A stretch of 64,000 nt of DNA from Nitrospirota bacterium. Its GTDB lineage: Bacteria; Nitrospirota; Thermodesulfovibrionia; UBA6902. Below, one piece after another: positions 1-64,000 of this stretch (its first letter is position 1; every line of letters begins with the position of its first letter). The DNA lies in assembly GCA_016215115.1 (NCBI GenBank), contig JACRLN010000021.1, forward strand, positions 6,424 to 70,423, in the 5' to 3' direction. The notes below the pieces were generated by a model that ran no database searches, was not told the DNA's origin, and saw only the letters and a list, made by a program, of their open reading frames with translations. The position numbers were made by a program, and so were the translations under genes.

Positions 1-425
1 TCCAGATTCCTGCTGGTGCTTATAAGCCCAACGTCATCCATATTTGATGAATAAACAATTTTCCCGCTGCGATTAAAAATCTTAATCTTCTTGACGTCGC
101 CAAATTCCTTCAGAAAAGTTTCCGCAACACTGTCAAGCTGTAAAAGCAAGAGAGAGTCCCGGTCTATCTCCAGGGCATCCCCCTTTAATAAACCTGAATT
201 GATAAACTTTTTATTAATACTGATATTTATTTGTTTTGCAAACATCATGGCTGATGATATCGAATATTCAATTAATACTTTTTTCTGATTCCAATAAACT
301 ATACTACTTAGTATTATTGTTAAAATTATTATTACCACAAAACTAAGAATGGAAAAATAGCGACGAAGATTAAATCCGTCATCCGTTTTCTTGATTTCAT
401 TTTTCAATCCTGAATATATATTCAT
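1..425 (-). CDS. Membrane sensor protein, N-terminal part only (cut by window start)
   Basis: Reading leftward from an ATG at 423-425 gives about 141 residues without a stop, running off the window. A short basic cytoplasmic leader is followed by one hydrophobic segment at about residues 24-45. The start of an extracytoplasmic region follows, containing the stretch KIKIFNRSGKIVYSS, typical of the PAS/Cache-like sensor domains of histidine kinases and diguanylate cyclases. The output domain lies outside the window, so kinase, cyclase or chemoreceptor cannot be told apart. No strong ribosome binding site is visible; an ATG exactly before the hydrophobic segment supports this start. Confidence 0.6.
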   Translation of the reverse strand, partial: MNIYSGLKNEIKKTDDGFNLRRYFSILSFVVIIILTIILSSIVYWNQKKVLIEYSISSAMMFAKQINISINKKFINSGLLKGDALEIDRDSLLLLQLDSVAETFLKEFGDVKKIKIFNRSGKIVYSSNMDDVGLISTSRNL

Positions 426-590
426 CTCTAATTATTCGTCTTTTTCTAATAACATCTTAAATCTATTATAGAAATTCTGGTCAGTTTAAGGCAAGAAAAT
501 AAAACGTTTTTTTGACAAATTTTCCTATTTAATGGTAGTATGTTTACTCTTTAACAGGATGTTTAAAAGCAATAAAACAGTCATACTCGA

Positions 591-637
591 AGCCTGCCCC
601 CGCACGTCGTAAGCGGGGGTCTGTAATCGGGCATCCA
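591..637. repeat. Family A repeat fragment (GCCCCCGC...GCGGGGG...ATCGGGCATCCA)
   Basis: An inverted repeat of CCCCCGC/GCGGGGG is followed by TCTGTAATCGGGCATCCA, the same tail seen in the family A elements at 3716 and 38940. It sits directly before cooC, leaving no clear Shine-Dalgarno sequence for that gene. Confidence 0.6.
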
Positions 638-654
638 TGGAAAAATAATTCCAC

Positions 655-1434
655 ATGAAAATAGCTATTACTGGCAAAGGCGGTGTAGGCAAAACCACTT
701 TATCTGCGCTTTTAAGCCATCTATACTCCAGGGAAGGGAAAAAAGTAATTGCGGTTGACGCAGACCCTGACGCTAATCTTGCATCAGCGCTCGGCATTCT
801 AAAAAATGAGATAGAGAAGATAAAACCTATTGCCGAGATGGGGGAACTGATTGAAGAAAGGACCGGCGCAAAACCCGGAACAAGCGGCGGCATATTCAAG
901 ATTAATCCGAGGGTAGACGACATACCTGAAGGGTTTGGCTATAAACTTAATAACGTCATTTTACTTGTTATGGGCAAATCAAAGTTTGCAGCCTCGGGTT
1001 GTTATTGCCCTGAGCACGCATTATTGAGAAGGCTTTTAAAGCATCTTATTGTGGAAAGAGACGAAATTGTTATTGTTGACATGGAAGCGGGGATAGAACA
1101 CCTCACAAGGGGCACAGCGGAGGGAGTGGATGCATTTATCGTTGTCGTTGAACCGGGACAGAGAAGCATCCAAACGGCAATTGCAGTTAAAAGTCTTGCA
1201 AAAGACCTCGGCGTCAAAAGGGTTTTTGTTGTAGCCAACAAGGTAAGGAAAGAACAGGATGTGCAATTTATTAAAAACAGTATTGAAGATATTGAGTTTT
1301 TGGGGCAAATGAATTTTAACGAAGATATCATGGAATCGGACATTAAAGGGTTACCTGCTTATGAGGCGTCAGAACAAACACTGGAAGAAGCAAAAAAGAT
1401 TAAGAATAATTTAGAGAAATTCACTATTCATTAA
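655..1434 (+). CDS. cooC: CooC-type CODH maturation ATPase
   Basis: 259 residues of the MinD/ParA-like P-loop family. The deviant Walker A motif GKGGVGKTT is at residues 7-15, DADPDANLA follows at about 36-44, and the C-x-C-P motif of CooC (GCYCPEHALLRR) lies near residue 121. In known CooC proteins the CxC pair binds a metal at the dimer interface and ATP hydrolysis helps insert nickel into carbon monoxide dehydrogenase. No CODH gene lies in the window, but the genes downstream (cyclo-ligase, folD, metV, metF) handle one-carbon folates, which fits the Wood-Ljungdahl pathway. The next gene starts one base after this stop codon, so they are probably co-transcribed. The start lacks an obvious ribosome binding site because a repeat lies immediately upstream. 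Confidence 0.88.
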   Translation: MKIAITGKGGVGKTTLSALLSHLYSREGKKVIAVDADPDANLASALGILKNEIEKIKPIAEMGELIEERTGAKPGTSGGIFKINPRVDDIPEGFGYKLNNVILLVMGKSKFAASGCYCPEHALLRRLLKHLIVERDEIVIVDMEAGIEHLTRGTAEGVDAFIVVVEPGQRSIQTAIAVKSLAKDLGVKRVFVVANKVRKEQDVQFIKNSIEDIEFLGQMNFNEDIMESDIKGLPAYEASEQTLEEAKKIKNNLEKFTIH

Positions 1435-1435
1435 A

Positions 1436-2041
1436 GTGAAAAAAACTCTTAGAGAAAATCTTTTAAGAAAAAGAGACCGCATTAAGCCGGAAAAAAAGCA
1501 CGCCAAAGAGGCGTCTATAAGAAAACGGCTTTATGCATCGGTTGACTTCAGGAAGGCAAAAAGCATAATGTTTTACGCTTCATTCAGAAGCGAGGCAGCA
1601 ACAATGCCGTGCATAATTCACGCATTGAAATTAAAGAAGATAGTCATGTTACCTCTGGTTGACAGAAAAAAAGACACATTAAGGATTTTTCAGATATGCG
1701 ATGTATCGGACCTCGAAGCCGGTTTTATGGGTATCCCGGAGCCGAAAGTTAATAGAATGCAGGAAAGACATCTGAACGACCTCGATGTCGTAATAGTCCC
1801 TGGTTCCGGTTTCGATTCAGATGGGAATCGTCTTGGATACGGCGCCGGATATTACGATAAGCTTCTGTCAAAATCGAAAAGGAACATTACAAAAATTGCG
1901 CTTGCATTTGAAGAACAGATTGTTCAAAAGATACCGGGTGAGAAGCATGATGTAAGAATGGATAAGATAATAACGGAGAAGAGGACGATTGATTGCAGAA
2001 AACAGAGATTAACCACAGAGAACACAGAGGTCACAGAGTAA
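1436..2041 (+). CDS. fau: 5-formyltetrahydrofolate cyclo-ligase
   Basis: 201 residues with a GTG start one base after the cooC stop. The family signature PGSGFDSDGNRLGYGAGYYD (about residues 121-140) is intact, as is the basic N-terminal helix with K-x-x-L-R. The enzyme converts 5-formyl-THF to 5,10-methenyl-THF with ATP, feeding the folate pool used by folD and metF downstream. The last ten residues (about 192-201, ending TTENTEVTE) do not belong to the family: they are translated from the left end of a family B repeat starting at 2011, so the element captured the stop codon of this gene. Confidence 0.88.
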   Translation: MKKTLRENLLRKRDRIKPEKKHAKEASIRKRLYASVDFRKAKSIMFYASFRSEAATMPCIIHALKLKKIVMLPLVDRKKDTLRIFQICDVSDLEAGFMGIPEPKVNRMQERHLNDLDVVIVPGSGFDSDGNRLGYGAGYYDKLLSKSKRNITKIALAFEEQIVQKIPGEKHDVRMDKIITEKRTIDCRKQRLTTENTEVTE

Positions 2042-2104
2042 AAGAAACAAATAATTTTTTCTTTTATTCTTTTTCTCTCTGTGTTCTCTGCGCACTCTGT
2101 GGTT
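2011..2104. repeat. Family B repeat, 94 bp
   Basis: The left end AACCACAGAGAACACAGAG and the right end CTCTGCGCACTCTGTGGTT form a long inverted repeat with an AT-rich centre. Related elements occur at 20771, 31710 and 34961. This copy overlaps the 3' end of the cyclo-ligase gene and ends just before folE. Confidence 0.8.
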
Positions 2105-2113
2105 ATAACTGAA

Positions 2114-2677
2114 ATGAACAACAAGAAAATTGAAAAAGGCGTGAGACTGATCCTTGAGGGTATCGGTGAAGACCCTGAAAGGGCTGGATTAAAAGATACC
2201 CCTCAACGCATAGCAAAGTTATACGAGGAGATTTTTGCCGGTCTCGAAACACCTGCAGAGGAGCTGTTAAAACCCATAGAGGGTGAAAGCCATGATGAAC
2301 TGGTTCTTCTCAAGGACATACCGTTCTATTCTGTATGCGAACACCATCTCCTGCCTTTTATCGGCAAGGCGCATGTTGCATATATCCCTTCGGGTGGAAA
2401 GATTGTCGGGCTAAGCGAACTTGCAAAAGCCGTTGAGATGTTCGCAAAGAGACCGCAGGTTCAGGAACGCCTGACCACCCAGCTCGCTGATATGATAATG
2501 GACAAATTAAAACCAAAAGGCGCAATGGTTATCATAGATGCCGAACATCTATGCCTGTCGATGAGAGGAATCAAGAAACCAAATGCACGTACTATCACAT
2601 CAGCGGTCAGAGGAATCTTCCGTACAAAGGAATCAACAAGGATGGAACTGCTTGAACTTATAAAAAAGAGGGATTAA
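2114..2677 (+). CDS. folE: GTP cyclohydrolase I
   Basis: 187 residues from the ATG at 2114. It converts GTP to 7,8-dihydroneopterin triphosphate, the first step of folate synthesis. The zinc-binding CEHHLLPF motif and the later HLCLSMRG motif (second zinc Cys) are present, together with [21 protein letters not shown] longer reading from a GTG at 2081 would add eleven residues encoded entirely by the family B repeat, so the ATG is preferred. The length is that of a standard FolE. It lies between two folate genes and is probably part of the same transcription unit. Confidence 0.93.
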
Positions 2678-2680
2678 TAG

Positions 2681-2710
2681 TTGTAGTGGCGAGGCAGTGC
2701 CTCGCCCTTA
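2681..2710. repeat. Family D palindrome (GGCGAGGCAGTGCCTCGCC)
   Basis: A nearly perfect short palindrome, GGCGAGGCAGTGCCTCGCC, preceded by TTGTAGT. The same type occurs at 26721 and 33069, and inside lpxK and napH. It could fold as a hairpin between folE and folD but has no T tract. Confidence 0.7.
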
Positions 2711-2733
2711 ATTGAAAATAAAGGAGGAAGAAT

Positions 2734-3645
2734 ATGTCAGCAAAGATCATAAGCGGCACGGAAATCGCTGCACAGATAAGGGAAGAGCTCAAGAAAGAAG
2801 TCGCTGAGCTGAAAAGTACGCATGGAATCGTGCCCGGACTTGTTACTATTCTTGTGGGTAAGAATCCTGCTTCGGTCAGTTATGTTACAGGCAAACAAAA
2901 GACTGCACACGAGCTCGGTTTCAATTCAATACAGGATGATCAGTCCGAGGACCTTTCCGAAGCTGACCTGCTGAAACTCATTGATAAATACAATAAGGAT
3001 CAGAAGATACACGGCATCCTCGTCCAGCTCCCGTTGCCAAAGCACATTGACGAGAAGAATGTGCTCAATGCTATCGACCCTGACAAAGACGTAGACGGCT
3101 TCCATCCGGTTAATGTCGGCAGGTTAATGATCGGCGGCAAAGAAGCAAAATTTCTTCCCTGCACACCCGCAGGAATACAAGAACTGATCGTAAGGGCAGG
3201 TTTTGAAACTTCCGGAGCTGAAGTCGTGGTTGTGGGACGTTCTAATATTGTCGGTAAACCTATAGCTAATATTATGCTCCAGAAAGGCAGGGGTGCAAAT
3301 TCCACTGTCACCATAGTGCATACCGGCACAAAAAACCTCGAGGCACATTGTAAACGCGCTGACATACTCATCGTCGCCGCCGGCGTACCCGGCCTTGTGA
3401 AACCTGAATGGATTAAGCCCGGCGCCTGCGTAATAGACGTTGGCGTTAACCGAGTTGGCGAGAAGAAAAGTGAAAAGACCGGCAAGATGGTGCCTATTCT
3501 GAAGGGAGACGTTGACTTCGAGGCGGCCAAGGAGATAGCCGGAGCCATTACGCCTGTGCCAGGCGGTGTAGGGCCGATGACCATTACCATGCTCATGAAG
3601 AACACCGTTAAGTCGGCGAAGATGCATGCAGGGGTGAAGAGTTGA
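2734..3645 (+). CDS. folD: Bifunctional methylene-THF dehydrogenase / methenyl-THF cyclohydrolase
   Basis: 303 residues with a strong ribosome binding site (AAAGGAGGAAGAAT before the ATG). It interconverts 5,10-methylene-THF and 10-formyl-THF using NAD(P). FolD hallmarks are all visible: the catalytic Tyr-Lys region YVTGKQKTAHELGF, QLPLPKHI, PCTPAGI, the nucleotide-binding VVGRSNIVGKPIANIML, DVGVNRV and the C-terminal TPVPGGVGPMTITMLM. The reading is complete and undisturbed. In this context it provides the middle steps of the methyl branch upstream of metV-metF. Confidence 0.95.
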   Translation: MSAKIISGTEIAAQIREELKKEVAELKSTHGIVPGLVTILVGKNPASVSYVTGKQKTAHELGFNSIQDDQSEDLSEADLLKLIDKYNKDQKIHGILVQLPLPKHIDEKNVLNAIDPDKDVDGFHPVNVGRLMIGGKEAKFLPCTPAGIQELIVRAGFETSGAEVVVVGRSNIVGKPIANIMLQKGRGANSTVTIVHTGTKNLEAHCKRADILIVAAGVPGLVKPEWIKPGACVIDVGVNRVGEKKSEKTGKMVPILKGDVDFEAAKEIAGAITPVPGGVGPMTITMLMKNTVKSAKMHAGVKS

Positions 3646-3685
3646 AATTAGCCACGAATAAACACGAATTAACACATATATTAAC

Positions 3686-3823
3686 TAAAGTCTGTTTATA
3701 AACTGACTTTTTTTCGTCATGCCCGAAGTCAGTAATCGGGCATCCAGAAGTTATTAAAAAGACTGGATTCCCGCTCAACAGACTGCGGGAATGACAGTTT
3801 GATGTTTAAGTTTACAGGCACTA
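3686..3823. mobile_element. MITE-like family A element, 138 bp
   Basis: The left end TAAAGTCTGTTTATAAAC and the right end AGTTTACAGGCACTA form imperfect terminal inverted repeats. Inside are two dyads, GCCCGAAGT...ATCGGGC and GGATTCCCGCTCAACAGACTGCGGGAATGAC. It is the same element as at 38868 and 62026 but in the opposite orientation. Both ends finish in TA, as expected for insertion at a TA dinucleotide. Confidence 0.7.
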
Positions 3824-3840
3824 AATAAAAGGAGAACAAC

Positions 3841-4509
3841 ATGATTGCAACAAAGAAAAGAGAATTCAAAGAACTACTGGAGAACATAAAGGACTATAAC
3901 AGTTTCTTTCTTGTCGGATGCTCTGAATGCGCGTCTCTATGCGGTACTGGCGGAGAACCTGAGCTTGCTGAACTCAAAGAGGCCCTTGAGAAGGAAGGCA
4001 AGAGCGTGACAGGAACATTCAGGGCCAAGACAGGTTGTCAGGTACTCGGCACAAAGGTAGAACTTAAGCCGTTTAAGGAGCATCTCGAAAAAACAGATGT
4101 TGTCATAGTAATGTCCTGCGGCGCAGGCACACAGGCCGCTGTTGAGATATTCCCTGACAAGCCTGTGTATCAATCCAATGACACTTTGTTTCTTGCAAAT
4201 ATGACCCGCTATCAGATATTCGATGAAAGATGTTCTTTATGCGGTGAATGCATACTCGATGAGACAGGAGGCATATGTCCTGTGACAGCGTGTCCCAAAG
4301 GGCTGCTTAACGGACCGTGCGGCGGGACCAACGACGGCAACTGTGAAGTCAGCCCGGATATAAAGTGTTGCTGGGTGAAGATTTATGAGAGGCTGAATAA
4401 AATTAACCGGCTCGATGATATGAAAAAGACTATGGAGGCAAAAGACTGGTCCAGGAGCCAGAAGCCCCGCTCTTTAAGCGTCAGGGTAAAGGAGGAAAAG
4501 AAAAAATGA
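3841..4509 (+). CDS. metV: MetV, zinc/iron-sulfur partner of methylene-THF reductase
   Basis: 222 residues matching the family often named methylene-tetrahydrofolate reductase C-terminal. The N-terminal half has a Cys cluster (GCSECASLCGTGGEPEL, about residues 27-43). The C-terminal half carries a second Cys-rich set, CSLCGECILDETGGICPVTAC followed by GPCGGTNDGNC, suited to zinc or Fe-S binding. In acetogens MetV forms a complex with MetF and is needed for methylene-THF reduction. The ATG has a good ribosome binding site (AAAGGAGAACAAC). It overlaps metF by four bases (ATGA), a translational-coupling arrangement that supports an equimolar complex. Confidence 0.88.
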   Translation: MIATKKREFKELLENIKDYNSFFLVGCSECASLCGTGGEPELAELKEALEKEGKSVTGTFRAKTGCQVLGTKVELKPFKEHLEKTDVVIVMSCGAGTQAAVEIFPDKPVYQSNDTLFLANMTRYQIFDERCSLCGECILDETGGICPVTACPKGLLNGPCGGTNDGNCEVSPDIKCCWVKIYERLNKINRLDDMKKTMEAKDWSRSQKPRSLSVRVKEEKKK

Positions 4510-5387
4510 ACTTTAGGGATATTCTTAACTCGGGCAAATTTACCGTTACTGCAGAAATAGGCCCTCCAAAGGGAACTGACATAAAAGAGATGCTCCACCA
4601 CATGGAAGTTTTACGCGGCAAGATCGATGCGGCGAATATTACGGATAACCAGTCGGCTGTCATGAGGATCTGCTCCCTTGCGGTTTGCAAGCTGGCAATG
4701 GAGAACGGACTTGAACCAATCCTGCAGATGACATGTCGTGACAGAAACAGAATAGGTCTTCAGGCTGACCTGCTTGGCGCAAGCGTGCTGGGAATAAAAA
4801 ATGTCCTCTGCATGACCGGAGACCATGTCTCGGCCGGAGACCACAAACAGGCAAAGCCTGTATATGATGTCGAATCTGTTCAACTCCTCAAGATTGTAGA
4901 CGGGCTCAATAACGGAAAGGATATGTCCGGTAATGATTTAAAAGGAGCGACCGATTATTTTCAGGGGGCAGTTGTGACACCGGAGTCAAACCCGATAGAA
5001 CCGCAACTTATGAAATTTGAGAAGAAGGTGAAGGCCGGAGCAAAATTCTTCCAGACACAGGCGATCTACGATATAGAAAAATTCAAGACTTTTATGGCGC
5101 ATGCAAGGCAGTTCCCGGTAAAGATCATGGCCGGCATTGTTGTTCTGAAGAGCGCCGGCATGGCCAACTTCATGAACAACTTTGTCCCGGGGATTAAGGT
5201 TCCTCAGAATCTGATTGATGAACTCAAGGCCGCCGGAAAGGAAAAGGCTCTGGATGCAGGGCTTAATATAGCGGCCCGCCATATAAAGCAGTTGAAGGAT
5301 GAGAAAATCTGTGACGGGGTACATATAATGGCGATAGGGATGGAAGACAAAGTGCCTGTAATTATGGAGAGGGCGGGATTGCTGTAA
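4506..5387 (+). CDS. metF: 5,10-methylene-THF reductase
   Basis: 293 residues of the MetF TIM-barrel flavoprotein family, which reduces methylene-THF to methyl-THF. Visible landmarks are the N-terminal TVTAEIGPPKGTD, MTCRDRNRIGLQADLLGA, CMTGDHVSAGDH and the FQTQAIYDIEKF stretch that forms part of the folate/FAD site. It overlaps metV by four bases. Together with cooC, fau and folD it outlines the methyl branch of the reductive acetyl-CoA pathway. No strong terminator follows; weak dyads (GAGGtcaggaaaaCCTC near 5411 and CTAAG...CTTAG near 5442) are present. Confidence 0.93.
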   Translation: MNFRDILNSGKFTVTAEIGPPKGTDIKEMLHHMEVLRGKIDAANITDNQSAVMRICSLAVCKLAMENGLEPILQMTCRDRNRIGLQADLLGASVLGIKNVLCMTGDHVSAGDHKQAKPVYDVESVQLLKIVDGLNNGKDMSGNDLKGATDYFQGAVVTPESNPIEPQLMKFEKKVKAGAKFFQTQAIYDIEKFKTFMAHARQFPVKIMAGIVVLKSAGMANFMNNFVPGIKVPQNLIDELKAAGKEKALDAGLNIAARHIKQLKDEKICDGVHIMAIGMEDKVPVIMERAGLL

Positions 5388-5480
5388 AGTAAGATAGCTG
5401 TAGAAATGTGAGGGTCAGGAAAACCTCATATACGAAAAACTAAGATTCTTTAGTGCTTAGCTGATAAAGAATTAAACATT

Positions 5481-6234
5481 TTATAACTCGGTTTGACTCA
5501 TCCAACTTCCATGGGCAGTGCAATTGCTTATAACTGTAAGTTTGGCTGAAGTCACATCATTTAAATAAAACGTTACCGAAGGCTGGATTTTATCACATCT
5601 TAAAATCACTCTTCCAAGACATCTTTTCTTGATATCTAAAGATTGAAGATAGTAATCAATAAAAGTAATATGGTCTTCAATCTTCATGGTGTGACCAATC
5701 TGTCCAACTTTAACATTAACATCATAGCCACTGTCAGCGGCAGAATCATTTGCTTTTGAAATATTTATTACAGGAATATGTTTCTTTTCAAATTCGGTGA
5801 GGTTCTCAGGATCCTGTGGTCTCTTTATTACATCGGGATTATTTTCAAAATTCTCAATTGAAGCCCTGCATATAGGGCATTCTGTCGGCATTTGTTCAAA
5901 TGAAATATGCCCACAAATTTTACAAGTATATATACATACTTCCTGATTTGTCTTTTTTGAAAGTATTACAGAGGACTCCCATTTTAAATCTCTTACAAAT
6001 TCTAAATATTTCATGGATGGATTCAAAAGCTCAACACCCATGGCATCGACTAAATCATGTCGCTTTACCAATCTTTTAACTTTGGCCGGAAGCATAATAT
6101 GGGGGGCAGTTGTTAGCATTAATATGCATACCATTTTCTGAAAGATTAGTTACATTGCCAGAATAAACTGAATTGTTATACGAAAAACTCAACTGAAGAC
6201 ATGAGTTGACTCTTTCAAAGGCTCTTTTTTTCAT
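5481..6234 (-). pseudogene. PilZ - rubredoxin-like - superoxide reductase fusion, PilZ part frameshifted
   Basis: The gene starts at an ATG at 6232-6234 with a GGGAAGG ribosome binding site. The first frame gives a PilZ N-terminus with both c-di-GMP motifs (RAFER, an RxxxR; NLSENG, an NxSxxG) but stops 51 codons in. The adjoining frame, open from about 6134, carries the PilZ C-terminal part (LPAKVKRLVKRHDLVDAMGV). A rubredoxin-like site follows (YTCKICG...ECPICRA). The last part is a class II superoxide reductase domain with the expected iron ligands: KKHIPVI, QIGHTMKIEDH and SNCTAHGSW. The frames meet at a run of six G (6101-6106), and the PilZ part also looks some 15-20 residues short. So either the PilZ half is decayed or there is an assembly error there. 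The rubredoxin-superoxide reductase part (5481-about 5960) is intact and may be translated from an internal start. Confidence 0.72.
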
Positions 6235-6303
6235 AGTCCTTCCCTATCCTTTCCTACTTTGTACCATAATTATTCCAAATAGTCAATCAATTTTACTTAT
6301 AAA

Positions 6304-6327
6304 TTGCATAGTTGCGCAACTATGCAA
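6304..6327. promoter_or_regulatory. Perfect 24-bp palindrome, candidate operator
   Basis: TTGCATAGTTGC is followed directly by its exact reverse complement with no spacer. There is no T tract and a zero-length loop is poor for an RNA hairpin, so a dimeric protein binding site is more likely. It lies 70 bases upstream of the superoxide reductase fusion gene start. Confidence 0.45.
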
Positions 6328-6587
6328 GCGATAATTGCCGTTTGAAATTATTTGTGAGAAGAGAGTAAAAAACAACATTGCAGAAAGAAATGCTGCCTTT
6401 TAAAGAAAAACTAAAAAAACGATAATAACGAAAAAATAAGAATATCCAGACTAAAGCAAAATCATTGATATGCGAAATATCGATATTTCCGGTTTCAATA
6501 AATTCTGACGATATTTGGATGTAATCCACAACTTCAGAAGTTCATTTTCGCTGAAGATTCGTTCGTGCATTAGCTCTTTAATATGAT
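6328..6587. other. Intergenic stretch without recognised gene
   Basis: An AT-rich gap between the fusion gene and wrbA. A 69-codon minus-strand reading frame exists here (6320-6529) but has no ribosome binding site, a skewed Phe/Ile/Tyr composition and no family resemblance, so it was not called. Confidence 0.5.
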
Positions 6588-6602
6588 TTACATCATATGT
6601 GA
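6588..6602. promoter_or_regulatory. Candidate operator TTACAT-CAT-ATGTGA
   Basis: A near-palindrome with arms TTACAT and ATGTGA (five of six positions symmetric), about 50 bases upstream of the wrbA -35 candidate. Its size resembles sites of CRP/FNR-type regulators, but no regulator can be named. Confidence 0.3.
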
Positions 6603-6650
6603 CTTTTCAGAAAAGAGATAATCTTTAAAATGGAATCGTAAAACAATTCC

Positions 6651-6678
6651 CTGCCAAAGTTAAGAAATAGTTTATAAT
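6651..6678 (+). promoter_or_regulatory. Candidate sigma-70-like promoter of the WrbA-like gene
   Basis: CTGCCA at 6651-6656 and TATAAT at 6673-6678 are separated by 16 bases. The -10 box is a perfect consensus match. The start codon follows 42 bases later with a GGAAGGAGGG ribosome binding site. Confidence 0.4.
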
Positions 6679-6719
6679 TAATTAAAGAGCCGGCTTATCA
6701 ACAGGAAGGAGGGCTCCTT

Positions 6720-7331
6720 ATGAAAATAATGATCGTTTACTATTCGATGTACGGACATGTTCACCGTCTCGCAGAGGCAATAGCTGAAGGTGTGAAGGAA
6801 GTGATAGGGGCAGAACCTGTCCTGAGACGAGTGCCGGAAACATTGCCGCAAGAGGTCCTGAAGAATATGGGGGCGATGGAAGCACAGAAGGCATTAGCTC
6901 ACATTCCTGTCTGCACCGTTGATGAACTTGCCTCTGCAGATGCGATAATCTTCGGCACGCCTACGCGTTTCGGGAACATGTGCGGCCAGATGCGGCAATT
7001 CCTTGATGCAACGGGACAATTGTGGATGCAGGGCGCGCTTGTCGGCAAACCTGGAAGTGTCTTCGCAAGCACTGCGACACAGCACGGGGGGCAGGAATCG
7101 ACTATTCTCAGCTTTCACACAACTCTTCTTCATCAAGGTATGGTTATCATTGGACTTCCATATACATTTCAGGGACAGATGCGGAATGACGAGATAACCG
7201 GCTGCTCTCCTTACGGGGCATCGACTATTGCGGGCACAAAGGGTGAACGTATGCCGAGCGAAAATGAACTTGCAGGGGCGCGTTTTCAGGGAAAACATGT
7301 GGCAACAATCGCTTCAAAACTTGTACGGTAA
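6720..7331 (+). CDS. wrbA: WrbA-like NAD(P)H:quinone oxidoreductase
   Basis: 203 residues of the flavodoxin-like WrbA family, which reduces quinones by two electrons with FMN. The FMN phosphate loop [19 protein letters not shown] is at residues 4-22. [16 protein letters not shown] (about 80-95) and the [12 protein letters not shown]-type core follow, as does [10 protein letters not shown]. Length and motifs match the family. It has a strong ribosome binding site and its own likely promoter. The location beside the superoxide reductase gene suggests a shared oxidative-stress role, which is inference. Confidence 0.9.
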
Positions 7332-7400
7332 GGAGTTTTCTCCGTGCACTTGAGAAACTGGAAAGCAATTCATCAAAGAATTGAATATTAAGGAGGGAAG

Positions 7401-7814
7401 ATGAGAACAATAAAGTACTTGATAATCTTTTTAATTTTTACAGGGATTGCATATGCCGAAGACACAGCCGGTAAACAAAAAGTTTTCACTGCAACTGTTG
7501 ATAAAGACGGTGTGCAAAGGGTAGAACTTGTAGGTGGCGAATATTATTTTGATCCTAACTATATCATTATAAAAAAAGACATCCCGGTCGAATTCATCGT
7601 TAGAAAAATATCCGGCATAATTCCACATAACATTGTGGTAGAATCACCGGAGGCCGGTATTAATATCAGGGAGGCAATGAGCACCGACCCGAAAGTCATA
7701 CGCTTTACCCCTACTAAAGCCGGTAAATATCCTGTTTTTTGTGACAGGAAACTCTTGTTTTTCCCGAGCCACAGAAAAAAGGGCATGGAAGGGATTATTG
7801 AAGTCGTGGAATAG
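7401..7814 (+). CDS. Secreted cupredoxin-like protein
   Basis: 137 residues with an N-terminal signal peptide (about 1-19, cut after AYA). The rest is a beta-rich cupredoxin-type domain: FDPNYIIIKKDIPVEFIVRK, then PHNIVV, and a C-terminal loop KYPVFCDRKLLFFPSHRKKGM. The His in PHN and the Cys, His and Met of the C-terminal loop are candidates for a type 1 copper site. The protein could be a periplasmic electron carrier. A good ribosome binding site (TAAGGAGGGAAG) precedes the ATG. The membrane protein that follows after 19 bases is probably co-transcribed. Confidence 0.7.
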   Translation: MRTIKYLIIFLIFTGIAYAEDTAGKQKVFTATVDKDGVQRVELVGGEYYFDPNYIIIKKDIPVEFIVRKISGIIPHNIVVESPEAGINIREAMSTDPKVIRFTPTKAGKYPVFCDRKLLFFPSHRKKGMEGIIEVVE

Positions 7815-7833
7815 CAATGCCGGTCGAGGTTAA

Positions 7834-8250
7834 ATGAGTAAGGAATTAATATCATATCTTAGACTGCTGCATGGAGCATATAACACGGTTGTGATATCAC
7901 TTTTCGTTTATCAGGGTATTCTTGGATTGAGGATAAGAAAATCAGAGAAAAAACCCTTTCATATAATCAGGAGGCACAGGAAAATCGGGCCTGTTATAGC
8001 CATTTTGGGCCCTGCAGGATTTATTGCAGGGATGACGGTTGCTTTCCTTGAATGGGGACGCCTTTTAAAATATCCCTATCACTTCATTACAGGGTTGACC
8101 CTCGTATCTTTAATAATAACCACCTTTATCATTTCGAGAAAAATAAAAGGTCCGGACCCATACTGGAGAAACAGGCATTATGCCCTCGGCATATTGATAA
8201 TTTGTTTATACTCTGTCCAGGCCTTTCTGGGTTTAGGGATATTGCTGTAA
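7834..8250 (+). CDS. Four-helix membrane protein, DUF4079/cytochrome b561-like
   Basis: 138 residues with four hydrophobic segments (about 12-32, 53-73, 83-101, 118-137). Histidines lie near membrane borders (LRLLHGAYN, KYPYHFITG, NRHYALGI), as in small b-type-cytochrome-like membrane proteins. This pattern recalls DUF4079; heme binding is inference. It follows the cupredoxin gene by 19 bases, so the two may form a membrane and periplasm electron transfer pair. Confidence 0.55.
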   Translation: MSKELISYLRLLHGAYNTVVISLFVYQGILGLRIRKSEKKPFHIIRRHRKIGPVIAILGPAGFIAGMTVAFLEWGRLLKYPYHFITGLTLVSLIITTFIISRKIKGPDPYWRNRHYALGILIICLYSVQAFLGLGILL

Positions 8251-8255
8251 ATTCA

Positions 8256-8783
8256 TTAGTCCCCCTTCCCTCCCCTGAACAGAAACGGCTCTCTGTTTTC
8301 CAGTTCATATTTAAGACGTATTTTTGTAATCACCTTATTGTCTTTCATTGTGTAATCGATATAGAGGATATCGGAGATACCGAATTCCGTCAGGTGATAT
8401 AACGGCCTCAGTTCATAGCCAATGACATTCCCTTCTGTGTCAAGAATTCTGCTCAACCTCGACCGAAAGAAAAAACGATGTGATCCGACATGTTTCTTTG
8501 CTTCTTCCAGCGCCTCTTTACCCTGGACTTCTTTCTTCACGGTATAATCGTATCCGGGAGCAAATATCTCAAAGGAATACCTGTCTCCCTCTTTGTCGAG
8601 AATCGCCACGTTTTCTACGTCTTCACTGTATCTGCCTCCATAGAGAAGCAGGGTGTAAGTTCCGGTAATTTCCGAAGGCCCCGCCCGGTCTGTTTTCATA
8701 TAACTTACACTTACACAGGAATACGTGACTATGAAGATTAAAATAAGCATCAGCGCTGCCGTTAAAGATTTTATGGTATTCAT
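8256..8783 (-). CDS. Probable lipoprotein of unknown function
   Basis: 175 residues from the ATG at 8781-8783, which has an AAGGAGGACACT ribosome binding site; a longer reading to 8873 is not supported. The N-terminus is a signal peptide ending VTYSC, so lipid attachment at Cys is plausible although the lipobox is not canonical. The mature part contains GTYTLLLYGGRYSEDVENVAILDKEG and a Tyr/Arg-rich beta-type region with no family I recognise. It converges with the upstream membrane protein gene, six bases apart. Confidence 0.6.
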   Translation of the reverse strand: MNTIKSLTAALMLILIFIVTYSCVSVSYMKTDRAGPSEITGTYTLLLYGGRYSEDVENVAILDKEGDRYSFEIFAPGYDYTVKKEVQGKEALEEAKKHVGSHRFFFRSRLSRILDTEGNVIGYELRPLYHLTEFGISDILYIDYTMKDNKVITKIRLKYELENREPFLFRGGKGD

Positions 8784-8893
8784 AGTGTCCTCCTTTTCGT
8801 TATACGTGTCCGGTAACCGTGTTCCGTGAAGGAAGGAATGAATTACGGATGACGGATCACGGATGCGTAACACGGCAGTTCAGGGTATATCGT

Positions 8894-9700
8894 CTATTCC
8901 CTGAAAATTTTCCCGAGGAATTTCTTGAGTTCACCCCATGACTTCCTGTCCGCATTTGCGTTGTACGCCAGCGGCAGGTTGAATTTCTTTGCATAGGTGT
9001 CAGCGTCGGAGTTTGTAAAGCTGTGTATGGCCCCCGGATAAGAGATGAAACTTAAATCGGCTCCCGCTGTCTTCATCTCCTCCTTGAAGGCTTCGATCTG
9101 TTCAGGAGTAACGAATTTGTCATCAGCGCCGTGGAGCACCAGTATTTTTGCCTTTACATCGCCATGCTGTGCAGGCATGACTGCTGCCAACCCTCCGTGG
9201 AAACTTGCAACACCTTTAATATCTATTCCTTGTCGCGCCATATTCAGCACAACACCTCCGCCGAAGCAATAGCCGATAGCTGCGATGCGGCCGGGATCAA
9301 CGTTGGGCTGCTGTTTCAGAAAGTTCATAGCTGCCGTGAAACGCGACGTGGCAACATCAAAATTCTTCATCAGTTCCGAGGAAAACTTCCCTGCATCATC
9401 TGGATGCATCGCCTGTTTGCCGTCACCGTACAGGTCCACGGCAAGGGCCGCATACCCGAGTTCCGCAAGCATCCGGGCGCGCCTGCGTGCATATTCATTA
9501 TGCCCCCACCATTCATGAACAACCAGCACCCCCGGCCTTTTCCCTTTGATATTTTCATCATATGCCATGTATCCTTTCATCACAACACCGCTGTCGCTGT
9601 AATCAACAGCTTCTCCCCGGATATTCGTGCATGCTGAAACCTGACCTGTTAACATGAATATTAATGCTATGACAACCAGATTCAATGTTATACGATACAT
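8894..9700 (-). CDS. Secreted dienelactone hydrolase family protein
   Basis: 268 residues with a signal peptide (about 1-23). It is an alpha/beta hydrolase of the dienelactone hydrolase type: VHEWWGHNEYARRRARMLA, then the Cys nucleophile elbow GYCFGGG (about residues 143-149), then VLHGADDKFV with the acid residue and AIHSFTNSDADTY with the catalytic His. The strong ribosome binding site CAAGGAGGGCGCC precedes the ATG. Some family members carry a signal peptide and act in the periplasm; the substrate is unknown. Confidence 0.85.
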   Translation of the reverse strand: MYRITLNLVVIALIFMLTGQVSACTNIRGEAVDYSDSGVVMKGYMAYDENIKGKRPGVLVVHEWWGHNEYARRRARMLAELGYAALAVDLYGDGKQAMHPDDAGKFSSELMKNFDVATSRFTAAMNFLKQQPNVDPGRIAAIGYCFGGGVVLNMARQGIDIKGVASFHGGLAAVMPAQHGDVKAKILVLHGADDKFVTPEQIEAFKEEMKTAGADLSFISYPGAIHSFTNSDADTYAKKFNLPLAYNANADRKSWGELKKFLGKIFRE

Positions 9701-9814
9701 GGCGCCCTCCTTGCATAATGGTTTCCCTTTTCTCTTTCATAACAATCTTATCAAATTTTCTGTCTCATGGAAATACCGCACCGCAAAAAATATAACATCT
9801 AACAGGAGGGGGGG

Positions 9815-9916
9815 GACATCAAAAAACTTGTGTCAGAGCGGCAGATAAAGAATGGCATCACGGAGGCGGAAGATGTGGCGCTCAGCACAAAACGGTTTCT
9901 TGCCGATAGTATCTGA
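9815..9916 (+). pseudogene. Short gene remnant after a run of eight G
   Basis: Thirty-three sense codons ending TKRFLADSI and a TGA have a coding-like composition (KKLVSERQIKNGITEAED). They begin right after a G8 run preceded by AGGA, with no start codon in frame. It may be the tail of a lost or frameshifted gene. No family was recognised. Confidence 0.25.
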
Positions 9917-9918
9917 AA

Positions 9919-10899
9919 TTAGTTTCTCTTACCAACCAATGTTTCCCCTAACGTAGCTGATGGGAATAATGGTCCTTCCTGGTACAGCGTTGGGAATATT
10001 TTCTCAAAAATTTCCACTATGGCCGGGTCAAAATGAGTGCCTGAGTTTTTAACTATATCCCTTCTTGCTTCAGAGGGTGTAAGTGCCTTACGATAGGGCC
10101 GATCAGCTGTTAAAGCCTCGTATACATCTGCAACAGCAACGATTCTTGCCCCAAGTGGGATGTCACTCCCTGACAGTTTGTTTTGGCCGCTTCCATCATA
10201 TCTTTCATGATGGTGCAGGATAATTGGAAGAAGATCAAGGACTTTGCTGCTCGAAGAGCCAAGCACATCTGTACCAATCCTGGGATGGTTATTTATTTCA
10301 TTCCGCTCATCTATAGATAATTTCCCGATCTTGTTAAGTGTTTCTGCACTAACCCCTAATTTCCCAATATCATGAAGCAGGGCGCCAATTCTTACATTGT
10401 CAATCTCCTCTTGAGAAAGTTGCATCGTACTTGCTATCATTTCCGATATTACTGAAACTCTAAATGAGTGGCTCTGAGTATATTTATCTGCATTATCAAT
10501 AATAACGGATAGCATTTCGATGATACCTCTGTATGTTCTATTGACTTCCCTCGATTTCTCCTCCTTTTTTTCGTAAAGTAATCCCATCGCATATCCTGTG
10601 ATAAGGAGAAACCCTCCCCACGTTACTATATCTAACCATTTGTATAACTCGCTTGTTTCGCTGAAATCAAAGGTCAAGGGATAAAAATAAGCTATCAAGA
10701 AAATCATAATAGCTGATAATAATGCTGCCTGGGTTGCATAGCGTTTTCCAAAATAATATGCTCCAAATAGCACCGGTATATAAAAGAAATTAAGAAAAGC
10801 CCGTTGATTTGCTACAAAAAAGAAAATCATTCCTGATATTGCAACAAGAAGAAAAGTAATAATCAGGTCTTTATTTATCTTATGAAAGTTCATTGTCAT
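9919..10899 (-). CDS. Membrane HD-GYP c-di-GMP phosphodiesterase
   Basis: 326 residues. The N-terminal third has four to five hydrophobic segments (about residues 12-110), forming a small membrane sensor. The C-terminal half is an HD-GYP domain: SHSFRVSVISEMIA, LLHDIGKLGVS (HD pair), HPRIG, then HHHERYDGSGQ (the GYP-loop region, reading YDGSG) and VADVYEALTADRPYR. The family degrades c-di-GMP. Its partners in the window are a GGDEF protein at 36123 and a PilZ-type fusion at 5481. The start has no strong ribosome binding site; a second ATG lies two codons downstream. Confidence 0.88.
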   Translation of the reverse strand: MTMNFHKINKDLIITFLLVAISGMIFFFVANQRAFLNFFYIPVLFGAYYFGKRYATQAALLSAIMIFLIAYFYPLTFDFSETSELYKWLDIVTWGGFLLITGYAMGLLYEKKEEKSREVNRTYRGIIEMLSVIIDNADKYTQSHSFRVSVISEMIASTMQLSQEEIDNVRIGALLHDIGKLGVSAETLNKIGKLSIDERNEINNHPRIGTDVLGSSSSKVLDLLPIILHHHERYDGSGQNKLSGSDIPLGARIVAVADVYEALTADRPYRKALTPSEARRDIVKNSGTHFDPAIVEIFEKIFPTLYQEGPLFPSATLGETLVGKRN

Positions 10900-11073
10900 T
10901 TAAAATTAAAATTTAATAACTAAGCAATATTTTTACTCTTTTCGGATTTGCGCCATTAAATCTTTAATTTTAATTCAGTAGTGTCCGGTAAATCTTGTAG
11001 ACATATTGATTGTTCATGTTTGTAACTGGTGTCAGTTATTTCGTACAATAACCTCATGCCTATCACAAACTCA

Positions 11074-11910
11074 ATGAATCAGTTCATCAACTTCTGGCAG
11101 CATATACCTGAGCATATTAAGCCTGATATTTTCCGGATAGGGCAATTCCAGGTCCGTTATTACGGGTTGATGTATATTGCCGCGTTCACGACCCTCTATC
11201 TGTTGTCGCTGCACAGGCTGAAAAACGAAAAATTCAACTACTCCAAAACCGATATAGAAAACTATCTTGTCTGGGCTATCGCGGGACTTTTGCTCGGGGC
11301 CCGATTAGGATATGTGTTCTTTTATAACTTCAGTTACTATATATCAAACCCTCTGGAAATAATCCTGCCCTTCAGCTTTTCCAACGGATTTCATTTTACA
11401 GGTCTTGCGGGTATGTCCTATCACGGCGGACTGATCGGCGTCATCCTTTCCAGCAGTATATTCTGTCATAAATATAAAATAAACTTCTGGCAATTGGCCG
11501 ACTTTCTGATCCCTTCAATTCCGATGGGATACAGTTTTGGCAGAATTGGTAATTTCATAAACGGTGAGCTTTACGGAAGGATTACCGACGCACCATGGGG
11601 AATGTATTTTCCTCTTGATATGTCTAATAAACTAAGACACCCTTCTCAACTCTATGAGGCATTTTTTGAAGGCCTTCTCCTTTTCCTTATACTCTGGGGG
11701 GTTAGAAAAAAGAGGTTGTTCGATGGTATCTTTCTTTCAATATATCTTATTGGTTACGGATCCGTGAGATTTTGTATTGAATTCTTTCGTGATCCTGACC
11801 CGCAGATTGGACTTTTTCTTGGCGTTATTACGATGGGACAGATACTCTGTCTGTGTATGATGTTAACCGGAGCAGGAATTTATTTTTGGAGGAAGGGAAA
11901 AAACCGGTAG
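11074..11910 (+). CDS. lgt: Prolipoprotein diacylglyceryl transferase
   Basis: 278 residues from the ATG at 11074; an upstream GTG at 11029 and an ATG at 11056 are alternatives, and none has a clear ribosome binding site. The chosen start gives the usual length ahead of IGQFQVRYYGLMY. The Lgt signature GRIGNFINGELYGR is present, with HGGL and HPSQLYEA. Seven membrane segments are expected in the inner membrane. The enzyme transfers diacylglycerol from phosphatidylglycerol to the lipobox Cys of prolipoproteins. Confidence 0.92.
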   Translation: MNQFINFWQHIPEHIKPDIFRIGQFQVRYYGLMYIAAFTTLYLLSLHRLKNEKFNYSKTDIENYLVWAIAGLLLGARLGYVFFYNFSYYISNPLEIILPFSFSNGFHFTGLAGMSYHGGLIGVILSSSIFCHKYKINFWQLADFLIPSIPMGYSFGRIGNFINGELYGRITDAPWGMYFPLDMSNKLRHPSQLYEAFFEGLLLFLILWGVRKKRLFDGIFLSIYLIGYGSVRFCIEFFRDPDPQIGLFLGVITMGQILCLCMMLTGAGIYFWRKGKNR

Positions 11911-11997
11911 CTATCAGGTATGGTATAATTATACGGCATTTTGAATATTTCGTTATGCGTTACGCTTAACCTATCACAAAACAAAAGGAGAAAGAAC

Positions 11998-12429
11998 GTG
12001 CAGGCAAAGCAGGGAGACAGGATTAAAGTACATTATACCCTCAAAGATGCAAATGGCCAGGTGATTGAATCCTCAAAAGAATCGGCTCCGATAGAGTTTA
12101 CTATTGGCGAAGGGAAAGTGATTCCGGGTTTTGAAAAGGGAATTGCCGGTATGAAACCGAACGAGTCAAAGACAATCGCCATTTCCCCCGAAGACGCTTA
12201 CGGGTTGCGTGACGAGAGAAAGGTTTTTGAATTTGAAAGGAAAAATGCGCCGGGGGATTTTGATCCGGGAGTTGGAGATACAATAATAATGCACAGGCCT
12301 GATGGAAAATCAATTCCGGTAACAGTTGTGAGTATAACTGAAAAAGGCTTTTTAATGGACGCGAACCATCCGTTGGCCGGAAAAGAGCTTACCTTTGAAC
12401 TGGAGTTGGTGGAGATAGTAAAGAATTGA
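11998..12429 (+). CDS. FKBP-type peptidyl-prolyl isomerase (SlyD-like)
   Basis: 143 residues from a GTG at 11998 preceded by AAAAGGAGAAAGAAC; the upstream TTG at 11941 has no ribosome binding site. The FKBP core is clear: GDRIKVHYTLKDANGQVIES, GEGKVIPGFEKGIAGMK and the DAYGLRDE start of the inserted flap domain typical of SlyD. The His-rich metal-binding tail of E. coli SlyD is absent. The protein is cytoplasmic, as no signal peptide is present. Confidence 0.88.
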   Translation: MQAKQGDRIKVHYTLKDANGQVIESSKESAPIEFTIGEGKVIPGFEKGIAGMKPNESKTIAISPEDAYGLRDERKVFEFERKNAPGDFDPGVGDTIIMHRPDGKSIPVTVVSITEKGFLMDANHPLAGKELTFELELVEIVKN

Positions 12430-12465
12430 AGAAGCGAGGAAGTCAGGAAGTGAAGGAGTGAAGAC
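12430..12465. repeat. Family E tandem string (GAAGTCAGGAAGTGAAGGAGTGAAG)
   Basis: A purine-rich string built of GAAGT/GAGTG units. It supplies the ribosome binding site of panB. Similar strings occur at 21713, 26595, 31740 and 44430. Confidence 0.5.
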
Positions 12466-13266
12466 ATGCCGAACTTTACGATTCACGATTTTTTAAGAAA
12501 GAAAAAAGAAGGCAAAAAAATCATCATGCTCACCGCCTATGATTACCCCTTTGCCCGCATTGTGGATGAGGCAGGCGTTGACGCCATTCTTGTCGGCGAT
12601 TCATTAGGCATGGTTGTTCAGGGACTGGAGAATACTCTGCCGGTAACCATGGATGAAATGATTTATCACACAAAGATGGTTACAAGGGCCGTGAAAGATG
12701 CAATGGTCCTTGGAGATATGCCGTTTATGTCATATCAGACAGGCATTTCAGAGGCAGTAAAAAATGCCGGAAGGTTTTTGAAAGAGGCAGGCGCTTCTGC
12801 AGTTAAAATCGAAGGCGGCGCGGAAATTGCGGAGCATATCAGGGCCTTAACAAAATCAGACATTCCAGTAATGGCTCATATAGGCCTTACGCCCCAGTCA
12901 GTTCACAGGATGGGCGGATACAAGGTTCAGGGTAAAACAGAAGTTGCTGCAAAAAAGCTTATTGAAGAAGCGCATATTGTTGAAGACGCAGGGGCCTTCT
13001 CTCTGTTGCTTGAGGCTATACCAATTAGTCTTGCAAAGAAAATCACCGAGGAACTTTCTATCCCAACAATTGGTATTGGAGCAGGTCCTCATTGTGATGG
13101 TCAGATACTCGTCCTCCATGACGTAATCGGATTATTTGAGAGATTTGTCCCTAAATTTGTGAAGCAGTATGCAAACCTGAAAGAAGAGTCTTTAAAGGCT
13201 ATCAAGATCTACCGCGAAGAAATCGAAAAAGGTATATTCCCTTCCAGGGATCAGAGTTTTAAATAG
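12466..13266 (+). CDS. panB: 3-methyl-2-oxobutanoate hydroxymethyltransferase
   Basis: 266 residues, standard PanB length. Key regions are [19 protein letters not shown], the metal-binding [32 protein letters not shown] and [15 protein letters not shown]. The enzyme adds a hydroxymethyl group from methylene-THF to ketoisovalerate in pantothenate synthesis. Methylene-THF links it to the folate genes upstream, but the distance makes this only a metabolic link. The ribosome binding site GAAGGAGTGAAGAC comes from a tandem repeat string. Confidence 0.94.
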
Positions 13267-13290
13267 GGTTCAGCATGACATTTTTTGTTT

Positions 13291-14589
13291 TTATTTCCCT
13301 GCAAAAACAGATGTGGAAACCTTATTATTTTGAGAATTACTTACAGGACGCATTTTATTAAACTTGCCTATATTTGATTCCATCTTAAACCACGATACGA
13401 GATCTCTCAATTCACCGGCAATACGTGCAAGTTCATTAGTGGAAGTATTGATTTGTGTGACTGAATCCCTTGAAGAGCCGAATACATTTGCGACATTTTC
13501 CATTGTTGAAGATACTTCCTCAATCGCTGAAGACTGTTCTTCAGTTGCAGCAGCTATTGAATGTACCATTTCAAGACATGTTTCCGATGCACGTACAATC
13601 TTATCAAGCGATTCTTTGGCCTGATTTGCCATTGTAACACCTTCTTCAGCCTCTTCTTTATTTTGCATCATACCCTTAACGGACATTTCTGTTTCTCTTT
13701 GTATCTTTTTAATCATCTCCGTTATTTCATCCGTTGCTTTGGCAGTTTTTTCTGCAAGTTTTCTCACCTCATCAGCAACTACTGCAAAGCCCCTTCCCTG
13801 TTCACCTGCCCTTGCAGCCTCTATGGCCGCATTCAGGGCCAAAAGGTTCGTTTGCCCGGCAATATCATTAATTACATTAATAATGGCCCCAATCTGCTTA
13901 CTGCTTTCTCCCAATTCTCCTATTGTTTGCGAAGACTTTTCGACATTTTCAGCAATGTTAAGCATACTTGTTACAGTCTTCTCAACAACCGTTTTGCCTT
14001 CGCCGGCAATATTGACCGATTCCTTCGCAGCATCCGATGCATTTGCAGCATTTCTTGCAACTTCCACTATGCTCTGAGAAACTTCCGTTATGGCTGCTGC
14101 AGATTGCTCTATCTGTTTTGCCTGATCATCTATACCGGTAGTTATTTGCGCCGTTGTTGCTGATACTTCTTCAGAACTGCTTGCAACTGTAGATGAAACG
14201 TCCTTTATCTGGCCTACTATCCTGCTCAAATTTACGGACAACTCTTTCAAAGCTGCTTGCAGACGCCCCAGCTCGTCATTCGCTCCTTCCTCAATTTCTA
14301 TATTAATTTCGCCATCAGCCAATTTGTTTGTTATGCTAATTCCTTCATTTAAAGGGTTAACAATCTTATTAATCAAAATCCAGCTAACTAATACGCCGCC
14401 TGCAATCAGTAATGCGCTTATAATCGCAATTCCCCAAATGATTTTTCCTGTAACAGAGCCGGCTCCCCCCGCGTCTATAAAAATCAACAGCCAAACGTTA
14501 AATAGTGCGATTAATGTCAGAGGAGAATAAATACAAATCATAATGAGATTTTTAATTTTAATGTTTTTTAATATGCCTTTCGAATCCAT
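13291..14589 (-). CDS. Methyl-accepting chemotaxis protein without large sensor domain
   Basis: 432 residues. Two hydrophobic segments (about 17-38 and 48-72) are separated by only ten residues, so there is no periplasmic ligand domain. A HAMP domain follows (about 72-125, NPLNEG...[10 protein letters not shown]). Then comes a full MCP signalling domain with the conserved hairpin [19 protein letters not shown] and [18 protein letters not shown]. The last 25 residues are a short tail. A GGGAGACAAT ribosome binding site precedes the ATG. Its stop codon lies 24 bases from the convergent panB stop. Its signal is probably sensed in the membrane or through HAMP. Confidence 0.92.
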
Positions 14590-14892
14590 ATTGTCTCCCG
14601 TATTGTTTTATTTAGATTTTATCTATCATTAGTTAACAATCAAGTTTCCCGTTATTCTTTTCGGCAACACAAAAATAAAACTTTAGTTCATCAAAAGAAA
14701 TCAAATAAATATTTCGAATTATGTACAGGACTGAACGCAGGATTGAATATTATTTCTGGCTCTTCGTGGAAAAGTGTGGGTAAAATCTATGAATCAGGCT
14801 ATACTTAATGTTGTCCCCCCCTCTGGCAAAGGGGGGCAAGGGGGGAATTTTCAAATCCACCCTTTACTGAAGGGTTACATAGAAAGGACCTG
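14590..14892. other. Intergenic stretch with a family C repeat at 14813-14865
   Basis: The left part is AT-rich and holds the likely promoter of the chemoreceptor. The right part carries a family C dyad (TCCCCCCCTCTGGCAAAGGGGGG...GGGGGAATTTTC). TTCGTGGAAAAGTGTGGGTAAAA at 14763 resembles the ends of the family A' copies at 16600 and 30360. Confidence 0.5.
14813..14865. repeat. Family C repeat
   Basis: A CCCCCCC/GGGGGG inverted repeat around a CTGGCAAA centre, followed by CAAGGGGGGAATTTTC. The same motif occurs between genes at 28240 and inside genes at 29042, 41045, 57569 and 58125. Confidence 0.75.
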
Positions 14893-16209
14893 ATGATGGA
14901 TTTCATAAAATATTTTGTTTCCCTGTTTACGTTATTATTTCTTCCTGTTCTCAGTTTTGCCGATTCTGACAGGGTCTTCAGGGAAAACCGAAAGTCCATT
15001 GTAGTTGTTACGGCATATAACATAAAAGGGCAGCCGCTAACTGAGGGGACAGGATTCATCGCAAGCTCAGACGGTGTAATCATTACAAACTACCATGTTA
15101 TTGGCATTGCAAAAGATATAAAAGTAAAGGCAGACGGCAGGGTGTTAAATGTTGAAGGAGTGATTTATGCCGACAGAGAAAACGATTTTGCCGTTCTCAG
15201 AGTAAAAGTGAAAGATATGCCGGCAGTAAAACTCGGGGATGCCGGGAAATTAAATCCCGGCTCGAAGGTTTATATCATAAGCAGTTCGCAAGATTCAGGA
15301 GATATGATTTATGAAGGAATATTCAAAAAGAAAAAAACAATCTCCCCGATAAGTAAAGTTATCGAAATTACAGCCCCTCTCTCTCAGGGCAGCAGCGGCA
15401 GCCCCTTATTCAACAGTGATGGCGAGGTTATCGGAATTGTAACATTTCTCTCAAAAAGAGCTGAGAACATAATCTTCGCAATACCCTCTGAACTATTTAG
15501 AGACAAGTGGAAGAGCGGGAAACTTGTTGCCGTAAAAAATATAATTAAAGATTACAAAAATACAGCAGAGTACTGGTTTTATCTTGGGTATTACCTCTCC
15601 GAGGCCGGCGCATACAAAGAGGCTGCGGATGTTTTCAGAGAAGCAATACGGATTAAGCCCGGTTTTGCAGATGCATACTATTATTGCGGAGCCGCATATG
15701 AAAAGTCGGGAAAGTATAAAGAGGCGGCAAAATTTTACAGGGAAGCGATAAAATTAAAAACTGATTTTGCCGATGCGTATTTCAGTCTCGGTGTTATATA
15801 TGGAAAGCTCGGTATGTATAAGGAGGCGCTAAATGTTTTAAAGCAGGCTGTAAGTATTGAGCCCGATTTTGCGGATGCGTATTTCAATATGGGTGTTGCC
15901 TATGAGAAGACCGGCATGTACAAAGAAGACATCGAAGCCAATAAACAGGCTGTCAGTCTGAAACCGGATTTTGCAGACGCATATTATAATCTCGGTATCG
16001 CCTATGAAAAATCAGGAAACTACACAGATGCAGCAGCCGCTTTTCAAAAGGTCCTGACACTCAGGCCCGGCTATGCGAATGCGCATTACAATCTCGGTAT
16101 TGTCTATTTACTATTAAGAGATAAAGGCTCCGCAATGGAAATATATAAAACATTGAAAACCCTTGATACTGTATCGGCGAATAAATTATTAACTCTGATT
16201 AACAAATGA
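14893..16209 (+). CDS. Secreted trypsin-like serine protease with TPR repeats
   Basis: 438 residues. A signal peptide spans about 1-22 (a second ATG is the next codon). A trypsin/DegP-like domain spans about 25-210 with the catalytic triad visible as His in TNYHVIG, Asp in ENDFAVLRV and Ser in QGSSGSPLF. About six TPR units of 34 residues follow from residue 223, each with the A-x-x-x-x-x-A-I-x-L-x-P-x-F-A-D-A-Y pattern. No PDZ domain is present, unlike DegP. The architecture suggests a periplasmic protease or chaperone that recognises partners by TPR. The near-identical TPRs suggest recent internal duplication. Confidence 0.88.
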   Translation: MMDFIKYFVSLFTLLFLPVLSFADSDRVFRENRKSIVVVTAYNIKGQPLTEGTGFIASSDGVIITNYHVIGIAKDIKVKADGRVLNVEGVIYADRENDFAVLRVKVKDMPAVKLGDAGKLNPGSKVYIISSSQDSGDMIYEGIFKKKKTISPISKVIEITAPLSQGSSGSPLFNSDGEVIGIVTFLSKRAENIIFAIPSELFRDKWKSGKLVAVKNIIKDYKNTAEYWFYLGYYLSEAGAYKEAADVFREAIRIKPGFADAYYYCGAAYEKSGKYKEAAKFYREAIKLKTDFADAYFSLGVIYGKLGMYKEALNVLKQAVSIEPDFADAYFNMGVAYEKTGMYKEDIEANKQAVSLKPDFADAYYNLGIAYEKSGNYTDAAAAFQKVLTLRPGYANAHYNLGIVYLLLRDKGSAMEIYKTLKTLDTVSANKLLTLINK

Positions 16210-16222
16210 ATAGGTAATTCTG

Positions 16223-16462
16223 CTAAATTTTCCTTGTCGTTTTTGCATTTTTTACTAAAACAACCTCTTGCGCCTGGGGCCCTTCTTTACCTTCTACAAC
16301 TGTGAATTCCACAGGATCTCCTTCTTCCAGACAGCATTTACCTTCATCACAGAGAATAGCGCTGTAATGAACATAAATTTCTTCCCCCTGCTTACGGGCA
16401 ATAAAACCGCAACCTTCATCACTGTCATACCATCTTACAATTCCGATTTCCCGTTTTGGCAT
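16223..16462 (-). CDS. Cold-shock-domain protein
   Basis: 79 residues. GIVRWYDSDEGCGFIARKQG and EIYVHYSAI match the RNP1/RNP2-bearing beta-barrel of CspA-type proteins, which bind single-stranded nucleic acid. The RNP1 glycine pattern is altered (EGCGFI rather than KGYGFI), and two extra Cys (GKCCLEEGD) are unusual, so this is a divergent member. The ribosome binding site AGGGAATT precedes the ATG. It converges with the protease-TPR gene. Confidence 0.8.
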   Translation of the reverse strand: MPKREIGIVRWYDSDEGCGFIARKQGEEIYVHYSAILCDEGKCCLEEGDPVEFTVVEGKEGPQAQEVVLVKNAKTTRKI

Positions 16463-16599
16463 AATTCCCTGATCCGCTCTTGTTAAAAAATCTTTCGGTA
16501 TATTTTAAGCCCCATATTTTTTAAAAACACACCCCATATAGAACATCAGCCACTTAATTTATTATTCGGTATAAGAAGAAGATTTCTTAAACTTTGGTT

Positions 16600-16760
16600 C
16601 TTCCGGGAATTGTGTGGATAAGCGCTGTCATTCCCGCAATCCGTTGAGCGGGAATCCAGACGTCGTCCCCGCGAAGGCGGGGAACCAGAAAACAAAAACC
16701 TCTGGATTCCCGATAAAGACCTCGGGAATGACGTCTTAAGGTTGAGTTTATAAACAGATT
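16600..16760. repeat. Family A' element with nested dyads
   Basis: The core at 16627-16732 begins GTCATTCCCGCAATCCGTTGAGCGGGAAT and ends TTCCCGATAAAGACCTCGGGAATGAC, with a further CCCCGCGAAGGCGGGG dyad nested in the middle. The left flank TTCTTCCGGGAATTGTGTGGATAAG reappears in reverse at 30360, so the element extends beyond the dyads. Confidence 0.7.
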
Positions 16761-17043
16761 GGTAATCATTTACTGAAGAGAAAGAGACAGAGTTGTAGAT
16801 GGAGAAGTTTGACCTTTAATCGTCTAAAGGCACTGACTGGTTATAATTCTTGTTTATCAGAGCGCTCCAATAAAATAGCGCCAAAGGCTTCGAGCCACCA
16901 TCGACGGGATAACATGATTGGATATTATAATAATTATATTTCCTTGCGTAAAGGTAATAATCCCGAAAAATAATCCTATTTGTATATGAAATATTGCATC
17001 TTAAACCTATAAATTGATAATAGAAAAATAAAAAGGTCTTGCT

Positions 17044-17092
17044 CTTTTCCACCACAAAAAACATACTTACAGCATGAAAGTGGTGGAAAAAG
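17044..17092. repeat. Inverted repeat CTTTTCCACCAC / GTGGTGGAAAAAG
   Basis: Twelve-base arms are separated by 24 bases. It could act as a bidirectional terminator, since there is a T run on one side and an A run on the other, or be a relic of an element end. Confidence 0.4.
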
Positions 17093-17156
17093 ATAAGGTC
17101 ATAAGCGGGATGCTCCGTGATAAACTTAAGCGTTACAAGAGACTCATTTATATTCA
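17074..17156 (+). pseudogene. Possible small gene remnant
   Basis: An ATG opens about 25 codons with a coding-like, charged composition (MKVVEKDKVISGMLRDKLKR). The frame then enters the family A arm at 17157, and its continuation overlaps purE in antisense. I read it as the 5' end of a small protein gene interrupted by a repeat. There is no clear ribosome binding site. Confidence 0.25.
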
Positions 17157-17190
17157 CTGGATTCCCGCTCAACAGACTACGGGAATGACA
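17157..17190. repeat. Single family A arm
   Basis: TGGATTCCCGCTCAACAGAC followed by TACGGGAATGAC, matching the right arm of the element at 3686. Confidence 0.65.
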
Positions 17191-17267
17191 CTGTTTCAGG
17201 CTGGAATCAACCCACACGATTACGCGATGACTCTAAAAATTGTTCTTTTCGGTTCCAAAATACAGGA

Positions 17268-17762
17268 TTATGATTTCTCAACTTTTCTGGCTTTTTTTAG
17301 CACTTCAGACGCCATTCTCTTCCTGTATTCCTTTAGAGACCTCGCAATGACAGGATCTTTTATACTCATGACCTGCGCAGCAAATATGGCAGCATTTTTT
17401 GCCCCGGCCTTGCCGATCGCCATTGTAGCTACAGGTATGCCAGGCGGCATCTGGACTGTTGAAAAGAGGGCATCAATCCCTTTAAGAGGAGATGAATCAA
17501 TCGGCACTCCAATTACAGGGAGGATCGTGTGAGAAGCTATTACTCCTGCAAGATGTGCGGCAGCGCCGGCGCCCGCAATGATAACTTTAACGCCGTTTTT
17601 TTCAGCATTCCTTACAAGCGTTACAGTCCTTTTAGGGGTCCTGTGAGCTGATGAAACGGTCATCTCGTAAGATATATTAAACTGTTCCAGAACTTTTCCC
17701 GTCTCCTCCATTACCGGCAAATCAGAATCACTGCCCATAACTATTAAAACCTTTGGTTTCAT
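17268..17762 (-). CDS. purE: N5-carboxyaminoimidazole ribonucleotide mutase
   Basis: 164 residues, typical PurE size. The N-terminus has VLIVMGSDSDLPVMEE and SSAHRTPKRT (the nucleotide and CO2 region). GAGAAAHLAGVIASHT follows, with IGVPIDSS and MPPGIPVATMAIGKAGAKNA later. It converts N5-CAIR to CAIR in purine synthesis. It is the last gene of a minus-strand purH-purD-purE series. Confidence 0.95.
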   Translation of the reverse strand: MKPKVLIVMGSDSDLPVMEETGKVLEQFNISYEMTVSSAHRTPKRTVTLVRNAEKNGVKVIIAGAGAAAHLAGVIASHTILPVIGVPIDSSPLKGIDALFSTVQMPPGIPVATMAIGKAGAKNAAIFAAQVMSIKDPVIARSLKEYRKRMASEVLKKARKVEKS

Positions 17763-17775
17763 GGTTCACCTCAAC

Positions 17776-17865
17776 TTTTTTGTTAAGTAACGAGTTACGA
17801 GTAACGGGTAACGAGTTTAGGACCAACTACTTGTCACTCGTCACTCGTTACTCGTCACTGTCTTC
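17776..17865. repeat. Family E strings (GTAACGAGTTACGAGTAACG / ACTCGTCACTCGTTACTCGT)
   Basis: Tandem CGAGT units occur on one side and their complements on the other, forming a large imperfect inverted repeat between purE and purD. The right half encodes the last residues and the stop of purD. Confidence 0.6.
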
Positions 17866-19130
17866 TTTATCGCTTTATCCGCAATATCCTTCCTGTAATG
17901 CATACCTTCAAAATGGATTTTTTCTATTGCCTTGTAGGCATTTTTCCTGGCAGTCTGAATGTCTTTACCGAGCGAAGTTACACCCAGTACCCTTCCACCG
18001 GAGGTAACGAGCTTACCTTTATTAAGGCTGGTCCCTGAATGAAAAATCATTGTAGTGCGTTTACCTTTAAATTCATCAAGCCCTATAATCTCTTTACCCT
18101 TTTCATACGTCCCCGGATATCCCTTTGATGAAATAACAACACAGACAGCCGTGTCATCTTTCCACGAAACCTGGACGTCTTTGAGCTTTCCTTCAGCAGT
18201 TGCCTTCAACATGTCAAAAAGGTCGCTTTCAAGCCTCATTAAAATTGGCTGCGCCTCGGGATCGCCGAACCGGCAGTTGAATTCAAGTACATATGGTTTC
18301 CCCTCACAAATCATTAGACCGGCATAGATCACGCCCCTGTAATTTATTCCTTCTCTCTTGAGACCTTTCATCATCGGGGCCACCACAGCCTTCATAATTT
18401 TTGAATGTAAACTTTTCGTTATCACCGTCGCAGGGCTGTAAGCGCCCATCCCGCCGGTATTAGGGCCTTTATCTCCGTCAAAAATTGTTTTATGATCCTG
18501 TGATGTTGCAAGAGGAATAACAGTTTTGCTATCCGTCAGGATCATAAAAGATGCCTCTTCTCCTTTTAGACATTGTTCAATTAACACCCTGCTGCCGGCA
18601 TCTCCGAATGCCTTTTCTCTCATTATTAATCTAAGGGAATCTATAGCTTCATCCGCATTTTCACATACGAATACCCCCTTCCCTGCTGCAAGACCGTCCG
18701 CTTTTATCACAACAGGCGCTCCTTTGAGTCTGATATATTCCTCAGCGTGGAGGCAGGATGCAAAAGTTTTGTATTCGGCAGTCGGCAGGCCGTACTTGCG
18801 CATAAAATCCTTCGCAAACACCTTGCTTCCCTCAAGTCTCGCTCCTGATTTGTCAGGGCCGAAAATCCTGCGTTCCGCTTTCACAAACGTATCAACAATT
18901 CCTGCAGTAAGCGGAGCCTCAGGACCAACGACCGTTAAATCAATCCCCTCATATTTTGCGAAATTCAATAATGCGTCTATATCATCTGCCTTTATATCAA
19001 GGCATTCTGCAATCTCCGCAATGCCTGTATTACCGGGCGCACAAAATATCTTGTCAACCTTCGGGCTCTGAATGAGCTTCCACACAAGGGCATGTTCCCT
19101 TCCGCCGCTTCCGATAACAAGAACTTTCAA
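17841..19130 (-). CDS. purD: Phosphoribosylamine-glycine ligase
   Basis: 429 residues with an ATP-grasp fold. The N-terminus is KVLVIGSGGREHALVWKL. It also has APGNTGIAE, GPEAPLTAGIVD, KADGLAAGKGV and the metal-binding EFNCRFGDPEAQP. It joins glycine to phosphoribosylamine. The last five residues (VTSNE) and the stop are supplied by the family E repeat, so the natural C-terminus was replaced. The start overlaps nothing, and a repeat (19161) separates it from purH. Confidence 0.95.
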   Translation of the reverse strand: MKVLVIGSGGREHALVWKLIQSPKVDKIFCAPGNTGIAEIAECLDIKADDIDALLNFAKYEGIDLTVVGPEAPLTAGIVDTFVKAERRIFGPDKSGARLEGSKVFAKDFMRKYGLPTAEYKTFASCLHAEEYIRLKGAPVVIKADGLAAGKGVFVCENADEAIDSLRLIMREKAFGDAGSRVLIEQCLKGEEASFMILTDSKTVIPLATSQDHKTIFDGDKGPNTGGMGAYSPATVITKSLHSKIMKAVVAPMMKGLKREGINYRGVIYAGLMICEGKPYVLEFNCRFGDPEAQPILMRLESDLFDMLKATAEGKLKDVQVSWKDDTAVCVVISSKGYPGTYEKGKEIIGLDEFKGKRTTMIFHSGTSLNKGKLVTSGGRVLGVTSLGKDIQTARKNAYKAIEKIHFEGMHYRKDIADKAIKKTVTSNE

Positions 19131-19160
19131 TCGATAACCTCCGTTTCCGATTTTTTCATC

Positions 19161-19190
19161 AGTAGGGGCAATTCATGAATTGCCCCTACA
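19161..19190. repeat. Family D palindrome (GTAGGGGCAATTCATGAATTGCCCCTAC)
   Basis: A perfect palindrome of 28 bases (19162-19189) between purH and purD. A close relative lies inside napH at 58472. Confidence 0.75.
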
Positions 19191-19197
19191 AAAGCAT

Positions 19198-20748
19198 TTA
19201 ATGCTTAAAATGTCTCATCCCTGTGAACACCATTGCTATGTTATTTTCATCTGCTGCAGCAATTACATCGTTATCCTTAATTGAGCCGCCCGGCTGAACA
19301 ACAGCTGATGCTCCTGCTTTAGCAATAAAGTCTATGCCATCCCTGTTTGGAAAAAATGCGTCTGAGCCGACAACCGAGCCTTTAAGTGAGTTGAGCGCCT
19401 TCATGGCGCCAAGTTTTGCAGAGTCTACCCTGCTCGTCTGACCCACGCCGATTCCAAGTGCACAGTCTTTTGAGGAAAATATTATCGCATTTGACTTCAT
19501 ATGCTTGCAAACCTTCCATGCAAATTCCATAGCGGCATACTCATAATCAGTCGGCTTCCTTTTTGTAACAACTTTCAGGGACTTAATGTCATCTATTCTG
19601 CCTGTATCTCTTTCCTGGGCCAGGAGCCCTCCCTGGATCTTCCTGATGTCAAAACCCGACGGTGACTGCGAAATATCCAGTACAAGCAGCCTTATATTCG
19701 GCTTCTCGCTCAAGAGCTTCAGAGCTTCAGGGTCAAATCCCGGAGCAATGATTATTTCAACAAAGAGTTTCAGTATCTCTTTTGCAGTTGCGGCGTTAAC
19801 ATCCCTGCTTAATGCAATAACTCCGCCAAAAGCAGACAGAGGGTCTATTTCATAAGCCTTTACATACGCTGATTCAATGGCATCAGCTATTGCAACACCG
19901 CAAGGGTTATTGTGTTTAACAATAACGGCTGCAGGCTCTTTAAATTCCCTTAAAAGATCAAGTGCAGCGCTTGAATCAAGATAATTATTGTATGACATCT
20001 CCTTACCCTGTAAAATTTTTGCGTCAACAAGAGAAAGCCCGTTATAAAGCGGCTCCTTATATAATGCTGCCTTCTGATGAGGGTTTTCTCCATACCGCAA
20101 ATCACTTATCTTGAGAAAGCTCTGGTTAAAATATTTGGGGAATAACTCACCTGCTTCGCCATATCTGCTGAGGTAATTGGAAATCAGCGTATCGTACCGC
20201 GCGGTATGCGAAAAAACCTTTTTAGCTAAATAAAATTTAGTATCATAGCCTGCTTCTCCATCCCTTGTTTTAAGTTCATTGATAATTTTGACGTAATCGG
20301 CAGGATCGACAATAACAATGACGTCTCTGAAATTTTTTGACGCGGCCCTGAGCATCGTGGGCCCGCCGATATCAATATTTTCTATAGCTTCATCAAATGT
20401 AACATCAGGCTTCGATACTGTCTGTTCAAAAGGATAGAGATTGACCACAACCATATCTATCGATTCAATCTTGTTGGCTCTTATCTCCTGTTCATCCTTC
20501 GGATCATCCCTTCTCCAGAGCAACCCGCCGTGAATTTTCGGATGAAGCGTCTTGAGCCTGCCTCCCAGCATTTCCGGAAACTTGGTATAATCTGAAACGT
20601 CTTTCACACGAACCCCGGCATCCTTTAAAGTCTTTGCAGTTCCTCCCGTAGAAAGTATTTCAATACCGAGACTTTTAAGCTCCTTTGCGAATTCCACAAT
20701 ACCCGTCTTGTCAGAAACGCTTATAAGCGCCCTTTTAACTCTTGCCAT
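19198..20748 (-). CDS. purH: Bifunctional AICAR transformylase / IMP cyclohydrolase
   Basis: 516 residues, full PurH length. The N-terminal IMP cyclohydrolase half starts RALISVSDKTGIVEFAKEL and includes STGGTAKTL and GRLKTLHPKIHGG. The C-terminal transformylase half has the conserved RYGENPHQ, KHNNPCGVA and DAFFPNRDGID. It carries out the last two steps of IMP synthesis using 10-formyl-THF made by FolD. A TTTTACAAAA-rich leader with AAGGAGG (complement at 20753-20759) precedes the ATG. Confidence 0.95.
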   Translation of the reverse strand: MARVKRALISVSDKTGIVEFAKELKSLGIEILSTGGTAKTLKDAGVRVKDVSDYTKFPEMLGGRLKTLHPKIHGGLLWRRDDPKDEQEIRANKIESIDMVVVNLYPFEQTVSKPDVTFDEAIENIDIGGPTMLRAASKNFRDVIVIVDPADYVKIINELKTRDGEAGYDTKFYLAKKVFSHTARYDTLISNYLSRYGEAGELFPKYFNQSFLKISDLRYGENPHQKAALYKEPLYNGLSLVDAKILQGKEMSYNNYLDSSAALDLLREFKEPAAVIVKHNNPCGVAIADAIESAYVKAYEIDPLSAFGGVIALSRDVNAATAKEILKLFVEIIIAPGFDPEALKLLSEKPNIRLLVLDISQSPSGFDIRKIQGGLLAQERDTGRIDDIKSLKVVTKRKPTDYEYAAMEFAWKVCKHMKSNAIIFSSKDCALGIGVGQTSRVDSAKLGAMKALNSLKGSVVGSDAFFPNRDGIDFIAKAGASAVVQPGGSIKDNDVIAAADENNIAMVFTGMRHFKH

Positions 20749-20770
20749 TTTGCCTCCTTTTACAAATCAA

Positions 20771-20957
20771 ACCACTGAGTTCACAGAGATAAATTTTAAA
20801 TTAACAGATTCTCTTGTTTTAAAATAATTCTCAGTGACCTCGCAATATTTTTGAAAATAGTTTAATTCATTTCTGTATAAAAAAGTGCACAGAGAAAATA
20901 ACAAGAATGTTTTTCCTTCTTTTATTATCAATGTATTTCTCTGTGCTCTCTGTGGTT
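20771..20957. repeat. Family B repeat, about 187 bp
   Basis: The ends ACCACTGAGTTCACAGAGA and TCTCTGTGCTCTCTGTGGT are inverted repeats. The interior has further CACAGAGA and TTCTCAGTG half-copies. It is the same long form as at 34961. Its right flank TAACTGCATTTTCTGATTAA resembles the flank of that copy. Confidence 0.75.
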
Positions 20958-20972
20958 AACTGCATTTTCTGA

Positions 20973-21665
20973 TTAAACATACCCTTTCTCCATAAGGCTC
21001 ACATATTCCCCATCGGAAACAACCACATGATCCAGGACCTTAATACCGATTATTTTACCTGTCTCAATCAGTCTTTTTGTAATATCTATATCGTCCCTGC
21101 TCGGGCTCGGGTCGCCGCTTGGATGATTATGTACAAACAGCACAGACACTGCCGCTTCCTTGATAGCATATCGAAACACTTCTCTGGGATGCACCAGGGA
21201 AGATGTAAGGGTACCGTCTGAAACCGTAGTTTCTTTAAAAACCCTGTTTTTTATATCAAGCAATGCGCAAAGGAACTTCTCCTTCTTTAATCCATAAAAT
21301 CTCGGTCTATAGTATTCATAAACCTCCTGGCTGTTCCTGAAAGACGGGATCTTTACCGCATCACCTGCTTCATTCTGCAAGAGCCTTCTGCCAAGCTCAA
21401 AGGCTGCCTTCAATTGGGCGACCTTGGCATTTCCCATTCCTTTTGTGTTTGAAAATTCAGCCACAGAGGCATCCTCTATACTTTTTAAACCGTTAAACTG
21501 CACAAGCAGCTCCCGCGCAAGTCCCAGAGCGCTTTTATCTTTCCCGCCCGTTCTCAGAATTATCGCAAGAAGCTGGGCCGTGCTGAGATTGCCTGCTCCA
21601 GCGTTGAGAAGTCTCTCTCTCGGCCTCTCTGATTCAGGCCAGTCTTTAATGCTCCTGTATTCCAT
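20973..21665 (-). CDS. radC: RadC-family JAB1/MPN-domain protein
   Basis: 230 residues from the ATG at 21663-21665 (MEYRSIKDWPESERPRERL, the usual RadC start), preceded by AACGGGGAT. A further ATG ten codons upstream is possible. A helix-hairpin-helix region (LSTAQLLAIILRTGGKDKSA, NTKGMGNAKVAQLKAA) comes first. A JAMM metalloprotease-like domain follows with SLVHPREVF, FVHNHPSGDPSPSRDD and the catalytic-type His, Ser and Asp. Despite the name, a role in DNA repair is not established for the family. Confidence 0.92.
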   Translation of the reverse strand: MEYRSIKDWPESERPRERLLNAGAGNLSTAQLLAIILRTGGKDKSALGLARELLVQFNGLKSIEDASVAEFSNTKGMGNAKVAQLKAAFELGRRLLQNEAGDAVKIPSFRNSQEVYEYYRPRFYGLKKEKFLCALLDIKNRVFKETTVSDGTLTSSLVHPREVFRYAIKEAAVSVLFVHNHPSGDPSPSRDDIDITKRLIETGKIIGIKVLDHVVVSDGEYVSLMEKGYV

Positions 21666-21712
21666 ATCCCCGTTAAAGAATACATGATTAATCATGAAGG
21701 ATTCAAGTTGAC

Positions 21713-21778
21713 GAATGCTTTCTCACTTTTCAACTTCCCCGCTTCCTAACTTCAATCATTCACACTTCCGCACTTATC
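21713..21778. repeat. Family E string between rph and radC
   Basis: TCACTTTTCAACTTCCCCGC and TTCCTAACTTCAATCATTCA units repeat a CTTCC/ACTTC pattern like that at 31800 and 44465. Confidence 0.45.
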
Positions 21779-21779
21779 A

Positions 21780-22496
21780 TTATTCCCCCAGTGCTTCCTT
21801 CTGAATAGCTATAATCTTACTTATCCCTGATTCAGCGAGATCAAGCATTGCGTGCAGACGGGACCTGTCAAACGGCTCTGTCTCCGCAGTGCCCTGAACT
21901 TCTATGAACTTCCCCGAACCTGTCATAACAATATTCATATCAACTTCTGCTGTTGAATCCTCAATATAAGAAAGATCCAGTCTCGGCTCCCCCCCAACAA
22001 TGCCGACACTCACGGCAGCAATATAATCTCTTATGGCCTGTTTCTCAATGATTTTATTTTTCAGCGCATATCTCACTGCAAGCTTCAAAGCCACAAAAGC
22101 CCCGGTTATCGCAGCAGTCCTGGTTCCTCCATCAGCCTGAATGACATCACAATCAAGCCATATGGTTCTTTCACCCAGCGCCGTTAGATCCACAACAGAG
22201 CGCATGGCCCTGCCGATAAGCCTTTGTATTTCATGGGTCCTGCCTCCAATTCTTCCGCTTGAAGCTTCCCGTATTGTCCTGATTTGCGTGGCCCGGGGCA
22301 GCATGGAGTATTCAGCGGTGATCCATCCCCTGGCCTGGTCTTTCAGAAAAGGCGGCACCTTGTTCTCTATTGTAGCCGTACATATTACTTTGGTCCCTCC
22401 CATTTCTATCAACACAGAGCCTTCAGCGGTGTTTAAAAAATTTCTTACAATATTAATCTTTCTCAATTCATCTGCGCTTCTATGATCAGGACGCAT
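21780..22496 (-). CDS. rph: Ribonuclease PH
   Basis: 238 residues, the normal length. The start [20 protein letters not shown], the [10 protein letters not shown] region, [14 protein letters not shown], and the phosphate-binding [14 protein letters not shown] are all present. It trims tRNA 3' ends phosphorolytically. It starts three bases from murI and is probably in one operon with the amidase, GerMN and murI genes. Confidence 0.95.
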
Positions 22497-22499
22497 CAG

Positions 22500-23381
22500 T
22501 TACCCTCCTATATTTATTATCTCTATATGATCTATCTTCTTACCCATAAAGCGTTCGCCGACTTTTATAAATCTTTCAGGGGAGTCAGTGACATAGAATT
22601 TCTGTTGCAGATAAGAAGGAGAAATGCTTTCCAAACCGTATCGAAGCAAGGTCTCCTTTATTTCCTTGACCGTCTCTTGGGCGGAATCTATGAGTACTAT
22701 ATTATCACCGACAACCCTGGAAATAACACCCTTTAACAGAGGGTAATGAGTGCAGCCAAGCACAAGGGTGTCAATGGGCTCCTTTTTAAGCCCTTCGAGG
22801 TAATGTTCAGCGGTGAGGACCGTAACGTCATTAGACACCCAGCCTTCTTCAGCGAGAGGAACGAAAAGCGGACATGCCTTTGTGAAAATGGTGATGTCGT
22901 CAAGGTTAATCTCAAAATATCTGTCAAAATGTATGACCCCATGTTCTTTAACGACTACGGGTCTGTTGCCATACAACGCGTTTATTGCATGCACATAAGA
23001 GTTACTTTTTATCGTCCCCTCTGTGCCTATTATGCCGATCTTTTTTGACCTTGTCGCCTCTATCGCTTTCTTTGCACCCGGCTCAATGACCCCTACTACC
23101 GGTATGTCGAACCTCTCTTTTATAGCATTCAGAGCAAAGGCTGATGCAGTATTGCAGGCAACAACTAAAAGCTTTATACCCTTTCCAACAAGGAAATCAG
23201 CCATTTCCAAAGAATACCTGATAACCGTTTCTGCCGACCTTGTTCCGTAGGGAACACGCGCCGTATCGCCGATATAGATCATATTTTCTTCAGGCAACTG
23301 CAACATGATCTCTCTCATAACGGTCAGGCCGCCAACACCTGAATCGAAAACCCCTATAGGCCTGTCAGATATTTTCTGCAA
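22500..23381 (-). CDS. murI: Glutamate racemase
   Basis: 293 residues. The two catalytic Cys motifs, VVACNTASA (about residue 76) and LGCTHYPLL (about residue 211), are intact. GVFDSGVGGLTVMREI lies at the N-terminus. It makes D-glutamate for peptidoglycan. It overlaps the upstream GerMN gene by 17 bases, indicating co-translation. Confidence 0.95.
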   Translation of the reverse strand: MQKISDRPIGVFDSGVGGLTVMREIMLQLPEENMIYIGDTARVPYGTRSAETVIRYSLEMADFLVGKGIKLLVVACNTASAFALNAIKERFDIPVVGVIEPGAKKAIEATRSKKIGIIGTEGTIKSNSYVHAINALYGNRPVVVKEHGVIHFDRYFEINLDDITIFTKACPLFVPLAEEGWVSNDVTVLTAEHYLEGLKKEPIDTLVLGCTHYPLLKGVISRVVGDNIVLIDSAQETVKEIKETLLRYGLESISPSYLQQKFYVTDSPERFIKVGERFMGKKIDHIEIINIGG

Positions 23382-23928
23382 TTTCTTTCCCTATCGGTTT
23401 TGAAATGTCAATATGTCCCCCGAGGGTTTCAGACTCATGACCTTCCATTAAAATCTTCAAGGCTGTAAAGCCGGGGACAGCCTGTTCTATACCTTTATAT
23501 AATCCTGCAATAATATTTAACTCCTCTGAGGCATCTCCTTTAAAGTTTTTCTTCAGTTCATCTCCCAGATCGACATAAATTACACCATCCTTATCCATAT
23601 ATATATCCAGAAGCCTCACTTCGTAAGCCTTCATATATTTTCTTATTATGTCTTCCGCAGCAGCAAGCGATGAATTTTCCCCGGCCCCTGTCTCATCACC
23701 GGTTTGAGAAGCAGTTTCTTTTGACTCATATAACCTGCGTAAATCTTCCTTTTGCTCTTTCTGCCCTTTTGTATCCTGTCTCGATGTAATTTCTTCGATA
23801 AAGGAGGAATCAAATTCAAACTTTCCTTTCAGATAAAAATAACTCATCCCCATGCTGACAACAAAAACTGCAATTAAGACGAGGATAAAAACTCCGCTCA
23901 TCTTATTATTTCGTTTCGTTCTCTTCAT
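23365..23928 (-). CDS. Membrane-anchored GerMN-domain protein
   Basis: 187 residues. One N-terminal membrane helix (about 12-33) is followed by a charged, low-complexity linker (about 50-85). The last 100 residues form a GerMN (sporulation/spore germination type) domain with VRLLDIYMDKDGVIYVDLGD and VPGFTALKILMEGHE. In non-spore-formers such proteins sit in the envelope near amidases. It overlaps both the amidase gene (23 bases) and murI, so the three probably form one envelope operon. Confidence 0.78.
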   Translation of the reverse strand: MKRTKRNNKMSGVFILVLIAVFVVSMGMSYFYLKGKFEFDSSFIEEITSRQDTKGQKEQKEDLRRLYESKETASQTGDETGAGENSSLAAAEDIIRKYMKAYEVRLLDIYMDKDGVIYVDLGDELKKNFKGDASEELNIIAGLYKGIEQAVPGFTALKILMEGHESETLGGHIDISKPIGKEIAENI

Positions 23929-24871
23929 ACAAGTAGAGTCCTTTATTAAGAAAATTTGCTATTGCTGTTTTAAATTCTTCAGAATAGTTTGCGTATTCAA
24001 AAGAAGGAAGTTCTATCATAAGAGCAGCCGCTTCTACTTTTGAAAGAACACTGTAAGGAAGCGGTCTTACCATTACTGCTTCACTTCCTAAATTAGTTGT
24101 TGCAGCCTCTTTTAAGCTATTCAGTAAGATTACTGTCTTTTTTAAATATTCTTCCTGTCCTTTATTGTATAAATATGGCTTCACTGTATCAGAAACCTGT
24201 TCTGTAATTACAGGGATATAAATCACGATATCTTTATGATGGCCGATATGAAGGCTGATGAAAATATCCGCATCTTTACCGTTTGTATACTTTACCCTCT
24301 CGCTCTGAGACATAAAAAGATCACCGCTTCTGGTCAGGAAACTCTTAAAAGATCCCTGTTCTGCAAGCGCACTGAGCTTTCTGGCAATGTCCAGGACTAT
24401 GTTTTTCTCTGCATAATCATCCTTAACAATACCGCTTTCAAAACCGCCGTGTCCGGAGTCAATCACAATTATTCTATCAGAAGCTGGTTTTAAGTCCGCC
24501 CCGTTTTTCTTCTCGCCTTTCTTCACATCCTGATACACATCTATAACAAGCCTGTTCGGATTTTTAAGGGTTAAGACTTTTAATCCACTGAAGTCACCCG
24601 GAGAAAACATAACCTTATCTTTATCTGTCTTCTTGTAAGTAACTGTCGCCTTCTCTTTCTGTATTGTAAAATTGATGCCGGAAAAAGTAACCAGTACATT
24701 TGGTCCCTTCTGGTTTACCATAGCCTTGTTTATTATCTCCTCATTTCCCTCTAAAACAATCCGAAGGTAACCGGGATTGTAGCTTGTTCTCAATTTAAGG
24801 GAATATTCTTCCGCCCTTGAAATTTGAGGCAGAAAAAAAAAGATAATTGACAAAATGGCAATTTTTTTCAT
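23906..24871 (-). CDS. N-acetylmuramoyl-L-alanine amidase with AMIN-like N-terminus
   Basis: 321 residues. A signal peptide (about 1-20) is followed by an AMIN-like beta domain (about 25-115). An Amidase_3 zinc domain comes next: VIDSGHGGFE (first His), YAEKNIVLDIA (Glu), FISLHIGHHK (second His) and ALMIELPSFEYANY (catalytic Glu). The usual SLHAN motif is altered to SLHIGH. It would cleave the bond between muramic acid and the stem peptide in the periplasm. It lies upstream of GerMN and murI, a coherent cell-wall unit. Confidence 0.85.
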   Translation of the reverse strand: MKKIAILSIIFFFLPQISRAEEYSLKLRTSYNPGYLRIVLEGNEEIINKAMVNQKGPNVLVTFSGINFTIQKEKATVTYKKTDKDKVMFSPGDFSGLKVLTLKNPNRLVIDVYQDVKKGEKKNGADLKPASDRIIVIDSGHGGFESGIVKDDYAEKNIVLDIARKLSALAEQGSFKSFLTRSGDLFMSQSERVKYTNGKDADIFISLHIGHHKDIVIYIPVITEQVSDTVKPYLYNKGQEEYLKKTVILLNSLKEAATTNLGSEAVMVRPLPYSVLSKVEAAALMIELPSFEYANYSEEFKTAIANFLNKGLYLYEENETK

Positions 24872-25129
24872 ATGGAAATATTAGCATTTCCAACGCCTGT
24901 TATGCCACAAACGGCAGTAGCCTGTCATTTCGCACAAATGCAGTGTCCCTAATAGTTCTGTACATTCATTTTTCCGCTGTCATTCCCGCGAAAGCAGGAA
25001 TCCATGGTTAGGCAGGCTCACCATGACAAATGTTACCCTGAGCCTGTCGAAGGGTGGATTCCGGGTCAAGCCCGGAATGACAAAAATCGTAAAGCTATTT
25101 ATGGGACTTTACAATAGAGTGTCTGACAG
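24872..25129. other. Intergenic region between amidase and ACT genes, with a family A repeat
   Basis: It contains AGTGTCCCTAATAGTTCTGT (24942) and the family A core at 24979-25081. The TTTATGGGACTTTACAATAG stretch near 25100 may be the matching end of the element. Promoter-like elements for the ACT gene follow. Confidence 0.5.
24979..25081. repeat. Family A repeat with CCTGAGCCTGTCGAAGGG insert
   Basis: GTCATTCCCGCGAAAGCAGGAATCC at the left and GGATTCCGGGTCAAGCCCGG plus AATGAC at the right are separated by a GGCAGGCTCACC...CCTGAGCCTGTCGAAGG segment. Confidence 0.7.
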
Positions 25130-25157
25130 TTGACTTTTCTATAGTTTGATGTAAGAT
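25130..25157 (+). promoter_or_regulatory. Candidate promoter of the ACT protein gene
   Basis: TTGACT (25130-25135) and TAAGAT (25152-25157) are spaced by 16 bases. AAAGGAGGACTGCT then precedes the ATG at 25191. Confidence 0.4.
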
Positions 25158-25190
25158 TCGATTATATAAATATTTCAAAGGAGGACTGCT

Positions 25191-25589
25191 ATGGCAAGGG
25201 CAAGAAAATTAAAACAAATCAGTTTTGGCATGCCGGACAAACCCGGACTGCTTGCACAGGTCACATCTGCAATTTCAGATGCAAAAGTCAATATCAACTC
25301 AATATGTGCCTACGGAATGGAAGACAAGGCATTCTTTATGCTCATAACTGATAGTAATGCAAAGGCTAAAAAGACGCTTGCTAAACTGAGTGTTAAGGTT
25401 AAAGAAGAAGACGTATGTGCAGTGGAGATGCCGAATAAGGCGGGTGCACTGCAGAAGATTGCAAAAAGGATTACGGATGCAGGAATCAATATCAACTACC
25501 TGTATGGAACAACAGGCACTGGTAAATCATCAATCTGCATCTTCTCGTCCTCAGATGATAAAAAAGCATTGAAGGCAATCAACGAGTAG
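25191..25589 (+). CDS. Tandem ACT-domain protein
   Basis: 132 residues made of two ACT units: PDKPGLLAQVTSAISDAKVNIN (about residues 15-36) and MPNKAGALQKIAKRITDAGI (about 79-98). ACT domains bind small ligands, usually amino acids, and regulate enzymes. With no catalytic domain attached, this is a free-standing regulatory protein. A strong ribosome binding site and a likely promoter precede it. It is transcribed alone, convergent with gmhA. Confidence 0.85.
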   Translation: MARARKLKQISFGMPDKPGLLAQVTSAISDAKVNINSICAYGMEDKAFFMLITDSNAKAKKTLAKLSVKVKEEDVCAVEMPNKAGALQKIAKRITDAGININYLYGTTGTGKSSICIFSSSDDKKALKAINE

Positions 25590-25599
25590 CATTAATCTT

Positions 25600-26184
25600 C
25601 TACTTCTTCCTATGGCTTTCAAGAAGTATTTCCTCTACCATCTGACAGATGACATGTCCAAGAGTAATGTGGGTTTCCTGTATCCTCGGGGTACTACCGG
25701 ACTGAACAGCGAAAACATAATCAGTCTTTGAAGCAAGTTTATCTCCTTTAGCGCCTGTAAAAGCGATTGTCTTTAATTTCTTCTTTTTTGCAACATCTAC
25801 AGCTTTTAAAACGTTCGGAGAGTTTCCGCTCGTGCTTATGGCAATGACCACGTCGCCCTCCTGGGCCAGCGCTTTTAATTGACGTGCAAATATTTCCGAA
25901 TAATCAGAATCATTTGCAATTGAAGTGACAACTGCCATATCGGTATTAAGCGCAAGGGCCGGAAAAGGCGGACGGTCTTTTGTAAAGCGGTTAACGAACT
26001 CCGCCACAATGTGCGATGCATCAGTGGCGCTGCCGCCGTTACCAAAAAGCAGGAGTTTGCCTCCTTTATTAAAAGTATCGGCAATCATCTTTGCCACCTC
26101 AATAATAGTGTCAATATTTTCCTTAACAAATTGCTGTTTGACAGATACGCTTTCTTCGAACGCCTTAATTATTTTTTCTCTCAT
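25600..26184 (-). CDS. gmhA: Phosphoheptose isomerase
   Basis: 194 residues from the ATG at 26182-26184, which overlaps the stop region of the upstream lipoprotein gene. It is a SIS-domain protein with FGNGGSATDASHIVAEFVNR, STSGNSPNVLKAV, FTGAKGDKL and QETHITLGH. It converts sedoheptulose-7-phosphate to D-glycero-D-manno-heptose-7-phosphate, the first step toward the LPS inner-core heptose. This fits the LPS genes lpxB, waaA and lpxK further right. Confidence 0.9.
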   Translation of the reverse strand: MREKIIKAFEESVSVKQQFVKENIDTIIEVAKMIADTFNKGGKLLLFGNGGSATDASHIVAEFVNRFTKDRPPFPALALNTDMAVVTSIANDSDYSEIFARQLKALAQEGDVVIAISTSGNSPNVLKAVDVAKKKKLKTIAFTGAKGDKLASKTDYVFAVQSGSTPRIQETHITLGHVICQMVEEILLESHRKK

Positions 26185-26186
26185 TA

Positions 26187-26705
26187 TCAATGGACCTCCG
26201 TTATGATCTGGATTTCTTTTGAGAGCAGGCCCTCTGTTACGCCGACAGCGCTGACTTTGTAATAATATTTTGTATTGGGTTCTACGTTTTTATCAGTAAA
26301 CGCAGGGGTAACAGTCTCTCCTGCCAGTATATAGCCATCTCCTTTGAAGCGATAAATTCTATATAATTTGATTTCCTGCCCTGCAACCTCATCCCAGGTA
26401 AGTACAATGCTTTGCTGGGTATAAACACCAACCAGTCCTGTGGGTGAATCAGGAGGAGTTACCTGTATCGTCTGCTGTTCACTACTTTTCTGCTCCGGCA
26501 AAGTTTCCGGTTTCTCACTCTCTTTCTGGCTTTGATCCTTTCCCCTTTGAACAGCCCTTTCATCACGAGATTCAACTAAAACCGGCTCACCTCTCCTGCC
26601 GCAAGCAGTAAGTAAAGTGAGAAGTAAGAAGTGAGAAGTAAGAAGTAAAAAAATAAGAGCAACTCGCATCAAGTTGTTTGTTCTTTTGTATTGTTTATCT
26701 TTCAT
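26187..26705 (-). CDS. Lipoprotein with fibronectin type III domain
   Basis: 172 residues. The N-terminus is a lipoprotein signal ending LLTACGRRGEP, with the lipobox Cys at residue 35. A charged linker (about 40-80) is followed by a fibronectin type III-like domain (PDSPTGLVGVYTQQSIVLTW ... YYYKVSAVG). The hydrophobic part of the signal (about residues 20-33) is encoded by a family E tandem string at 26612-26652, so a repeat makes up the secretion signal. In many bacteria a small lipoprotein follows argH; the order here (argH, lipoprotein, gmhA) fits that. The function is unknown. Confidence 0.78.
   Translation of the reverse strand: MKDKQYKRTNNLMRVALIFLLLTSHFLLLTLLTACGRRGEPVLVESRDERAVQRGKDQSQKESEKPETLPEQKSSEQQTIQVTPPDSPTGLVGVYTQQSIVLTWDEVAGQEIKLYRIYRFKGDGYILAGETVTPAFTDKNVEPNTKYYYKVSAVGVTEGLLSKEIQIITEVH
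26595..26652. repeat. Family E tandem string (AAGTGAGAAGTAAGAAGTGAG)
   Basis: Direct units of AAGTGAGAAGTAAG repeat about three times. Read on the minus strand it encodes the Leu/Thr/Phe core of the signal peptide of the gene at 26187. Confidence 0.7.
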
Positions 26706-26720
26706 TGACTATTTCCGGTG

Positions 26721-26765
26721 TTGTGGGCGAAGCATTGCCGGGCGAGGCAACGCCTCGCCCCTACC
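26721..26765. repeat. Family D palindrome (GGGCGAGGCAACGCCTCGCCC)
   Basis: An almost perfect palindrome preceded by a degenerate copy (GTGGGCGAAGCATTGCCGGGCGA). It lies between argH and the lipoprotein gene and is closely related to the copy at 2681. Confidence 0.7.
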
Positions 26766-26767
26766 CC

Positions 26768-28138
26768 TTACTCCTTACCTCTTATTTGTTTGATCCGCGC
26801 AAGTACCATCTTTTTCGATGTACCTCCGAAGGATTTTTTCCCTTCAATTGAAGTTTTAACCGTAATATAATAAGCGATATCCTTACCTATCAGTTTTGAA
26901 AACTGCCGGAATTCCTTCAGACTCAAAGCGCTCATTGCCTTCTTATTGTCAATGCAATGCTTCACGACTTCGCCTGTAACCCTGTGGGCCTCCCTGAAAG
27001 GCATACCTTTCCTGACAAGATATTCTGCAAGGTCTGTCGCTGTTAAAAATCCCTCCTCTGCAGATTTTGCCATTGCCTTCTTATTGAACCGGACCTTTGG
27101 CATCATCTCTGTTAAAACCTGCAGGCTTGATTTCACCGTATCAACTGTGTCAAATACCGGCTCTTTATCCTCCTGCAGGTCCCTGTTATATGCAAGCGGC
27201 AACCCCTTCATGACAGTAAGTATTGCCATGAGATGCCCAAAGACCCTTCCTGTTTTGCCCCTTATCAATTCAAGAACATCAGGGTTCTTCTTCTGCGGCA
27301 TGATACTGGAACCGGTTGTGAATGCATCAGGCAATTCAATAAATCCGAACTGATCATTATTCCATATAATTATTTCTTCTGAAAACCTCGACAGATGGAC
27401 CATCAGTATGCTTGAAACCGAGACAAATTCAATAACAAAGTCCCTGTCAGACACGGCATCCATGCTGTTTTCAGATATCTCAGGGAACTTTAAAAGCCGC
27501 GCCACATACCTTCTGTCAATAGGCAGTGTTGTTCCTGCCAATGCCGCAGAGCCAAGCGGCAAGACATTTATCCTCTTAAAACAATCTTCAAACCTTTCCC
27601 TGTCACGGTCCAGCATTTCAAAATATGCAAGCAGGTGATGTGCAAGCAGCACAGGCTGCGCCTTTTGTAAATGAGTAAATCCAGGCATAACTGTATCAAC
27701 GTGTTTCTCCGCAGCAGAGACAATGGCTTTTTGAAAGTTCTTGATCAATTTCAGAATATCGGTAACTTCATCCCTTAGAAAAAGTCTGAGATCAAGAGCT
27801 ACCTGGTCATTACGGCTCCTTGCAGTGTGGAGCTTCCCGCCGACAGAACCTATTTTATTGATAAGTGCATGTTCTATGTTCATGTGTACATCTTCAAGAT
27901 TGTCAAGAAATGTAAATCTGCCTGCTTGTATCTCTTCTCTTATTTTTTCGAGACCGAGAAGTATTAATTCAACGTCTTTTTTGGGAATGATCTTCTGTTT
28001 TCCTAACATTTTGACATGGGCAACGCTCCCCTCTATGTCATACTTCCATAGACGTACATCAAAAGACAATGAAGAAGTAAACTTTTCCACTACCTTTTCT
28101 GTCTTCTCTTTAAACCTTCCTGCCCAGAGTTTTTCCAT
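26768..28138 (-). CDS. argH: Argininosuccinate lyase
   Basis: 456 residues, normal length. The signature GSSIMPQKKNPDVLELIRGK is intact, and WAGRFKEKTEKVVEKFTSS, HTARSRNDQVALDLRL and GFTHLQKAQPVLLAHHL are as in the family. It cleaves argininosuccinate to arginine and fumarate. No clear ribosome binding site is seen at 28139-28150. It is followed by the lipoprotein and gmhA genes. Confidence 0.95.
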   Translation of the reverse strand: MEKLWAGRFKEKTEKVVEKFTSSLSFDVRLWKYDIEGSVAHVKMLGKQKIIPKKDVELILLGLEKIREEIQAGRFTFLDNLEDVHMNIEHALINKIGSVGGKLHTARSRNDQVALDLRLFLRDEVTDILKLIKNFQKAIVSAAEKHVDTVMPGFTHLQKAQPVLLAHHLLAYFEMLDRDRERFEDCFKRINVLPLGSAALAGTTLPIDRRYVARLLKFPEISENSMDAVSDRDFVIEFVSVSSILMVHLSRFSEEIIIWNNDQFGFIELPDAFTTGSSIMPQKKNPDVLELIRGKTGRVFGHLMAILTVMKGLPLAYNRDLQEDKEPVFDTVDTVKSSLQVLTEMMPKVRFNKKAMAKSAEEGFLTATDLAEYLVRKGMPFREAHRVTGEVVKHCIDNKKAMSALSLKEFRQFSKLIGKDIAYYITVKTSIEGKKSFGGTSKKMVLARIKQIRGKE

Positions 28139-28239
28139 AAAAGTAAGAATAAAATTTAACCATATTGATAGTCAAGCTTATATTGATAATCATTATGTAG
28201 TTACTTTAAACTATGACAACTTTTTTAATCGAAAGGATT

Positions 28240-28322
28240 TAAAAAATCCCCCTTCATCCCCCTTTTTCAAAGGGGGACTTCTAATCCCCTCTTTGTCAAA
28301 GAGGGGTTAGGGGAGATTTTTA
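28240..28322. repeat. Family C repeat, double form
   Basis: AAAAAATCCCCCTTCATCCCCCTTTTTCAAAGGGGG is followed by a second dyad, CCCCTCTTTGTCAAAGAGGGG, and GGGGAGATTTTT. The same double arrangement, in frame, forms the inserts in the ketosynthase at 28366 and in waaA. Confidence 0.8.
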
Positions 28323-28365
28323 AACTGTAACAATACCCTTTGCGTTTGTATTGGATAAATAAGCT

Positions 28366-29742
28366 ATGGACGATAAAGTTGTCATCACAGGAATGGGAGT
28401 TGTCTCTTCACTGGGGCACAGCACATCAGAGACATGGAATGCTTTGCTTTCCGGCGGGTGCGGCATACGCCCGATTGAAGACTTTGATGTACAAGGTTTC
28501 AAGTGCAAAGTAGCGGCTCAGGTGCACGGTCTAAGTCCTTTAGAACTCGGAATACATCATAGAGATGCACGTATTATGGATAAACATTCTCTTATGCTCA
28601 TGAAATGCAGTCAGGATGCCTTTAAGAATTCAATGGTGACTGCCGCTTCTATCCCCGGAGAAGACATAGGTTTCTTTGCTGCTATGGGAATGGTTGACTA
28701 TAATATCGAGGACCTCCTGTCAGCAGTTTTAAAATCATTAGATTCACACAGCAATTTAAATTATACCGCCTTTTATTCCAGTGGATATCAGGATATCTAT
28801 CCGCTCTGGCCGCTTTCCATGCTGAATAATATAAGTTTCTGTCAGGTTGTTGTCAGCCTTGGCATAAAAGGGGAAAACACTGTTTTCTCTCCACATGCCG
28901 ATTCAGGCACACAGGCAATTATTGAGGGAGCAAATACGATTATTGAGAAAAGGGCACAGTTAGTGCTTGCAGGCGGTGTCAGCGAAAAAGTATCTCCTTT
29001 AAGTCTTGCACGCACTTCCTGGGCCGGTATATTAAATACATCAAATCCCCCCACACCCCCTTTTGCTAAAGGGGGGAACACACCCCTAACCCCTCTTGAT
29101 AGAGGGGAATCTCCCCCTTTGAAAAAGGGGGAAAAAGGGGGATTTTCAGATGAAATGTTGTGCCGTCCATTTGGTAAAGATAGAAAAGGAACCATTATAG
29201 GGGAAGGATGTGGAATTGTTACCCTGGAATCTTTATCATCTGCAAAGAAAAGACAGGCTCCATATTTTGCAGCGATTACAGGATATGCCTGTGCTTTTGG
29301 GAAAAGCGAGAGTTGCAATTGTCCCACTTCAAGGGCGCTTTCAAATGCAATGGAGCAGGCGCTCTTTAAGGCTGATCTTAAACCTTCAGACATCGATTTA
29401 ATTATTGCACATGGAGATGGGACCCACATGGGTGATAAAAATGAAATAGAGGCAATTCATCATACTTTTTCAAATTGCATAAGCAAAATAAACGTATTCT
29501 CATCAAAAGGAGCAGTTGGAAATTTACTTGCGGGCGCTCCTGCTGTTGATATCATTCTGGGAATTTGCATGCTTCGGGATGGTATAATTCCTGCGGTCAG
29601 TAATGCATTGCCCTTAGACGAAGACATAAGGTTTAAAGTCATCAGCAAAGAGCCGCTGAAAAAGGATTTAAAACGTATATTAATTAACGCGAGCAGTTGC
29701 GAAGGGCAATGTGCGAGCTTGATAATAGAAGCGGTAAATTGA
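28366..29742 (+). CDS. Ketosynthase-like protein lacking the catalytic Cys (KS-beta/CLF type)
   Basis: 458 residues of the FabF fold (start DDKVVITGMGVVSSLGHSTS). The active-site motif TACxSG is replaced by PHADSG, so the nucleophile Cys is absent. One His site remains (AHGDGT), and the second is Asn instead of His (GAVGNLLAG). This is the pattern of chain-length-factor-like partners of type II synthases. Residues about 226-261 (PPTPPFAKGGNTPLTPLDRG and on) are translated from a family C repeat inserted in frame just before the LCRPFGKDRKG motif. No strong ribosome binding site was seen. The next gene starts five bases after the stop. Confidence 0.82.
   Translation: MDDKVVITGMGVVSSLGHSTSETWNALLSGGCGIRPIEDFDVQGFKCKVAAQVHGLSPLELGIHHRDARIMDKHSLMLMKCSQDAFKNSMVTAASIPGEDIGFFAAMGMVDYNIEDLLSAVLKSLDSHSNLNYTAFYSSGYQDIYPLWPLSMLNNISFCQVVVSLGIKGENTVFSPHADSGTQAIIEGANTIIEKRAQLVLAGGVSEKVSPLSLARTSWAGILNTSNPPTPPFAKGGNTPLTPLDRGESPPLKKGEKGGFSDEMLCRPFGKDRKGTIIGEGCGIVTLESLSSAKKRQAPYFAAITGYACAFGKSESCNCPTSRALSNAMEQALFKADLKPSDIDLIIAHGDGTHMGDKNEIEAIHHTFSNCISKINVFSSKGAVGNLLAGAPAVDIILGICMLRDGIIPAVSNALPLDEDIRFKVISKEPLKKDLKRILINASSCEGQCASLIIEAVN
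29042..29147. repeat. Family C repeat inside the ketosynthase-like gene
   Basis: AAATCCCCCCACACCCCC, TTTTGCTAAAGGGGGG, CCCCTCTTGATAGAGGGG and CCCCCTTTGAAAAAGGGGG dyads span about 106 bases without stopping the frame. They encode a Pro/Gly/Lys-rich stretch. Confidence 0.82.
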
Positions 29743-29746
29743 TAAC

Positions 29747-30187
29747 ATGCGTTTCTTATTTTACGACAAAATAACAAGCATAGAAAAAGATAAATCAATA
29801 ACCGGCGTCAAGACTTTTACGCTTTCGGAAGAATTTCTGAGAGGGCATTTCAAAAAAAAGGCTCTTGTACCTGGGGTCATATATGTTGAAGCAATGGCCC
29901 AGTTACTCGGCTGGCTGGTTATTTATTCCTATGATTTCAAAATCTCCGCTATCATGTCGCTTGTGGAAGATGTAAGTATTTCCTCTCAGTTACGGCCTGG
30001 ATTTAAAGCTGAAATACACGGAGAGATTATCTCCACATCCCGGAGGGATTCTCTCGGAAAAGCATGGATTACAGTTGACGGAGAAACAATCGCCTCAATG
30101 AACCGCATTATTTACAGCCATATTCATAAAGTTAATTCAGAGGCCCTTGCGAACCTGTTTTATTATTACAGCGGGATCAGGGTATAA
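29747..30187 (+). CDS. Hotdog-fold 3-hydroxyacyl-ACP dehydratase (FabZ-like), first copy
   Basis: 146 residues. EFLRGHFKKKALVPGVIYVE and AMAQLLGW match the FabZ active-site helix, with His in GHF and Glu in VEAMAQ. The protein is small and single-domain. It sits between two ketosynthase homologues, only five bases after the first, and would dehydrate the 3-hydroxyacyl chain on an acyl carrier protein. A second, diverged copy is at 33120. Confidence 0.8.
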   Translation: MRFLFYDKITSIEKDKSITGVKTFTLSEEFLRGHFKKKALVPGVIYVEAMAQLLGWLVIYSYDFKISAIMSLVEDVSISSQLRPGFKAEIHGEIISTSRRDSLGKAWITVDGETIASMNRIIYSHIHKVNSEALANLFYYYSGIRV

Positions 30188-30231
30188 TGAGCAGAGTTTT
30201 TCGAAAAACGGCAAGTATTTTTGCCACGAAC

Positions 30232-30385
30232 AAACACGAATTTTCACGAAAGTGTAGTCTCGTCATTCCCGAAGTTTTTTATCGGGAATCCAGTATTCTT
30301 TTAAATCAACTGCTTCTGGATTCCCGCTTAAGGACTGCGGGAATGACAGCGTTTATCTTATCCACACTCTTCCCGGAAGAATCAT
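30232..30385. repeat. Family A' element between dehydratase and ketosynthase
   Basis: The core is GTCATTCCCGAAG...TCGGGAATCC (30262-30291) and GGATTCCCGCTTAAGGACTG plus CGGGAATGAC (30318-30347). The right flank GCGTTTATCTTATCCACACTCTTCCCGGAAGAAT is the reverse complement of the left flank of the element at 16600. GCCACGAACAAACACGAATTTTCACGAA on the left resembles 3651. Confidence 0.7.
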
Positions 30386-30409
30386 TTTTTTCTATTTCTA
30401 AGGTAAATA

Positions 30410-31711
30410 ATGAATAAACGAAGGGTCGTTGTTACAGGACTTGGAATGGCAACTTCACTGGGTCTTGAAGTTGAAGAAAACTGGCAAAAGGCGCTTGCCG
30501 GGATATCAGGCATCCGCAGACTTACATATCCGCAAGCTGAGAAATCTCCTGTTCAGGCTGTTGGCGAGGTAAACGTGGCAGACTGGAATAAAATCCAGGA
30601 AGAATTTCCAGAAGATGCACAGAATGAAGGCGAAAGGAGAACCTTGTTTGCATTGTGGACGGCAAAAAAAGCATTGAAGGATGCCTTCCCAACTTCCCAA
30701 CTTCTCAACTTCCTGTCTCACTCCGAACTTGACCGTTACGGCGTAATTCTCGCCTCCGGTCTTGGGATAGTCAGATTAGAAGATATTCAGAAATGGATTG
30801 ATAAAAATGGAAAGTTTGATTATGTGAAATTCGGCAGAGAATATAAAGATATTCACAAAGAGTCTATTATGAAAAATAATTCAAACAGACCTTCTGCACT
30901 TATTGCAAACAGATTTGGATTGTCCGGATATAACGCAACAATAACCACTGCCTGCGCTTCGGCATCTCAAGCCATAGGCACCGCTTATCGCACTATCAAA
31001 AGGGGATATGCAAACGTGATATTAGCAGGCGGAGCTGATTCAATGATTAATCCTGTGGGACTTGTTTTCTTTGTTCTCCTTGGCGCTGCCGCCGCCTCAT
31101 CGAATAATCCTGAAGAGACTTGCAGACCCTTTGACAGAAAAAGAAGCGGACTTGTGATGGGTGAAGGCTCCGGAGTTGTTGTTCTTGAGGAAGAATCACA
31201 TGCAACAGAAAGAGGAGCCAGGATTTACGCAGAAATTGCAGGGTACGGAACAACCATCGACGCATATCAGATTACAGCGCCGCATCCAAAAGGAGAAGGC
31301 GCTGAAAAAGCGATGCGCGCAGCGCTTTTGGATGCAAACATAACGCCTGAAGAAATAGATTATATTAACTCTCACGGAACAGGCACCAGGCTAAATGATT
31401 CAGCAGAGACGATAGCAGTAAAAAATGTGTTCAAAGAACACGCGTATAATCTCTGCATTAATTCGAGCAAGTCGGTGATAGGACATTTAATAGCTGCTTC
31501 GGGGGGGCCTGAATTTGTATTTACAGTATTGAGCGTTAACAGAGATGAAATCCATCCTACTTTAAACCTTAAAGATCCTGATCCAAAGTGCGATCTTGAC
31601 TATGTCCCCAACGTAAAAAGGACTAAAACCGTTAACTCTGCGATATCAAACTCATTCGGTTTCGGAGGACAGAATGCATCTATTGTGGTAAAAAAGTATA
31701 ATAACTTTTAA
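30410..31711 (+). CDS. Catalytically complete beta-ketoacyl-ACP synthase (FabF-like)
   Basis: 433 residues. All three catalytic residues are present: Cys in TTACASASQAIG (about residue 184), His in NSHGTGTRLND and His in SSKSVIGHLIAASGG. It would elongate acyl-ACP with malonyl-ACP. Residues about 94-106 (FPTSQLLNFLSHSE) come from a family E string (CTTCCCAACTTCCCAACTTC) inserted in a surface loop before DRYGVILASG. It is the only one of three ketosynthase homologues in this cluster that keeps the Cys. Confidence 0.88.
   Translation: MNKRRVVVTGLGMATSLGLEVEENWQKALAGISGIRRLTYPQAEKSPVQAVGEVNVADWNKIQEEFPEDAQNEGERRTLFALWTAKKALKDAFPTSQLLNFLSHSELDRYGVILASGLGIVRLEDIQKWIDKNGKFDYVKFGREYKDIHKESIMKNNSNRPSALIANRFGLSGYNATITTACASASQAIGTAYRTIKRGYANVILAGGADSMINPVGLVFFVLLGAAAASSNNPEETCRPFDRKRSGLVMGEGSGVVVLEEESHATERGARIYAEIAGYGTTIDAYQITAPHPKGEGAEKAMRAALLDANITPEEIDYINSHGTGTRLNDSAETIAVKNVFKEHAYNLCINSSKSVIGHLIAASGGPEFVFTVLSVNRDEIHPTLNLKDPDPKCDLDYVPNVKRTKTVNSAISNSFGFGGQNASIVVKKYNNF
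30690..30730. repeat. Family E string inside the ketosynthase gene
   Basis: CCCAACTTCCCAACTTCTCA and ACTTCCTGTCTCACTC match the strings at 31800 and 21730 and keep the reading frame open. Confidence 0.65.
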
Positions 31712-31852
31712 CCACAGAGTACACAGAGTTTAAAAAAGAAGTTGAGAGGATAAGAAGTTATGAAGCTGAGAAAAAACAGAAATTATTTCTTCTCCCATCT
31801 TCTTAACTTCCCAACTTCCCATCTTCTATCTCACTCTGTGATCTCTGTGGTT
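31710..31852. repeat. Family B repeat with nested family E dyad
   Basis: AACCACAGAGTACACAGAG on the left and CTCTGTGATCTCTGTGGTT on the right bound a region that itself holds AGTTGAGAGGATAAGAAGTT against AACTTCCCATCTTC. One family is apparently inserted in another. The element ends 14 bases before fabG and sits next to its ribosome binding site. Confidence 0.75.
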
Positions 31853-31866
31853 ATAAAGGAGAAAAA

Positions 31867-32619
31867 ATGAATATCGATTTATCCGGCAAAATCGCTCTGG
31901 TAACCGGCGGTTCGAGAGGTATAGGACGGGAGACCTGCATACTGCTTTCAAAGGCAGGAGCAAAGGTAATAATAAATTATAAGAAGTCAGCGGAAAAGGC
32001 TGAAGAAGTCAGGAAAGCCATAACAGATTCCGGCTCTGATGCGGATATTTTCCAGACTGATTTGTCAGAGCCTGATGATGTTAAAGCGCTTTTTGATTTT
32101 ATCAGAGCCAAATACAACAGGCTTGACATACTTGTTAATAATGCCGGAATCATCAAGGATAATCTGTTGCTTGCAATGGAACTTTCCGAGTGGGACCAGG
32201 TAATTGATACAAATTTGAGGGGAGCGTTTCTATGCACCAAATATGCTGCAGAAATGATGATGGCAAACCACTCAGGCAAAATAATAAACATTTCTTCCAT
32301 AGGCGCGATAAAAGGCGGACGGGGACAAACAAATTATGCCTCTGCAAAAGGCGGGCTTATCTCGTTTACGCGTTCATGTGCTGTTGAGCTGGCTGGAAAG
32401 GGGATTCAGGCAAATGCTGTATTACCGGGGATGATTGTAACAGACATGAGCAGCCGAGTGAGAAAAAAGGCAGGAGAGAAAATCCTTGAACAGATTCCGC
32501 TTAACAGATTCGGCGATCCGCTTGATGTAGCAAATCTGATTGTATTCCTTGCTTCTGATAAAGCTGATTATATAACAGGTCAGGCCATCCCTGTTGACGG
32601 AGGACTCAGCGTTTCATGA
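31867..32619 (+). CDS. fabG: 3-oxoacyl-ACP reductase (FabG-like)
   Basis: 250 residues of the short-chain dehydrogenase family. VTGGSRGIGRE binds the cofactor, NNAG follows, Ser is in IINISSIGA, and Tyr-Lys in YASAKGG. The C-terminus ITGQAIPVDGGLSV is typical of FabG. It reduces 3-ketoacyl-ACP with NADPH. Ribosome binding site AAAGGAGAAAAA. Its place between ketosynthase and AcpS shows it belongs to this pathway rather than to general fatty acid synthesis, which is inference from context. Confidence 0.88.
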   Translation: MNIDLSGKIALVTGGSRGIGRETCILLSKAGAKVIINYKKSAEKAEEVRKAITDSGSDADIFQTDLSEPDDVKALFDFIRAKYNRLDILVNNAGIIKDNLLLAMELSEWDQVIDTNLRGAFLCTKYAAEMMMANHSGKIINISSIGAIKGGRGQTNYASAKGGLISFTRSCAVELAGKGIQANAVLPGMIVTDMSSRVRKKAGEKILEQIPLNRFGDPLDVANLIVFLASDKADYITGQAIPVDGGLSVS

Positions 32620-32662
32620 ATAGTAATCAGCGATCGGCCGTCAGCAATCAGGGGAAAAGCGA

Positions 32663-33052
32663 ATGAAACTTTATCAGGGTATCGACATTGTAGAGGTCGG
32701 GAAATTCAGGAAGATTCTCCTCAGAAATATAAATTTTACAACCGATATTTTCACGGAACAGGAAAGAGAATATTGTCTGTCCAGGAAAGACCCCTATATT
32801 CACTTTGCGGGGCGCTTTGCTGTAAAAGAAGCAAGCATGAAGGCGCTCGGCATAGGGCTTTCCGGCTCAGGCATTGATCACGCTTTTCAGGAGATCGAGA
32901 CCATCCCCGGCGCTTCAGGAAAACCCGTACTTTCATTCAGCGGCTGGGTGGGTAAGATAAGCGAGAAACAGAGGATAAATCAACTTACCGTTTCCATTTC
33001 ACATTCATCCAATTATGCTGTTGCAAGTGTAATATTAGTTGGAACACAATGA
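32663..33052 (+). CDS. acpS: Holo-ACP synthase
   Basis: 129 residues, the normal AcpS length. GIDIVEVGKF holds the metal-binding Asp, FAGRFAVKEASMKALG the Glu and Lys, and SISHSSNYAVASVI the C-terminal signature. It attaches phosphopantetheine to an acyl carrier protein. No ACP gene was found in the cluster, so the carrier must be encoded elsewhere. Directly upstream is a small string (AGTAATCAGCGATCGGCCGTCAGCAATCAG) of family E type. Confidence 0.88.
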   Translation: MKLYQGIDIVEVGKFRKILLRNINFTTDIFTEQEREYCLSRKDPYIHFAGRFAVKEASMKALGIGLSGSGIDHAFQEIETIPGASGKPVLSFSGWVGKISEKQRINQLTVSISHSSNYAVASVILVGTQ

Positions 33053-33068
33053 TGTATAATATTCAATC

Positions 33069-33098
33069 TGCAGGGGCGAACGGCCGTTCGCCCCTGCA
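33069..33098. repeat. Family D perfect 30-bp palindrome
   Basis: TGCAGGGGCGAACGG followed immediately by its reverse complement. It lies between acpS and the second dehydratase gene. Confidence 0.8.
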
Positions 33099-33119
33099 TT
33101 GACATCAGAAATTAAACAA

Positions 33120-33575
33120 ATGCGTTACTTTTTAATTGACCACATTACTGAATGGAAATCAGGGGAGTTCATAAAGGGCGTTAAGAGTGTCGCCATGAGC
33201 GAGGATTTTTTAGAATTTCATTTCCCTAAAAATCCCATAATGCCGGGGGTCCTGCTTTTAGAAGCCTTGACGCAATTGACTGGCTGGCTTGAAGCTGCAT
33301 CATCTGATTTCAGGAACTGGTTTTTGATCAGCAAAGTCAGAAAATCCAACTTCTACAGTTTTGCGCTCCCTGGAGACCAGGTGGAGCTTGAAGTTCAACT
33401 TATATCCCCGGGTGAAAATCCCAATCTGAAAGTTTACAGAGGAACGGGCCTGGTTAAGGGAAAGAAAAAAATCGTCGCTGAATTTGAGGGTGAGATAGTG
33501 CCTGTTGCAGAAATCGAAGACCCTGATGAACAGAGAAGATTCTTCCAGGTTTTGACGAGAGAGATGAAATTATAA
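33120..33575 (+). CDS. Hotdog-fold dehydratase-like protein, second copy
   Basis: 151 residues from the ATG at 33120; the upstream TTG at 33099 lies right behind a palindrome and is less likely. LEFHFPKNPIMPGVLLLEAL carries His and Glu in FabZ positions, although the usual GHF is EFHF. A C-terminal tail (EDPDEQRRFFQVLTREMKL) extends beyond the family. The next gene begins in the stop codon region (ATAAATG), so translation is coupled. It may act as a second dehydratase or as an isomerase. Confidence 0.75.
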   Translation: MRYFLIDHITEWKSGEFIKGVKSVAMSEDFLEFHFPKNPIMPGVLLLEALTQLTGWLEAASSDFRNWFLISKVRKSNFYSFALPGDQVELEVQLISPGENPNLKVYRGTGLVKGKKKIVAEFEGEIVPVAEIEDPDEQRRFFQVLTREMKL

Positions 33576-34877
33576 ATGTCTGAAAGAGAAGTAGTCGTCA
33601 CAGGGATTGGACTTACAACTCCTATAGGAAAAAATGCTGAAGAAAACCTCGACAGTATAATGGCGATGAAGTCAGGCATTGCCCATTTCCCCGTTGACAA
33701 CCTGCCTGATTTTTTGCAGTACTATGCACAGGTAAAAGAATTTGACCTTCCGCAAAATATTGAGCCCAGACAGCAGGGTCAAATGAAATTCCTAAACCGC
33801 GGAGCCCTCCTTGGATTCTGCTCGTCCTGTGAAGCTGTATCTCAATTCCGTGAAAAGCTGGCAGATATTCCTCCGGGCAGACGGGCTTTATATGTCGCTT
33901 CAGGAGATTTCACCAAGATCGGTTATGAATTTATGTATCCGGCAATAAACGACAGCGCTGACAGCAACTGGCAAATGGTTGATCAGATAAAACTGAACAA
34001 TGCTGCTTTAAACAAGGTTAACCCGTTTTTTCTTCTCGAATCTCTTTCCAACAACCTTTTCAGCTTCCTCTCCGCATATATGGAATTCATGGGGCCCAAT
34101 ACAAGTCTGGCAAGCCTCTCTCCCAACGGAGGCAATGCACTCGAAATGGCATACCGGAGTATTAAGCAGAATAAGGCCGATATTGCTTTAGCCGTAGGCT
34201 ACGGCAGCTGGATAACGGAAATCCCTCTCTATGAGCTTGAAGGACTGGGGATTCTTTCAAAATGTAAATACGGAATTCATTCATACAAACCCTTTGATAG
34301 AAACAGGGATGGTTTCATTCCCGGCGAAGGCGGCGCCGCGATCCTTCTTGCATCTGCTGATGCGGCAAAACAGTGGGGCGCAGTGATTCTTGGAAGAATT
34401 AAAGGAGTTGAAAATTGTATTGAATTCCCTTCAGACCGGTGTATCGGCGTTCCTGATAAAGTTATCAAACGGAATATACTTAACGTCCTGAAAGAAACGG
34501 GCTGCAGAACAGATGATCTTGCCTGCATCATTCCGCACGGAAGCGGAACCCGGAAAGGCGACAGATCGGAGTTAAGATCAATCATGGATGTCCTCGGTGA
34601 TAAAAAATCAGATATCCCCGTCTGCGGATTGAAACCTTATACGGGCCATATGGGTGCGGCAAGCGACATAGCAGAGGTGATTTTCGGAATACATGCCGTG
34701 AGAAGCAAAACCGTCCCCGCAACATTGAACTTTCAGGAAACCGAGAAAGAATGCTCAGAATTACGGATATCGAATTCTCCACAATCATGCGACAAGAGTC
34801 ATTTCCTCTCAATCAGCTACGGCGCAGGCGGGCAGTCGTCGTCTGTTATTGTGGAAGTTACCTCAAAAGAAGAATGA
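33576..34877 (+). CDS. Third ketosynthase homologue, active-site Cys replaced
   Basis: 433 residues with the ketosynthase fold (start EREVVVTGIGLTTPIGKNAE). At the active site LASLSPNGGNALEMA replaces ATACxSG, so Ser stands where Cys is expected. Both His motifs are kept (IPHGSGTRKGD and YTGHMGAASD). It could be a chain-length-factor-like partner or a condensing enzyme with changed chemistry. It is clearly different from the first Cys-lacking homologue, which has also lost a His. It starts one base after the dehydratase stop. Confidence 0.8.
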   Translation: MSEREVVVTGIGLTTPIGKNAEENLDSIMAMKSGIAHFPVDNLPDFLQYYAQVKEFDLPQNIEPRQQGQMKFLNRGALLGFCSSCEAVSQFREKLADIPPGRRALYVASGDFTKIGYEFMYPAINDSADSNWQMVDQIKLNNAALNKVNPFFLLESLSNNLFSFLSAYMEFMGPNTSLASLSPNGGNALEMAYRSIKQNKADIALAVGYGSWITEIPLYELEGLGILSKCKYGIHSYKPFDRNRDGFIPGEGGAAILLASADAAKQWGAVILGRIKGVENCIEFPSDRCIGVPDKVIKRNILNVLKETGCRTDDLACIIPHGSGTRKGDRSELRSIMDVLGDKKSDIPVCGLKPYTGHMGAASDIAEVIFGIHAVRSKTVPATLNFQETEKECSELRISNSPQSCDKSHFLSISYGAGGQSSSVIVEVTSKEE

Positions 34878-35179
34878 CAAAATAAACAAACATGATAAAC
34901 AAACATGTTCGGAGCAAATAATACACTCTTTGGGTTAATCTAAAAAATGCATTTAAATAAAACCACAGAGTACACAGAGATATTTTTAAATGTTAAACGA
35001 CCTATATTATCAAACAATTCTCTGTGTCCTCTGTTTATAAATATTAAATATAATCAAACTATACCTTACATAAAAGAGTGCACAGAGAGAATCGGTAAAA
35101 ACGATTTTCTTCTTTTCTTAACAATATATTACTCTGTGATCTCTGTGGTTAATTGCATTATTTGGGTTAATCTATATCC
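34878..35179. other. Gap before the acyltransferase, filled by a family B element and flanking direct repeats
   Basis: The 14-base sequence TTTGGGTTAATCTA occurs at 34930-34943 and again at 35161-35174, on either side of the family B element. AAACATGATAAACAAACATG is a small tandem repeat near 34885. Confidence 0.6.
34961..35150. repeat. Family B repeat, 190 bp long form
   Basis: The ends AACCACAGAGTACACAGAGA and ACTCTGTGATCTCTGTGGTT are near-perfect inverted repeats, with internal TTCTCTGTGTCCTCTG and GTGCACAGAGAGAA. Flanking direct repeats of 14 bases suggest insertion or an outer element boundary. Confidence 0.8.
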
Positions 35180-36133
35180 GTGAAAAAAAAACGTAAGAAG
35201 AAAGGCAAAATTACAAAAATCCTTGAATATTCATTAGCGTATCTCATCATCCTCATTACACAATTTGTACCATTAAAAGTTGTAAAAATAATCAGCAGTC
35301 TCCTTGGTGATCTCCTTTACTTTTTAAGCAAAAAACGTCGCAATATAGCTATTGAAAACTTGCGGTATGCATTTAAAGGAGAGAAAAATGAGAGCGACAT
35401 TAAAAAAATTGCACGTCAAAGCTGCAGGTCCTTCTTCCTCACCTTTCTGGAAATCATAAAGCTCCGTTATCTTTTTACAAAACCTGATGCTCTAAGCAGA
35501 CTCAGAAGTACGACTGAGTACCTGGACAAGCTTTTCCTTAAGGCAAAAAAACTACATGATGAGTCGGATGGATGTATCTTTGTAACACCTCATATAGGCA
35601 ACTGGGAAATACTTCCTCAAGTATGCGCAGCAGTCGGGATCCCTCTCGTTGTTGTTGCCAGACCTCTGGAAAATGAATATCTTCAGAAGCTCATTTTTGA
35701 AAGTCGTTCTCAAAGCGGGCAGATTATAATTCCAAAAAAAAATGCATTATTTACACTTCAAAAGACCCTTCAGCAGGGTAAATCCATAGGCCTGTTGCCT
35801 GATCAAAGTACGATGAAAGGGATCCTGATTAATTTTTTTGGACGCAAGGCAACTACTACGCCTGTTCCCGCAATACTCGCCGTAACGTACAAGAGGCCTA
35901 TTGTTGTTGTGGCATGCTGCAGGAAATCAGCGGATTATCAATATGACGGTTTTGTAAGCGACCCTATTTATCCGGGTGAATACTCAAGCGAAAAAGATGA
36001 AATAATCAGAATCACTGAAGAGATGACCCGCCAAATGGAATCCATTATCCGGAAGTATCCGGAACAATACCTGTGGATACACAACCGCTGGAAGACTTAC
36101 AGGGGCAAAAAAGAGTTTATGTCTACGCATTAA
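35180..36133 (+). CDS. LpxL/HtrB-family lipid acyltransferase
   Basis: 317 residues from a GTG start. An N-terminal membrane helix (about 16-34) is followed by the acyltransferase domain, with the catalytic His-x4-Glu in TPHIGNWE (about residues 137-144) and LLPDQSTMKGI. The family transfers acyl chains from ACP to lipid A; relatives also occur in aryl polyene-type gene clusters. Following the type II synthase cluster, it may attach the cluster product to a lipid, or may be ordinary lipid A acylation. Its 3' end overlaps the convergent diguanylate cyclase gene by 11 bases. Confidence 0.82.
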   Translation: MKKKRKKKGKITKILEYSLAYLIILITQFVPLKVVKIISSLLGDLLYFLSKKRRNIAIENLRYAFKGEKNESDIKKIARQSCRSFFLTFLEIIKLRYLFTKPDALSRLRSTTEYLDKLFLKAKKLHDESDGCIFVTPHIGNWEILPQVCAAVGIPLVVVARPLENEYLQKLIFESRSQSGQIIIPKKNALFTLQKTLQQGKSIGLLPDQSTMKGILINFFGRKATTTPVPAILAVTYKRPIVVVACCRKSADYQYDGFVSDPIYPGEYSSEKDEIIRITEEMTRQMESIIRKYPEQYLWIHNRWKTYRGKKEFMSTH

Positions 36134-37835
36134 CCTCAATCCGGTTTTTCCCTTTTCGTTTGGCCTGCAACAAAGCATCATCAGCTTTACTAATGATTTC
36201 TTCCTTGCTTTGCATATTGTGGTTATAACAAGTGATGCCGAGGCTTACGGTAACTCCTGTTTTCACCTCCACATCTTTTCTCATTCTTTCGGCAACCTCG
36301 CAGGCCTCTGATAATCCTGTCTCCGGAAGCAGGATAAGGAATTCTTCTCCGCCGTATCTGACGCCAAGGTCTATCTGTCTTATCTCTCCTGAGACAATCT
36401 TTGCTATATCAACAAGCATTTTATCTCCAATGGTATGCCCGTATTTGTCGTTGTAGTTTTTGAAAAAATCTATGTCCATCATAATGGCTGAAAAAGGACA
36501 TTCAGCCCTCTTTGCCCTGGCAAACGAAGTTTCGAGAACGTAGTCCATTAACCGTCTGTTGGCAAGCCCTGTAAGGGGATCGTGGAGTGAAAGGGTCTTT
36601 GTTTCTTCATAAAGCATTATATTGTCAATTGCGGCCCCTATCCGGTTCCCTATTGTATAAAACAGCGCCATCTCATGTTTGTTTATTTCAATGCCGACCG
36701 GAGGATACAGGCATAAAACACCTAAAACCCTGTTTCTTGCTTCGAGAGGTATACTGATATGTCCATGTGAAATTATCCCGGGATATTTGATAGTGTGCCT
36801 GATGTCCGGCTCCGAATTTTTAGATACAATAATCTCCCCTGTCTTTGCAGCGAGACCACAGATGCATTCTCCAACCCTCATATCTTTGTGAGCATTTACG
36901 AATGAATCCGGGAATCCTGTCTGGTAAACAAGTTTCATCCTGTCGCCGTCAATAGTAAATACTGCGCCCTTATGTTCAAGTTTAAATATCTCAAGATGTG
37001 CAATTATGTATAAGACAGCTTCAAAGAGTTCATCCAGTTTCATAGTACTCCCTGCCGCCGTTGAAACTGAATAAAGTATTGATAAATCCGAGTTGACCTT
37101 TTGCAGTTCATCTGTCTTCTGCTTCAGATCTTTCGTCATTTTATTGAAAGATTCAGAGAGCTGAGCGATCTCATCATTTGTACTTAAATTGACCGAATAG
37201 TTTAAATTCCCGCTGCCCACTACTTTTACAGCCTTTATAAGCTCGGAAACAGGTTTTGATATTGCCTTGGAAAGAACAATCGCTGCTATAATTCCGGCAA
37301 TCATGATACCGGTAATCATCCAGATCAAAAACATGACAATATCATTAACGTCTTTTGTAATAGGATCCCGGGAAATACCAAGATGTACAACTCCTGCCTC
37401 TCCGCCCAAAATGGGGACAGCTATATCAAGGATATCTTTTTCGGTATCTTTTTCTTCAATTTTAACTGAATCAACACTGTGCGTCTGACCGGCGCTGAGC
37501 ATATTAACACTCTTCATACCCATAGGGAACCCTTTCGCAAATGTATGCCCCAAAACCTCGCCATGCTCATTCAGTATAAAGATATATTCAACATCCTCCT
37601 CTGTGGTTTTAAAATCCTTTATCATCATCTCAAGTTCATAGAATCTCTCTGTTAATATGTAATTAACGCTTCTCTCTCTTATCTGTCTGGCTATAGAGAT
37701 CCCTCTTTTCTGGAGTTTAACAAAGAGTTTCTGGTACAATGTGGTCTTTATGAAAATTATTATTGCAATGCTCGACAGCATTATCATGCTTACCATTATC
37801 ACCAGGATTTTAGTTCTCAGTCTTATAATCATCAT
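36123..37835 (-). CDS. HAMP-GAF-GGDEF diguanylate cyclase
   Basis: 570 residues. A first membrane helix (about 8-30), an extracytoplasmic region of about 130 residues (YIFILNEHGEVLGHTF), a second helix (about 167-192), and a HAMP domain (about 195-245) come first. A GAF domain (about 260-405) and a GGDEF domain with the active motif RYGGEEFLILLPE follow. The I-site RxxD is not evident. It makes c-di-GMP. It lies seven bases after the PhnD-like lipoprotein gene on the same strand, so the binding protein may deliver its signal. Confidence 0.9.
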   Translation of the reverse strand: MMIIRLRTKILVIMVSMIMLSSIAIIIFIKTTLYQKLFVKLQKRGISIARQIRERSVNYILTERFYELEMMIKDFKTTEEDVEYIFILNEHGEVLGHTFAKGFPMGMKSVNMLSAGQTHSVDSVKIEEKDTEKDILDIAVPILGGEAGVVHLGISRDPITKDVNDIVMFLIWMITGIMIAGIIAAIVLSKAISKPVSELIKAVKVVGSGNLNYSVNLSTNDEIAQLSESFNKMTKDLKQKTDELQKVNSDLSILYSVSTAAGSTMKLDELFEAVLYIIAHLEIFKLEHKGAVFTIDGDRMKLVYQTGFPDSFVNAHKDMRVGECICGLAAKTGEIIVSKNSEPDIRHTIKYPGIISHGHISIPLEARNRVLGVLCLYPPVGIEINKHEMALFYTIGNRIGAAIDNIMLYEETKTLSLHDPLTGLANRRLMDYVLETSFARAKRAECPFSAIMMDIDFFKNYNDKYGHTIGDKMLVDIAKIVSGEIRQIDLGVRYGGEEFLILLPETGLSEACEVAERMRKDVEVKTGVTVSLGITCYNHNMQSKEEIISKADDALLQAKRKGKNRIEVNA

Positions 37836-37842
37836 AATTTAT

Positions 37843-38775
37843 CTATTTTGACTTCTTTCCCGATTCTTGTTTGGCAACCCATGCCTTCATTTCCCTGATT
37901 GAATCATATGCGCTGTCATCTATAGGTATGAATTTGTCTATCATCATATTGCCGAGAATTTCCCTGCCTTTTATATCATTATGTACATTTAAGAATATCT
38001 CCCTCAAAGCTTCCTTCAGTGTCAGATCCAGTCCCGGACGAACCACAACAGGCGGAATCCCGTAAGGAGGCGATTTTTCGATAATCTTTGTTCTTGAAGT
38101 GTATACCGGGTTGGTACGGTCGGCATACTCCCAGATAAGGCTGTCCACTGCCGCGCCGTCCACAATTCCCTGTGCGACCGCCTTGATTGCTTTATCATGA
38201 GAATTGGTGAATATATACGTATTAAAAAATGTGTCAGGCGTCTCATTCATCCTGGCAAGCATATACGTGGGAACCAGTTTCCCGCTGTTGGACAGCGGAT
38301 CGGTAAAGGCAAACCTTTTCACGAGTAAATCCTTAAAAGTGCTTATATGGCTATCTTTATTTACAATGATATAAGAATAGTACACCGCTTTGCCGTAAAC
38401 CACAGGAGCAGCCAGAAGTTCCATACCAAACTCTTTATGCCCGTCAACATAAGGTCCGCCGCATACAAAAGCGGCGTCAACCTCTCCTTCTCTCAGAAGC
38501 TCATTTACCTCAGCATAACTTTCTCTGTCCACTAACTGTACATGCCTGTCAAGCTTTTCTCCGATATAATCCAGTAATCTGCGGTAGTAAGCAAAACCTT
38601 CTTTGGGGGTAACCATCCCGCCGACTGCAATCCTGACAGTTTTCCCGGCTGACCGTCTTTCAACAGTTTTTAAGGGTTCTCTTTTTTCGAGATTTATTTC
38701 TTCGGGAGCTTTTTTACAATTAGAAATAACTGTAATGCATAAAAAGATAAGCAGTGCGACAATTGTTTTTTTCAC
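37843..38775 (-). CDS. PhnD-like periplasmic binding lipoprotein
   Basis: 310 residues from a GTG at 38773-38775 (AAGGGGCAGAACG upstream), giving a proper signal peptide ending VISNC; a longer ATG reading to 38817 adds a basic stretch. The mature part is a type 2 periplasmic binding fold of the phosphonate/phosphite kind (VGGMVTPKEGFAYYRRLLDY, AAFVCGGPYVDGHKEFGMEL, DPLSNSGKLVPTYMLA, AVAQGIVDGAAVD). No transporter genes are nearby. Instead it precedes a transmembrane diguanylate cyclase by seven bases, so it is probably a sensing subunit rather than an uptake protein. Confidence 0.82.
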   Translation of the reverse strand: MKKTIVALLIFLCITVISNCKKAPEEINLEKREPLKTVERRSAGKTVRIAVGGMVTPKEGFAYYRRLLDYIGEKLDRHVQLVDRESYAEVNELLREGEVDAAFVCGGPYVDGHKEFGMELLAAPVVYGKAVYYSYIIVNKDSHISTFKDLLVKRFAFTDPLSNSGKLVPTYMLARMNETPDTFFNTYIFTNSHDKAIKAVAQGIVDGAAVDSLIWEYADRTNPVYTSRTKIIEKSPPYGIPPVVVRPGLDLTLKEALREIFLNVHNDIKGREILGNMMIDKFIPIDDSAYDSIREMKAWVAKQESGKKSK

Positions 38776-38867
38776 CGTTCTGCCCCTTTTCCGAATCCTT
38801 ATCCCATTAAATAACATATATCAGATTATAAAACCATTTTCAACCTTAGCTTATTTATGAATTTTAA

Positions 38868-39014
38868 TAGTGTCTGTTTATAAACTCGAACATTGAACCG
38901 TCATTCCCGCAGTCTTTTGAGCGGGAATCCAGTCTTTTCAGTAAGTTCTGGATGCCCGATTACAGACTTCGGGCATGACAAAAATAAAAAATAGCAATTT
39001 ATGGACAAACTCTA
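38868..39014. mobile_element. MITE-like family A element, 147 bp
   Basis: It begins TAGTGTCTGTTTATAAAC and ends TTTATGGACAAACTCTA, imperfect terminal inverted repeats that both end in TA. Inside are GTCATTCCCGCAG...TTGAGCGGGAAT and GATGCCCGATTACAGACTTCGGGCATGAC. It has the same length and order as the element at 62026, with most positions the same. Confidence 0.78.
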
Positions 39015-39048
39015 AATAAGTTATTAATTTGAACTAACCCTTTATTTA

Positions 39049-40194
39049 ATGATATTTTATCAGGTGTCCAGAAAATTGATGATAAGCGCCGGTGAGGCGT
39101 CCGGCGAATTATACGGTGCGATGCTGAGCAGGGAGGTCAAAAAACTCTGGCCGGATGCAGATATTTTTGGTATCGGCGGTTCACGCATGAAAAACGAAGG
39201 CGTAAACCTGATTGCTCCCATTTCACAGGTTGTCGGCATTCTCGAAGCGATCAGGCATATCGGAGAGGTCAGGGACACATTAAAAAAAGCAGAGGAGACA
39301 ATGATAAGCAGAAAACCTGATATCCTCGTCCTCATAGATTATCCTGATTTCAACTTATTGCTTGCAAAAAAAGCAAAGGCGGCAGGCATCCCCGTCCTTT
39401 ATTATGTCAGCCCTCAGGTATGGGCCTGGCGGAGAGGAAGGGTAAAAAAGATAGCAAGACTGGCGGACAGGATGGCTGTCCTATTTCCATTTGAAGTTGA
39501 TTATTATAAGGATACCGGCCTTCCCTGTGAATTTGTCGGACATCCTGTTGCAGAGACAATTAACATCCTTCAGACAAAAGAAGAGGCCAAAAAAAATCTT
39601 CGACTGGCCCCTGATAAGAGAGTAATCACACTCCTTCCCGGCAGCAGACCCAGTGAAATCAGGAGACATCAAAAGATACTAAAAGAGGTTGCTGAAAAGA
39701 TACACCATGAATTTCCAGACATGCAGATAGTTATCCCGCTCACACCTGAATCTCATTTAACTGAATCATTCCCCGGATATGTCAATATTATAAGAGGATG
39801 CACAACTGAAGCTGTTACCTGTTCTGAGGTATCTGCTGCAGCGTCAGGTACGGCAACGCTCGAGATCGCATTATTGGGTACCCCGATGGCAGTCTTTTAC
39901 AAGGTATCTCCCCTTACATATCATCTTGTAAAACCGTTTGTAACTGTCAAGTTTATTTCTCTGGTGAATATTCTTGCCGGAAAAGAAATTGTAAAGGAAA
40001 TGATACAGAAAGATGCGAATCCTGAAAAGATATTTTCAGAGATAAAGAGAATTCTGACAGATGTGCCTTATAGAAATAATATGATTTTCAGCCTTAATAA
40101 AATCAAAGATATTTTCCAGGGAAAGCACCCATCAGTCAGAGTAGCACAGATAGCAGGTGAAATAGGAGGATGGAAAACTACTGCTCATGTATAA
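39049..40194 (+). CDS. lpxB: Lipid A disaccharide synthase
   Basis: 381 residues. SAGEASGELYGAMLSREVKK, GIGGSRM, YPDFNLLLAKKAK, YYVSPQVWAWRRGRVKKI, GHP, LLPGSRPSEIRRH and ASGTATLE (about residue 264) are LpxB hallmarks. It joins UDP-2,3-diacylglucosamine and lipid X. A small N-terminal extension (MIFYQVSR) precedes the family start; the ATG has no strong ribosome binding site. It overlaps waaA by eight bases. Confidence 0.95.
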   Translation: MIFYQVSRKLMISAGEASGELYGAMLSREVKKLWPDADIFGIGGSRMKNEGVNLIAPISQVVGILEAIRHIGEVRDTLKKAEETMISRKPDILVLIDYPDFNLLLAKKAKAAGIPVLYYVSPQVWAWRRGRVKKIARLADRMAVLFPFEVDYYKDTGLPCEFVGHPVAETINILQTKEEAKKNLRLAPDKRVITLLPGSRPSEIRRHQKILKEVAEKIHHEFPDMQIVIPLTPESHLTESFPGYVNIIRGCTTEAVTCSEVSAAASGTATLEIALLGTPMAVFYKVSPLTYHLVKPFVTVKFISLVNILAGKEIVKEMIQKDANPEKIFSEIKRILTDVPYRNNMIFSLNKIKDIFQGKHPSVRVAQIAGEIGGWKTTAHV

Positions 40195-41494
40195 TATTTT
40201 TTCAGCCATAGCGCTTCTTCTTTATCTCCCCTTTCTTTTCCTGAAAAAAGGTCCCGAAGACAAAAGCAATTTTCTGAGAGAACGTCTCGGTATTTCACAC
40301 TATGAAAAAACTGATATATGGATCCATGCGGTTTCAGTAGGAGAGGTAGTAGCATGTGTGCCTTTTCTGAAAAGGTTAAAAAAAGAATTCCCGGGGAAAC
40401 GAATTGTCCTTTCCACGACAACCTATACAGGACAAAAGGTTGCGCGTGAAAGGTTCCCCGGAGCCGACAGGATAATGTACATGCCGTGTGATACTGGATT
40501 GTGCGTCAGCAGGGTTGTAAATTCTTTAAAACCCGGGATCTTCATAACAATAGAAACTGAACTCTGGCCGGCCCTCTTTAAGACACTGAAAAGATCCGGC
40601 TCCAAGATCATTATCTTAAACGGCAGGATATCAAATAAATCCTTTAAAGGCTACAAGCGGTTAGGTTTTCTTATGAAAAACCTTTTGTCATATGTTGATT
40701 TTTTTTATATGCAGGGTAAAACCGATGCTGAAAGAATCATGGCTATCGGCGCTGACAAATATAAAGTAGACGTTATGGGAAATTTTAAATTTGATATATC
40801 ATTTGATGTGTCAAACTCTTTGAGATGGCTTGAAAATATCAAAGGCAGGATCCTCCTTGCTGCAAGCACCCATAAAGGCGAAGAAGAAATAATACTTGAT
40901 GCTTATGAAGCAACAAAACAAAATTATCCTGATTTGAAACTCATCCTCGCTCCGCGGCATCCTGAGAGATTTAACGAGGTGGCCGACATTCTCAAAAGAA
41001 GAAATTTGAATTTTATCAGAAGAACGGAAATGCAGAACATAGACAAAATCTCCCCTAACCCCTCTTTTCCAAAGAGGGGAACCATTATCTCCCCCTTTGA
41101 CAAAGGGGGGCAAGGGGGGATTTTTCCGAATATCATCCTCCTTGACACAATCGGGGAATTATCGATGGTGTTCTCCAAAGCCACCATAGCTTTTATCGGT
41201 GGAAGCCTTGTACCGTTAGGAGGTCATAATATTTTAGAACCTGCTTACTGGGCCAGGCCGATAATCTTCGGTCCTTACATGGATAATTTCCCGATGGCTG
41301 GTGAATTTCTTTTGCGATCTGCCGCCCTTCAGGTAAAAGATGCTGACGATATTACAAAAAGTGTTAAGGATTTATTGGATGATCATGAGAAAACTGCAAG
41401 AATGGGACAAAATGCTAAGATAATTATAGATGAAAATGCTGGAGCGGTAAAAAAGGCTATTGAGCTTGTTCGAGGTTTCATTGGGACTGTTTAG
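40187..41494 (+). CDS. waaA: Kdo transferase with in-frame repeat insert
   Basis: 435 residues. One N-terminal membrane helix is followed by a GT-B glycosyltransferase: WIHAVSVGEVVAC, TTYTGQKVARERFP, ETELWPALFKTLK, GRISNKSFKGY, LAASTHKGEEE and, in the donor-binding part, GGSLVPLGGHNILEPAYW. It adds Kdo to lipid IVA. Residues about 287-314 (SPNPSFPKRGTIISPFDKGG and on) are encoded by a family C repeat inserted between the IDKI and FPNIILLDTIGEL segments. The frame is undamaged, so the enzyme probably tolerates the extra loop. It overlaps lpxB and lpxK. Confidence 0.93.
   Translation: MYNIFSAIALLLYLPFLFLKKGPEDKSNFLRERLGISHYEKTDIWIHAVSVGEVVACVPFLKRLKKEFPGKRIVLSTTTYTGQKVARERFPGADRIMYMPCDTGLCVSRVVNSLKPGIFITIETELWPALFKTLKRSGSKIIILNGRISNKSFKGYKRLGFLMKNLLSYVDFFYMQGKTDAERIMAIGADKYKVDVMGNFKFDISFDVSNSLRWLENIKGRILLAASTHKGEEEIILDAYEATKQNYPDLKLILAPRHPERFNEVADILKRRNLNFIRRTEMQNIDKISPNPSFPKRGTIISPFDKGGQGGIFPNIILLDTIGELSMVFSKATIAFIGGSLVPLGGHNILEPAYWARPIIFGPYMDNFPMAGEFLLRSAALQVKDADDITKSVKDLLDDHEKTARMGQNAKIIIDENAGAVKKAIELVRGFIGTV
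41045..41127. repeat. Family C repeat inside waaA
   Basis: Two dyads, CCCCTCTTTTCCAAAGAGGGG and CCCCCTTTGACAAAGGGGGG, are followed by CAAGGGGGGATTTTT. This is the double form also seen at 28240. Confidence 0.85.
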
Positions 41495-42560
41495 TGTATT
41501 TTACTTGTTTGGACTAACATGCAGGAAGCTTATGGTAAAACCCAAAAGACTTCCTGCAAAAGTCATCAGTATTGGAAATATAACCCTCGGTGGAACAGGC
41601 AAGACCCCTGCGGTAATTGCAATCGCAGAGGAGGCAAAAAAACAGGGACTTCACCCATGCATACTCACACGGGGCTATAAAGGAAAGGTAAAAGGTCCAT
41701 GCTTTGTAAAAAGCGCAAGTCATTCCGCCTCACCTGTAGGGGCAGGCCTCTGTGCCTGCCCTGGGCACCCACAAGGGTTTGCCCCTACAAAAAAAGGACA
41801 AGAGGGGGATTACAGCAAACACATCTGCACCGGTCTCGATGCTGGTGATGAGCCGGCATTAATGGCGGAAAGATTGAAAGATGTTCCCATAGTAAAATGT
41901 GCAGACAGATATAAAGGCGGGCAATTTGCAATTTCAAATTTCAAATTTCAAATTTCAAATTTATTATTCATCCTCGACGACGGCTTTCAGCACCGGGCGC
42001 TTCACAGAGATGTTGACATACTTCTGATTGATGCAACAAATCCTTTCGGGAATGAAAAACTCTTTCCCGAAGGCAGACTGAGAGAGCCTTTAAGCTCTAT
42101 AAAAAGAGCAAATATTATTGTGCTGACTAAAGCTGATGTGGTTAGCAATAAAACAATCCCGGCGCTTATTCGAAAAATTAAAAAATATAATTCAGAAGCG
42201 CCTGTATACACGGCATCTCATAAACCTTCTTCTCTTGTTAATGTAACTGGAAAATTCGCAAATCTTGCTACATTGAAGAATAAAAAAATCTGCGCATTCG
42301 CCGGTATCGCCAATCCAGACTATTTTAAGGACACACTGATTGCAAATGGAGCCGACATCGTCAAATTTAAATCCTTCAGAGACCATCATATTTACAAACA
42401 GCGGGATATGGACAAAATAAAAACAGAAGCTGAAGGATTAGACATCATTACAACAGAAAAAGATTTGGTAAAACTCAAAGAAATGCAATTGCCGGATAAT
42501 ACGTTCGCGCTCAGAATTGAGTTTTCCATTGAGGAAGACTTTTTCAAGCATATTTTTTAA
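41460..42560 (+). CDS. lpxK: Tetraacyldisaccharide 4'-kinase with two repeat-derived inserts
   Basis: 366 residues from a TTG that overlaps waaA by 35 bases; this start keeps the N-terminal membrane segment expected for LpxK. The P-loop ISIGNITLGGTGKTPAV and the DDGFQHRALHRDVDILLID motif are intact. It phosphorylates the lipid A disaccharide at the 4' position. Residues about 92-112 derive from a family D repeat (GAGLCACPGHPQGFAPTKKG). Residues about 157-168 (SNFKFQISN) derive from an AATTTCAAATTTC string just before the DDGFQH motif. Neither insert breaks the frame. Confidence 0.9.
   Translation: MSLFEVSLGLFSVFYLFGLTCRKLMVKPKRLPAKVISIGNITLGGTGKTPAVIAIAEEAKKQGLHPCILTRGYKGKVKGPCFVKSASHSASPVGAGLCACPGHPQGFAPTKKGQEGDYSKHICTGLDAGDEPALMAERLKDVPIVKCADRYKGGQFAISNFKFQISNLLFILDDGFQHRALHRDVDILLIDATNPFGNEKLFPEGRLREPLSSIKRANIIVLTKADVVSNKTIPALIRKIKKYNSEAPVYTASHKPSSLVNVTGKFANLATLKNKKICAFAGIANPDYFKDTLIANGADIVKFKSFRDHHIYKQRDMDKIKTEAEGLDIITTEKDLVKLKEMQLPDNTFALRIEFSIEEDFFKHIF
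41734..41790. repeat. Family D repeat inside lpxK
   Basis: GTAGGGGCAGGCCTCTGTGCCTGCCC followed by GGGTTTGCCCCTAC gives nested inverted repeats that are in frame with the kinase. Confidence 0.78.
41929..41962. repeat. AATTTCAAATTTC tandem string inside lpxK
   Basis: Four tandem copies of TTTCAAA-type units precede the conserved DDGFQH codons. Confidence 0.65.
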
Positions 42561-42562
42561 TT

Positions 42563-42632
42563 TGTCATTCCCGCTTGTCGGGAATCCTTCTTAAGGACGA
42601 AAGAGAAAGATTCCGGACAAGCCGGAATGACA
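42563..42632. repeat. Family A short form
   Basis: TGTCATTCCCGCTTGTCGGGAAT and ATTCCGGACAAGCCGGAATGACA surround a TTCTTAAGGACGAAAGAGAAAG centre. Confidence 0.75.
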
Positions 42633-42645
42633 GACGGAGGGAAAA

Positions 42646-43044
42646 ATGGTAAAAAACATCAACATCAAAACGAAATCACGAAACGAATTCGTTGATATCA
42701 CTTCTGATATACAGGCAGTCATCGATGAATCGGGAATAAGAAACGGCGTCTGTTATGTCTATGTGCCGCACACAACAGCAGGCGTTACTATAAACGAAGG
42801 CGCTGATCCCTCGGTAGCGAGAGATATTCAGAACACCCTCAGTAAACTTATCCCTCACAGCGGCCATTACCTGCATACTGAAGGCAATTCTGACGCGCAT
42901 ATCAAATCCACCATTGCCGGCTCTTCGCAAGTCATCGTCATTGACGAAGGCAAACTGCTCCTTGGAACATGGCAGTCCGTGTTCTTCTGTGAATTCGACG
43001 GGCCACGCCACAGAAGGGCGACGGTAAAGATTATGAAGGATTAG
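42646..43044 (+). CDS. YjbQ-family (UPF0047) protein
   Basis: 132 residues matching the small YjbQ family, associated with a thiamine phosphate synthase-like side activity. The conserved segments are VPHTTAGVTINEGADPSVARD, HSGHYLHTEGNSDAHIKSTI and GTWQSVFFCEFDGPRHR. Length and the His-rich motif fit well. The ATG follows GACGGAGGGAAAA immediately after a family A repeat. The biological role is not certain. Confidence 0.88.
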   Translation: MVKNINIKTKSRNEFVDITSDIQAVIDESGIRNGVCYVYVPHTTAGVTINEGADPSVARDIQNTLSKLIPHSGHYLHTEGNSDAHIKSTIAGSSQVIVIDEGKLLLGTWQSVFFCEFDGPRHRRATVKIMKD

Positions 43045-43050
43045 ACAGAT

Positions 43051-44358
43051 TCACGTCTTTTCCGACAGATACTTCGCTTCTTTCTTCCCCTTCTCTTCAT
43101 TCACGAAATACAACAATATCCCTCCGATAATAAAGAAGACTGATATTGATGTAATGCTCACGCGTGATGCCGTGTTGCTGCTGTATCCCATTGATCTTAC
43201 CAGCAGGCCGGTTCCACCCATGAACACAGGACCGAGCACGGTGGCAAATTTGCCGATCATGTTGTAAAAGCCGAAATATTCCGCTGATTTTTCAGGCGGG
43301 ATGATTCTCGCATAAAAAGAACGGCTCAATGCCTGGACGCCTCCCTGAACAAGACCGACGGTTACTGCAAGAATATAAAATTCATTCCTGCTCTGCATAA
43401 AAGCGCCCCAGACTGTAACAAACAGATACACAGCAATTGCAATAAAAATAGCCCGTTTCGCACCGATCCTTCCGCTGAGATATCCAAATCCTATTGCACT
43501 TGGGAAACCGACAAATTGAGTAATGAGGAGTGCAACAATCAAATCATTTGCCTGCAAACCGATAGAGATGCCGTAATCAATAGCCATAACTATGATAGTA
43601 TCCACACCATCAATATAGAGCCAGTATGCAAAAAGAAAGAGGAAGATGGTTTTCAGGTGACGGATTTCATGAAAGGTTTTTTGCAATTGAACAAGACCGG
43701 CTTTGACCACATTAATGCCATTTTTAACATTCGCATTTTCAGGCTCTTTTACAAATACAATCAGTGGAATTGAAAAAACAGCCCACCAAATTCCAACAGT
43801 GAGAAAAGAAAATTTCACAGCTTCCTGAGCGTTTGAGAAACCGAAAGCCCCAGGCTTAAGCGTCATCCACACATTCAGTGCGAAAAGAATACCGCCTCCG
43901 AGATAGCCAAGTGCAAAACCCAGTGATGAAACAAAATCAAGCTTTTTTTCAGATGCTACGCCGGTAATCAATGAATCATAGAAAATATTTCCACCTGAAA
44001 AGCCTATAATTGCAAAAATATAAAGTAAAATGGCAAAAGGCCAGTTGCCTTTTGAAACCATATACAGGGATGAGGTCATCACCATACCTATGCATGCAAA
44101 GAACATAAGAAATTTTTTCTTTGACGTACCTTTATCTGCAATGGCTCCGAGAACGGGCGCAAGTAAAGCCACAGTTGTTCCTGCAATAGAATTTGCCAAA
44201 CCCAGTCTTGCAGTGCTTACAGTTGCATCAACTCCGCTGCTCCAGAACTGTTTAAAAAACAGCGGAAAGAACCCTGCCATAATTGTTGTGGCAAACGCCG
44301 AATTCGCCCAATCATACAAGGCCCATCCGAGGATAGCTTTCTTGTTGTCGGTCTGCAT
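43051..44358 (-). CDS. MFS transporter, UMF1/Atg22-like
   Basis: 435 residues from the ATG at 44356-44358 (AGGGAC upstream); a TTG start 33 bases earlier is less likely. About twelve membrane helices are expected. GWALYDWANSAFATTIMAG and YDSLITGVASEKKLDFVSS are typical of the UMF1 branch of the major facilitator superfamily, and GLVQGGVQALSRSFYARIIP is the second conserved block. The substrate is unknown. It is convergent with yjbQ and followed after six bases by that gene's stop. Confidence 0.85.
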   Translation of the reverse strand: MQTDNKKAILGWALYDWANSAFATTIMAGFFPLFFKQFWSSGVDATVSTARLGLANSIAGTTVALLAPVLGAIADKGTSKKKFLMFFACIGMVMTSSLYMVSKGNWPFAILLYIFAIIGFSGGNIFYDSLITGVASEKKLDFVSSLGFALGYLGGGILFALNVWMTLKPGAFGFSNAQEAVKFSFLTVGIWWAVFSIPLIVFVKEPENANVKNGINVVKAGLVQLQKTFHEIRHLKTIFLFLFAYWLYIDGVDTIIVMAIDYGISIGLQANDLIVALLITQFVGFPSAIGFGYLSGRIGAKRAIFIAIAVYLFVTVWGAFMQSRNEFYILAVTVGLVQGGVQALSRSFYARIIPPEKSAEYFGFYNMIGKFATVLGPVFMGGTGLLVRSMGYSSNTASRVSITSISVFFIIGGILLYFVNEEKGKKEAKYLSEKT

Positions 44359-44414
44359 ATCGATATCAGTCCCTGAATAAAGTAGCCTCAATTATACTAA
44401 CAATTTCAAAACTC

Positions 44415-44525
44415 CGCACACAAGTTAGTAAGTGTGAAAGTCTGGAAGCTCGTAAGTAAAAAAAGACTTCCTCACTTCCCCGCTTCCCAGCTTTCGCACT
44501 TTCTGTCTTCCACGCTTACGATCTT
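44415..44525. repeat. Family E dyad
   Basis: AAGTTAGTAAGTGTGAAAGTCTGGAAGCTCGTAAG on the left and CTTCCCAGCTTTCGCACTTTCTGTCTTCCACGCTTACG on the right form a long imperfect inverted repeat in the gap before the DUF116 gene. Confidence 0.6.
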
Positions 44526-44579
44526 AATTCTCTGTGCCCCTGTTAATTTAATACACCAAATTATGTTATTCTCTGAAAC

Positions 44580-45095
44580 ATGTTGAAAAAACTTAAATTC
44601 TTCTTGAAACTTTATCTTTATAAGACTCAGGGACTGCTCGGACTCAAAAGGTGCGACATTATGTCAATCATTAATGATTATTACAGAAATGATTTCCGGA
44701 AGCTTGAAAAAAAAGATATTGCCATTATTCTGCCTCATTGTCTTATCAGCAAAAAATGCCCGGCAAAATTTTCAAAGTCGGACGGCATACTCTGTAATAA
44801 ATGCAACCTCTGCGGATGTGGGGAAATCTATGCGATTGCTGAACAGAAAGGCTACCAGTTTTATATTTCTCCAAGTGTCGGTTTCACAAAAAGACTTGCC
44901 CGAAGAAAAAATCTCAGAGGGGTTATTGGAGTCGCCTGTGATTATGAAATTGAAAGAGGCATAAGTTCTGAAAAGATCAGAGGCACGGGTGTTAAGATTG
45001 CTGGCAACAGTATCAAAACACAGGGCATACGTCTCCATGTTTATGATTGTATTAATAACAATGTCGATTGGGATAAAATAATAGAACTTATGTAA
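44580..45095 (+). CDS. DUF116 family protein
   Basis: 171 residues. A short amphipathic N-terminus is followed by PHCLISKKCPAKFSKSDGIL, CNKCNLCGCGEI and SPSVGFTKRLARRKNLRGVI, the Cys-rich core of DUF116. Seven Cys in the central part suggest a metal or Fe-S site. GVACDYEIERGI is the second conserved block. The role is unknown. The next gene starts 52 bases downstream, with a repeat arm between. Confidence 0.85.
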   Translation: MLKKLKFFLKLYLYKTQGLLGLKRCDIMSIINDYYRNDFRKLEKKDIAIILPHCLISKKCPAKFSKSDGILCNKCNLCGCGEIYAIAEQKGYQFYISPSVGFTKRLARRKNLRGVIGVACDYEIERGISSEKIRGTGVKIAGNSIKTQGIRLHVYDCINNNVDWDKIIELM

Positions 45096-45108
45096 ATGTT
45101 AATTGATT

Positions 45109-45139
45109 GTCATTCCCGCTTGTCGGGAATCTTTCTTTG
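45109..45139. repeat. Single family A arm
   Basis: TTGTCATTCCCGCTTGTCGGGAATCTTTC matches the left arm of the copy at 42563 but lacks the right arm. Confidence 0.65.
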
Positions 45140-45147
45140 TAATTACC

Positions 45148-45972
45148 ATGGCTGATGAAATCAAACTTCTTAAAGCCGAGATAAAACGCCTCCGTAAAAA
45201 ATTTGCCGTACTATCCCCTTCCCTTGAAACCATGCTTAAACTCAGGGGATTCAGGATATATAAAAAAGAACCTTCTGAAGACCTGCTGCTGCCTCAAAAA
45301 AAATACATTAATTCCTACTTTGAAAAGCTGAGAAGATATTCATTCCGGCTGTTCCTCAGGGATGTTATAAAACATCAGGATTTTTTCATACCTGAAAGAG
45401 TCACGCGATACGCAACAAAGGAGATAACGTTGCAGTATATCAATTTCCTTTTAAAGACAGGCGCTATTGAATCAGTGCATGAAGGTTATCGCACAAAAAA
45501 ACATCCAATAAAGAGCTTCGGAGAAACCCTTGAGTGGTTTGTTGCCGGATTGATAAAAAATGAATTTGAGGCTGAAACTTTCTGGGGCATAAAATTCAAA
45601 AGGCCCAAGGTAGGCGGCGACTATGACATTATTGCCAAAATCGAATCTTCAATACTTTATATGGAGATCAAATCCTCCCCTCCGAGACAGATTTATGATA
45701 AAGGAATAACTGCTTTCATGAATCGTGTTGAAGACCTGTCGTCAGACATATCCATTTTTTTTGTTGACACAGAGCTTAGAATGAAAGACAAGATCGTTCC
45801 CATGTTCGAGACAGAATTACAGAGGCGTTACAAAAAACCGGTTCCAGTCGAGCGGATAGAAAAAGAATTGTTTCATATTAACGGGAAAATCTTTATAATA
45901 AACTCAAAAGACAGCATAGAGGCAAATATAGGGACGGTACTGAGATTTTACTGGAACAGGAAGACAGAGTAA
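45148..45972 (+). CDS. Putative PD-(D/E)XK nuclease-like protein
   Basis: 274 residues from the ATG at 45148 (MADEIKLLKAEIKRLRKKF), just past a family A arm. The start is a coiled-coil-like helix. The central part has GGDYDIIAKIE followed by LYMEIKSSPPRQI, the D-x(n)-E-x-K arrangement of the restriction-endonuclease-like fold. No DNA-binding or partner domain is recognisable. A DNA-processing role is inference from the motif only. The C-terminal part is basic and unremarkable. Confidence 0.6.
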   Translation: MADEIKLLKAEIKRLRKKFAVLSPSLETMLKLRGFRIYKKEPSEDLLLPQKKYINSYFEKLRRYSFRLFLRDVIKHQDFFIPERVTRYATKEITLQYINFLLKTGAIESVHEGYRTKKHPIKSFGETLEWFVAGLIKNEFEAETFWGIKFKRPKVGGDYDIIAKIESSILYMEIKSSPPRQIYDKGITAFMNRVEDLSSDISIFFVDTELRMKDKIVPMFETELQRRYKKPVPVERIEKELFHINGKIFIINSKDSIEANIGTVLRFYWNRKTE

Positions 45973-46015
45973 AGAGTAAGGGGTAAGGAGTCAGGAAGAA
46001 AAGGAGTTGATCATC

Positions 46016-46177
46016 GTGGGAAAAACCATCTGCGTAGTGTGTGCATGGAGGGAGACTTGCCAGAAAAAGTTCTCCATGAGCGGCAGGGATATTCAATGTG
46101 CTGATTATGTAAAAGACCTTTCTATCAAGGAAGAAAAAGAAGAAGATACTCAACAGGCTGAGCCTAAAAAGAAATAG
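46016..46177 (+). CDS. Small four-Cys protein (53 aa)
   Basis: A GTG start with AAGGAG nine bases upstream opens 53 codons. The sequence has CVVCAWRETCQKKF and, 13 residues after the third Cys, a fourth Cys (Cys 6, 9, 15, 28), then a Glu/Lys tail (KEEKEEDTQQAEPKKK). The CxxC-x5-C-x12-C pattern suits a zinc or iron-sulfur site. It follows the nuclease-like gene by 43 bases and converges with scpB. I know no named family for it. Confidence 0.6.
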   Translation: MGKTICVVCAWRETCQKKFSMSGRDIQCADYVKDLSIKEEKEEDTQQAEPKKK

Positions 46178-46181
46178 TATT

Positions 46182-46778
46182 TTATATAGATTCACCTGCT
46201 TCTGATTCTTCCGGGATAATCACCGGCGCTTCAGGGATATCCACTTCCTGAAACTCTTTGAGCGTTGGCAATTCCGATAAATCCTTCAGACCAAAATACT
46301 GGAGAAATTCCTTTGTTGTCCCGTACAAAAGCGGCCTGCCCGGGACTTCTTTCCTGCCGAGAATTTTCAGAAGTCTTCTATCAAGAAGTGTCTTCACTAC
46401 GCCATCCGAATTAACGCCTCTTATAGCCTCTATTTCCGCTTTTATAATCGGCTGCTTGTAGGCAATTATGGCAAGGGTTTCAAGTGACGGCTGAGACAGT
46501 TTTGTGGGCACCGCGGTAGAAAGAAGCTTCTTTACCCATGGGGCACAGGCAGGATTTGTAACCATCTGTATGCCCCCTGCAACTTCCGCAATATGAAGCC
46601 CGGTATTTTTTATCGTATAATCGGTAATCAGTTCTTTTACAAGCCGTTCAATCTCTGTCGTGTCCATTTCTAAAATGTTTTTCAGCGTGTCAATGGATAA
46701 CGGCTCTCCGGCTATAAAAAAAATTGCTTCAAGTACAGACTTGGCTTCTTTATCTTCCATGGTTTCCTTAGCTGACAT
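46182..46778 (-). CDS. scpB: Segregation and condensation protein B
   Basis: 198 residues with the two winged-helix domains of ScpB (AKSVLEAIFFIAGEPLSIDTLK; LATLAIIAYKQPIIKAEIEAIRGVNSD ... LLYGTTKEFLQYFGLKDL). It partners ScpA and SMC in chromosome compaction. scpA is not in the window, although the two are often adjacent. An acidic C-terminal tail is normal. Two ATGs are possible at the start (46778 or six codons later). Confidence 0.92.
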   Translation of the reverse strand: MSAKETMEDKEAKSVLEAIFFIAGEPLSIDTLKNILEMDTTEIERLVKELITDYTIKNTGLHIAEVAGGIQMVTNPACAPWVKKLLSTAVPTKLSQPSLETLAIIAYKQPIIKAEIEAIRGVNSDGVVKTLLDRRLLKILGRKEVPGRPLLYGTTKEFLQYFGLKDLSELPTLKEFQEVDIPEAPVIIPEESEAGESI

Positions 46779-46949
46779 CTATCAGCTTCTTACGTTCCAC
46801 AAATTAAAATCGTAACAGAAATTGCCTAAAATTACAATAAAATGAACTGGTCTAAAGTTAAGATTAGCAAATGCCGATATTAAAAATACTAATTAATGCC
46901 ACCTTTGGTGGATATAACACACAACCCTTAAATTTAAAGGAGGTTTAGC

Positions 46950-47429
46950 ATGGCTAAACAATGGTTAATGGTAATAGTGGTTATCACACTGTTTGCAGTA
47001 GGTATTGCCTTCGCCGGGCCATATCCTGATGACTTGACACAGCACTTTATGGCTCTTAAGGCAGACGGAGAGGCTGGAAAGGAAATGCCTGCTTCTTTGG
47101 AAGGGGTTAATACCGTCACCGCTAATGACGCCTACAAGATGTGGAAAGAGAAAAAGGCTGTCGTTCTTGATTGCCGTCCTAAGGCGCAATATGACACTGA
47201 AAGGATTCAGGGCGCAGAGATTTTTCCTGCTGACGACTTTATTACAAATCCTGCCATGGCTGAAAAGCTCGACAAGAATAAGACTTATTTGCTTTATTGC
47301 AACGGAATAAAGTGCTGGCGTTCGACCTCAGTAGCCCTGATACTTTCCAAACATTTCGGTTTCAAGAATATTTACTGGTACAGAGACGGTATCCTGGACT
47401 GGAAGAAAAACAGTTATCCCGTTGAGTAA
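46950..47429 (+). CDS. Secreted rhodanese-domain protein
   Basis: 159 residues. A signal peptide (about 1-22, IAFA-GPYP) precedes a single rhodanese domain with VLDCRPKAQYDTERIQGAEI and the active-site loop LLYCNGIKCWRSTSVAL, where the Cys in YCNG is the probable sulfur carrier. The usual CxxGxR loop is extended (CNGIKCWRS), with a second Cys. It would bind or transfer sulfane sulfur in the periplasm. Ribosome binding site AAAGGAGGTTTAGC. Confidence 0.85.
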   Translation: MAKQWLMVIVVITLFAVGIAFAGPYPDDLTQHFMALKADGEAGKEMPASLEGVNTVTANDAYKMWKEKKAVVLDCRPKAQYDTERIQGAEIFPADDFITNPAMAEKLDKNKTYLLYCNGIKCWRSTSVALILSKHFGFKNIYWYRDGILDWKKNSYPVE

Positions 47430-47453
47430 TTAACTCAGATGTTCAAGTATCGG

Positions 47454-47503
47454 ATAAGGGGTAATGGAAAAGTACCATATAGTCAATTTTCCGTACCCCT
47501 TAT
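47454..47503. repeat. Long stem-loop after the rhodanese gene
   Basis: ATAAGGGGTAATGGAAAA pairs with TTTTCCGTACCCCTTAT across a 15-base loop. It may act as a terminator, although no T tract follows, or be a family E type dyad. Confidence 0.5.
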
Positions 47504-47537
47504 TTGATATATAACAAAAAATATAAAAGGAATCACC

Positions 47538-49991
47538 TTGACTATAAAAACCAAACTGACATTGAATATCGTTATTGTCCTTGTAATTATAGGCGCCGTT
47601 GCAACCACAAGCGTCACAGGAATGAGGTTCATTAAGGACAAGCTGTTTTACCTTACGGAGCGAAGCACCCCTTTTCAGATGAAGACCGTTGAATTTCAAA
47701 GGGCCATACAGGGTGTCACCGCTGACATTATTAAGGTCAGCGCCTCAAATAATTTCGAAGATTACAGGTCTAACCGGTCTGAAGCTGAAAAATCTCTGTC
47801 AGAAGTTAATAAAATACAGAGCGACCTGGAGTCTCTTTACGGCGGCGTAAAGATGGAGACTTATGAGGAACTTAATAAAATAGCACAGGAGTTGTTCGAA
47901 ATAACTGATATCAGACTGAAGTCGGAAGAATATATAGTAACGTCCAACAAATCAATCAGCCAAAAACTGAAAGATGCTTCAAGTATATTAAAGGAATTGG
48001 ATGACAAAGTAAAAGGCTTTCAACTTAATCGTTCAGCAACCGTCCTGTCAATACAGAGTAACATAAAGACGATCTCGCGGAGACTTAAAGCTGTGGAATC
48101 ATTAAGGCTGGTATTAAAAGACCTTCAGGTGGCTGTCTTTGAAACACAGAAGGCTCCGGATAAAAAAACATTAACATCTGTCCAGGAAAAAATCAGCTCT
48201 ATAATAACGAGAACGTTACAAAATGAATTTATAAAAGAATCAAAAGATCTTTCTAACGAAATAAAAGCTTCAGGTGAAAAGCTTGAAGAACTCGTAAAAT
48301 TACAAACGTCTATTGTGGAACAGGCTAAAGATGATACTAAGAATATGCAAAATGAAATAATTAAAGATGTAGATAAGAGACTATCAACAGTCTTTACCGC
48401 AATAGACAGAGAAACAGCTTCGCTTAATGAAAAAAATGAGACAGAAAACACGAGAGAAAGCGAGGCCTTTACTCAGGCCAACATCGCATTCAACGCATTA
48501 TCAACCAGTTCGGAACTGTTGCCTCTCGGTTTACATATAGAAACATTATCAACCAGTCTTTTTACAGTTATGTCATTAAAAGATATGGACGCCATAGAAC
48601 TTGAAATCAAAAAAGACTTTGAATCAATTGAGTACACTGAAAAGTCAATGGAAAGATTATTGAAAAAGCTCAAGGCAAATGATGAACTTGAAATATTCTA
48701 TAAAGTGGTAAATGCATTAAGCTCAATCAAAGGGACCTTACTTGTACGCGACGGCATAATCTATAAGATCCGTGATCAGTTGAGCATTAAGGAAAAGGTA
48801 TTGCAATCTTCTGAAAGATTGAGAGCGATTGTTTTTAAACAGGCAGAAAAAGGCAAAGAAACAGTTGCATCCGCAAAGGGAGAACAGGAAAAAGCAATAG
48901 GTATTGTAAACAAGATGGTACGTGTCAGCACCATACTTGTATGGGCTATAAGCATAGGAGCGGTGATATTCGGAATTGTCTTCGGCACCTGGGTTTACAA
49001 GTCCATAGCAAACCCCTTAAACCAGCTTATGAAAGTTTCTGATGAAGTCGCAAACGGCGATTTAAAATTCGTGGTATCCGCCAACGGCAACGATGAAGTC
49101 GGAGCTGTTCAGACGTCTGTAGCAAAGATGGTAACGAATCTCAGGGATATAGTCAGCAGGATGTTGACCGCGACATCGAACCTGGCAAGCAGTTCAGAGG
49201 AATTGTCAGCTACCGCCACAATACTGAATAAAGGCTCACAGGATCAAAACACTCAGATAGAACAATCAGCAACCGCCATGATGGAGATGTCACAAACAAC
49301 CATGGAGGTGGCCAAGAATGCAGGGGATGCGGCAGATACATCACGAAAAACCTCTGAACTGGCAAGGAACGGCAAGGCTGCCGTGGAACAAACCGTCCAG
49401 GGAATGTTGAATATTTCAAAGGCCGTAAAAGATGCCTCGATGCTTGCAACTTCTCTGGGTGAGAGCTCGAAAGAAATAGATAAGGTAGTATATGTTATAA
49501 ATGAAATAGCTCAACAGATAAATCTCCTTGCATTGAACGCAGCTATTGAAGCAGCAAGGGCAGGAGAGTATGGAAGAGGATTTGCTGTTGTAGCAGACGA
49601 AGTCAGACAACTCTCGGAAAAAACAGTCGGATCGACAAAAGAAATCTCCGGAATAATCAATAAAATTCAGGACGCCGCTGCAAAGTCCATAGATGCCATG
49701 ATCCGCGGTGAGGAGGAAGTAGATAAAGGGGTAAAACTTTCCGAAACAGCGAAGTCTTCCCTCGATATGATAGTTACAGCTTCTGAAAAAGGCGCTGATA
49801 TGATATACAGGATTGCAGCAGGATCGGAAGAACAATCTTCTGCAGCAGAAGAAGTATCACAAACCATGGAAAATATATCACATGTTACTAAAGGATTAAG
49901 CAATTCCATAGCCGAGATAAAGAAGACATCAGAATCTCTCTCACGTCAGGCCAGCGAACTGAATTCCATGGCTACATGGTTTAAGACATAG
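47538..49991 (+). CDS. Methyl-accepting chemotaxis protein with large helical sensor region
   Basis: 817 residues from a TTG preceded by AAAAGGAATCACC. A membrane helix (about 8-28) is followed by a long periplasmic region of about 430 residues, mostly helical and charged, with repeated coiled-coil-like segments. A second helix (about 471-495), a HAMP domain (about 496-548) and the MCP signalling domain ([37 protein letters not shown]) follow. The sensor region shows no recognised ligand domain. It is followed by a convergent phospholipase-like gene. Confidence 0.9.
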
Positions 49992-50000
49992 AAAAATAAG

Positions 50001-50741
50001 TTATGAGGCTTTTCTTTGGTATCTTCCCAGCGGATGCTCCTGCAAGACATCCGAATCCTTACCGTTATTCAGTAATTCCAGCATCCTGACAAGTGATTCC
50101 TGCCGGAAACTGTGAATCTTTACAACAGGAATCTCATAAGGAAACCGGTCATCGATAAAGTTGGAAAGCGGGGCATAATTAGGCAGCCTCGACAGGAAAA
50201 GAACTCCCTTAAATATTCTTTTGTTGGTTTTGAAAGAGAAAAAAAGACTTTCGAGTTTATCTTCCATGAAAATATCATTTTTCTTTTGCATAACCTTGTC
50301 AAGATTTTTCAGCGCCCTCCTGTATTTTTTGTCAACAATGCTGTCTGCCTTTACCTCCAGGATAGAGTGACTGAAAGGGACCCAGTTTTTTTCGAGATTG
50401 TGCACTACAGTATCCGCACAAAGATGAGTTAAGTAACCATAAGCAAATGCCTTCTGCCTGTTTGTTTTTGCAGATTCAAGTATGTTCCAGGCAATATCCC
50501 AATTATGGGAATTCTTGTCATGCCCCTGAAATCGTCTTCCTAATATTATGTCAGCGCTCAGGTTGCCGTATAAAAAATCATTCTTATATTTTTTCAAGAT
50601 ACTATAAATGCCCGCAGGGATAAGAGCAGCCCCCAGATCCAGCACCTGATAGCCAAGATAAACATGCGTAAGAGGTCCCCATGCATGCGCGAGAGAGGGG
50701 ATAAGAAGTATGGATAAAAAACAACTAATAATAATAAACAT
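50001..50741 (-). CDS. Secreted zinc-dependent phospholipase C-like protein
   Basis: 246 residues. A signal peptide (about 1-20) is cut before W-GPLTHVYLG, so a Trp begins the mature protein as in Bacillus phospholipase C, whose N-terminal Trp is a zinc ligand. Further His/Asp motifs GNLSADIILG, SHNWDIA and AYGYLTHLCADTVVHN match the zinc-dependent phospholipase C/S1-P1 fold. The rest is less conserved. It converges with the chemoreceptor gene. Confidence 0.78.
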   Translation of the reverse strand: MFIIISCFLSILLIPSLAHAWGPLTHVYLGYQVLDLGAALIPAGIYSILKKYKNDFLYGNLSADIILGRRFQGHDKNSHNWDIAWNILESAKTNRQKAFAYGYLTHLCADTVVHNLEKNWVPFSHSILEVKADSIVDKKYRRALKNLDKVMQKKNDIFMEDKLESLFFSFKTNKRIFKGVLFLSRLPNYAPLSNFIDDRFPYEIPVVKIHSFRQESLVRMLELLNNGKDSDVLQEHPLGRYQRKAS

Positions 50742-51151
50742 AACCTGATATAGTTTAGGATATTTTATAAATAAAATCTATACCGCAAGTATTATCACTG
50801 CGGTTTTCTTAAAGCCTCTTGTGAAATTTTACCGAGCATCTTTTTTACTTTACTCTAAAGAATTTTTCAAGTCCTATATATTCATTGAAGCAGCCCCCTC
50901 TCCTATCACGTAGCAATTTACAATAAATTAAAACCCAGTAACTATTTCGCAGTGCATATAGCATCCTCCCGTCTGAAGATAAATTTACAAATCCTTTACA
51001 TACTTTAACCGCACATTTACAAATCAATCAGCTAATCTTTAATCAGATAGTCAGCATAAATAACTACAATTATAAAATTTTTTAAGGATATGAAGCGGTT
51101 TCATCAAAAACGGCACGGTTACAACTCCCGGTTGTTTAACTATATTACTAT

Positions 51152-51165
51152 TTATCACATGATAA
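51152..51165. promoter_or_regulatory. Candidate operator TTATC-ACAT-GATAA upstream of the nitrite reductase
   Basis: An inverted repeat with five-base arms and a four-base spacer, the geometry of CRP/FNR-type sites. It lies about 17 bases upstream of the TTGACT hexamer. The base sequence differs from the FNR consensus. Confidence 0.3.
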
Positions 51166-51181
51166 GCAAGTCTAATACTTA

Positions 51182-51210
51182 TTGACTCCGCAATATGAAA
51201 GTGATACTAA
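51182..51210 (+). promoter_or_regulatory. Candidate promoter of the nitrite reductase gene
   Basis: TTGACT (51182-51187) with TACTAA 17 bases later (51205-51210). The -35 box is close to consensus, the -10 box is weak. Confidence 0.3.
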
Positions 51211-51352
51211 GAAGTTAAGATACTGATAGATACTAAACCGGTCTAACAATTTATTTTAAATGATTCCTGTTAATACAGAAAAGGAGGTGAGAGAAGTTTA
51301 AGAACAGAGATGTCAATAACAATATAAAAAATAATGAGAGGAGGATATTTGT

Positions 51353-53077
51353 ATGATCAAAAAACTTTATATAGTTCTTGCAGCAACATTCGCACTTGTC
51401 GTGACAATTGGAATTTATTATTCAGCAGTAAATGCTCAATATGAAAGTGCACTTGCTAAAAAAACAGCGGCTGTGGAGAAGCCGGTAAAGGTCGAAACAT
51501 GTTATGGCTGTCATGACCAGATTAAAGAGCTTCACACAATGGGCAAACATTCAAAGGTCAACTGTTCAAATTGCCATAAGGAGCTTGACAGGCACCTTAA
51601 GGCTGCAGGAAATCAGACTCCTGAAACAAGGCCTGTGACAGACACATCATGGGAGGCGTGCGGTCAGTGCCATAAAGAGCAGTATAACAGCTTTACGCAG
51701 ACTGCCTATCACAGACCGGCGAGGGATGAAAAGTCACAACTTACCAACAGGGCTCCAAACCCCTTCTGGGATAAACTTATGGCAGGGCATGGATTCACAA
51801 AAGAGCATAACCTTACAAGAAGCCATCCCTGGATGCTTGTGGATCATCTCGTTGTTGACAGGGCCTACGGCGGAAGATACCAGCCCAATAACGGCTGGCT
51901 TTATACCACTGAGCAGGCGCCGGTAAAAGCATGGGATTTACTCCAGGATAATTATCCCGATGTCGCTGATCACAAGGCGTTTATACCTCAGAGCGCAGCA
52001 GCAGCAAATCCTGTATGTCTGCAATGCAAATCCCAGGACCAGATACTTAAATGGTCCTATATGGGTGATCCGGTTCCCGGCGCACAGTGGTCCAGGACAT
52101 CGAAAGTCACTGAACTTGTAAAAGACCTTCAGCACGGACTTAACTGTATTTACTGTCATGACTCACATGCCGCAAAACCGAGGATCGTGAGGGATGGATT
52201 AATAGATGCGCTCACAAGACCCGATGGAGATACCCTCTGGCACAAAGACCCGAACAGGACCGGCATAAAGGTCATTGATATGGGCCTGAGAGGTTTTACC
52301 AGAAAGATAGCCCTTCTTGACAAGTATGATACAAGACTCCAGTGCGGACAGTGTCATGTAGAGTACAATTGCAATCCGGGCTATGATCCCAAAAATCCTG
52401 ATACGTCAAAATACTCGGTAACAATGGCTGACAGAAGGACCAACCACTTTCCGTACAAGGATGTATTTGGCCTCTATGACCACTATGTGAACAAAGTGAG
52501 CTTTCTCGACTTCAAGCACGCTTTAACAGGAGGACTTCTCTGGAAGGCGCAGCATCCTGAGGCAGAGGCGTTCTACAATTCAAAACATGCCAGGGCCGGC
52601 GCAGGATGCAATGACTGTCATACTCCTAAAGTAAAGGACAAAAAAACAGGCAAGGTCTATACATCACATTTCGCAGTCACGCCGAAGGTGCAGCTTAAAG
52701 AAACTTGTCTCAAGTGTCATCCCAAATGGACAGAAGAACAGGCAAAATACTCCATTGACTCCATAAAAGCGCACATAAGAGGCAAGATGAGAAAGGCTGA
52801 ATTCCGGCTGTCTGCACTGATTGACAAAATAGTTGAAGCAAAGAAAGCCGGGGTAGACGCTGAAATTATAAAGCAGGCACAGGACCAACATCTTAAAGCA
52901 CATATCCTGTGGGAATTCTGGACTGCCGAGAATTCCGATGGTTTCCACAATCCTCAAATGGCAAGAGAGTCACTTACAAAGTCTGTTGATGAAGCTTTGA
53001 AGGGCATTGAAATTATTACTATTGCAATGGCTCCAAAGCCGGCAGCAGCAGCGACTCCGGCGGCACCGGCAAAGTAG
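51353..53077 (+). CDS. Octaheme cytochrome c nitrite reductase (ammonia-forming)
   Basis: 574 residues. A signal or anchor helix (about 5-25) is followed by eight heme motifs: CxxCH at residues 50, 71, 103, 265, 331, 419 and 452 and CxxCK at 222. The Lys-ligated fourth heme marks the catalytic site in octaheme nitrite reductases. CGQCHVEYNC at 331-340 places Tyr338 two residues before Cys340, the arrangement that forms a Tyr-Cys crosslink in the Thioalkalivibrio enzyme. Catalytic-type His401 is in LWKAQHPEAE. It reduces nitrite to ammonium with six electrons in the periplasm. A 50-residue Ala/Pro-ended tail is extra. A perfect terminator follows, so it can be transcribed separately from napA. 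Confidence 0.9.
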   Translation: MIKKLYIVLAATFALVVTIGIYYSAVNAQYESALAKKTAAVEKPVKVETCYGCHDQIKELHTMGKHSKVNCSNCHKELDRHLKAAGNQTPETRPVTDTSWEACGQCHKEQYNSFTQTAYHRPARDEKSQLTNRAPNPFWDKLMAGHGFTKEHNLTRSHPWMLVDHLVVDRAYGGRYQPNNGWLYTTEQAPVKAWDLLQDNYPDVADHKAFIPQSAAAANPVCLQCKSQDQILKWSYMGDPVPGAQWSRTSKVTELVKDLQHGLNCIYCHDSHAAKPRIVRDGLIDALTRPDGDTLWHKDPNRTGIKVIDMGLRGFTRKIALLDKYDTRLQCGQCHVEYNCNPGYDPKNPDTSKYSVTMADRRTNHFPYKDVFGLYDHYVNKVSFLDFKHALTGGLLWKAQHPEAEAFYNSKHARAGAGCNDCHTPKVKDKKTGKVYTSHFAVTPKVQLKETCLKCHPKWTEEQAKYSIDSIKAHIRGKMRKAEFRLSALIDKIVEAKKAGVDAEIIKQAQDQHLKAHILWEFWTAENSDGFHNPQMARESLTKSVDEALKGIEIITIAMAPKPAAAATPAAPAK

Positions 53078-53087
53078 TTAATTTTTC

Positions 53088-53122
53088 AAAAGGCGGGGCA
53101 CACAGCCCCGCCTTTTAGTTTT
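53088..53122 (+). terminator. Rho-independent terminator after the nitrite reductase gene
   Basis: AAAAGGCGGGGC pairs perfectly with GCCCCGCCTTTT across the loop ACACA, and TTTTAGTTTT follows. Confidence 0.9.
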
Positions 53123-53130
53123 GACATTTT

Positions 53131-53192
53131 TGTCATTCCGGCTTGTCCGGAATCTTTATAATAAGAAGGATTCCCGACAAGCCGGAATGACA
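53131..53192. repeat. Family A short form
   Basis: TGTCATTCCGGCTTGTCCGGAAT and ATTCCCGACAAGCCGGAATGACA bracket a TCTTTATAATAAGAAGG centre. Confidence 0.75.
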
Positions 53193-53245
53193 CTTATACA
53201 ATACATGAAATTCAATAAAATTCAAGAAAGGGGGTAGATACAGGT

Positions 53246-53737
53246 ATGATGACGAAAAAGATTATTCTGTTTTTAGTAATTTCCCTGGGAATAATTTCTT
53301 TGGTCGTATCAACCGGAAACAGCCATAATAACAGCGCGCCAAATTTCGAATGCATCGGGTGTCATCAGGGCGAAGGCTCGGCAGAAATAAAAATTGACGG
53401 ACTGCCTGAAAAATATATTCCCGGCAAGACTTACAAGATTACTTTGACCATCGTAAGTGACAATCAAAGCCTCGGTGATGTTGCAGGCGGCTTTGCTATT
53501 GAGGCATCAGCCGGTGACCTTATGGTCACGGACAGAAAAAACACTCAACTGAGCGAAGGTTTTTTGACCCATACGAAGGAAGGTTCCGCATTCAGAAAAT
53601 GGACCTTTGGATGGAAGGCGCCGGTTCAAAAGACAGAAGCGAATCTGACCGTAATGGCTGTTGCAGCAAATGGAGATTATTCACCGGCAGGTGATGTGAC
53701 AGGCGCTGGCGGATTTCTGATTATGCCGGAGAAGTAA
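53246..53737 (+). CDS. Secreted monoheme c-type cytochrome with Reeler-like beta domain
   Basis: 163 residues. A signal peptide (about 4-23) is followed by a single heme motif CIGCH (36-40). A beta-sandwich-type region resembling Reeler-like or anchor-type domains comes next (YIPGKTYKITLTIVSDNQSL, GGFAIEASAGDLMVTD, WTFGWKAP). Met residues near the end (GFLIMPEK) could be a distal heme ligand. It sits between the nitrite reductase and napA, where napB would be expected, and could carry electrons to either. GGGGGTAGATACAGGT precedes two adjacent ATGs. Confidence 0.7.
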   Translation: MMTKKIILFLVISLGIISLVVSTGNSHNNSAPNFECIGCHQGEGSAEIKIDGLPEKYIPGKTYKITLTIVSDNQSLGDVAGGFAIEASAGDLMVTDRKNTQLSEGFLTHTKEGSAFRKWTFGWKAPVQKTEANLTVMAVAANGDYSPAGDVTGAGGFLIMPEK

Positions 53738-53766
53738 CTAAGCGTTTGTATATAGATTTAGTTAAC

Positions 53767-53841
53767 GTCATTCCTGCTTGTCAGGAATCCTTCTTTCCTT
53801 TGCTGTAGGGAAAAGATAGATTCCGAACAAGTCGGAATGAC
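53767..53841. repeat. Family A short form before napA
   Basis: GTCATTCCTGCTTGTCAGGAAT and ATTCCGAACAAGTCGGAATGAC, with a partial extra copy CAAGTCGGAATAAC to the right. Confidence 0.7.
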
Positions 53842-53882
53842 TGGCCAAGTCGGAATAACAGAAATAAGGGAGGTGTTGATAA

Positions 53883-56800
53883 ATGAACATTACCAGAAGA
53901 AATTTTCTTAGAGGCAGCGCTATTATAGCCGCTGCCGCAGCAGCGGGCATCGCCACACCGGAAATGATCTGCGCAGCCCTCTCCACCACGTCGATACCAG
54001 TGGGGCAATGCAGATTCTGTGCTGTGGGCTGCACAATGATTGCAGACTGCGAGGTCGATGCAGCAGGGAAGGTAACAAAAGTTTTAGCCATAAAAGGAGA
54101 CATCAAAAGCCCTGTAAACAGAGGGGTCCTTTGCACAAAAGGTTTTTATCTCCACAAGGCGATTGCTTACAATGAGAGGCCCAAAGGCGCTCTCTTCAGA
54201 AAGGAATGGATTAACCCGAAAACAGGGAAACCCGACATTGTCAATTCCCCAAGAGTGCTTGAGGGAAAAACTACCAAAGACCCCAAAGGCTTAACTCCTT
54301 CTGAAGTTGACTTGAAGGATAACTTTGTACTTGTGCCGTGGGATGATGCAATAAACTTTGTGGCTGATGCGGTGGAGAAATCCGTTAAAGACTTCGGCAA
54401 GCACAGCGTTGCCTATTATGGCAGCGGCCAGCTCGGCACTGAAGAATCCCATGTCATGAACAAAGTATTTAAAGGCGGCGGGATGCTTGCCAACAATGCC
54501 ATCGAGGGACAACCGAGGATGTGCATGGCTTCCGCAGTTGTAGGTTATCTCTATGCCTTTGGAAAAGACGAGCCGTACGGCTCTCTTGATGATATAGATG
54601 TGCCCGATCCTGATTATGGGAAACATGCCGATACATTTTTTCTCATCGGGAGCAATACGGCAGAGGGACATCCGATAATCTTCAACAGGATGGCTGCCAT
54701 GAAATCAAAGAACCCGAATGTAAAAGTTATCCTTGCCGACCCGAGAAAGACGCGTTCCGGGACCATTGCAGATCTTTGGTTGCCTTTTGCAACGGGCCGG
54801 GACCTCGTGCTTATCAATTCCATTGCGTATGTTATCGCACACGAACTTGACGGGGCAAAGGCAGATGTGGAAAACGGCACGGTTGAGGCAAAGTGGAAAT
54901 ATCTTGATAAAAAATTCATTGAAAGGCATGTGAGCTTCGGCATCCATGAAGACGTCAGGAAGACATGGATAAAGACATACTACGGCGGCACGAGAGACGC
55001 TGCATGGGACCTCACATATACGGCAGAGCCGAGGAAGACATATCCGAGTCTGAAGACAAAATATACGTCTGAAGAGGAGGTAATAAAAGACCTCTATAAG
55101 GGCTTTGCAGTATTTCTCAAATTCCTTGAAGATTATAAACCTGAAAAGGTGTCCGAGATGATCTTTGAAGGCGAATCCCCGCTCCTTTATGACAGGGACA
55201 CTAAGGCATGGAAAGCTATAAGCGGGCCTGAGGCCGTAAGACTCGCAGCCAAATGGTTTGCTGATGGATATACCCTCTCAGCGTGGTGCATGGGCGTAAA
55301 CCAGAAACTTCAGGGAACCTGGACCAATGCATCGCTTCACATGCTGCATCTTATAACCGGCAAGGCGGTCAAACCCGGAAGGCATTCATTCAGCTTTACA
55401 GGCCAGCCGAACGCCTGCGGCGGTATCAGGGCCCCTGGTGCGCTTTGTCATGCTTTGCCTTACGGAAGGCTTGTGGCGAATCCCGCGCACAGGGAAGCAG
55501 TTGAGAAAATATGGAAAGACCGGGCCGGAGAGTATCTGAAAAAGCAGGGGATGCCCGAAGGCGCTATAGCGGAAGAGACGGCAAAGATAAAGATTCATGA
55601 CAAGGCCGGGCCGCATACCATGGAGATGTTCAGGAGACTGGGTGCGGGCCAGATCAAGACGATGTTTATCTCTACCGTCAATGCGGGACAGAGCCTGCCA
55701 TATTCATGGCCCTACAGACTGGCAATGGGGCTTTCCGGCAAAGGCACGGCATGGCCGCTTGTGGTAACGCTTGAGGCCTTCCCCAATGCAACAACGCAGG
55801 TCTCTGACATTGTGCTTGGCGCCTCAAGCTGGTATGAGAAAGAGTTTATATTCGGCAACCTTGAGAGACGTTATCAGGTCATCAAACAGGTAATTGAGCC
55901 TTATGGGAATACACTTCCAGACCACACTATCTTCGCATGCATAATGAGAAAACTTGAGGAAAAGGGAATTGTTCCAAAGGGTCATGTATCTCAGTTCTGG
56001 CCTGCTGAATATGATGGAGCTGACTGGCTGAAAAAGACCATTGATGCAGGCAAGACAAAGGAATGGAACAGGAAATTCTCATGGAACATCTGGGATGAAC
56101 TCAGGGCGCTTTCCAAAGGTACAGGATATGACTTCAGCGGCATGAAGCGCGAACTTCTTCTTGAACAAAATTATGGATACAGGATCCCGTTCCCTGAAGA
56201 AGTCCATACAAATCCGGAGATAAAACAGAGATATGAAAAATACCAGTCGAGGATCCAGTATGCTTATCCATATGATCCTCATATAGACGGGAAGACAACC
56301 TTTTATATAAAGAACATGAAAGAATTTAACCCTGTCTATGGCGAGTGGCTGGAGAAGAATATCAGCTCAATGAAGGCGGACAAGGAATATCAGAAGGCGC
56401 AGAATCTCCCGGACGGATGGTACGCAAGTTTCTATAACTCCAATGCCTTTATTAACGGCATGGTTGATTTAACAACTGCCGACGGCAAGACCAAAAAAAT
56501 TCCGGGCTGGGATGGAAGGGCGATTGCCTGGGCTAATCCATGGTGGGCCTGCAAGTTTGATGGCAAACAATTTGCAAAGTATAAAACTGTTGTGGTTGTC
56601 GAGAGAAAATTTAACGCGGCAAAAGTAGCTGAGAACAGCGCCCTCCCCTATGATGAGCTTGCCAAATACACCGCCCTTGTTATAGGCGATCCCGACAAGG
56701 ATATGAATGCCCTCAAGAACATAGCGCTGAGTCCTGCCGAGTTCCATAACTTAAGACACGAATATGCAAAACCGGACGGCGGCACGCTCCTGATTATCGA

Positions 56801-57218
56801 CACAACAGAATATAAATACGGCGCGTGTACCGGAAGGGTTGTGGAACACTGGCATTCAGGCAGTATGACTACGAGGGTCCCTGAGCTTGCACGTGCAGTG
56901 CCGGGGGCGTATGTTGAGATCAATGAAATACTCGCCCAAAAACTTGGTATTAAAAACGGCGATCCGGTAATCGTAGAATCTCCAAGAGGTAAGATCGAAC
57001 TTCCGGCAAAGGTGCTCGATGTTGCAAAAGCCACAGGCGGCCCAAGATACGACTATGTATTTATCCCTTGGTTTGATGAGTATAAGCTTATCAATATGAT
57101 AATGCGCGACGCCTATGATCCTTTCAGCTTTCAGGCAGACTACAAGATGTTTGCCGTAAAGATTTACAAAGGCAAGACAAAAGGCAGACAGGCAGAGCCC
57201 GGTAAGATAGTGGTGTAA
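53883..57218 (+). CDS. napA: Large periplasmic nitrate reductase catalytic subunit (NapA-like)
   Basis: 1111 residues; typical NapA is 750-930. A TAT signal (TRRNFLRGSA) is followed by the [4Fe-4S] cluster site C43-x2-C46-x3-C50-x33-C84 with the conserved Lys in CTKG. The molybdenum-ligating Cys is predicted as Cys214 in PRMCMASAVVGY, as in NapA. IGSNTAEGHPIIFNRM and the C-terminal VVEHWHSGSMTTRVPELARA are NapA-like cofactor motifs. The extra length lies mainly between about residues 690 and 990 (KTIDAGKTKEWNRKFSWNIW through KFNAAKVAENS). It precedes napG, napH and napD, so nitrate is the likely substrate, but the clade is divergent. AGGGAGGTGTTGATAA precedes the ATG. Confidence 0.87.
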   Translation: MNITRRNFLRGSAIIAAAAAAGIATPEMICAALSTTSIPVGQCRFCAVGCTMIADCEVDAAGKVTKVLAIKGDIKSPVNRGVLCTKGFYLHKAIAYNERPKGALFRKEWINPKTGKPDIVNSPRVLEGKTTKDPKGLTPSEVDLKDNFVLVPWDDAINFVADAVEKSVKDFGKHSVAYYGSGQLGTEESHVMNKVFKGGGMLANNAIEGQPRMCMASAVVGYLYAFGKDEPYGSLDDIDVPDPDYGKHADTFFLIGSNTAEGHPIIFNRMAAMKSKNPNVKVILADPRKTRSGTIADLWLPFATGRDLVLINSIAYVIAHELDGAKADVENGTVEAKWKYLDKKFIERHVSFGIHEDVRKTWIKTYYGGTRDAAWDLTYTAEPRKTYPSLKTKYTSEEEVIKDLYKGFAVFLKFLEDYKPEKVSEMIFEGESPLLYDRDTKAWKAISGPEAVRLAAKWFADGYTLSAWCMGVNQKLQGTWTNASLHMLHLITGKAVKPGRHSFSFTGQPNACGGIRAPGALCHALPYGRLVANPAHREAVEKIWKDRAGEYLKKQGMPEGAIAEETAKIKIHDKAGPHTMEMFRRLGAGQIKTMFISTVNAGQSLPYSWPYRLAMGLSGKGTAWPLVVTLEAFPNATTQVSDIVLGASSWYEKEFIFGNLERRYQVIKQVIEPYGNTLPDHTIFACIMRKLEEKGIVPKGHVSQFWPAEYDGADWLKKTIDAGKTKEWNRKFSWNIWDELRALSKGTGYDFSGMKRELLLEQNYGYRIPFPEEVHTNPEIKQRYEKYQSRIQYAYPYDPHIDGKTTFYIKNMKEFNPVYGEWLEKNISSMKADKEYQKAQNLPDGWYASFYNSNAFINGMVDLTTADGKTKKIPGWDGRAIAWANPWWACKFDGKQFAKYKTVVVVERKFNAAKVAENSALPYDELAKYTALVIGDPDKDMNALKNIALSPAEFHNLRHEYAKPDGGTLLIIDTTEYKYGACTGRVVEHWHSGSMTTRVPELARAVPGAYVEINEILAQKLGIKNGDPVIVESPRGKIELPAKVLDVAKATGGPRYDYVFIPWFDEYKLINMIMRDAYDPFSFQADYKMFAVKIYKGKTKGRQAEPGKIVV

Positions 57219-57232
57219 AAAAAGGGGGCAGG

Positions 57233-57296
57233 GATTAGGGGTTAGGGATTAGTAAAAAAACCAATCTCCAACCACTAACCCTCAATCCCTGTCTTT
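57233..57296. repeat. Family E dyad between napA and napG
   Basis: GGGATTAGGGGTTAGGGATTAG on the left pairs imperfectly with CTAACCCTCAATCCCTG on the right, leaving TCAAGGAGACCGA as the napG ribosome binding site. Confidence 0.6.
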
Positions 57297-57308
57297 CAAG
57301 GAGACCGA

Positions 57309-58068
57309 TTGAATTTCACACGCAGGAATTTTCTGAAAATAGCTGCGCTGACAGCAGGCGCAACAGTAATCGCAAATAAGCTGCCTGTTCCGGCAAATCC
57401 TGACGACACTCCATCAGCAGGCCCGAATGAACCCCTTCCCCATATATCTACCGGTGGTCTGATAAGGCCTCCGGGCGCCCTTTCAGAAAAGCTATTCATG
57501 GCAAAATGCGTCAGTTGCGGTGTGTGTGTGAACGTCTGTCATGTGATGAAATATGATGCTGTCGCAACCTCCCCTTTCGGCAAAGGGGGATTATGGGGGA
57601 TTTTTGAATACGGCATACCCCATATAAAAGACATGCGGGACTTCCCCTGCGGCCTTTGCATGGAGTGTCCGAAGCATTGCCCTACAGGAGCGCTGCAAAA
57701 GGTTGAGAAAGAAAATGTCGCAATGGGTATGGCGCTGATTGACCTTGGTCTGTGTTTCGGCTGGAATGGCGATGTCTGCCTGTCCTGCAGCAAGGCGTGT
57801 CCGCTTGGCGCAAAGGTCTTTGATTTCTACAACGGAGAATGGGGTAATCAGCCGTTTATAAATGAAGCCTGTGTCGGGTGCGGCTTATGTGTTAAATACT
57901 GTCCTCTCGGAGGTTCAGCAATAAAAGTAGTTACTAAAAAACAGTATCAGAATGTAAAGGCGTCTTATGCCGGCGAGTTCAGGAAACTTTTGGCAATGTC
58001 CAATGAGGAGAGATATAACATTGTTTACAGTCAGAATCTCCCTAACATTATGGGAAGAGGGAAGCTAA

Positions 58069-58088
<20 letters not shown>
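57309..58088 (+). CDS. napG: Ferredoxin-type protein NapG with repeat-derived insert
   Basis: 259 residues from a TTG with AAGGAGACCGA upstream. A TAT-type signal (TRRNFLKIAAL) is followed by four [4Fe-4S] ferredoxin-like clusters: CVSCGVCVNVC, CGLCMECPKHC, CLSCSKACPLG and CVGCGLCVKYC. It passes electrons from quinol via NapH toward NapA in the periplasm. Residues about 87-100 (SPFGKGGLWGIFE) are encoded by a family C repeat inserted in frame between the first and second clusters. The 3' end overlaps napH by 20 bases. Confidence 0.92.
57569..57606. repeat. Family C repeat inside napG
   Basis: CTCCCCTTTCGGCAAAGGGGGATTATGGGGGATTTTT, a truncated form of the family C element, is in frame. Confidence 0.78.
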
Positions 58089-59028
<940 letters not shown>

Positions 59029-59044
59029 ATAAGCATTCGTAAGC

Positions 59045-59121
59045 GTCATTCCCGCAGTCTGTTGAGCGGGAATCCAGAATATAAAATAACTGGATGCCCA
59101 CTTACTACCTGCGGGCATGAC
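59045..59121. repeat. Family A element between napH and napD
   Basis: GTCATTCCCGCAGTCTGTTGAGCGGGAAT and CTGGATGCCCACTTACTACC plus TGCGGGCATGAC, without clear terminal repeats. Confidence 0.72.
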
Positions 59122-59163
59122 GAACGCGTGAAATGATTAGCAACTCTAACAAAGGAGGTTACT

Positions 59164-59415
59164 ATGGTAGTTGCAAGCGGATTTATTGAGGTAAACGGAT
59201 TAAATGATGTAGAGAAAGTCGTGAACGAACTTAAAATGCGGAGCATAGAAGTTAATGAAGTCAATAATGAAAAGGTGGTTTTTCTTATCGAGAGAGAAAC
59301 AATGGCCAAGATAAAAAATGACATGGAACTGATCAAGGACATTAACGAAGTTGAGAATGTATATCTTACCTATTACAGTATCGAAGGAGCGGATGAGGAA
59401 AATCTTTCGGCATAA
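59164..59415 (+). CDS. napD: NapD-like chaperone
   Basis: 83 residues with the NapD ferredoxin-like fold pattern: VVASGFIEVNGLNDVEKVV, a central NNEKVVFLIERETM strand and DINEVENVYLTYYSI at the end. NapD binds the TAT signal of NapA and controls its export during cofactor loading. AAAGGAGGTTACT precedes the ATG. It is the last gene of the nap group and lies after a repeat, so it may be transcribed from an internal promoter. Confidence 0.8.
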   Translation: MVVASGFIEVNGLNDVEKVVNELKMRSIEVNEVNNEKVVFLIERETMAKIKNDMELIKDINEVENVYLTYYSIEGADEENLSA

Positions 59416-59477
59416 ATACAAAAAAAGGATATCTTCTGAACGGTTTTTTTAATGCTTTTTTGAATTCTAACCTGACA

Positions 59478-60161
59478 TTACTCCTTAAACATATAACCCG
59501 CTCCCGACACGGTAAGAATATATTTGGGATTTGAAGGGTCTTTCTCTATTTTTTGTCTCAGATGCTGGATATGGACATCTATCACTCTGCTCCATGAATA
59601 GATCTGTGAGCCTCTCCATACAGCCTTTCTGATTGTATCTCTGCTTAATGCTTCACCACGATGATTAATAAAAAAACACAACAATTCGTACTCCTTCGGG
59701 GTCAGATCGATTTTTCTGCCGGAAACCGTAACAAGACGTTTTTTATAATCCACTTTGATGTTCCCGACAGTAACGTCTTCTTTTGTAATAAGCGGGTTCG
59801 CCCTTCGAAGACAGGCTTTTATCCTTGCCAGAAGCTCAAGAGTCTCAAAAGGTTTTAACACGTAATCATCGGCGCCGCTTTCAAGGCCGATCACTTTGTC
59901 AGAGACCTTGTCCTTTGCAGTAAGCATAATGATCGGTATTTGCGCAAGTTCTTTTCTTAAATTACGGCAGATATCCATTCCATCTCCGTCAGGCAGCATG
60001 ACATCAAGGAGAACGAGGTCAGGAGGGTTCGCGGAAATCAGTTCCTGCGCCTTGGCCCAGGTATCGGCAGTATCAACTTCATATCCGTGGAGTTCAAGAT
60101 TTGCCTTGAGTACTTTTAATATATCCCTGTCGTCATCAACCGCAAGAATCCTGTTTTTCAT
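59478..60161 (-). CDS. OmpR-family response regulator
   Basis: 227 residues. The receiver domain (residues about 1-115) has the acidic pair VDDD, the phospho-acceptor Asp in LVLLDVMLPDGDG and the Lys in YVLKPF. A winged-helix DNA-binding domain follows (LTPKEYELLCFFINHRGEAL, RVIDVHIQHLRQKIEKDPSN). It starts eight bases after the histidine kinase gene. The pair is convergent with the nap genes, so it is well placed to control them, though this is inference. Confidence 0.93.
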   Translation of the reverse strand: MKNRILAVDDDRDILKVLKANLELHGYEVDTADTWAKAQELISANPPDLVLLDVMLPDGDGMDICRNLRKELAQIPIIMLTAKDKVSDKVIGLESGADDYVLKPFETLELLARIKACLRRANPLITKEDVTVGNIKVDYKKRLVTVSGRKIDLTPKEYELLCFFINHRGEALSRDTIRKAVWRGSQIYSWSRVIDVHIQHLRQKIEKDPSNPKYILTVSGAGYMFKE

Positions 60162-60169
60162 TTCGCCTG

Positions 60170-61819
60170 CTATTGTCTCCTCTTTGGCAGGGTGAAATAA
60201 AATGTGCTGCCCTTCACGTTTCCACTGCTTGCTACATCTATCCCGCCATGATGCGCCTCAATTATGCCTTTGCATATGGCAAGCCCAAGCCCTGTGCCAT
60301 GCCGCTTGCTTATTGTATAAAATTTGTCGAATATTTTTTTCTGAACTTCGGCAGGTATGCCGGGGCCTTCATCTTTTATGGATATCGTCAATTTCTCCTG
60401 AGCTTCCGTGACACTAATGTGTATTTCCGATTCTTCAGGACTATAGTTTATCGCATTTGAAATGAGATTTATTAAGACTTGCCTTATCCTGTCTTCATCC
60501 GCATAAACAGATATATTTGGATTTGACGTTACTTTAAACGTGATCTTTTTTCTGCTCGTTATGGACTGAACCCCGGTAATTACTTCTTTAATAAGTGAGA
60601 GCATATCCAGCTCGCTAAACTCCAGCTCGAACATCCCCGATTCAATACGCTCAATATCAAGGGTATCGTTGACCATTCGAATAAGCCTGTCCGCATTATT
60701 CCTTATCACATCAAAAAAATCCTGAAGCTCATCTGTCCCACTGTGAGTTCCGGAGAGCATCGTCAACTTTGTAGTTATATAATCCATTGCCCCTTTTATT
60801 GAGGTCAACGGCGTTCTTAATTCGTGCGATATCTTTGCGATGAAATCGGATTTTTTCTCATTTAATTCCATAAGCCTCGCATTCGCTTCCTCAAGACTTT
60901 TTGTGGCGCTCTGGATCTTGTTTTCAAGATCAGTGTGGTACTCCCTCAGGGACCTGGACATTCCAGCAAACGCCCTGTTGAGGTCCTCAAGCTCATCGCC
61001 TGTCCTTGTTACAGGAATTTCAGTCTCCGCACCCTTTGAAAAATCCTTCATGGACATCTTTAACTGATGTACAGGTCTCAATACAAGCTCCTTCATCATG
61101 ATGAACAGGACGATCATCAATATACTGATAGTGGCGGCGCTTGTCAGGAGCATGGTCTTTTTTTCTGAATCTATCATCGAAAACGCATAATCCATAGGAA
61201 TTGACACGCTTATAGCCCCTCTCACATCCCCTACTTTATAACCCTGATGTGCATGACACTTAAGACATGGTGCCTCTATGTAAAGCGGCGCTATGTAACG
61301 GTAAAAATATGAGGGCCCTATTTTTACCGTCACTGAAGATTCCTTTATTTTATCCGATTCAAAAGCAATCAACGCTGTCTTCTCGAATTCATCAGGCGCA
61401 TTTCGGGGATTAATCAGTTTGAGGCTCGTTATATTGAACCAGTAGGCCCCGGCCTTTTTGGCATATTCCGATAATTCTTTGGTCACCATGGCAGGGCTTT
61501 CCTTCAAATACTTTCTTCCGCTGACGTCTTCCACTTCCGGTTCGGACAGATAGGGATTTGGTTTTTTCCATGGCACCTTCTCAATAAATATACCACCGTG
61601 GTCGGCAATCCATCTTCTTGTAAGAACAATTTGTGTAAATAATGTTTTAGCCTGCATATCCAGTTGTTCTATTACAAGGTTTTTATCTTTTTCCAGAATC
61701 AAATATGTCGATATACTCATGGCTATAGTTAATACCATGGCAGTTCCTATTACAAATTTAAGGCTCAGGCTGATTTTTAAGGCCCTGAACTCTCTTAATA
61801 AATGTCTTAATGTTTGCAT
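60170..61819 (-). CDS. Histidine kinase with heme-binding-type (DUF3365-like) sensor
   Basis: 549 residues. A membrane helix (about 22-42) is followed by an extracytoplasmic domain of about 175 residues with CLKCH (185-189) in EAPCLKCHAHQGYKVGDVRG, the heme c motif of DUF3365/Tll0287-type sensors. A second helix (about 222-245), a HAMP domain, a HisKA domain with ISHELRTPLTSIKG (phospho-acceptor His) and an HATPase domain (DEGPGIP, GTGLGLAICKGI) complete it. It probably senses redox state, NO or nitrite through the heme, which is inference. The matching response regulator gene follows. Confidence 0.9.
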   Translation of the reverse strand: MQTLRHLLREFRALKISLSLKFVIGTAMVLTIAMSISTYLILEKDKNLVIEQLDMQAKTLFTQIVLTRRWIADHGGIFIEKVPWKKPNPYLSEPEVEDVSGRKYLKESPAMVTKELSEYAKKAGAYWFNITSLKLINPRNAPDEFEKTALIAFESDKIKESSVTVKIGPSYFYRYIAPLYIEAPCLKCHAHQGYKVGDVRGAISVSIPMDYAFSMIDSEKKTMLLTSAATISILMIVLFIMMKELVLRPVHQLKMSMKDFSKGAETEIPVTRTGDELEDLNRAFAGMSRSLREYHTDLENKIQSATKSLEEANARLMELNEKKSDFIAKISHELRTPLTSIKGAMDYITTKLTMLSGTHSGTDELQDFFDVIRNNADRLIRMVNDTLDIERIESGMFELEFSELDMLSLIKEVITGVQSITSRKKITFKVTSNPNISVYADEDRIRQVLINLISNAINYSPEESEIHISVTEAQEKLTISIKDEGPGIPAEVQKKIFDKFYTISKRHGTGLGLAICKGIIEAHHGGIDVASSGNVKGSTFYFTLPKRRQ

Positions 61820-62229
61820 GGATAAAGACCCCTTACAGAAAGCTGCAATCCTTTATAGAAATTGTAAAGACTATACAAAGACAAGTCAATTACAGCTCAA
61901 CAGAGAGAAAAAATAATTAATCCATTCGGAAAATTCCGGATCATATGTGCCCGGGGTACCGAGATTTTTATCACTACTGTACTTTAGCACCTTGTCAATC
62001 ATCTTAAAAGCAACTATAATTTTATTAGTACCTGTGTATATACTCAAACATATCACCGTCATTCCCGCAGTCCTTTGAGCGGGAATACAGTTTTTTTAAC
62101 AAGTTCTGGATGCCCGATTACAGACTTCGGGCATGACGAAATTGAAAACTTGCAATTTATACACAGACACTAATTAGAGTATAAAGCAAGGTTAAAACCG
62201 TTTTTTTGCAATTTAAAAAAGGAGATATT
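61820..62229. other. Intergenic region with a MITE-like element
   Basis: It separates the histidine kinase start from the EF-hand gene. Apart from the element at 62026-62172 no gene-like sequence is seen. Confidence 0.5.
62026..62172. mobile_element. MITE-like family A element, 147 bp
   Basis: The left end TAGTACCTGTGTATA and the right end TATACACAGACACTA are inverted repeats matching at 13 of 15 positions, both bounded by TA. The interior is GTCATTCCCGCAG...TTGAGCGGGAAT and GATGCCCGATTACAGACTTC plus GGGCATGAC. It is identical in length to the element at 38868. Confidence 0.82.
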
Positions 62230-62667
62230 ATGAAATCTATGATTTTAAAAATATTTTTAATAGGTTCTTTAATTGTTCTTTGGGTGAACCTTACAGGAGC
62301 AGTACATAACTTATTTAATGAAATGGATGTAAACCGGGACGGAAAAGTTTCACTTGAGGAGTTCACTCATGATATGGAAAAAAATGCCTTCTATAAACTG
62401 GACAAAAACAAAGACGGGTTTATAACACCGGAAGAGTGGAGCAGAGCAGATTTTATTGAAGAAAAAGAAAAGGCGCATGAAGTGTTTAAAGCCATCGACA
62501 GAAATGCAAACAAGAGGATCAGTTTTCCCAATTTTTCAAGCTACGCTGATAAATATTCAAATATAGAAGAGGCTTTTATGATCCTGGACAAAAACAAAGA
62601 CGGCGTCCTGTCGCCCGATGAAGTCACTGTACGGCCTCTTTTCAGGTTGATCACGATCCGCTATTAA
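62230..62667 (+). CDS. Secreted EF-hand protein
   Basis: 145 residues from the ATG at 62230 (AAAAAGGAGATATT). A signal peptide (about 1-22) is followed by four EF-hand loops: DVNRDGKVSLEE, DKNKDGFITPEE, DRNANKRISFPN (degenerate) and DKNKDGVLSPDE. It probably binds calcium in the periplasm or outside. No other domain is present; the function is unknown. Confidence 0.8.
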   Translation: MKSMILKIFLIGSLIVLWVNLTGAVHNLFNEMDVNRDGKVSLEEFTHDMEKNAFYKLDKNKDGFITPEEWSRADFIEEKEKAHEVFKAIDRNANKRISFPNFSSYADKYSNIEEAFMILDKNKDGVLSPDEVTVRPLFRLITIRY

Positions 62668-62886
62668 TTAATGGGATAAACTTGAAAATTTAACTCCTAT
62701 TAACAGTAGACAGAAATTAATAACTTCCCATTAATAATATTTTGCTCCTTAGAATGCAATATTGACGATACCTGCTTAGCAACGATTTGTGATAATTTTC
62801 ATTAGATGATTACAGGTTAAAAGAGTGATTTATACAAAGAGTTTCACAAATTTCCCTTAAAGTCCGTGACAAGTGAGTCTTTGCCC
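62668..62886. other. Intergenic, with ATTAATGGGA / TCCCATTAAT inverted repeat
   Basis: ATTAATGGGA just past the EF-hand stop recurs inverted at about 62727-62736. No other structure was recognised. Confidence 0.4.
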
Positions 62887-63094
62887 TTAACAACAGGATG
62901 CCATATAAGGATTATGCCGATGAAACGCTTCAAACACTGTCTTATCTATCCCACCCCAATTCGTCGCCCTCGCATGATAATAATACCGCTCTTTATCGAC
63001 AACAAAAAGAATTGGTTTGAGCCGATCAATCCCCGGCTTCTCACGTCCAATCTTATCCTTGATATTTTTACCTTCACCTGCAGAGGATACTTAT
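62887..63094 (-). pseudogene. Gene remnant without start codon
   Basis: An open frame of about 68 codons on the minus strand ends ...VFEAFHRHNPYMASCC with a TAA. It contains DKIGREKPGIDRLKPILFVV and ERYYYHARATNWGGIDKT, which look like real protein, but a stop precedes it and no start codon is available. It is probably the 3' end of a decayed gene. No family was recognised. Confidence 0.4.
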
Positions 63095-63146
63095 AATATC
63101 CTCTGTATTATGAAAGTAAAACTTCTCCTGATGCCCAAGCGCCACC

Positions 63147-63212
63147 TCAGGTTGCAAAGCTGATGGCAATGAGCATCGCAATTAATAATAGAAAGACCTT
63201 TGTCGTTTTCAT
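63147..63212 (-). pseudogene. Signal-peptide-only remnant (stop in codon 22)
   Basis: An ATG with GGAAG upstream opens MKTTKVFLLLIAMLIAISFA, a perfect secretion signal, but a TGA follows one residue later. In frame after it comes GGAWASGE, which would be a natural signal cleavage region, so a single nonsense change appears to have killed a secreted protein gene. It is probably the 5' end of the gene whose tail is at 62887. Confidence 0.45.
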
Positions 63213-63230
63213 AACATTACTTCCTATACT

Positions 63231-64000
63231 CTACTGTGCCGTAAATTTCCAGGACGCGTTTATCAGGTTTATGACCCCGCAACTATAACTCCCTGACAGC
63301 GTGGTCTCATCTGTGAGCGCGGGAGTCGGTGTGCCGTCCGGGCAACCGATAGCCACGACGATCTGCACGTTGGCAGGCGGTCCGCTCGTGCAGGCCACCT
63401 GCACGGTCCCGCTTGCGAAGTTGAAAAAATAGTCCACGGGAATCGTGGCGTTGATATCGGAGTAGTTGAGCTGAAGGATGCCGTTTGCGATGGGTCCACT
63501 ATCGTGCTTGGTACCGCATCCCGGTACAGTTACGTCCGCGTTGATGGTCCCCGACGCCTGGTATTGCCTTACATTCTGAACAGTGCTGGACTGGGTCCAG
63601 GTCACGTTTGCGGTGCCCGAAGCGCTAAAACCGCCGTTGGCGCTCCAGGTGAATTGCACAGTTCCGGTGTAACCGCCGACGATGGTAATATTCGACACCA
63701 GGGTATCCACATAAGCAGTACCGTCTGTTATCCGGGCGCTGACCGCCACGGTATTCGGCGTGGGCTTGGACGCGGGCGCGGTGTACGTTGCCGATGTGCT
63801 GTCTCCACTGATAGTTCCCACTGTGCTGTTTCCTCCGGCTACGCCGTTCACCGCCCATTCCGATACCCTGTAGTGAGTAGGAGCTACGCCCGAAGCCGAG
63901 GTGTCGTCGCACCTCAGCCCAACAGAGTACAGGCCGGAACCATCGTCCTCCAAATAACAATTCAGCAGCTTCAATCTCACTGTCTGCCCCACTTTCACAT
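63231..64000 (-). CDS. GC-rich Ig-like repeat protein, partial
   Basis: At least 255 residues, open to the right window edge, with a possible ATG at 63998 that is probably not the true start. Ser/Thr/Gly/Asn-rich, beta-type sequence with GTISGDSTSATYTAPASKPT (typical of bacterial Ig-like/BIG domains) and TGTVQFTWSANGGFSASGTA. Six Cys, some as CGTKHDSG and CGVINLI. Base composition is clearly more GC-rich than the rest of the window, suggesting transfer. It is probably the C-terminal part of a large surface or secreted protein. Confidence 0.6.
   Translation of the reverse strand, partial: VKVGQTVRLKLLNCYLEDDGSGLYSVGLRCDDTSASGVAPTHYRVSEWAVNGVAGGNSTVGTISGDSTSATYTAPASKPTPNTVAVSARITDGTAYVDTLVSNITIVGGYTGTVQFTWSANGGFSASGTANVTWTQSSTVQNVRQYQASGTINADVTVPGCGTKHDSGPIANGILQLNYSDINATIPVDYFFNFASGTVQVACTSGPPANVQIVVAIGCPDGTPTPALTDETTLSGSYSCGVINLINASWKFTAQ

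Follow-up and report, generated by a model that had tools for sequence, protein, structure and literature searches.

Does the window encode a superoxide reductase (SOR) that carries its own receptor for a second messenger? The known links between oxidative defence and c-di-GMP signalling run mainly through transcription or through the enzymes of c-di-GMP synthesis and breakdown. The question is raised by a gene on the minus strand (6234→5481) of the window, the whole stretch of 64,000 nucleotides of Nitrospirota DNA that was analysed. The first-pass annotation had described it as a fusion of PilZ, rubredoxin and superoxide reductase in one gene. The order of the domains is correct and recurs in 18 homologues that carry all three in one frame. 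The window copy itself is a broken member of this PilZ – rubredoxin-like – SOR-fold series and is spread over two overlapping minus-strand frames (6234-5481), the second of which opens with the tail of PilZ.

The disrupted gene in the window

The stretch 6100-6234 (minus strand) contains the gene start and the initial half of PilZ as far as P45. The corresponding open reading frame (6076-6234, minus strand, 52 aa) matches the Pfam profile of PilZ (PF07238) only at positions 2-45 of 102 (E 6.7e-5), so less than the whole domain is recognised. It contains both motifs that had been read from the sequence: RxxxR (6211-6225) and NLSENG, the local form of [DN]xSxxG (6130-6147). The PilZ tail (KVKRLVKRHDLVDAMGVELLNPSMKYLEFV, 5994-6083), as placed by alignment with intact homologues, now lies in the second open frame (5481-6134, minus strand, 217 aa). 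It is followed there by a rubredoxin-like domain at 5844-5930 (PF21349, RUBY_RBDX, E 7.8e-8) and by the SOR-fold domain at 5496-5798 (PF01880, Desulfoferrodox, E 3e-17). The profiles thus place PilZ in the first frame and both redox domains in the last part, as had been proposed. The four-cysteine site that had also been noted is present as CxxC-x11-CPxC (codons 5922-5924, 5913-5915, 5877-5879 and 5868-5870); the module is of the rubrerythrin type.

From the P45 codon to the codon equivalent to R69, the window has 28 nt vs 72 nt (24 codons) in the intact genes. The net loss of 44 nt inside PilZ, together with the change of frame, removes about 15 residues of the barrel and explains why the profile match ends halfway. 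The junction is located at 6072-6102 and adjoins a C6 tract (6101-6106). Programmed frameshifting was ruled out, because these residues are gone in addition to the frame. No damage is apparent in the promoter-like pair, at the start site (AGGACTATG) or anywhere in the redox frame.

As the PilZ domain is damaged, c-di-GMP control has probably been lost at this locus. The window copy is probably either a recent pseudogene or by now the source of an unregulated, two-domain-like rubredoxin-SOR product. Such a loss would be tolerable, since the same genome contains a second, intact copy (L002, 261 aa, G000:C32:220-1002). It is improbable that the break at this locus is a sequencing or assembly artefact and that the organism has an intact gene: the assembly does consist of 57 contigs, the C6 tract does lie at the junction, and there is no visible damage to the promoter, the start, the palindrome or any of the later codons, but a one-base misreading (of the C6 tract, for example) leaves the missing residues unaccounted for, and the second copy makes a real loss tolerable.

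Intact homologues and their PilZ domain

Uninterrupted homologues with the same order were looked for in related genomes and found. The 18 proteins comprise the copy from the same genome, three from public genomes (under the titles Bacterium BMS3Abin06, Nitrospiraceae bacterium and Nitrospirae bacterium) and the remainder from relatives; one (L054) is cut by a contig end. Their existence shows that the domain order is not due to chance and rules out a lone oddity. When four homologues were scanned with Pfam, all four displayed the same three-domain order with PF07238 above cut-off; PF21349, above cut-off in the window, stayed below it in all four. None of the NCBIfam models reaches its cut-off for the three-domain proteins, and this includes the domain model TIGR00332.

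When a full-length profile was run against 396 genomes of the phylum, the three-domain proteins listed all came from the Nitrospirota family to which the window belongs, and none from elsewhere in the phylum. Beyond the phylum, the search consisted of a scan with short exact peptide patterns, which is of low sensitivity and missed many known members. As far as sampled, the family thus appears to be confined to one Nitrospirota family. A search of plasmids for the fusion gave no match. A tree built on the rubredoxin-SOR part has a branch with support 99/94 that sets 13 two-domain proteins (about 150 aa) apart from the window copy and the 18 three-domain proteins; the window copy forms a deep branch on the three-domain side. 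Pairwise dN/dS values range from 0.03 to 0.52 and are below 1 in the PilZ, the linker-plus-rubredoxin and the SOR parts for all eight pairs compared; purifying selection acts on all three domains. Next to metF, which is 94-95% identical in five congeners, the fusion gene and its neighbours are lacking in these five genomes.

For the PilZ domain, Arg4, Arg8, Ser32 and Gly35 do not vary among the complete sequences, and position 30 has either Asp or Asn in every case. RxxxR and [DN]xSxxG are accordingly kept in every homologue with complete sequence. The whole PilZ fold is present in the intact homologues, as seen from PF07238 in the four that were scanned and from Foldseek. An AlphaFold model of one intact homologue (L003, 260 aa) retrieved SOR structures first and c-di-GMP-bound PilZ structures next; with a mean pLDDT of 72 and a pTM of 0.47, it is of moderate confidence and usable at domain level only. 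The window's own genome gives 20 GGDEF and 23 PilZ matches, and c-di-GMP can therefore be expected in the cell. From the conserved motifs, the PilZ domain of the intact copies most likely binds c-di-GMP.

Several other observations touch on this messenger. No c-di-GMP riboswitch was found ahead of the fusion gene in the window or in the nine loci searched. A c-di-GMP-I riboswitch (63.1 bits) is located at L043:6865-6944, two genes downstream of a three-domain gene. At 9919-10899 (minus strand) the window encodes what by eye is an HD-GYP protein with N-terminal membrane segments, likely a c-di-GMP phosphodiesterase near the fusion gene. Also by eye, two further PilZ proteins of the genome have partner modules. 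One (L136, G000:C8:35665-35955) continues with a Cys4 zinc-ribbon-like motif, a sigma-54-type AAA+ activator and a Fis-like HTH, and is possibly a c-di-GMP-controlled enhancer-binding protein. The other (L137, G000:C24:8152-8439) is fused to a glycogen-binding (CBM48-like) module. In the neighbourhoods of the fusion genes, nothing connects them with cyclases or with further redox genes. In the second subgroup, seven of the nine three-domain genes have downstream of them a gene for a ribosome hibernation factor that includes a cold-shock domain (L040:4305-4832, L048, L049, L052-L055).

Iron site and upstream palindrome

The four cysteines of CxxC...CPxC are invariant in all 18 homologues and in the window. 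By analogy, it is plausible that the rubredoxin-like domain donates electrons to the SOR domain behind it. The latter has the SOR fold, given the PF01880 match in the window, scores of 52-58 bits in homologues and the Foldseek match to the Nanoarchaeum equitans SOR (6gq8). The iron site is different. The complete His4Cys set had been assigned to the window gene, and three histidines and the cysteine are indeed retained (His119, His148, Cys205, His208). The second His of the H-x5-H motif, however, has been replaced by Asp154 (5673-5675), with His155 adjacent, and there are two additional cysteines, Cys172 and Cys180. The alignment of the profile with 6gq8 is ungapped across H-x5-H.

The same substitution is found throughout the family. 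His166, His190, His251 and Cys248 (L003 numbering) are invariant and the EKxH motif is retained, while the second His of H-x5-H has given way to Asp in 16 of the 18 three-domain proteins and to Asn in the other two. A histidine occupies this position, which we take to be His47 in P. furiosus and His75 in D. baarsii, in each of the 19 canonical SORs from relatives that could be parsed for the motif; six more were unreadable to the parser. The position is likewise His in all 14 sequences taken from loci at phylum level, two of which also belong to the set of 19, and in 13 of the 14 two-domain proteins. The residue after the altered ligand is a non-canonical His in the window and in 16/18 proteins, the exceptions being L039 (Arg) and L043 (Tyr). 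Cys214 and Cys222 are present in all 18 and in the window, and absent from the canonical SORs and the two-domain proteins. The L003 model predicts a hairpin (strands 198-207 and 213-219), in which Cys222 would be expected opposite residues 197-198 and near the ligand that has changed. Since Asp/Asn-for-His and the two extra invariant cysteines mark exactly the clade with PilZ, the sequences indicate that the gain of PilZ coincided with a remodelling of the iron site.

An SOR is defined by its Fe(His)4Cys ligand set (PMC3116461, PMC7280497). Asp or Asn takes the place of one of these histidines in each of the 18 proteins, as Asp does in the window. The initial proposal that superoxide detoxification is placed under a second messenger is thus a hypothesis and not a reading of the sequence, since the site lacks the canonical His4Cys. 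Ordinary SOR activity is perhaps absent, because one canonical His is missing in all members and the neighboring His also in two of them. The three-domain protein may still work like an SOR despite the altered set.

Upstream of the window gene, a promoter-like pair can be read on the minus strand at 6258-6286, TTGACT (6281-6286) and TACAAA (6258-6263) with a spacing of 17 nt; orthologues have the same layout. A perfect 24-bp palindrome (TTGCATAGTTGCGCAACTATGCAA, an exact window match at 6304-6327) is found about 65 bp ahead of the position at which transcription probably starts, and it probably serves as an operator or as the site of an activator. It is shared, in degenerate form, with distant orthologues: outside the bioD-linked group, 11 of the 12 three-domain genes have such a version upstream. 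In a shuffle test of these 11, at most 1/300 shuffles was as good for nine genes, with 14/300 for L048 and 11/300 for L043. The palindrome is absent from the bioD-linked and the two-domain genes. The pattern TTGCN4TTGCGCAAN4GCAA occurs at six sites in the own genome vs one for the reversed control (≤2 mismatches), and at 21 sites vs two in 37 genomes (≤1 mismatch).

In addition to the window site, these include G000:C42:19592 and 20614, C1:4656, C17:15221 and L152-L164. Among the genes downstream of such sites are those of a protein with a spore coat U domain, of a MopE-like protein with metal-binding repeats and of a beta-helix protein, and further ones whose products look secreted from their signal-like N-termini. 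Sites also occur inside a region with ArsR, ArsS and the arsenite oxidase small subunit. Several sites have a common spacing to a -35-like CTTGA. The palindrome would hence mark an undescribed regulon that includes the fusion gene, several secreted-looking proteins and the arsR/arsS/arsenite-oxidase region. ArsR as its owner is a lead only: sites near -65 look activator-like and those of ArsR/ArsS lie close to starts.

Proposed function and known systems

The reading that we prefer, at a probability of roughly 45%, is that of a family in which the c-di-GMP-bound PilZ domain affects a rubredoxin-like/SOR-type redox unit, the window gene being a disrupted member. In the intact copies, PilZ would bind c-di-GMP. 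The signal would then alter the feeding of electrons from the rubredoxin-like centre to the modified SOR-type iron, or else the location of the protein. The handling of superoxide or a similar oxidant would thereby be tied to a c-di-GMP-rich, probably surface-attached state. The c-di-GMP binding, the electron path, the oxidant chemistry and the link to matrix or surface genes are inferred. A more specific version is conceivable, and we hold it with less conviction. Here, the gain of PilZ went with a rebuilt SOR iron site (three His and Cys, Asp/Asn, the neighboring His and one or two new Cys), giving a c-di-GMP-gated protein with new oxidant chemistry or a redox sensor within the c-di-GMP network, expressed with surface/matrix genes from the common palindrome.

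An enzymatic role is argued for by the distribution of PF01880 matches in the genus of the window. In six of the ten genomes (G000, G001, G002, G003, G005, G009) the three-domain type is the sole PF01880 protein; G006 has both types, G004 and G007 have the two-domain type alone, and G008 gave no match. Counting against the preferred reading, a member of the Fe/Mn SOD family (L118, G000:C31:43311-43499; PF02777 E 9e-25, with a weak match of the N-terminal domain) would give the own genome a second superoxide defence.

The direction of the signal might also be reversed. The protein would then be a sensor rather than an enzyme: the rubredoxin/SOR part with its altered iron would sense superoxide, O2, peroxide or another ligand and report via PilZ to partners in the c-di-GMP network. 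This gains weight from the exact co-occurrence of PilZ, Asp/Asn-for-His and the two extra cysteines in one clade, and from a neighboring His that is not strictly kept. Three His, one Cys and EKxH are nevertheless retained under strong purifying selection on the SOR part, and several genus genomes have no other SOR-type protein; we rate the sensor as rather unlikely. Still less likely is a superoxide reductase of the ordinary kind, in which PilZ serves as a passive tether or for oligomerisation and c-di-GMP has no role. The SOR fold and most ligands are kept and the His one residue later might act as ligand, but the conservation of RxxxR and [DN]xSxxG in all members would then be needless, and the iron site is not an ordinary one.

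If the preferred reading, a PilZ domain acting on a redox unit, is true, a single chain with a probable c-di-GMP receptor and an SOR-type redox unit would link oxidative defence and c-di-GMP signalling directly. The clade-wide ligand change is a natural experiment on what an SOR iron site can become, and the family can be tested with small soluble proteins. The first-pass annotation knew of no described enzyme with this order. In agreement with this, no description of PilZ or c-di-GMP fused to superoxide reductase, desulfoferrodoxin or rubredoxin was found in the open full-text literature, the part of the literature covered.

Each part of the protein has known counterparts. With the single-domain PilZ receptors of c-di-GMP (4xrn, the Alg44 PilZ 4rt0 and MapZ 5xly) it has the fold, RxxxR and [DN]xSxxG in common; here, however, PilZ is joined to redox domains. 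With 1Fe-SOR or neelaredoxin (PF01880; 6gq8, 4bff, 1do6) it shares the fold, three His, one Cys and EKxH, and differs in the Asp/Asn at one canonical His, two extra cysteines and two extra N-terminal domains. The nearest sequence relatives are the two-domain rubredoxin-SOR proteins of the same bacterial family (L041, L044, L051, L057-L065 and others), which likewise have a rubrerythrin-type domain followed by the SOR fold. Unlike the three-domain type, they lack PilZ, the cysteines at 214/222 and the upstream palindrome, and nearly all keep the canonical His. By eye, some of their genes (L060-L063, L058, L061, L067) have as neighbours, in several genera, trkA/trkH-like genes for potassium uptake and a gene that resembles the one for S-adenosylmethionine decarboxylase.

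Among the seven SOR classes of SORGOdb, none has PilZ and the nearest is HTH-Dx-SOR (PMC3116461). Its build is similar, with a Cys4 iron domain between an N-terminal domain of regulatory type and an SOR domain. The proteins described here belong neither to this class nor to Dx-SOR: their cysteine spacing is CxxC-x11-CPxC and not CXXCX15CC, and there is no HTH match. Where HTH-Dx-SOR has an HTH, the three-domain type has PilZ, and the desulforedoxin of the former is replaced by a rubrerythrin-type domain. Finally, the SORGOdb classes carry centre II, whereas in the three-domain type one of its His ligands has been changed.
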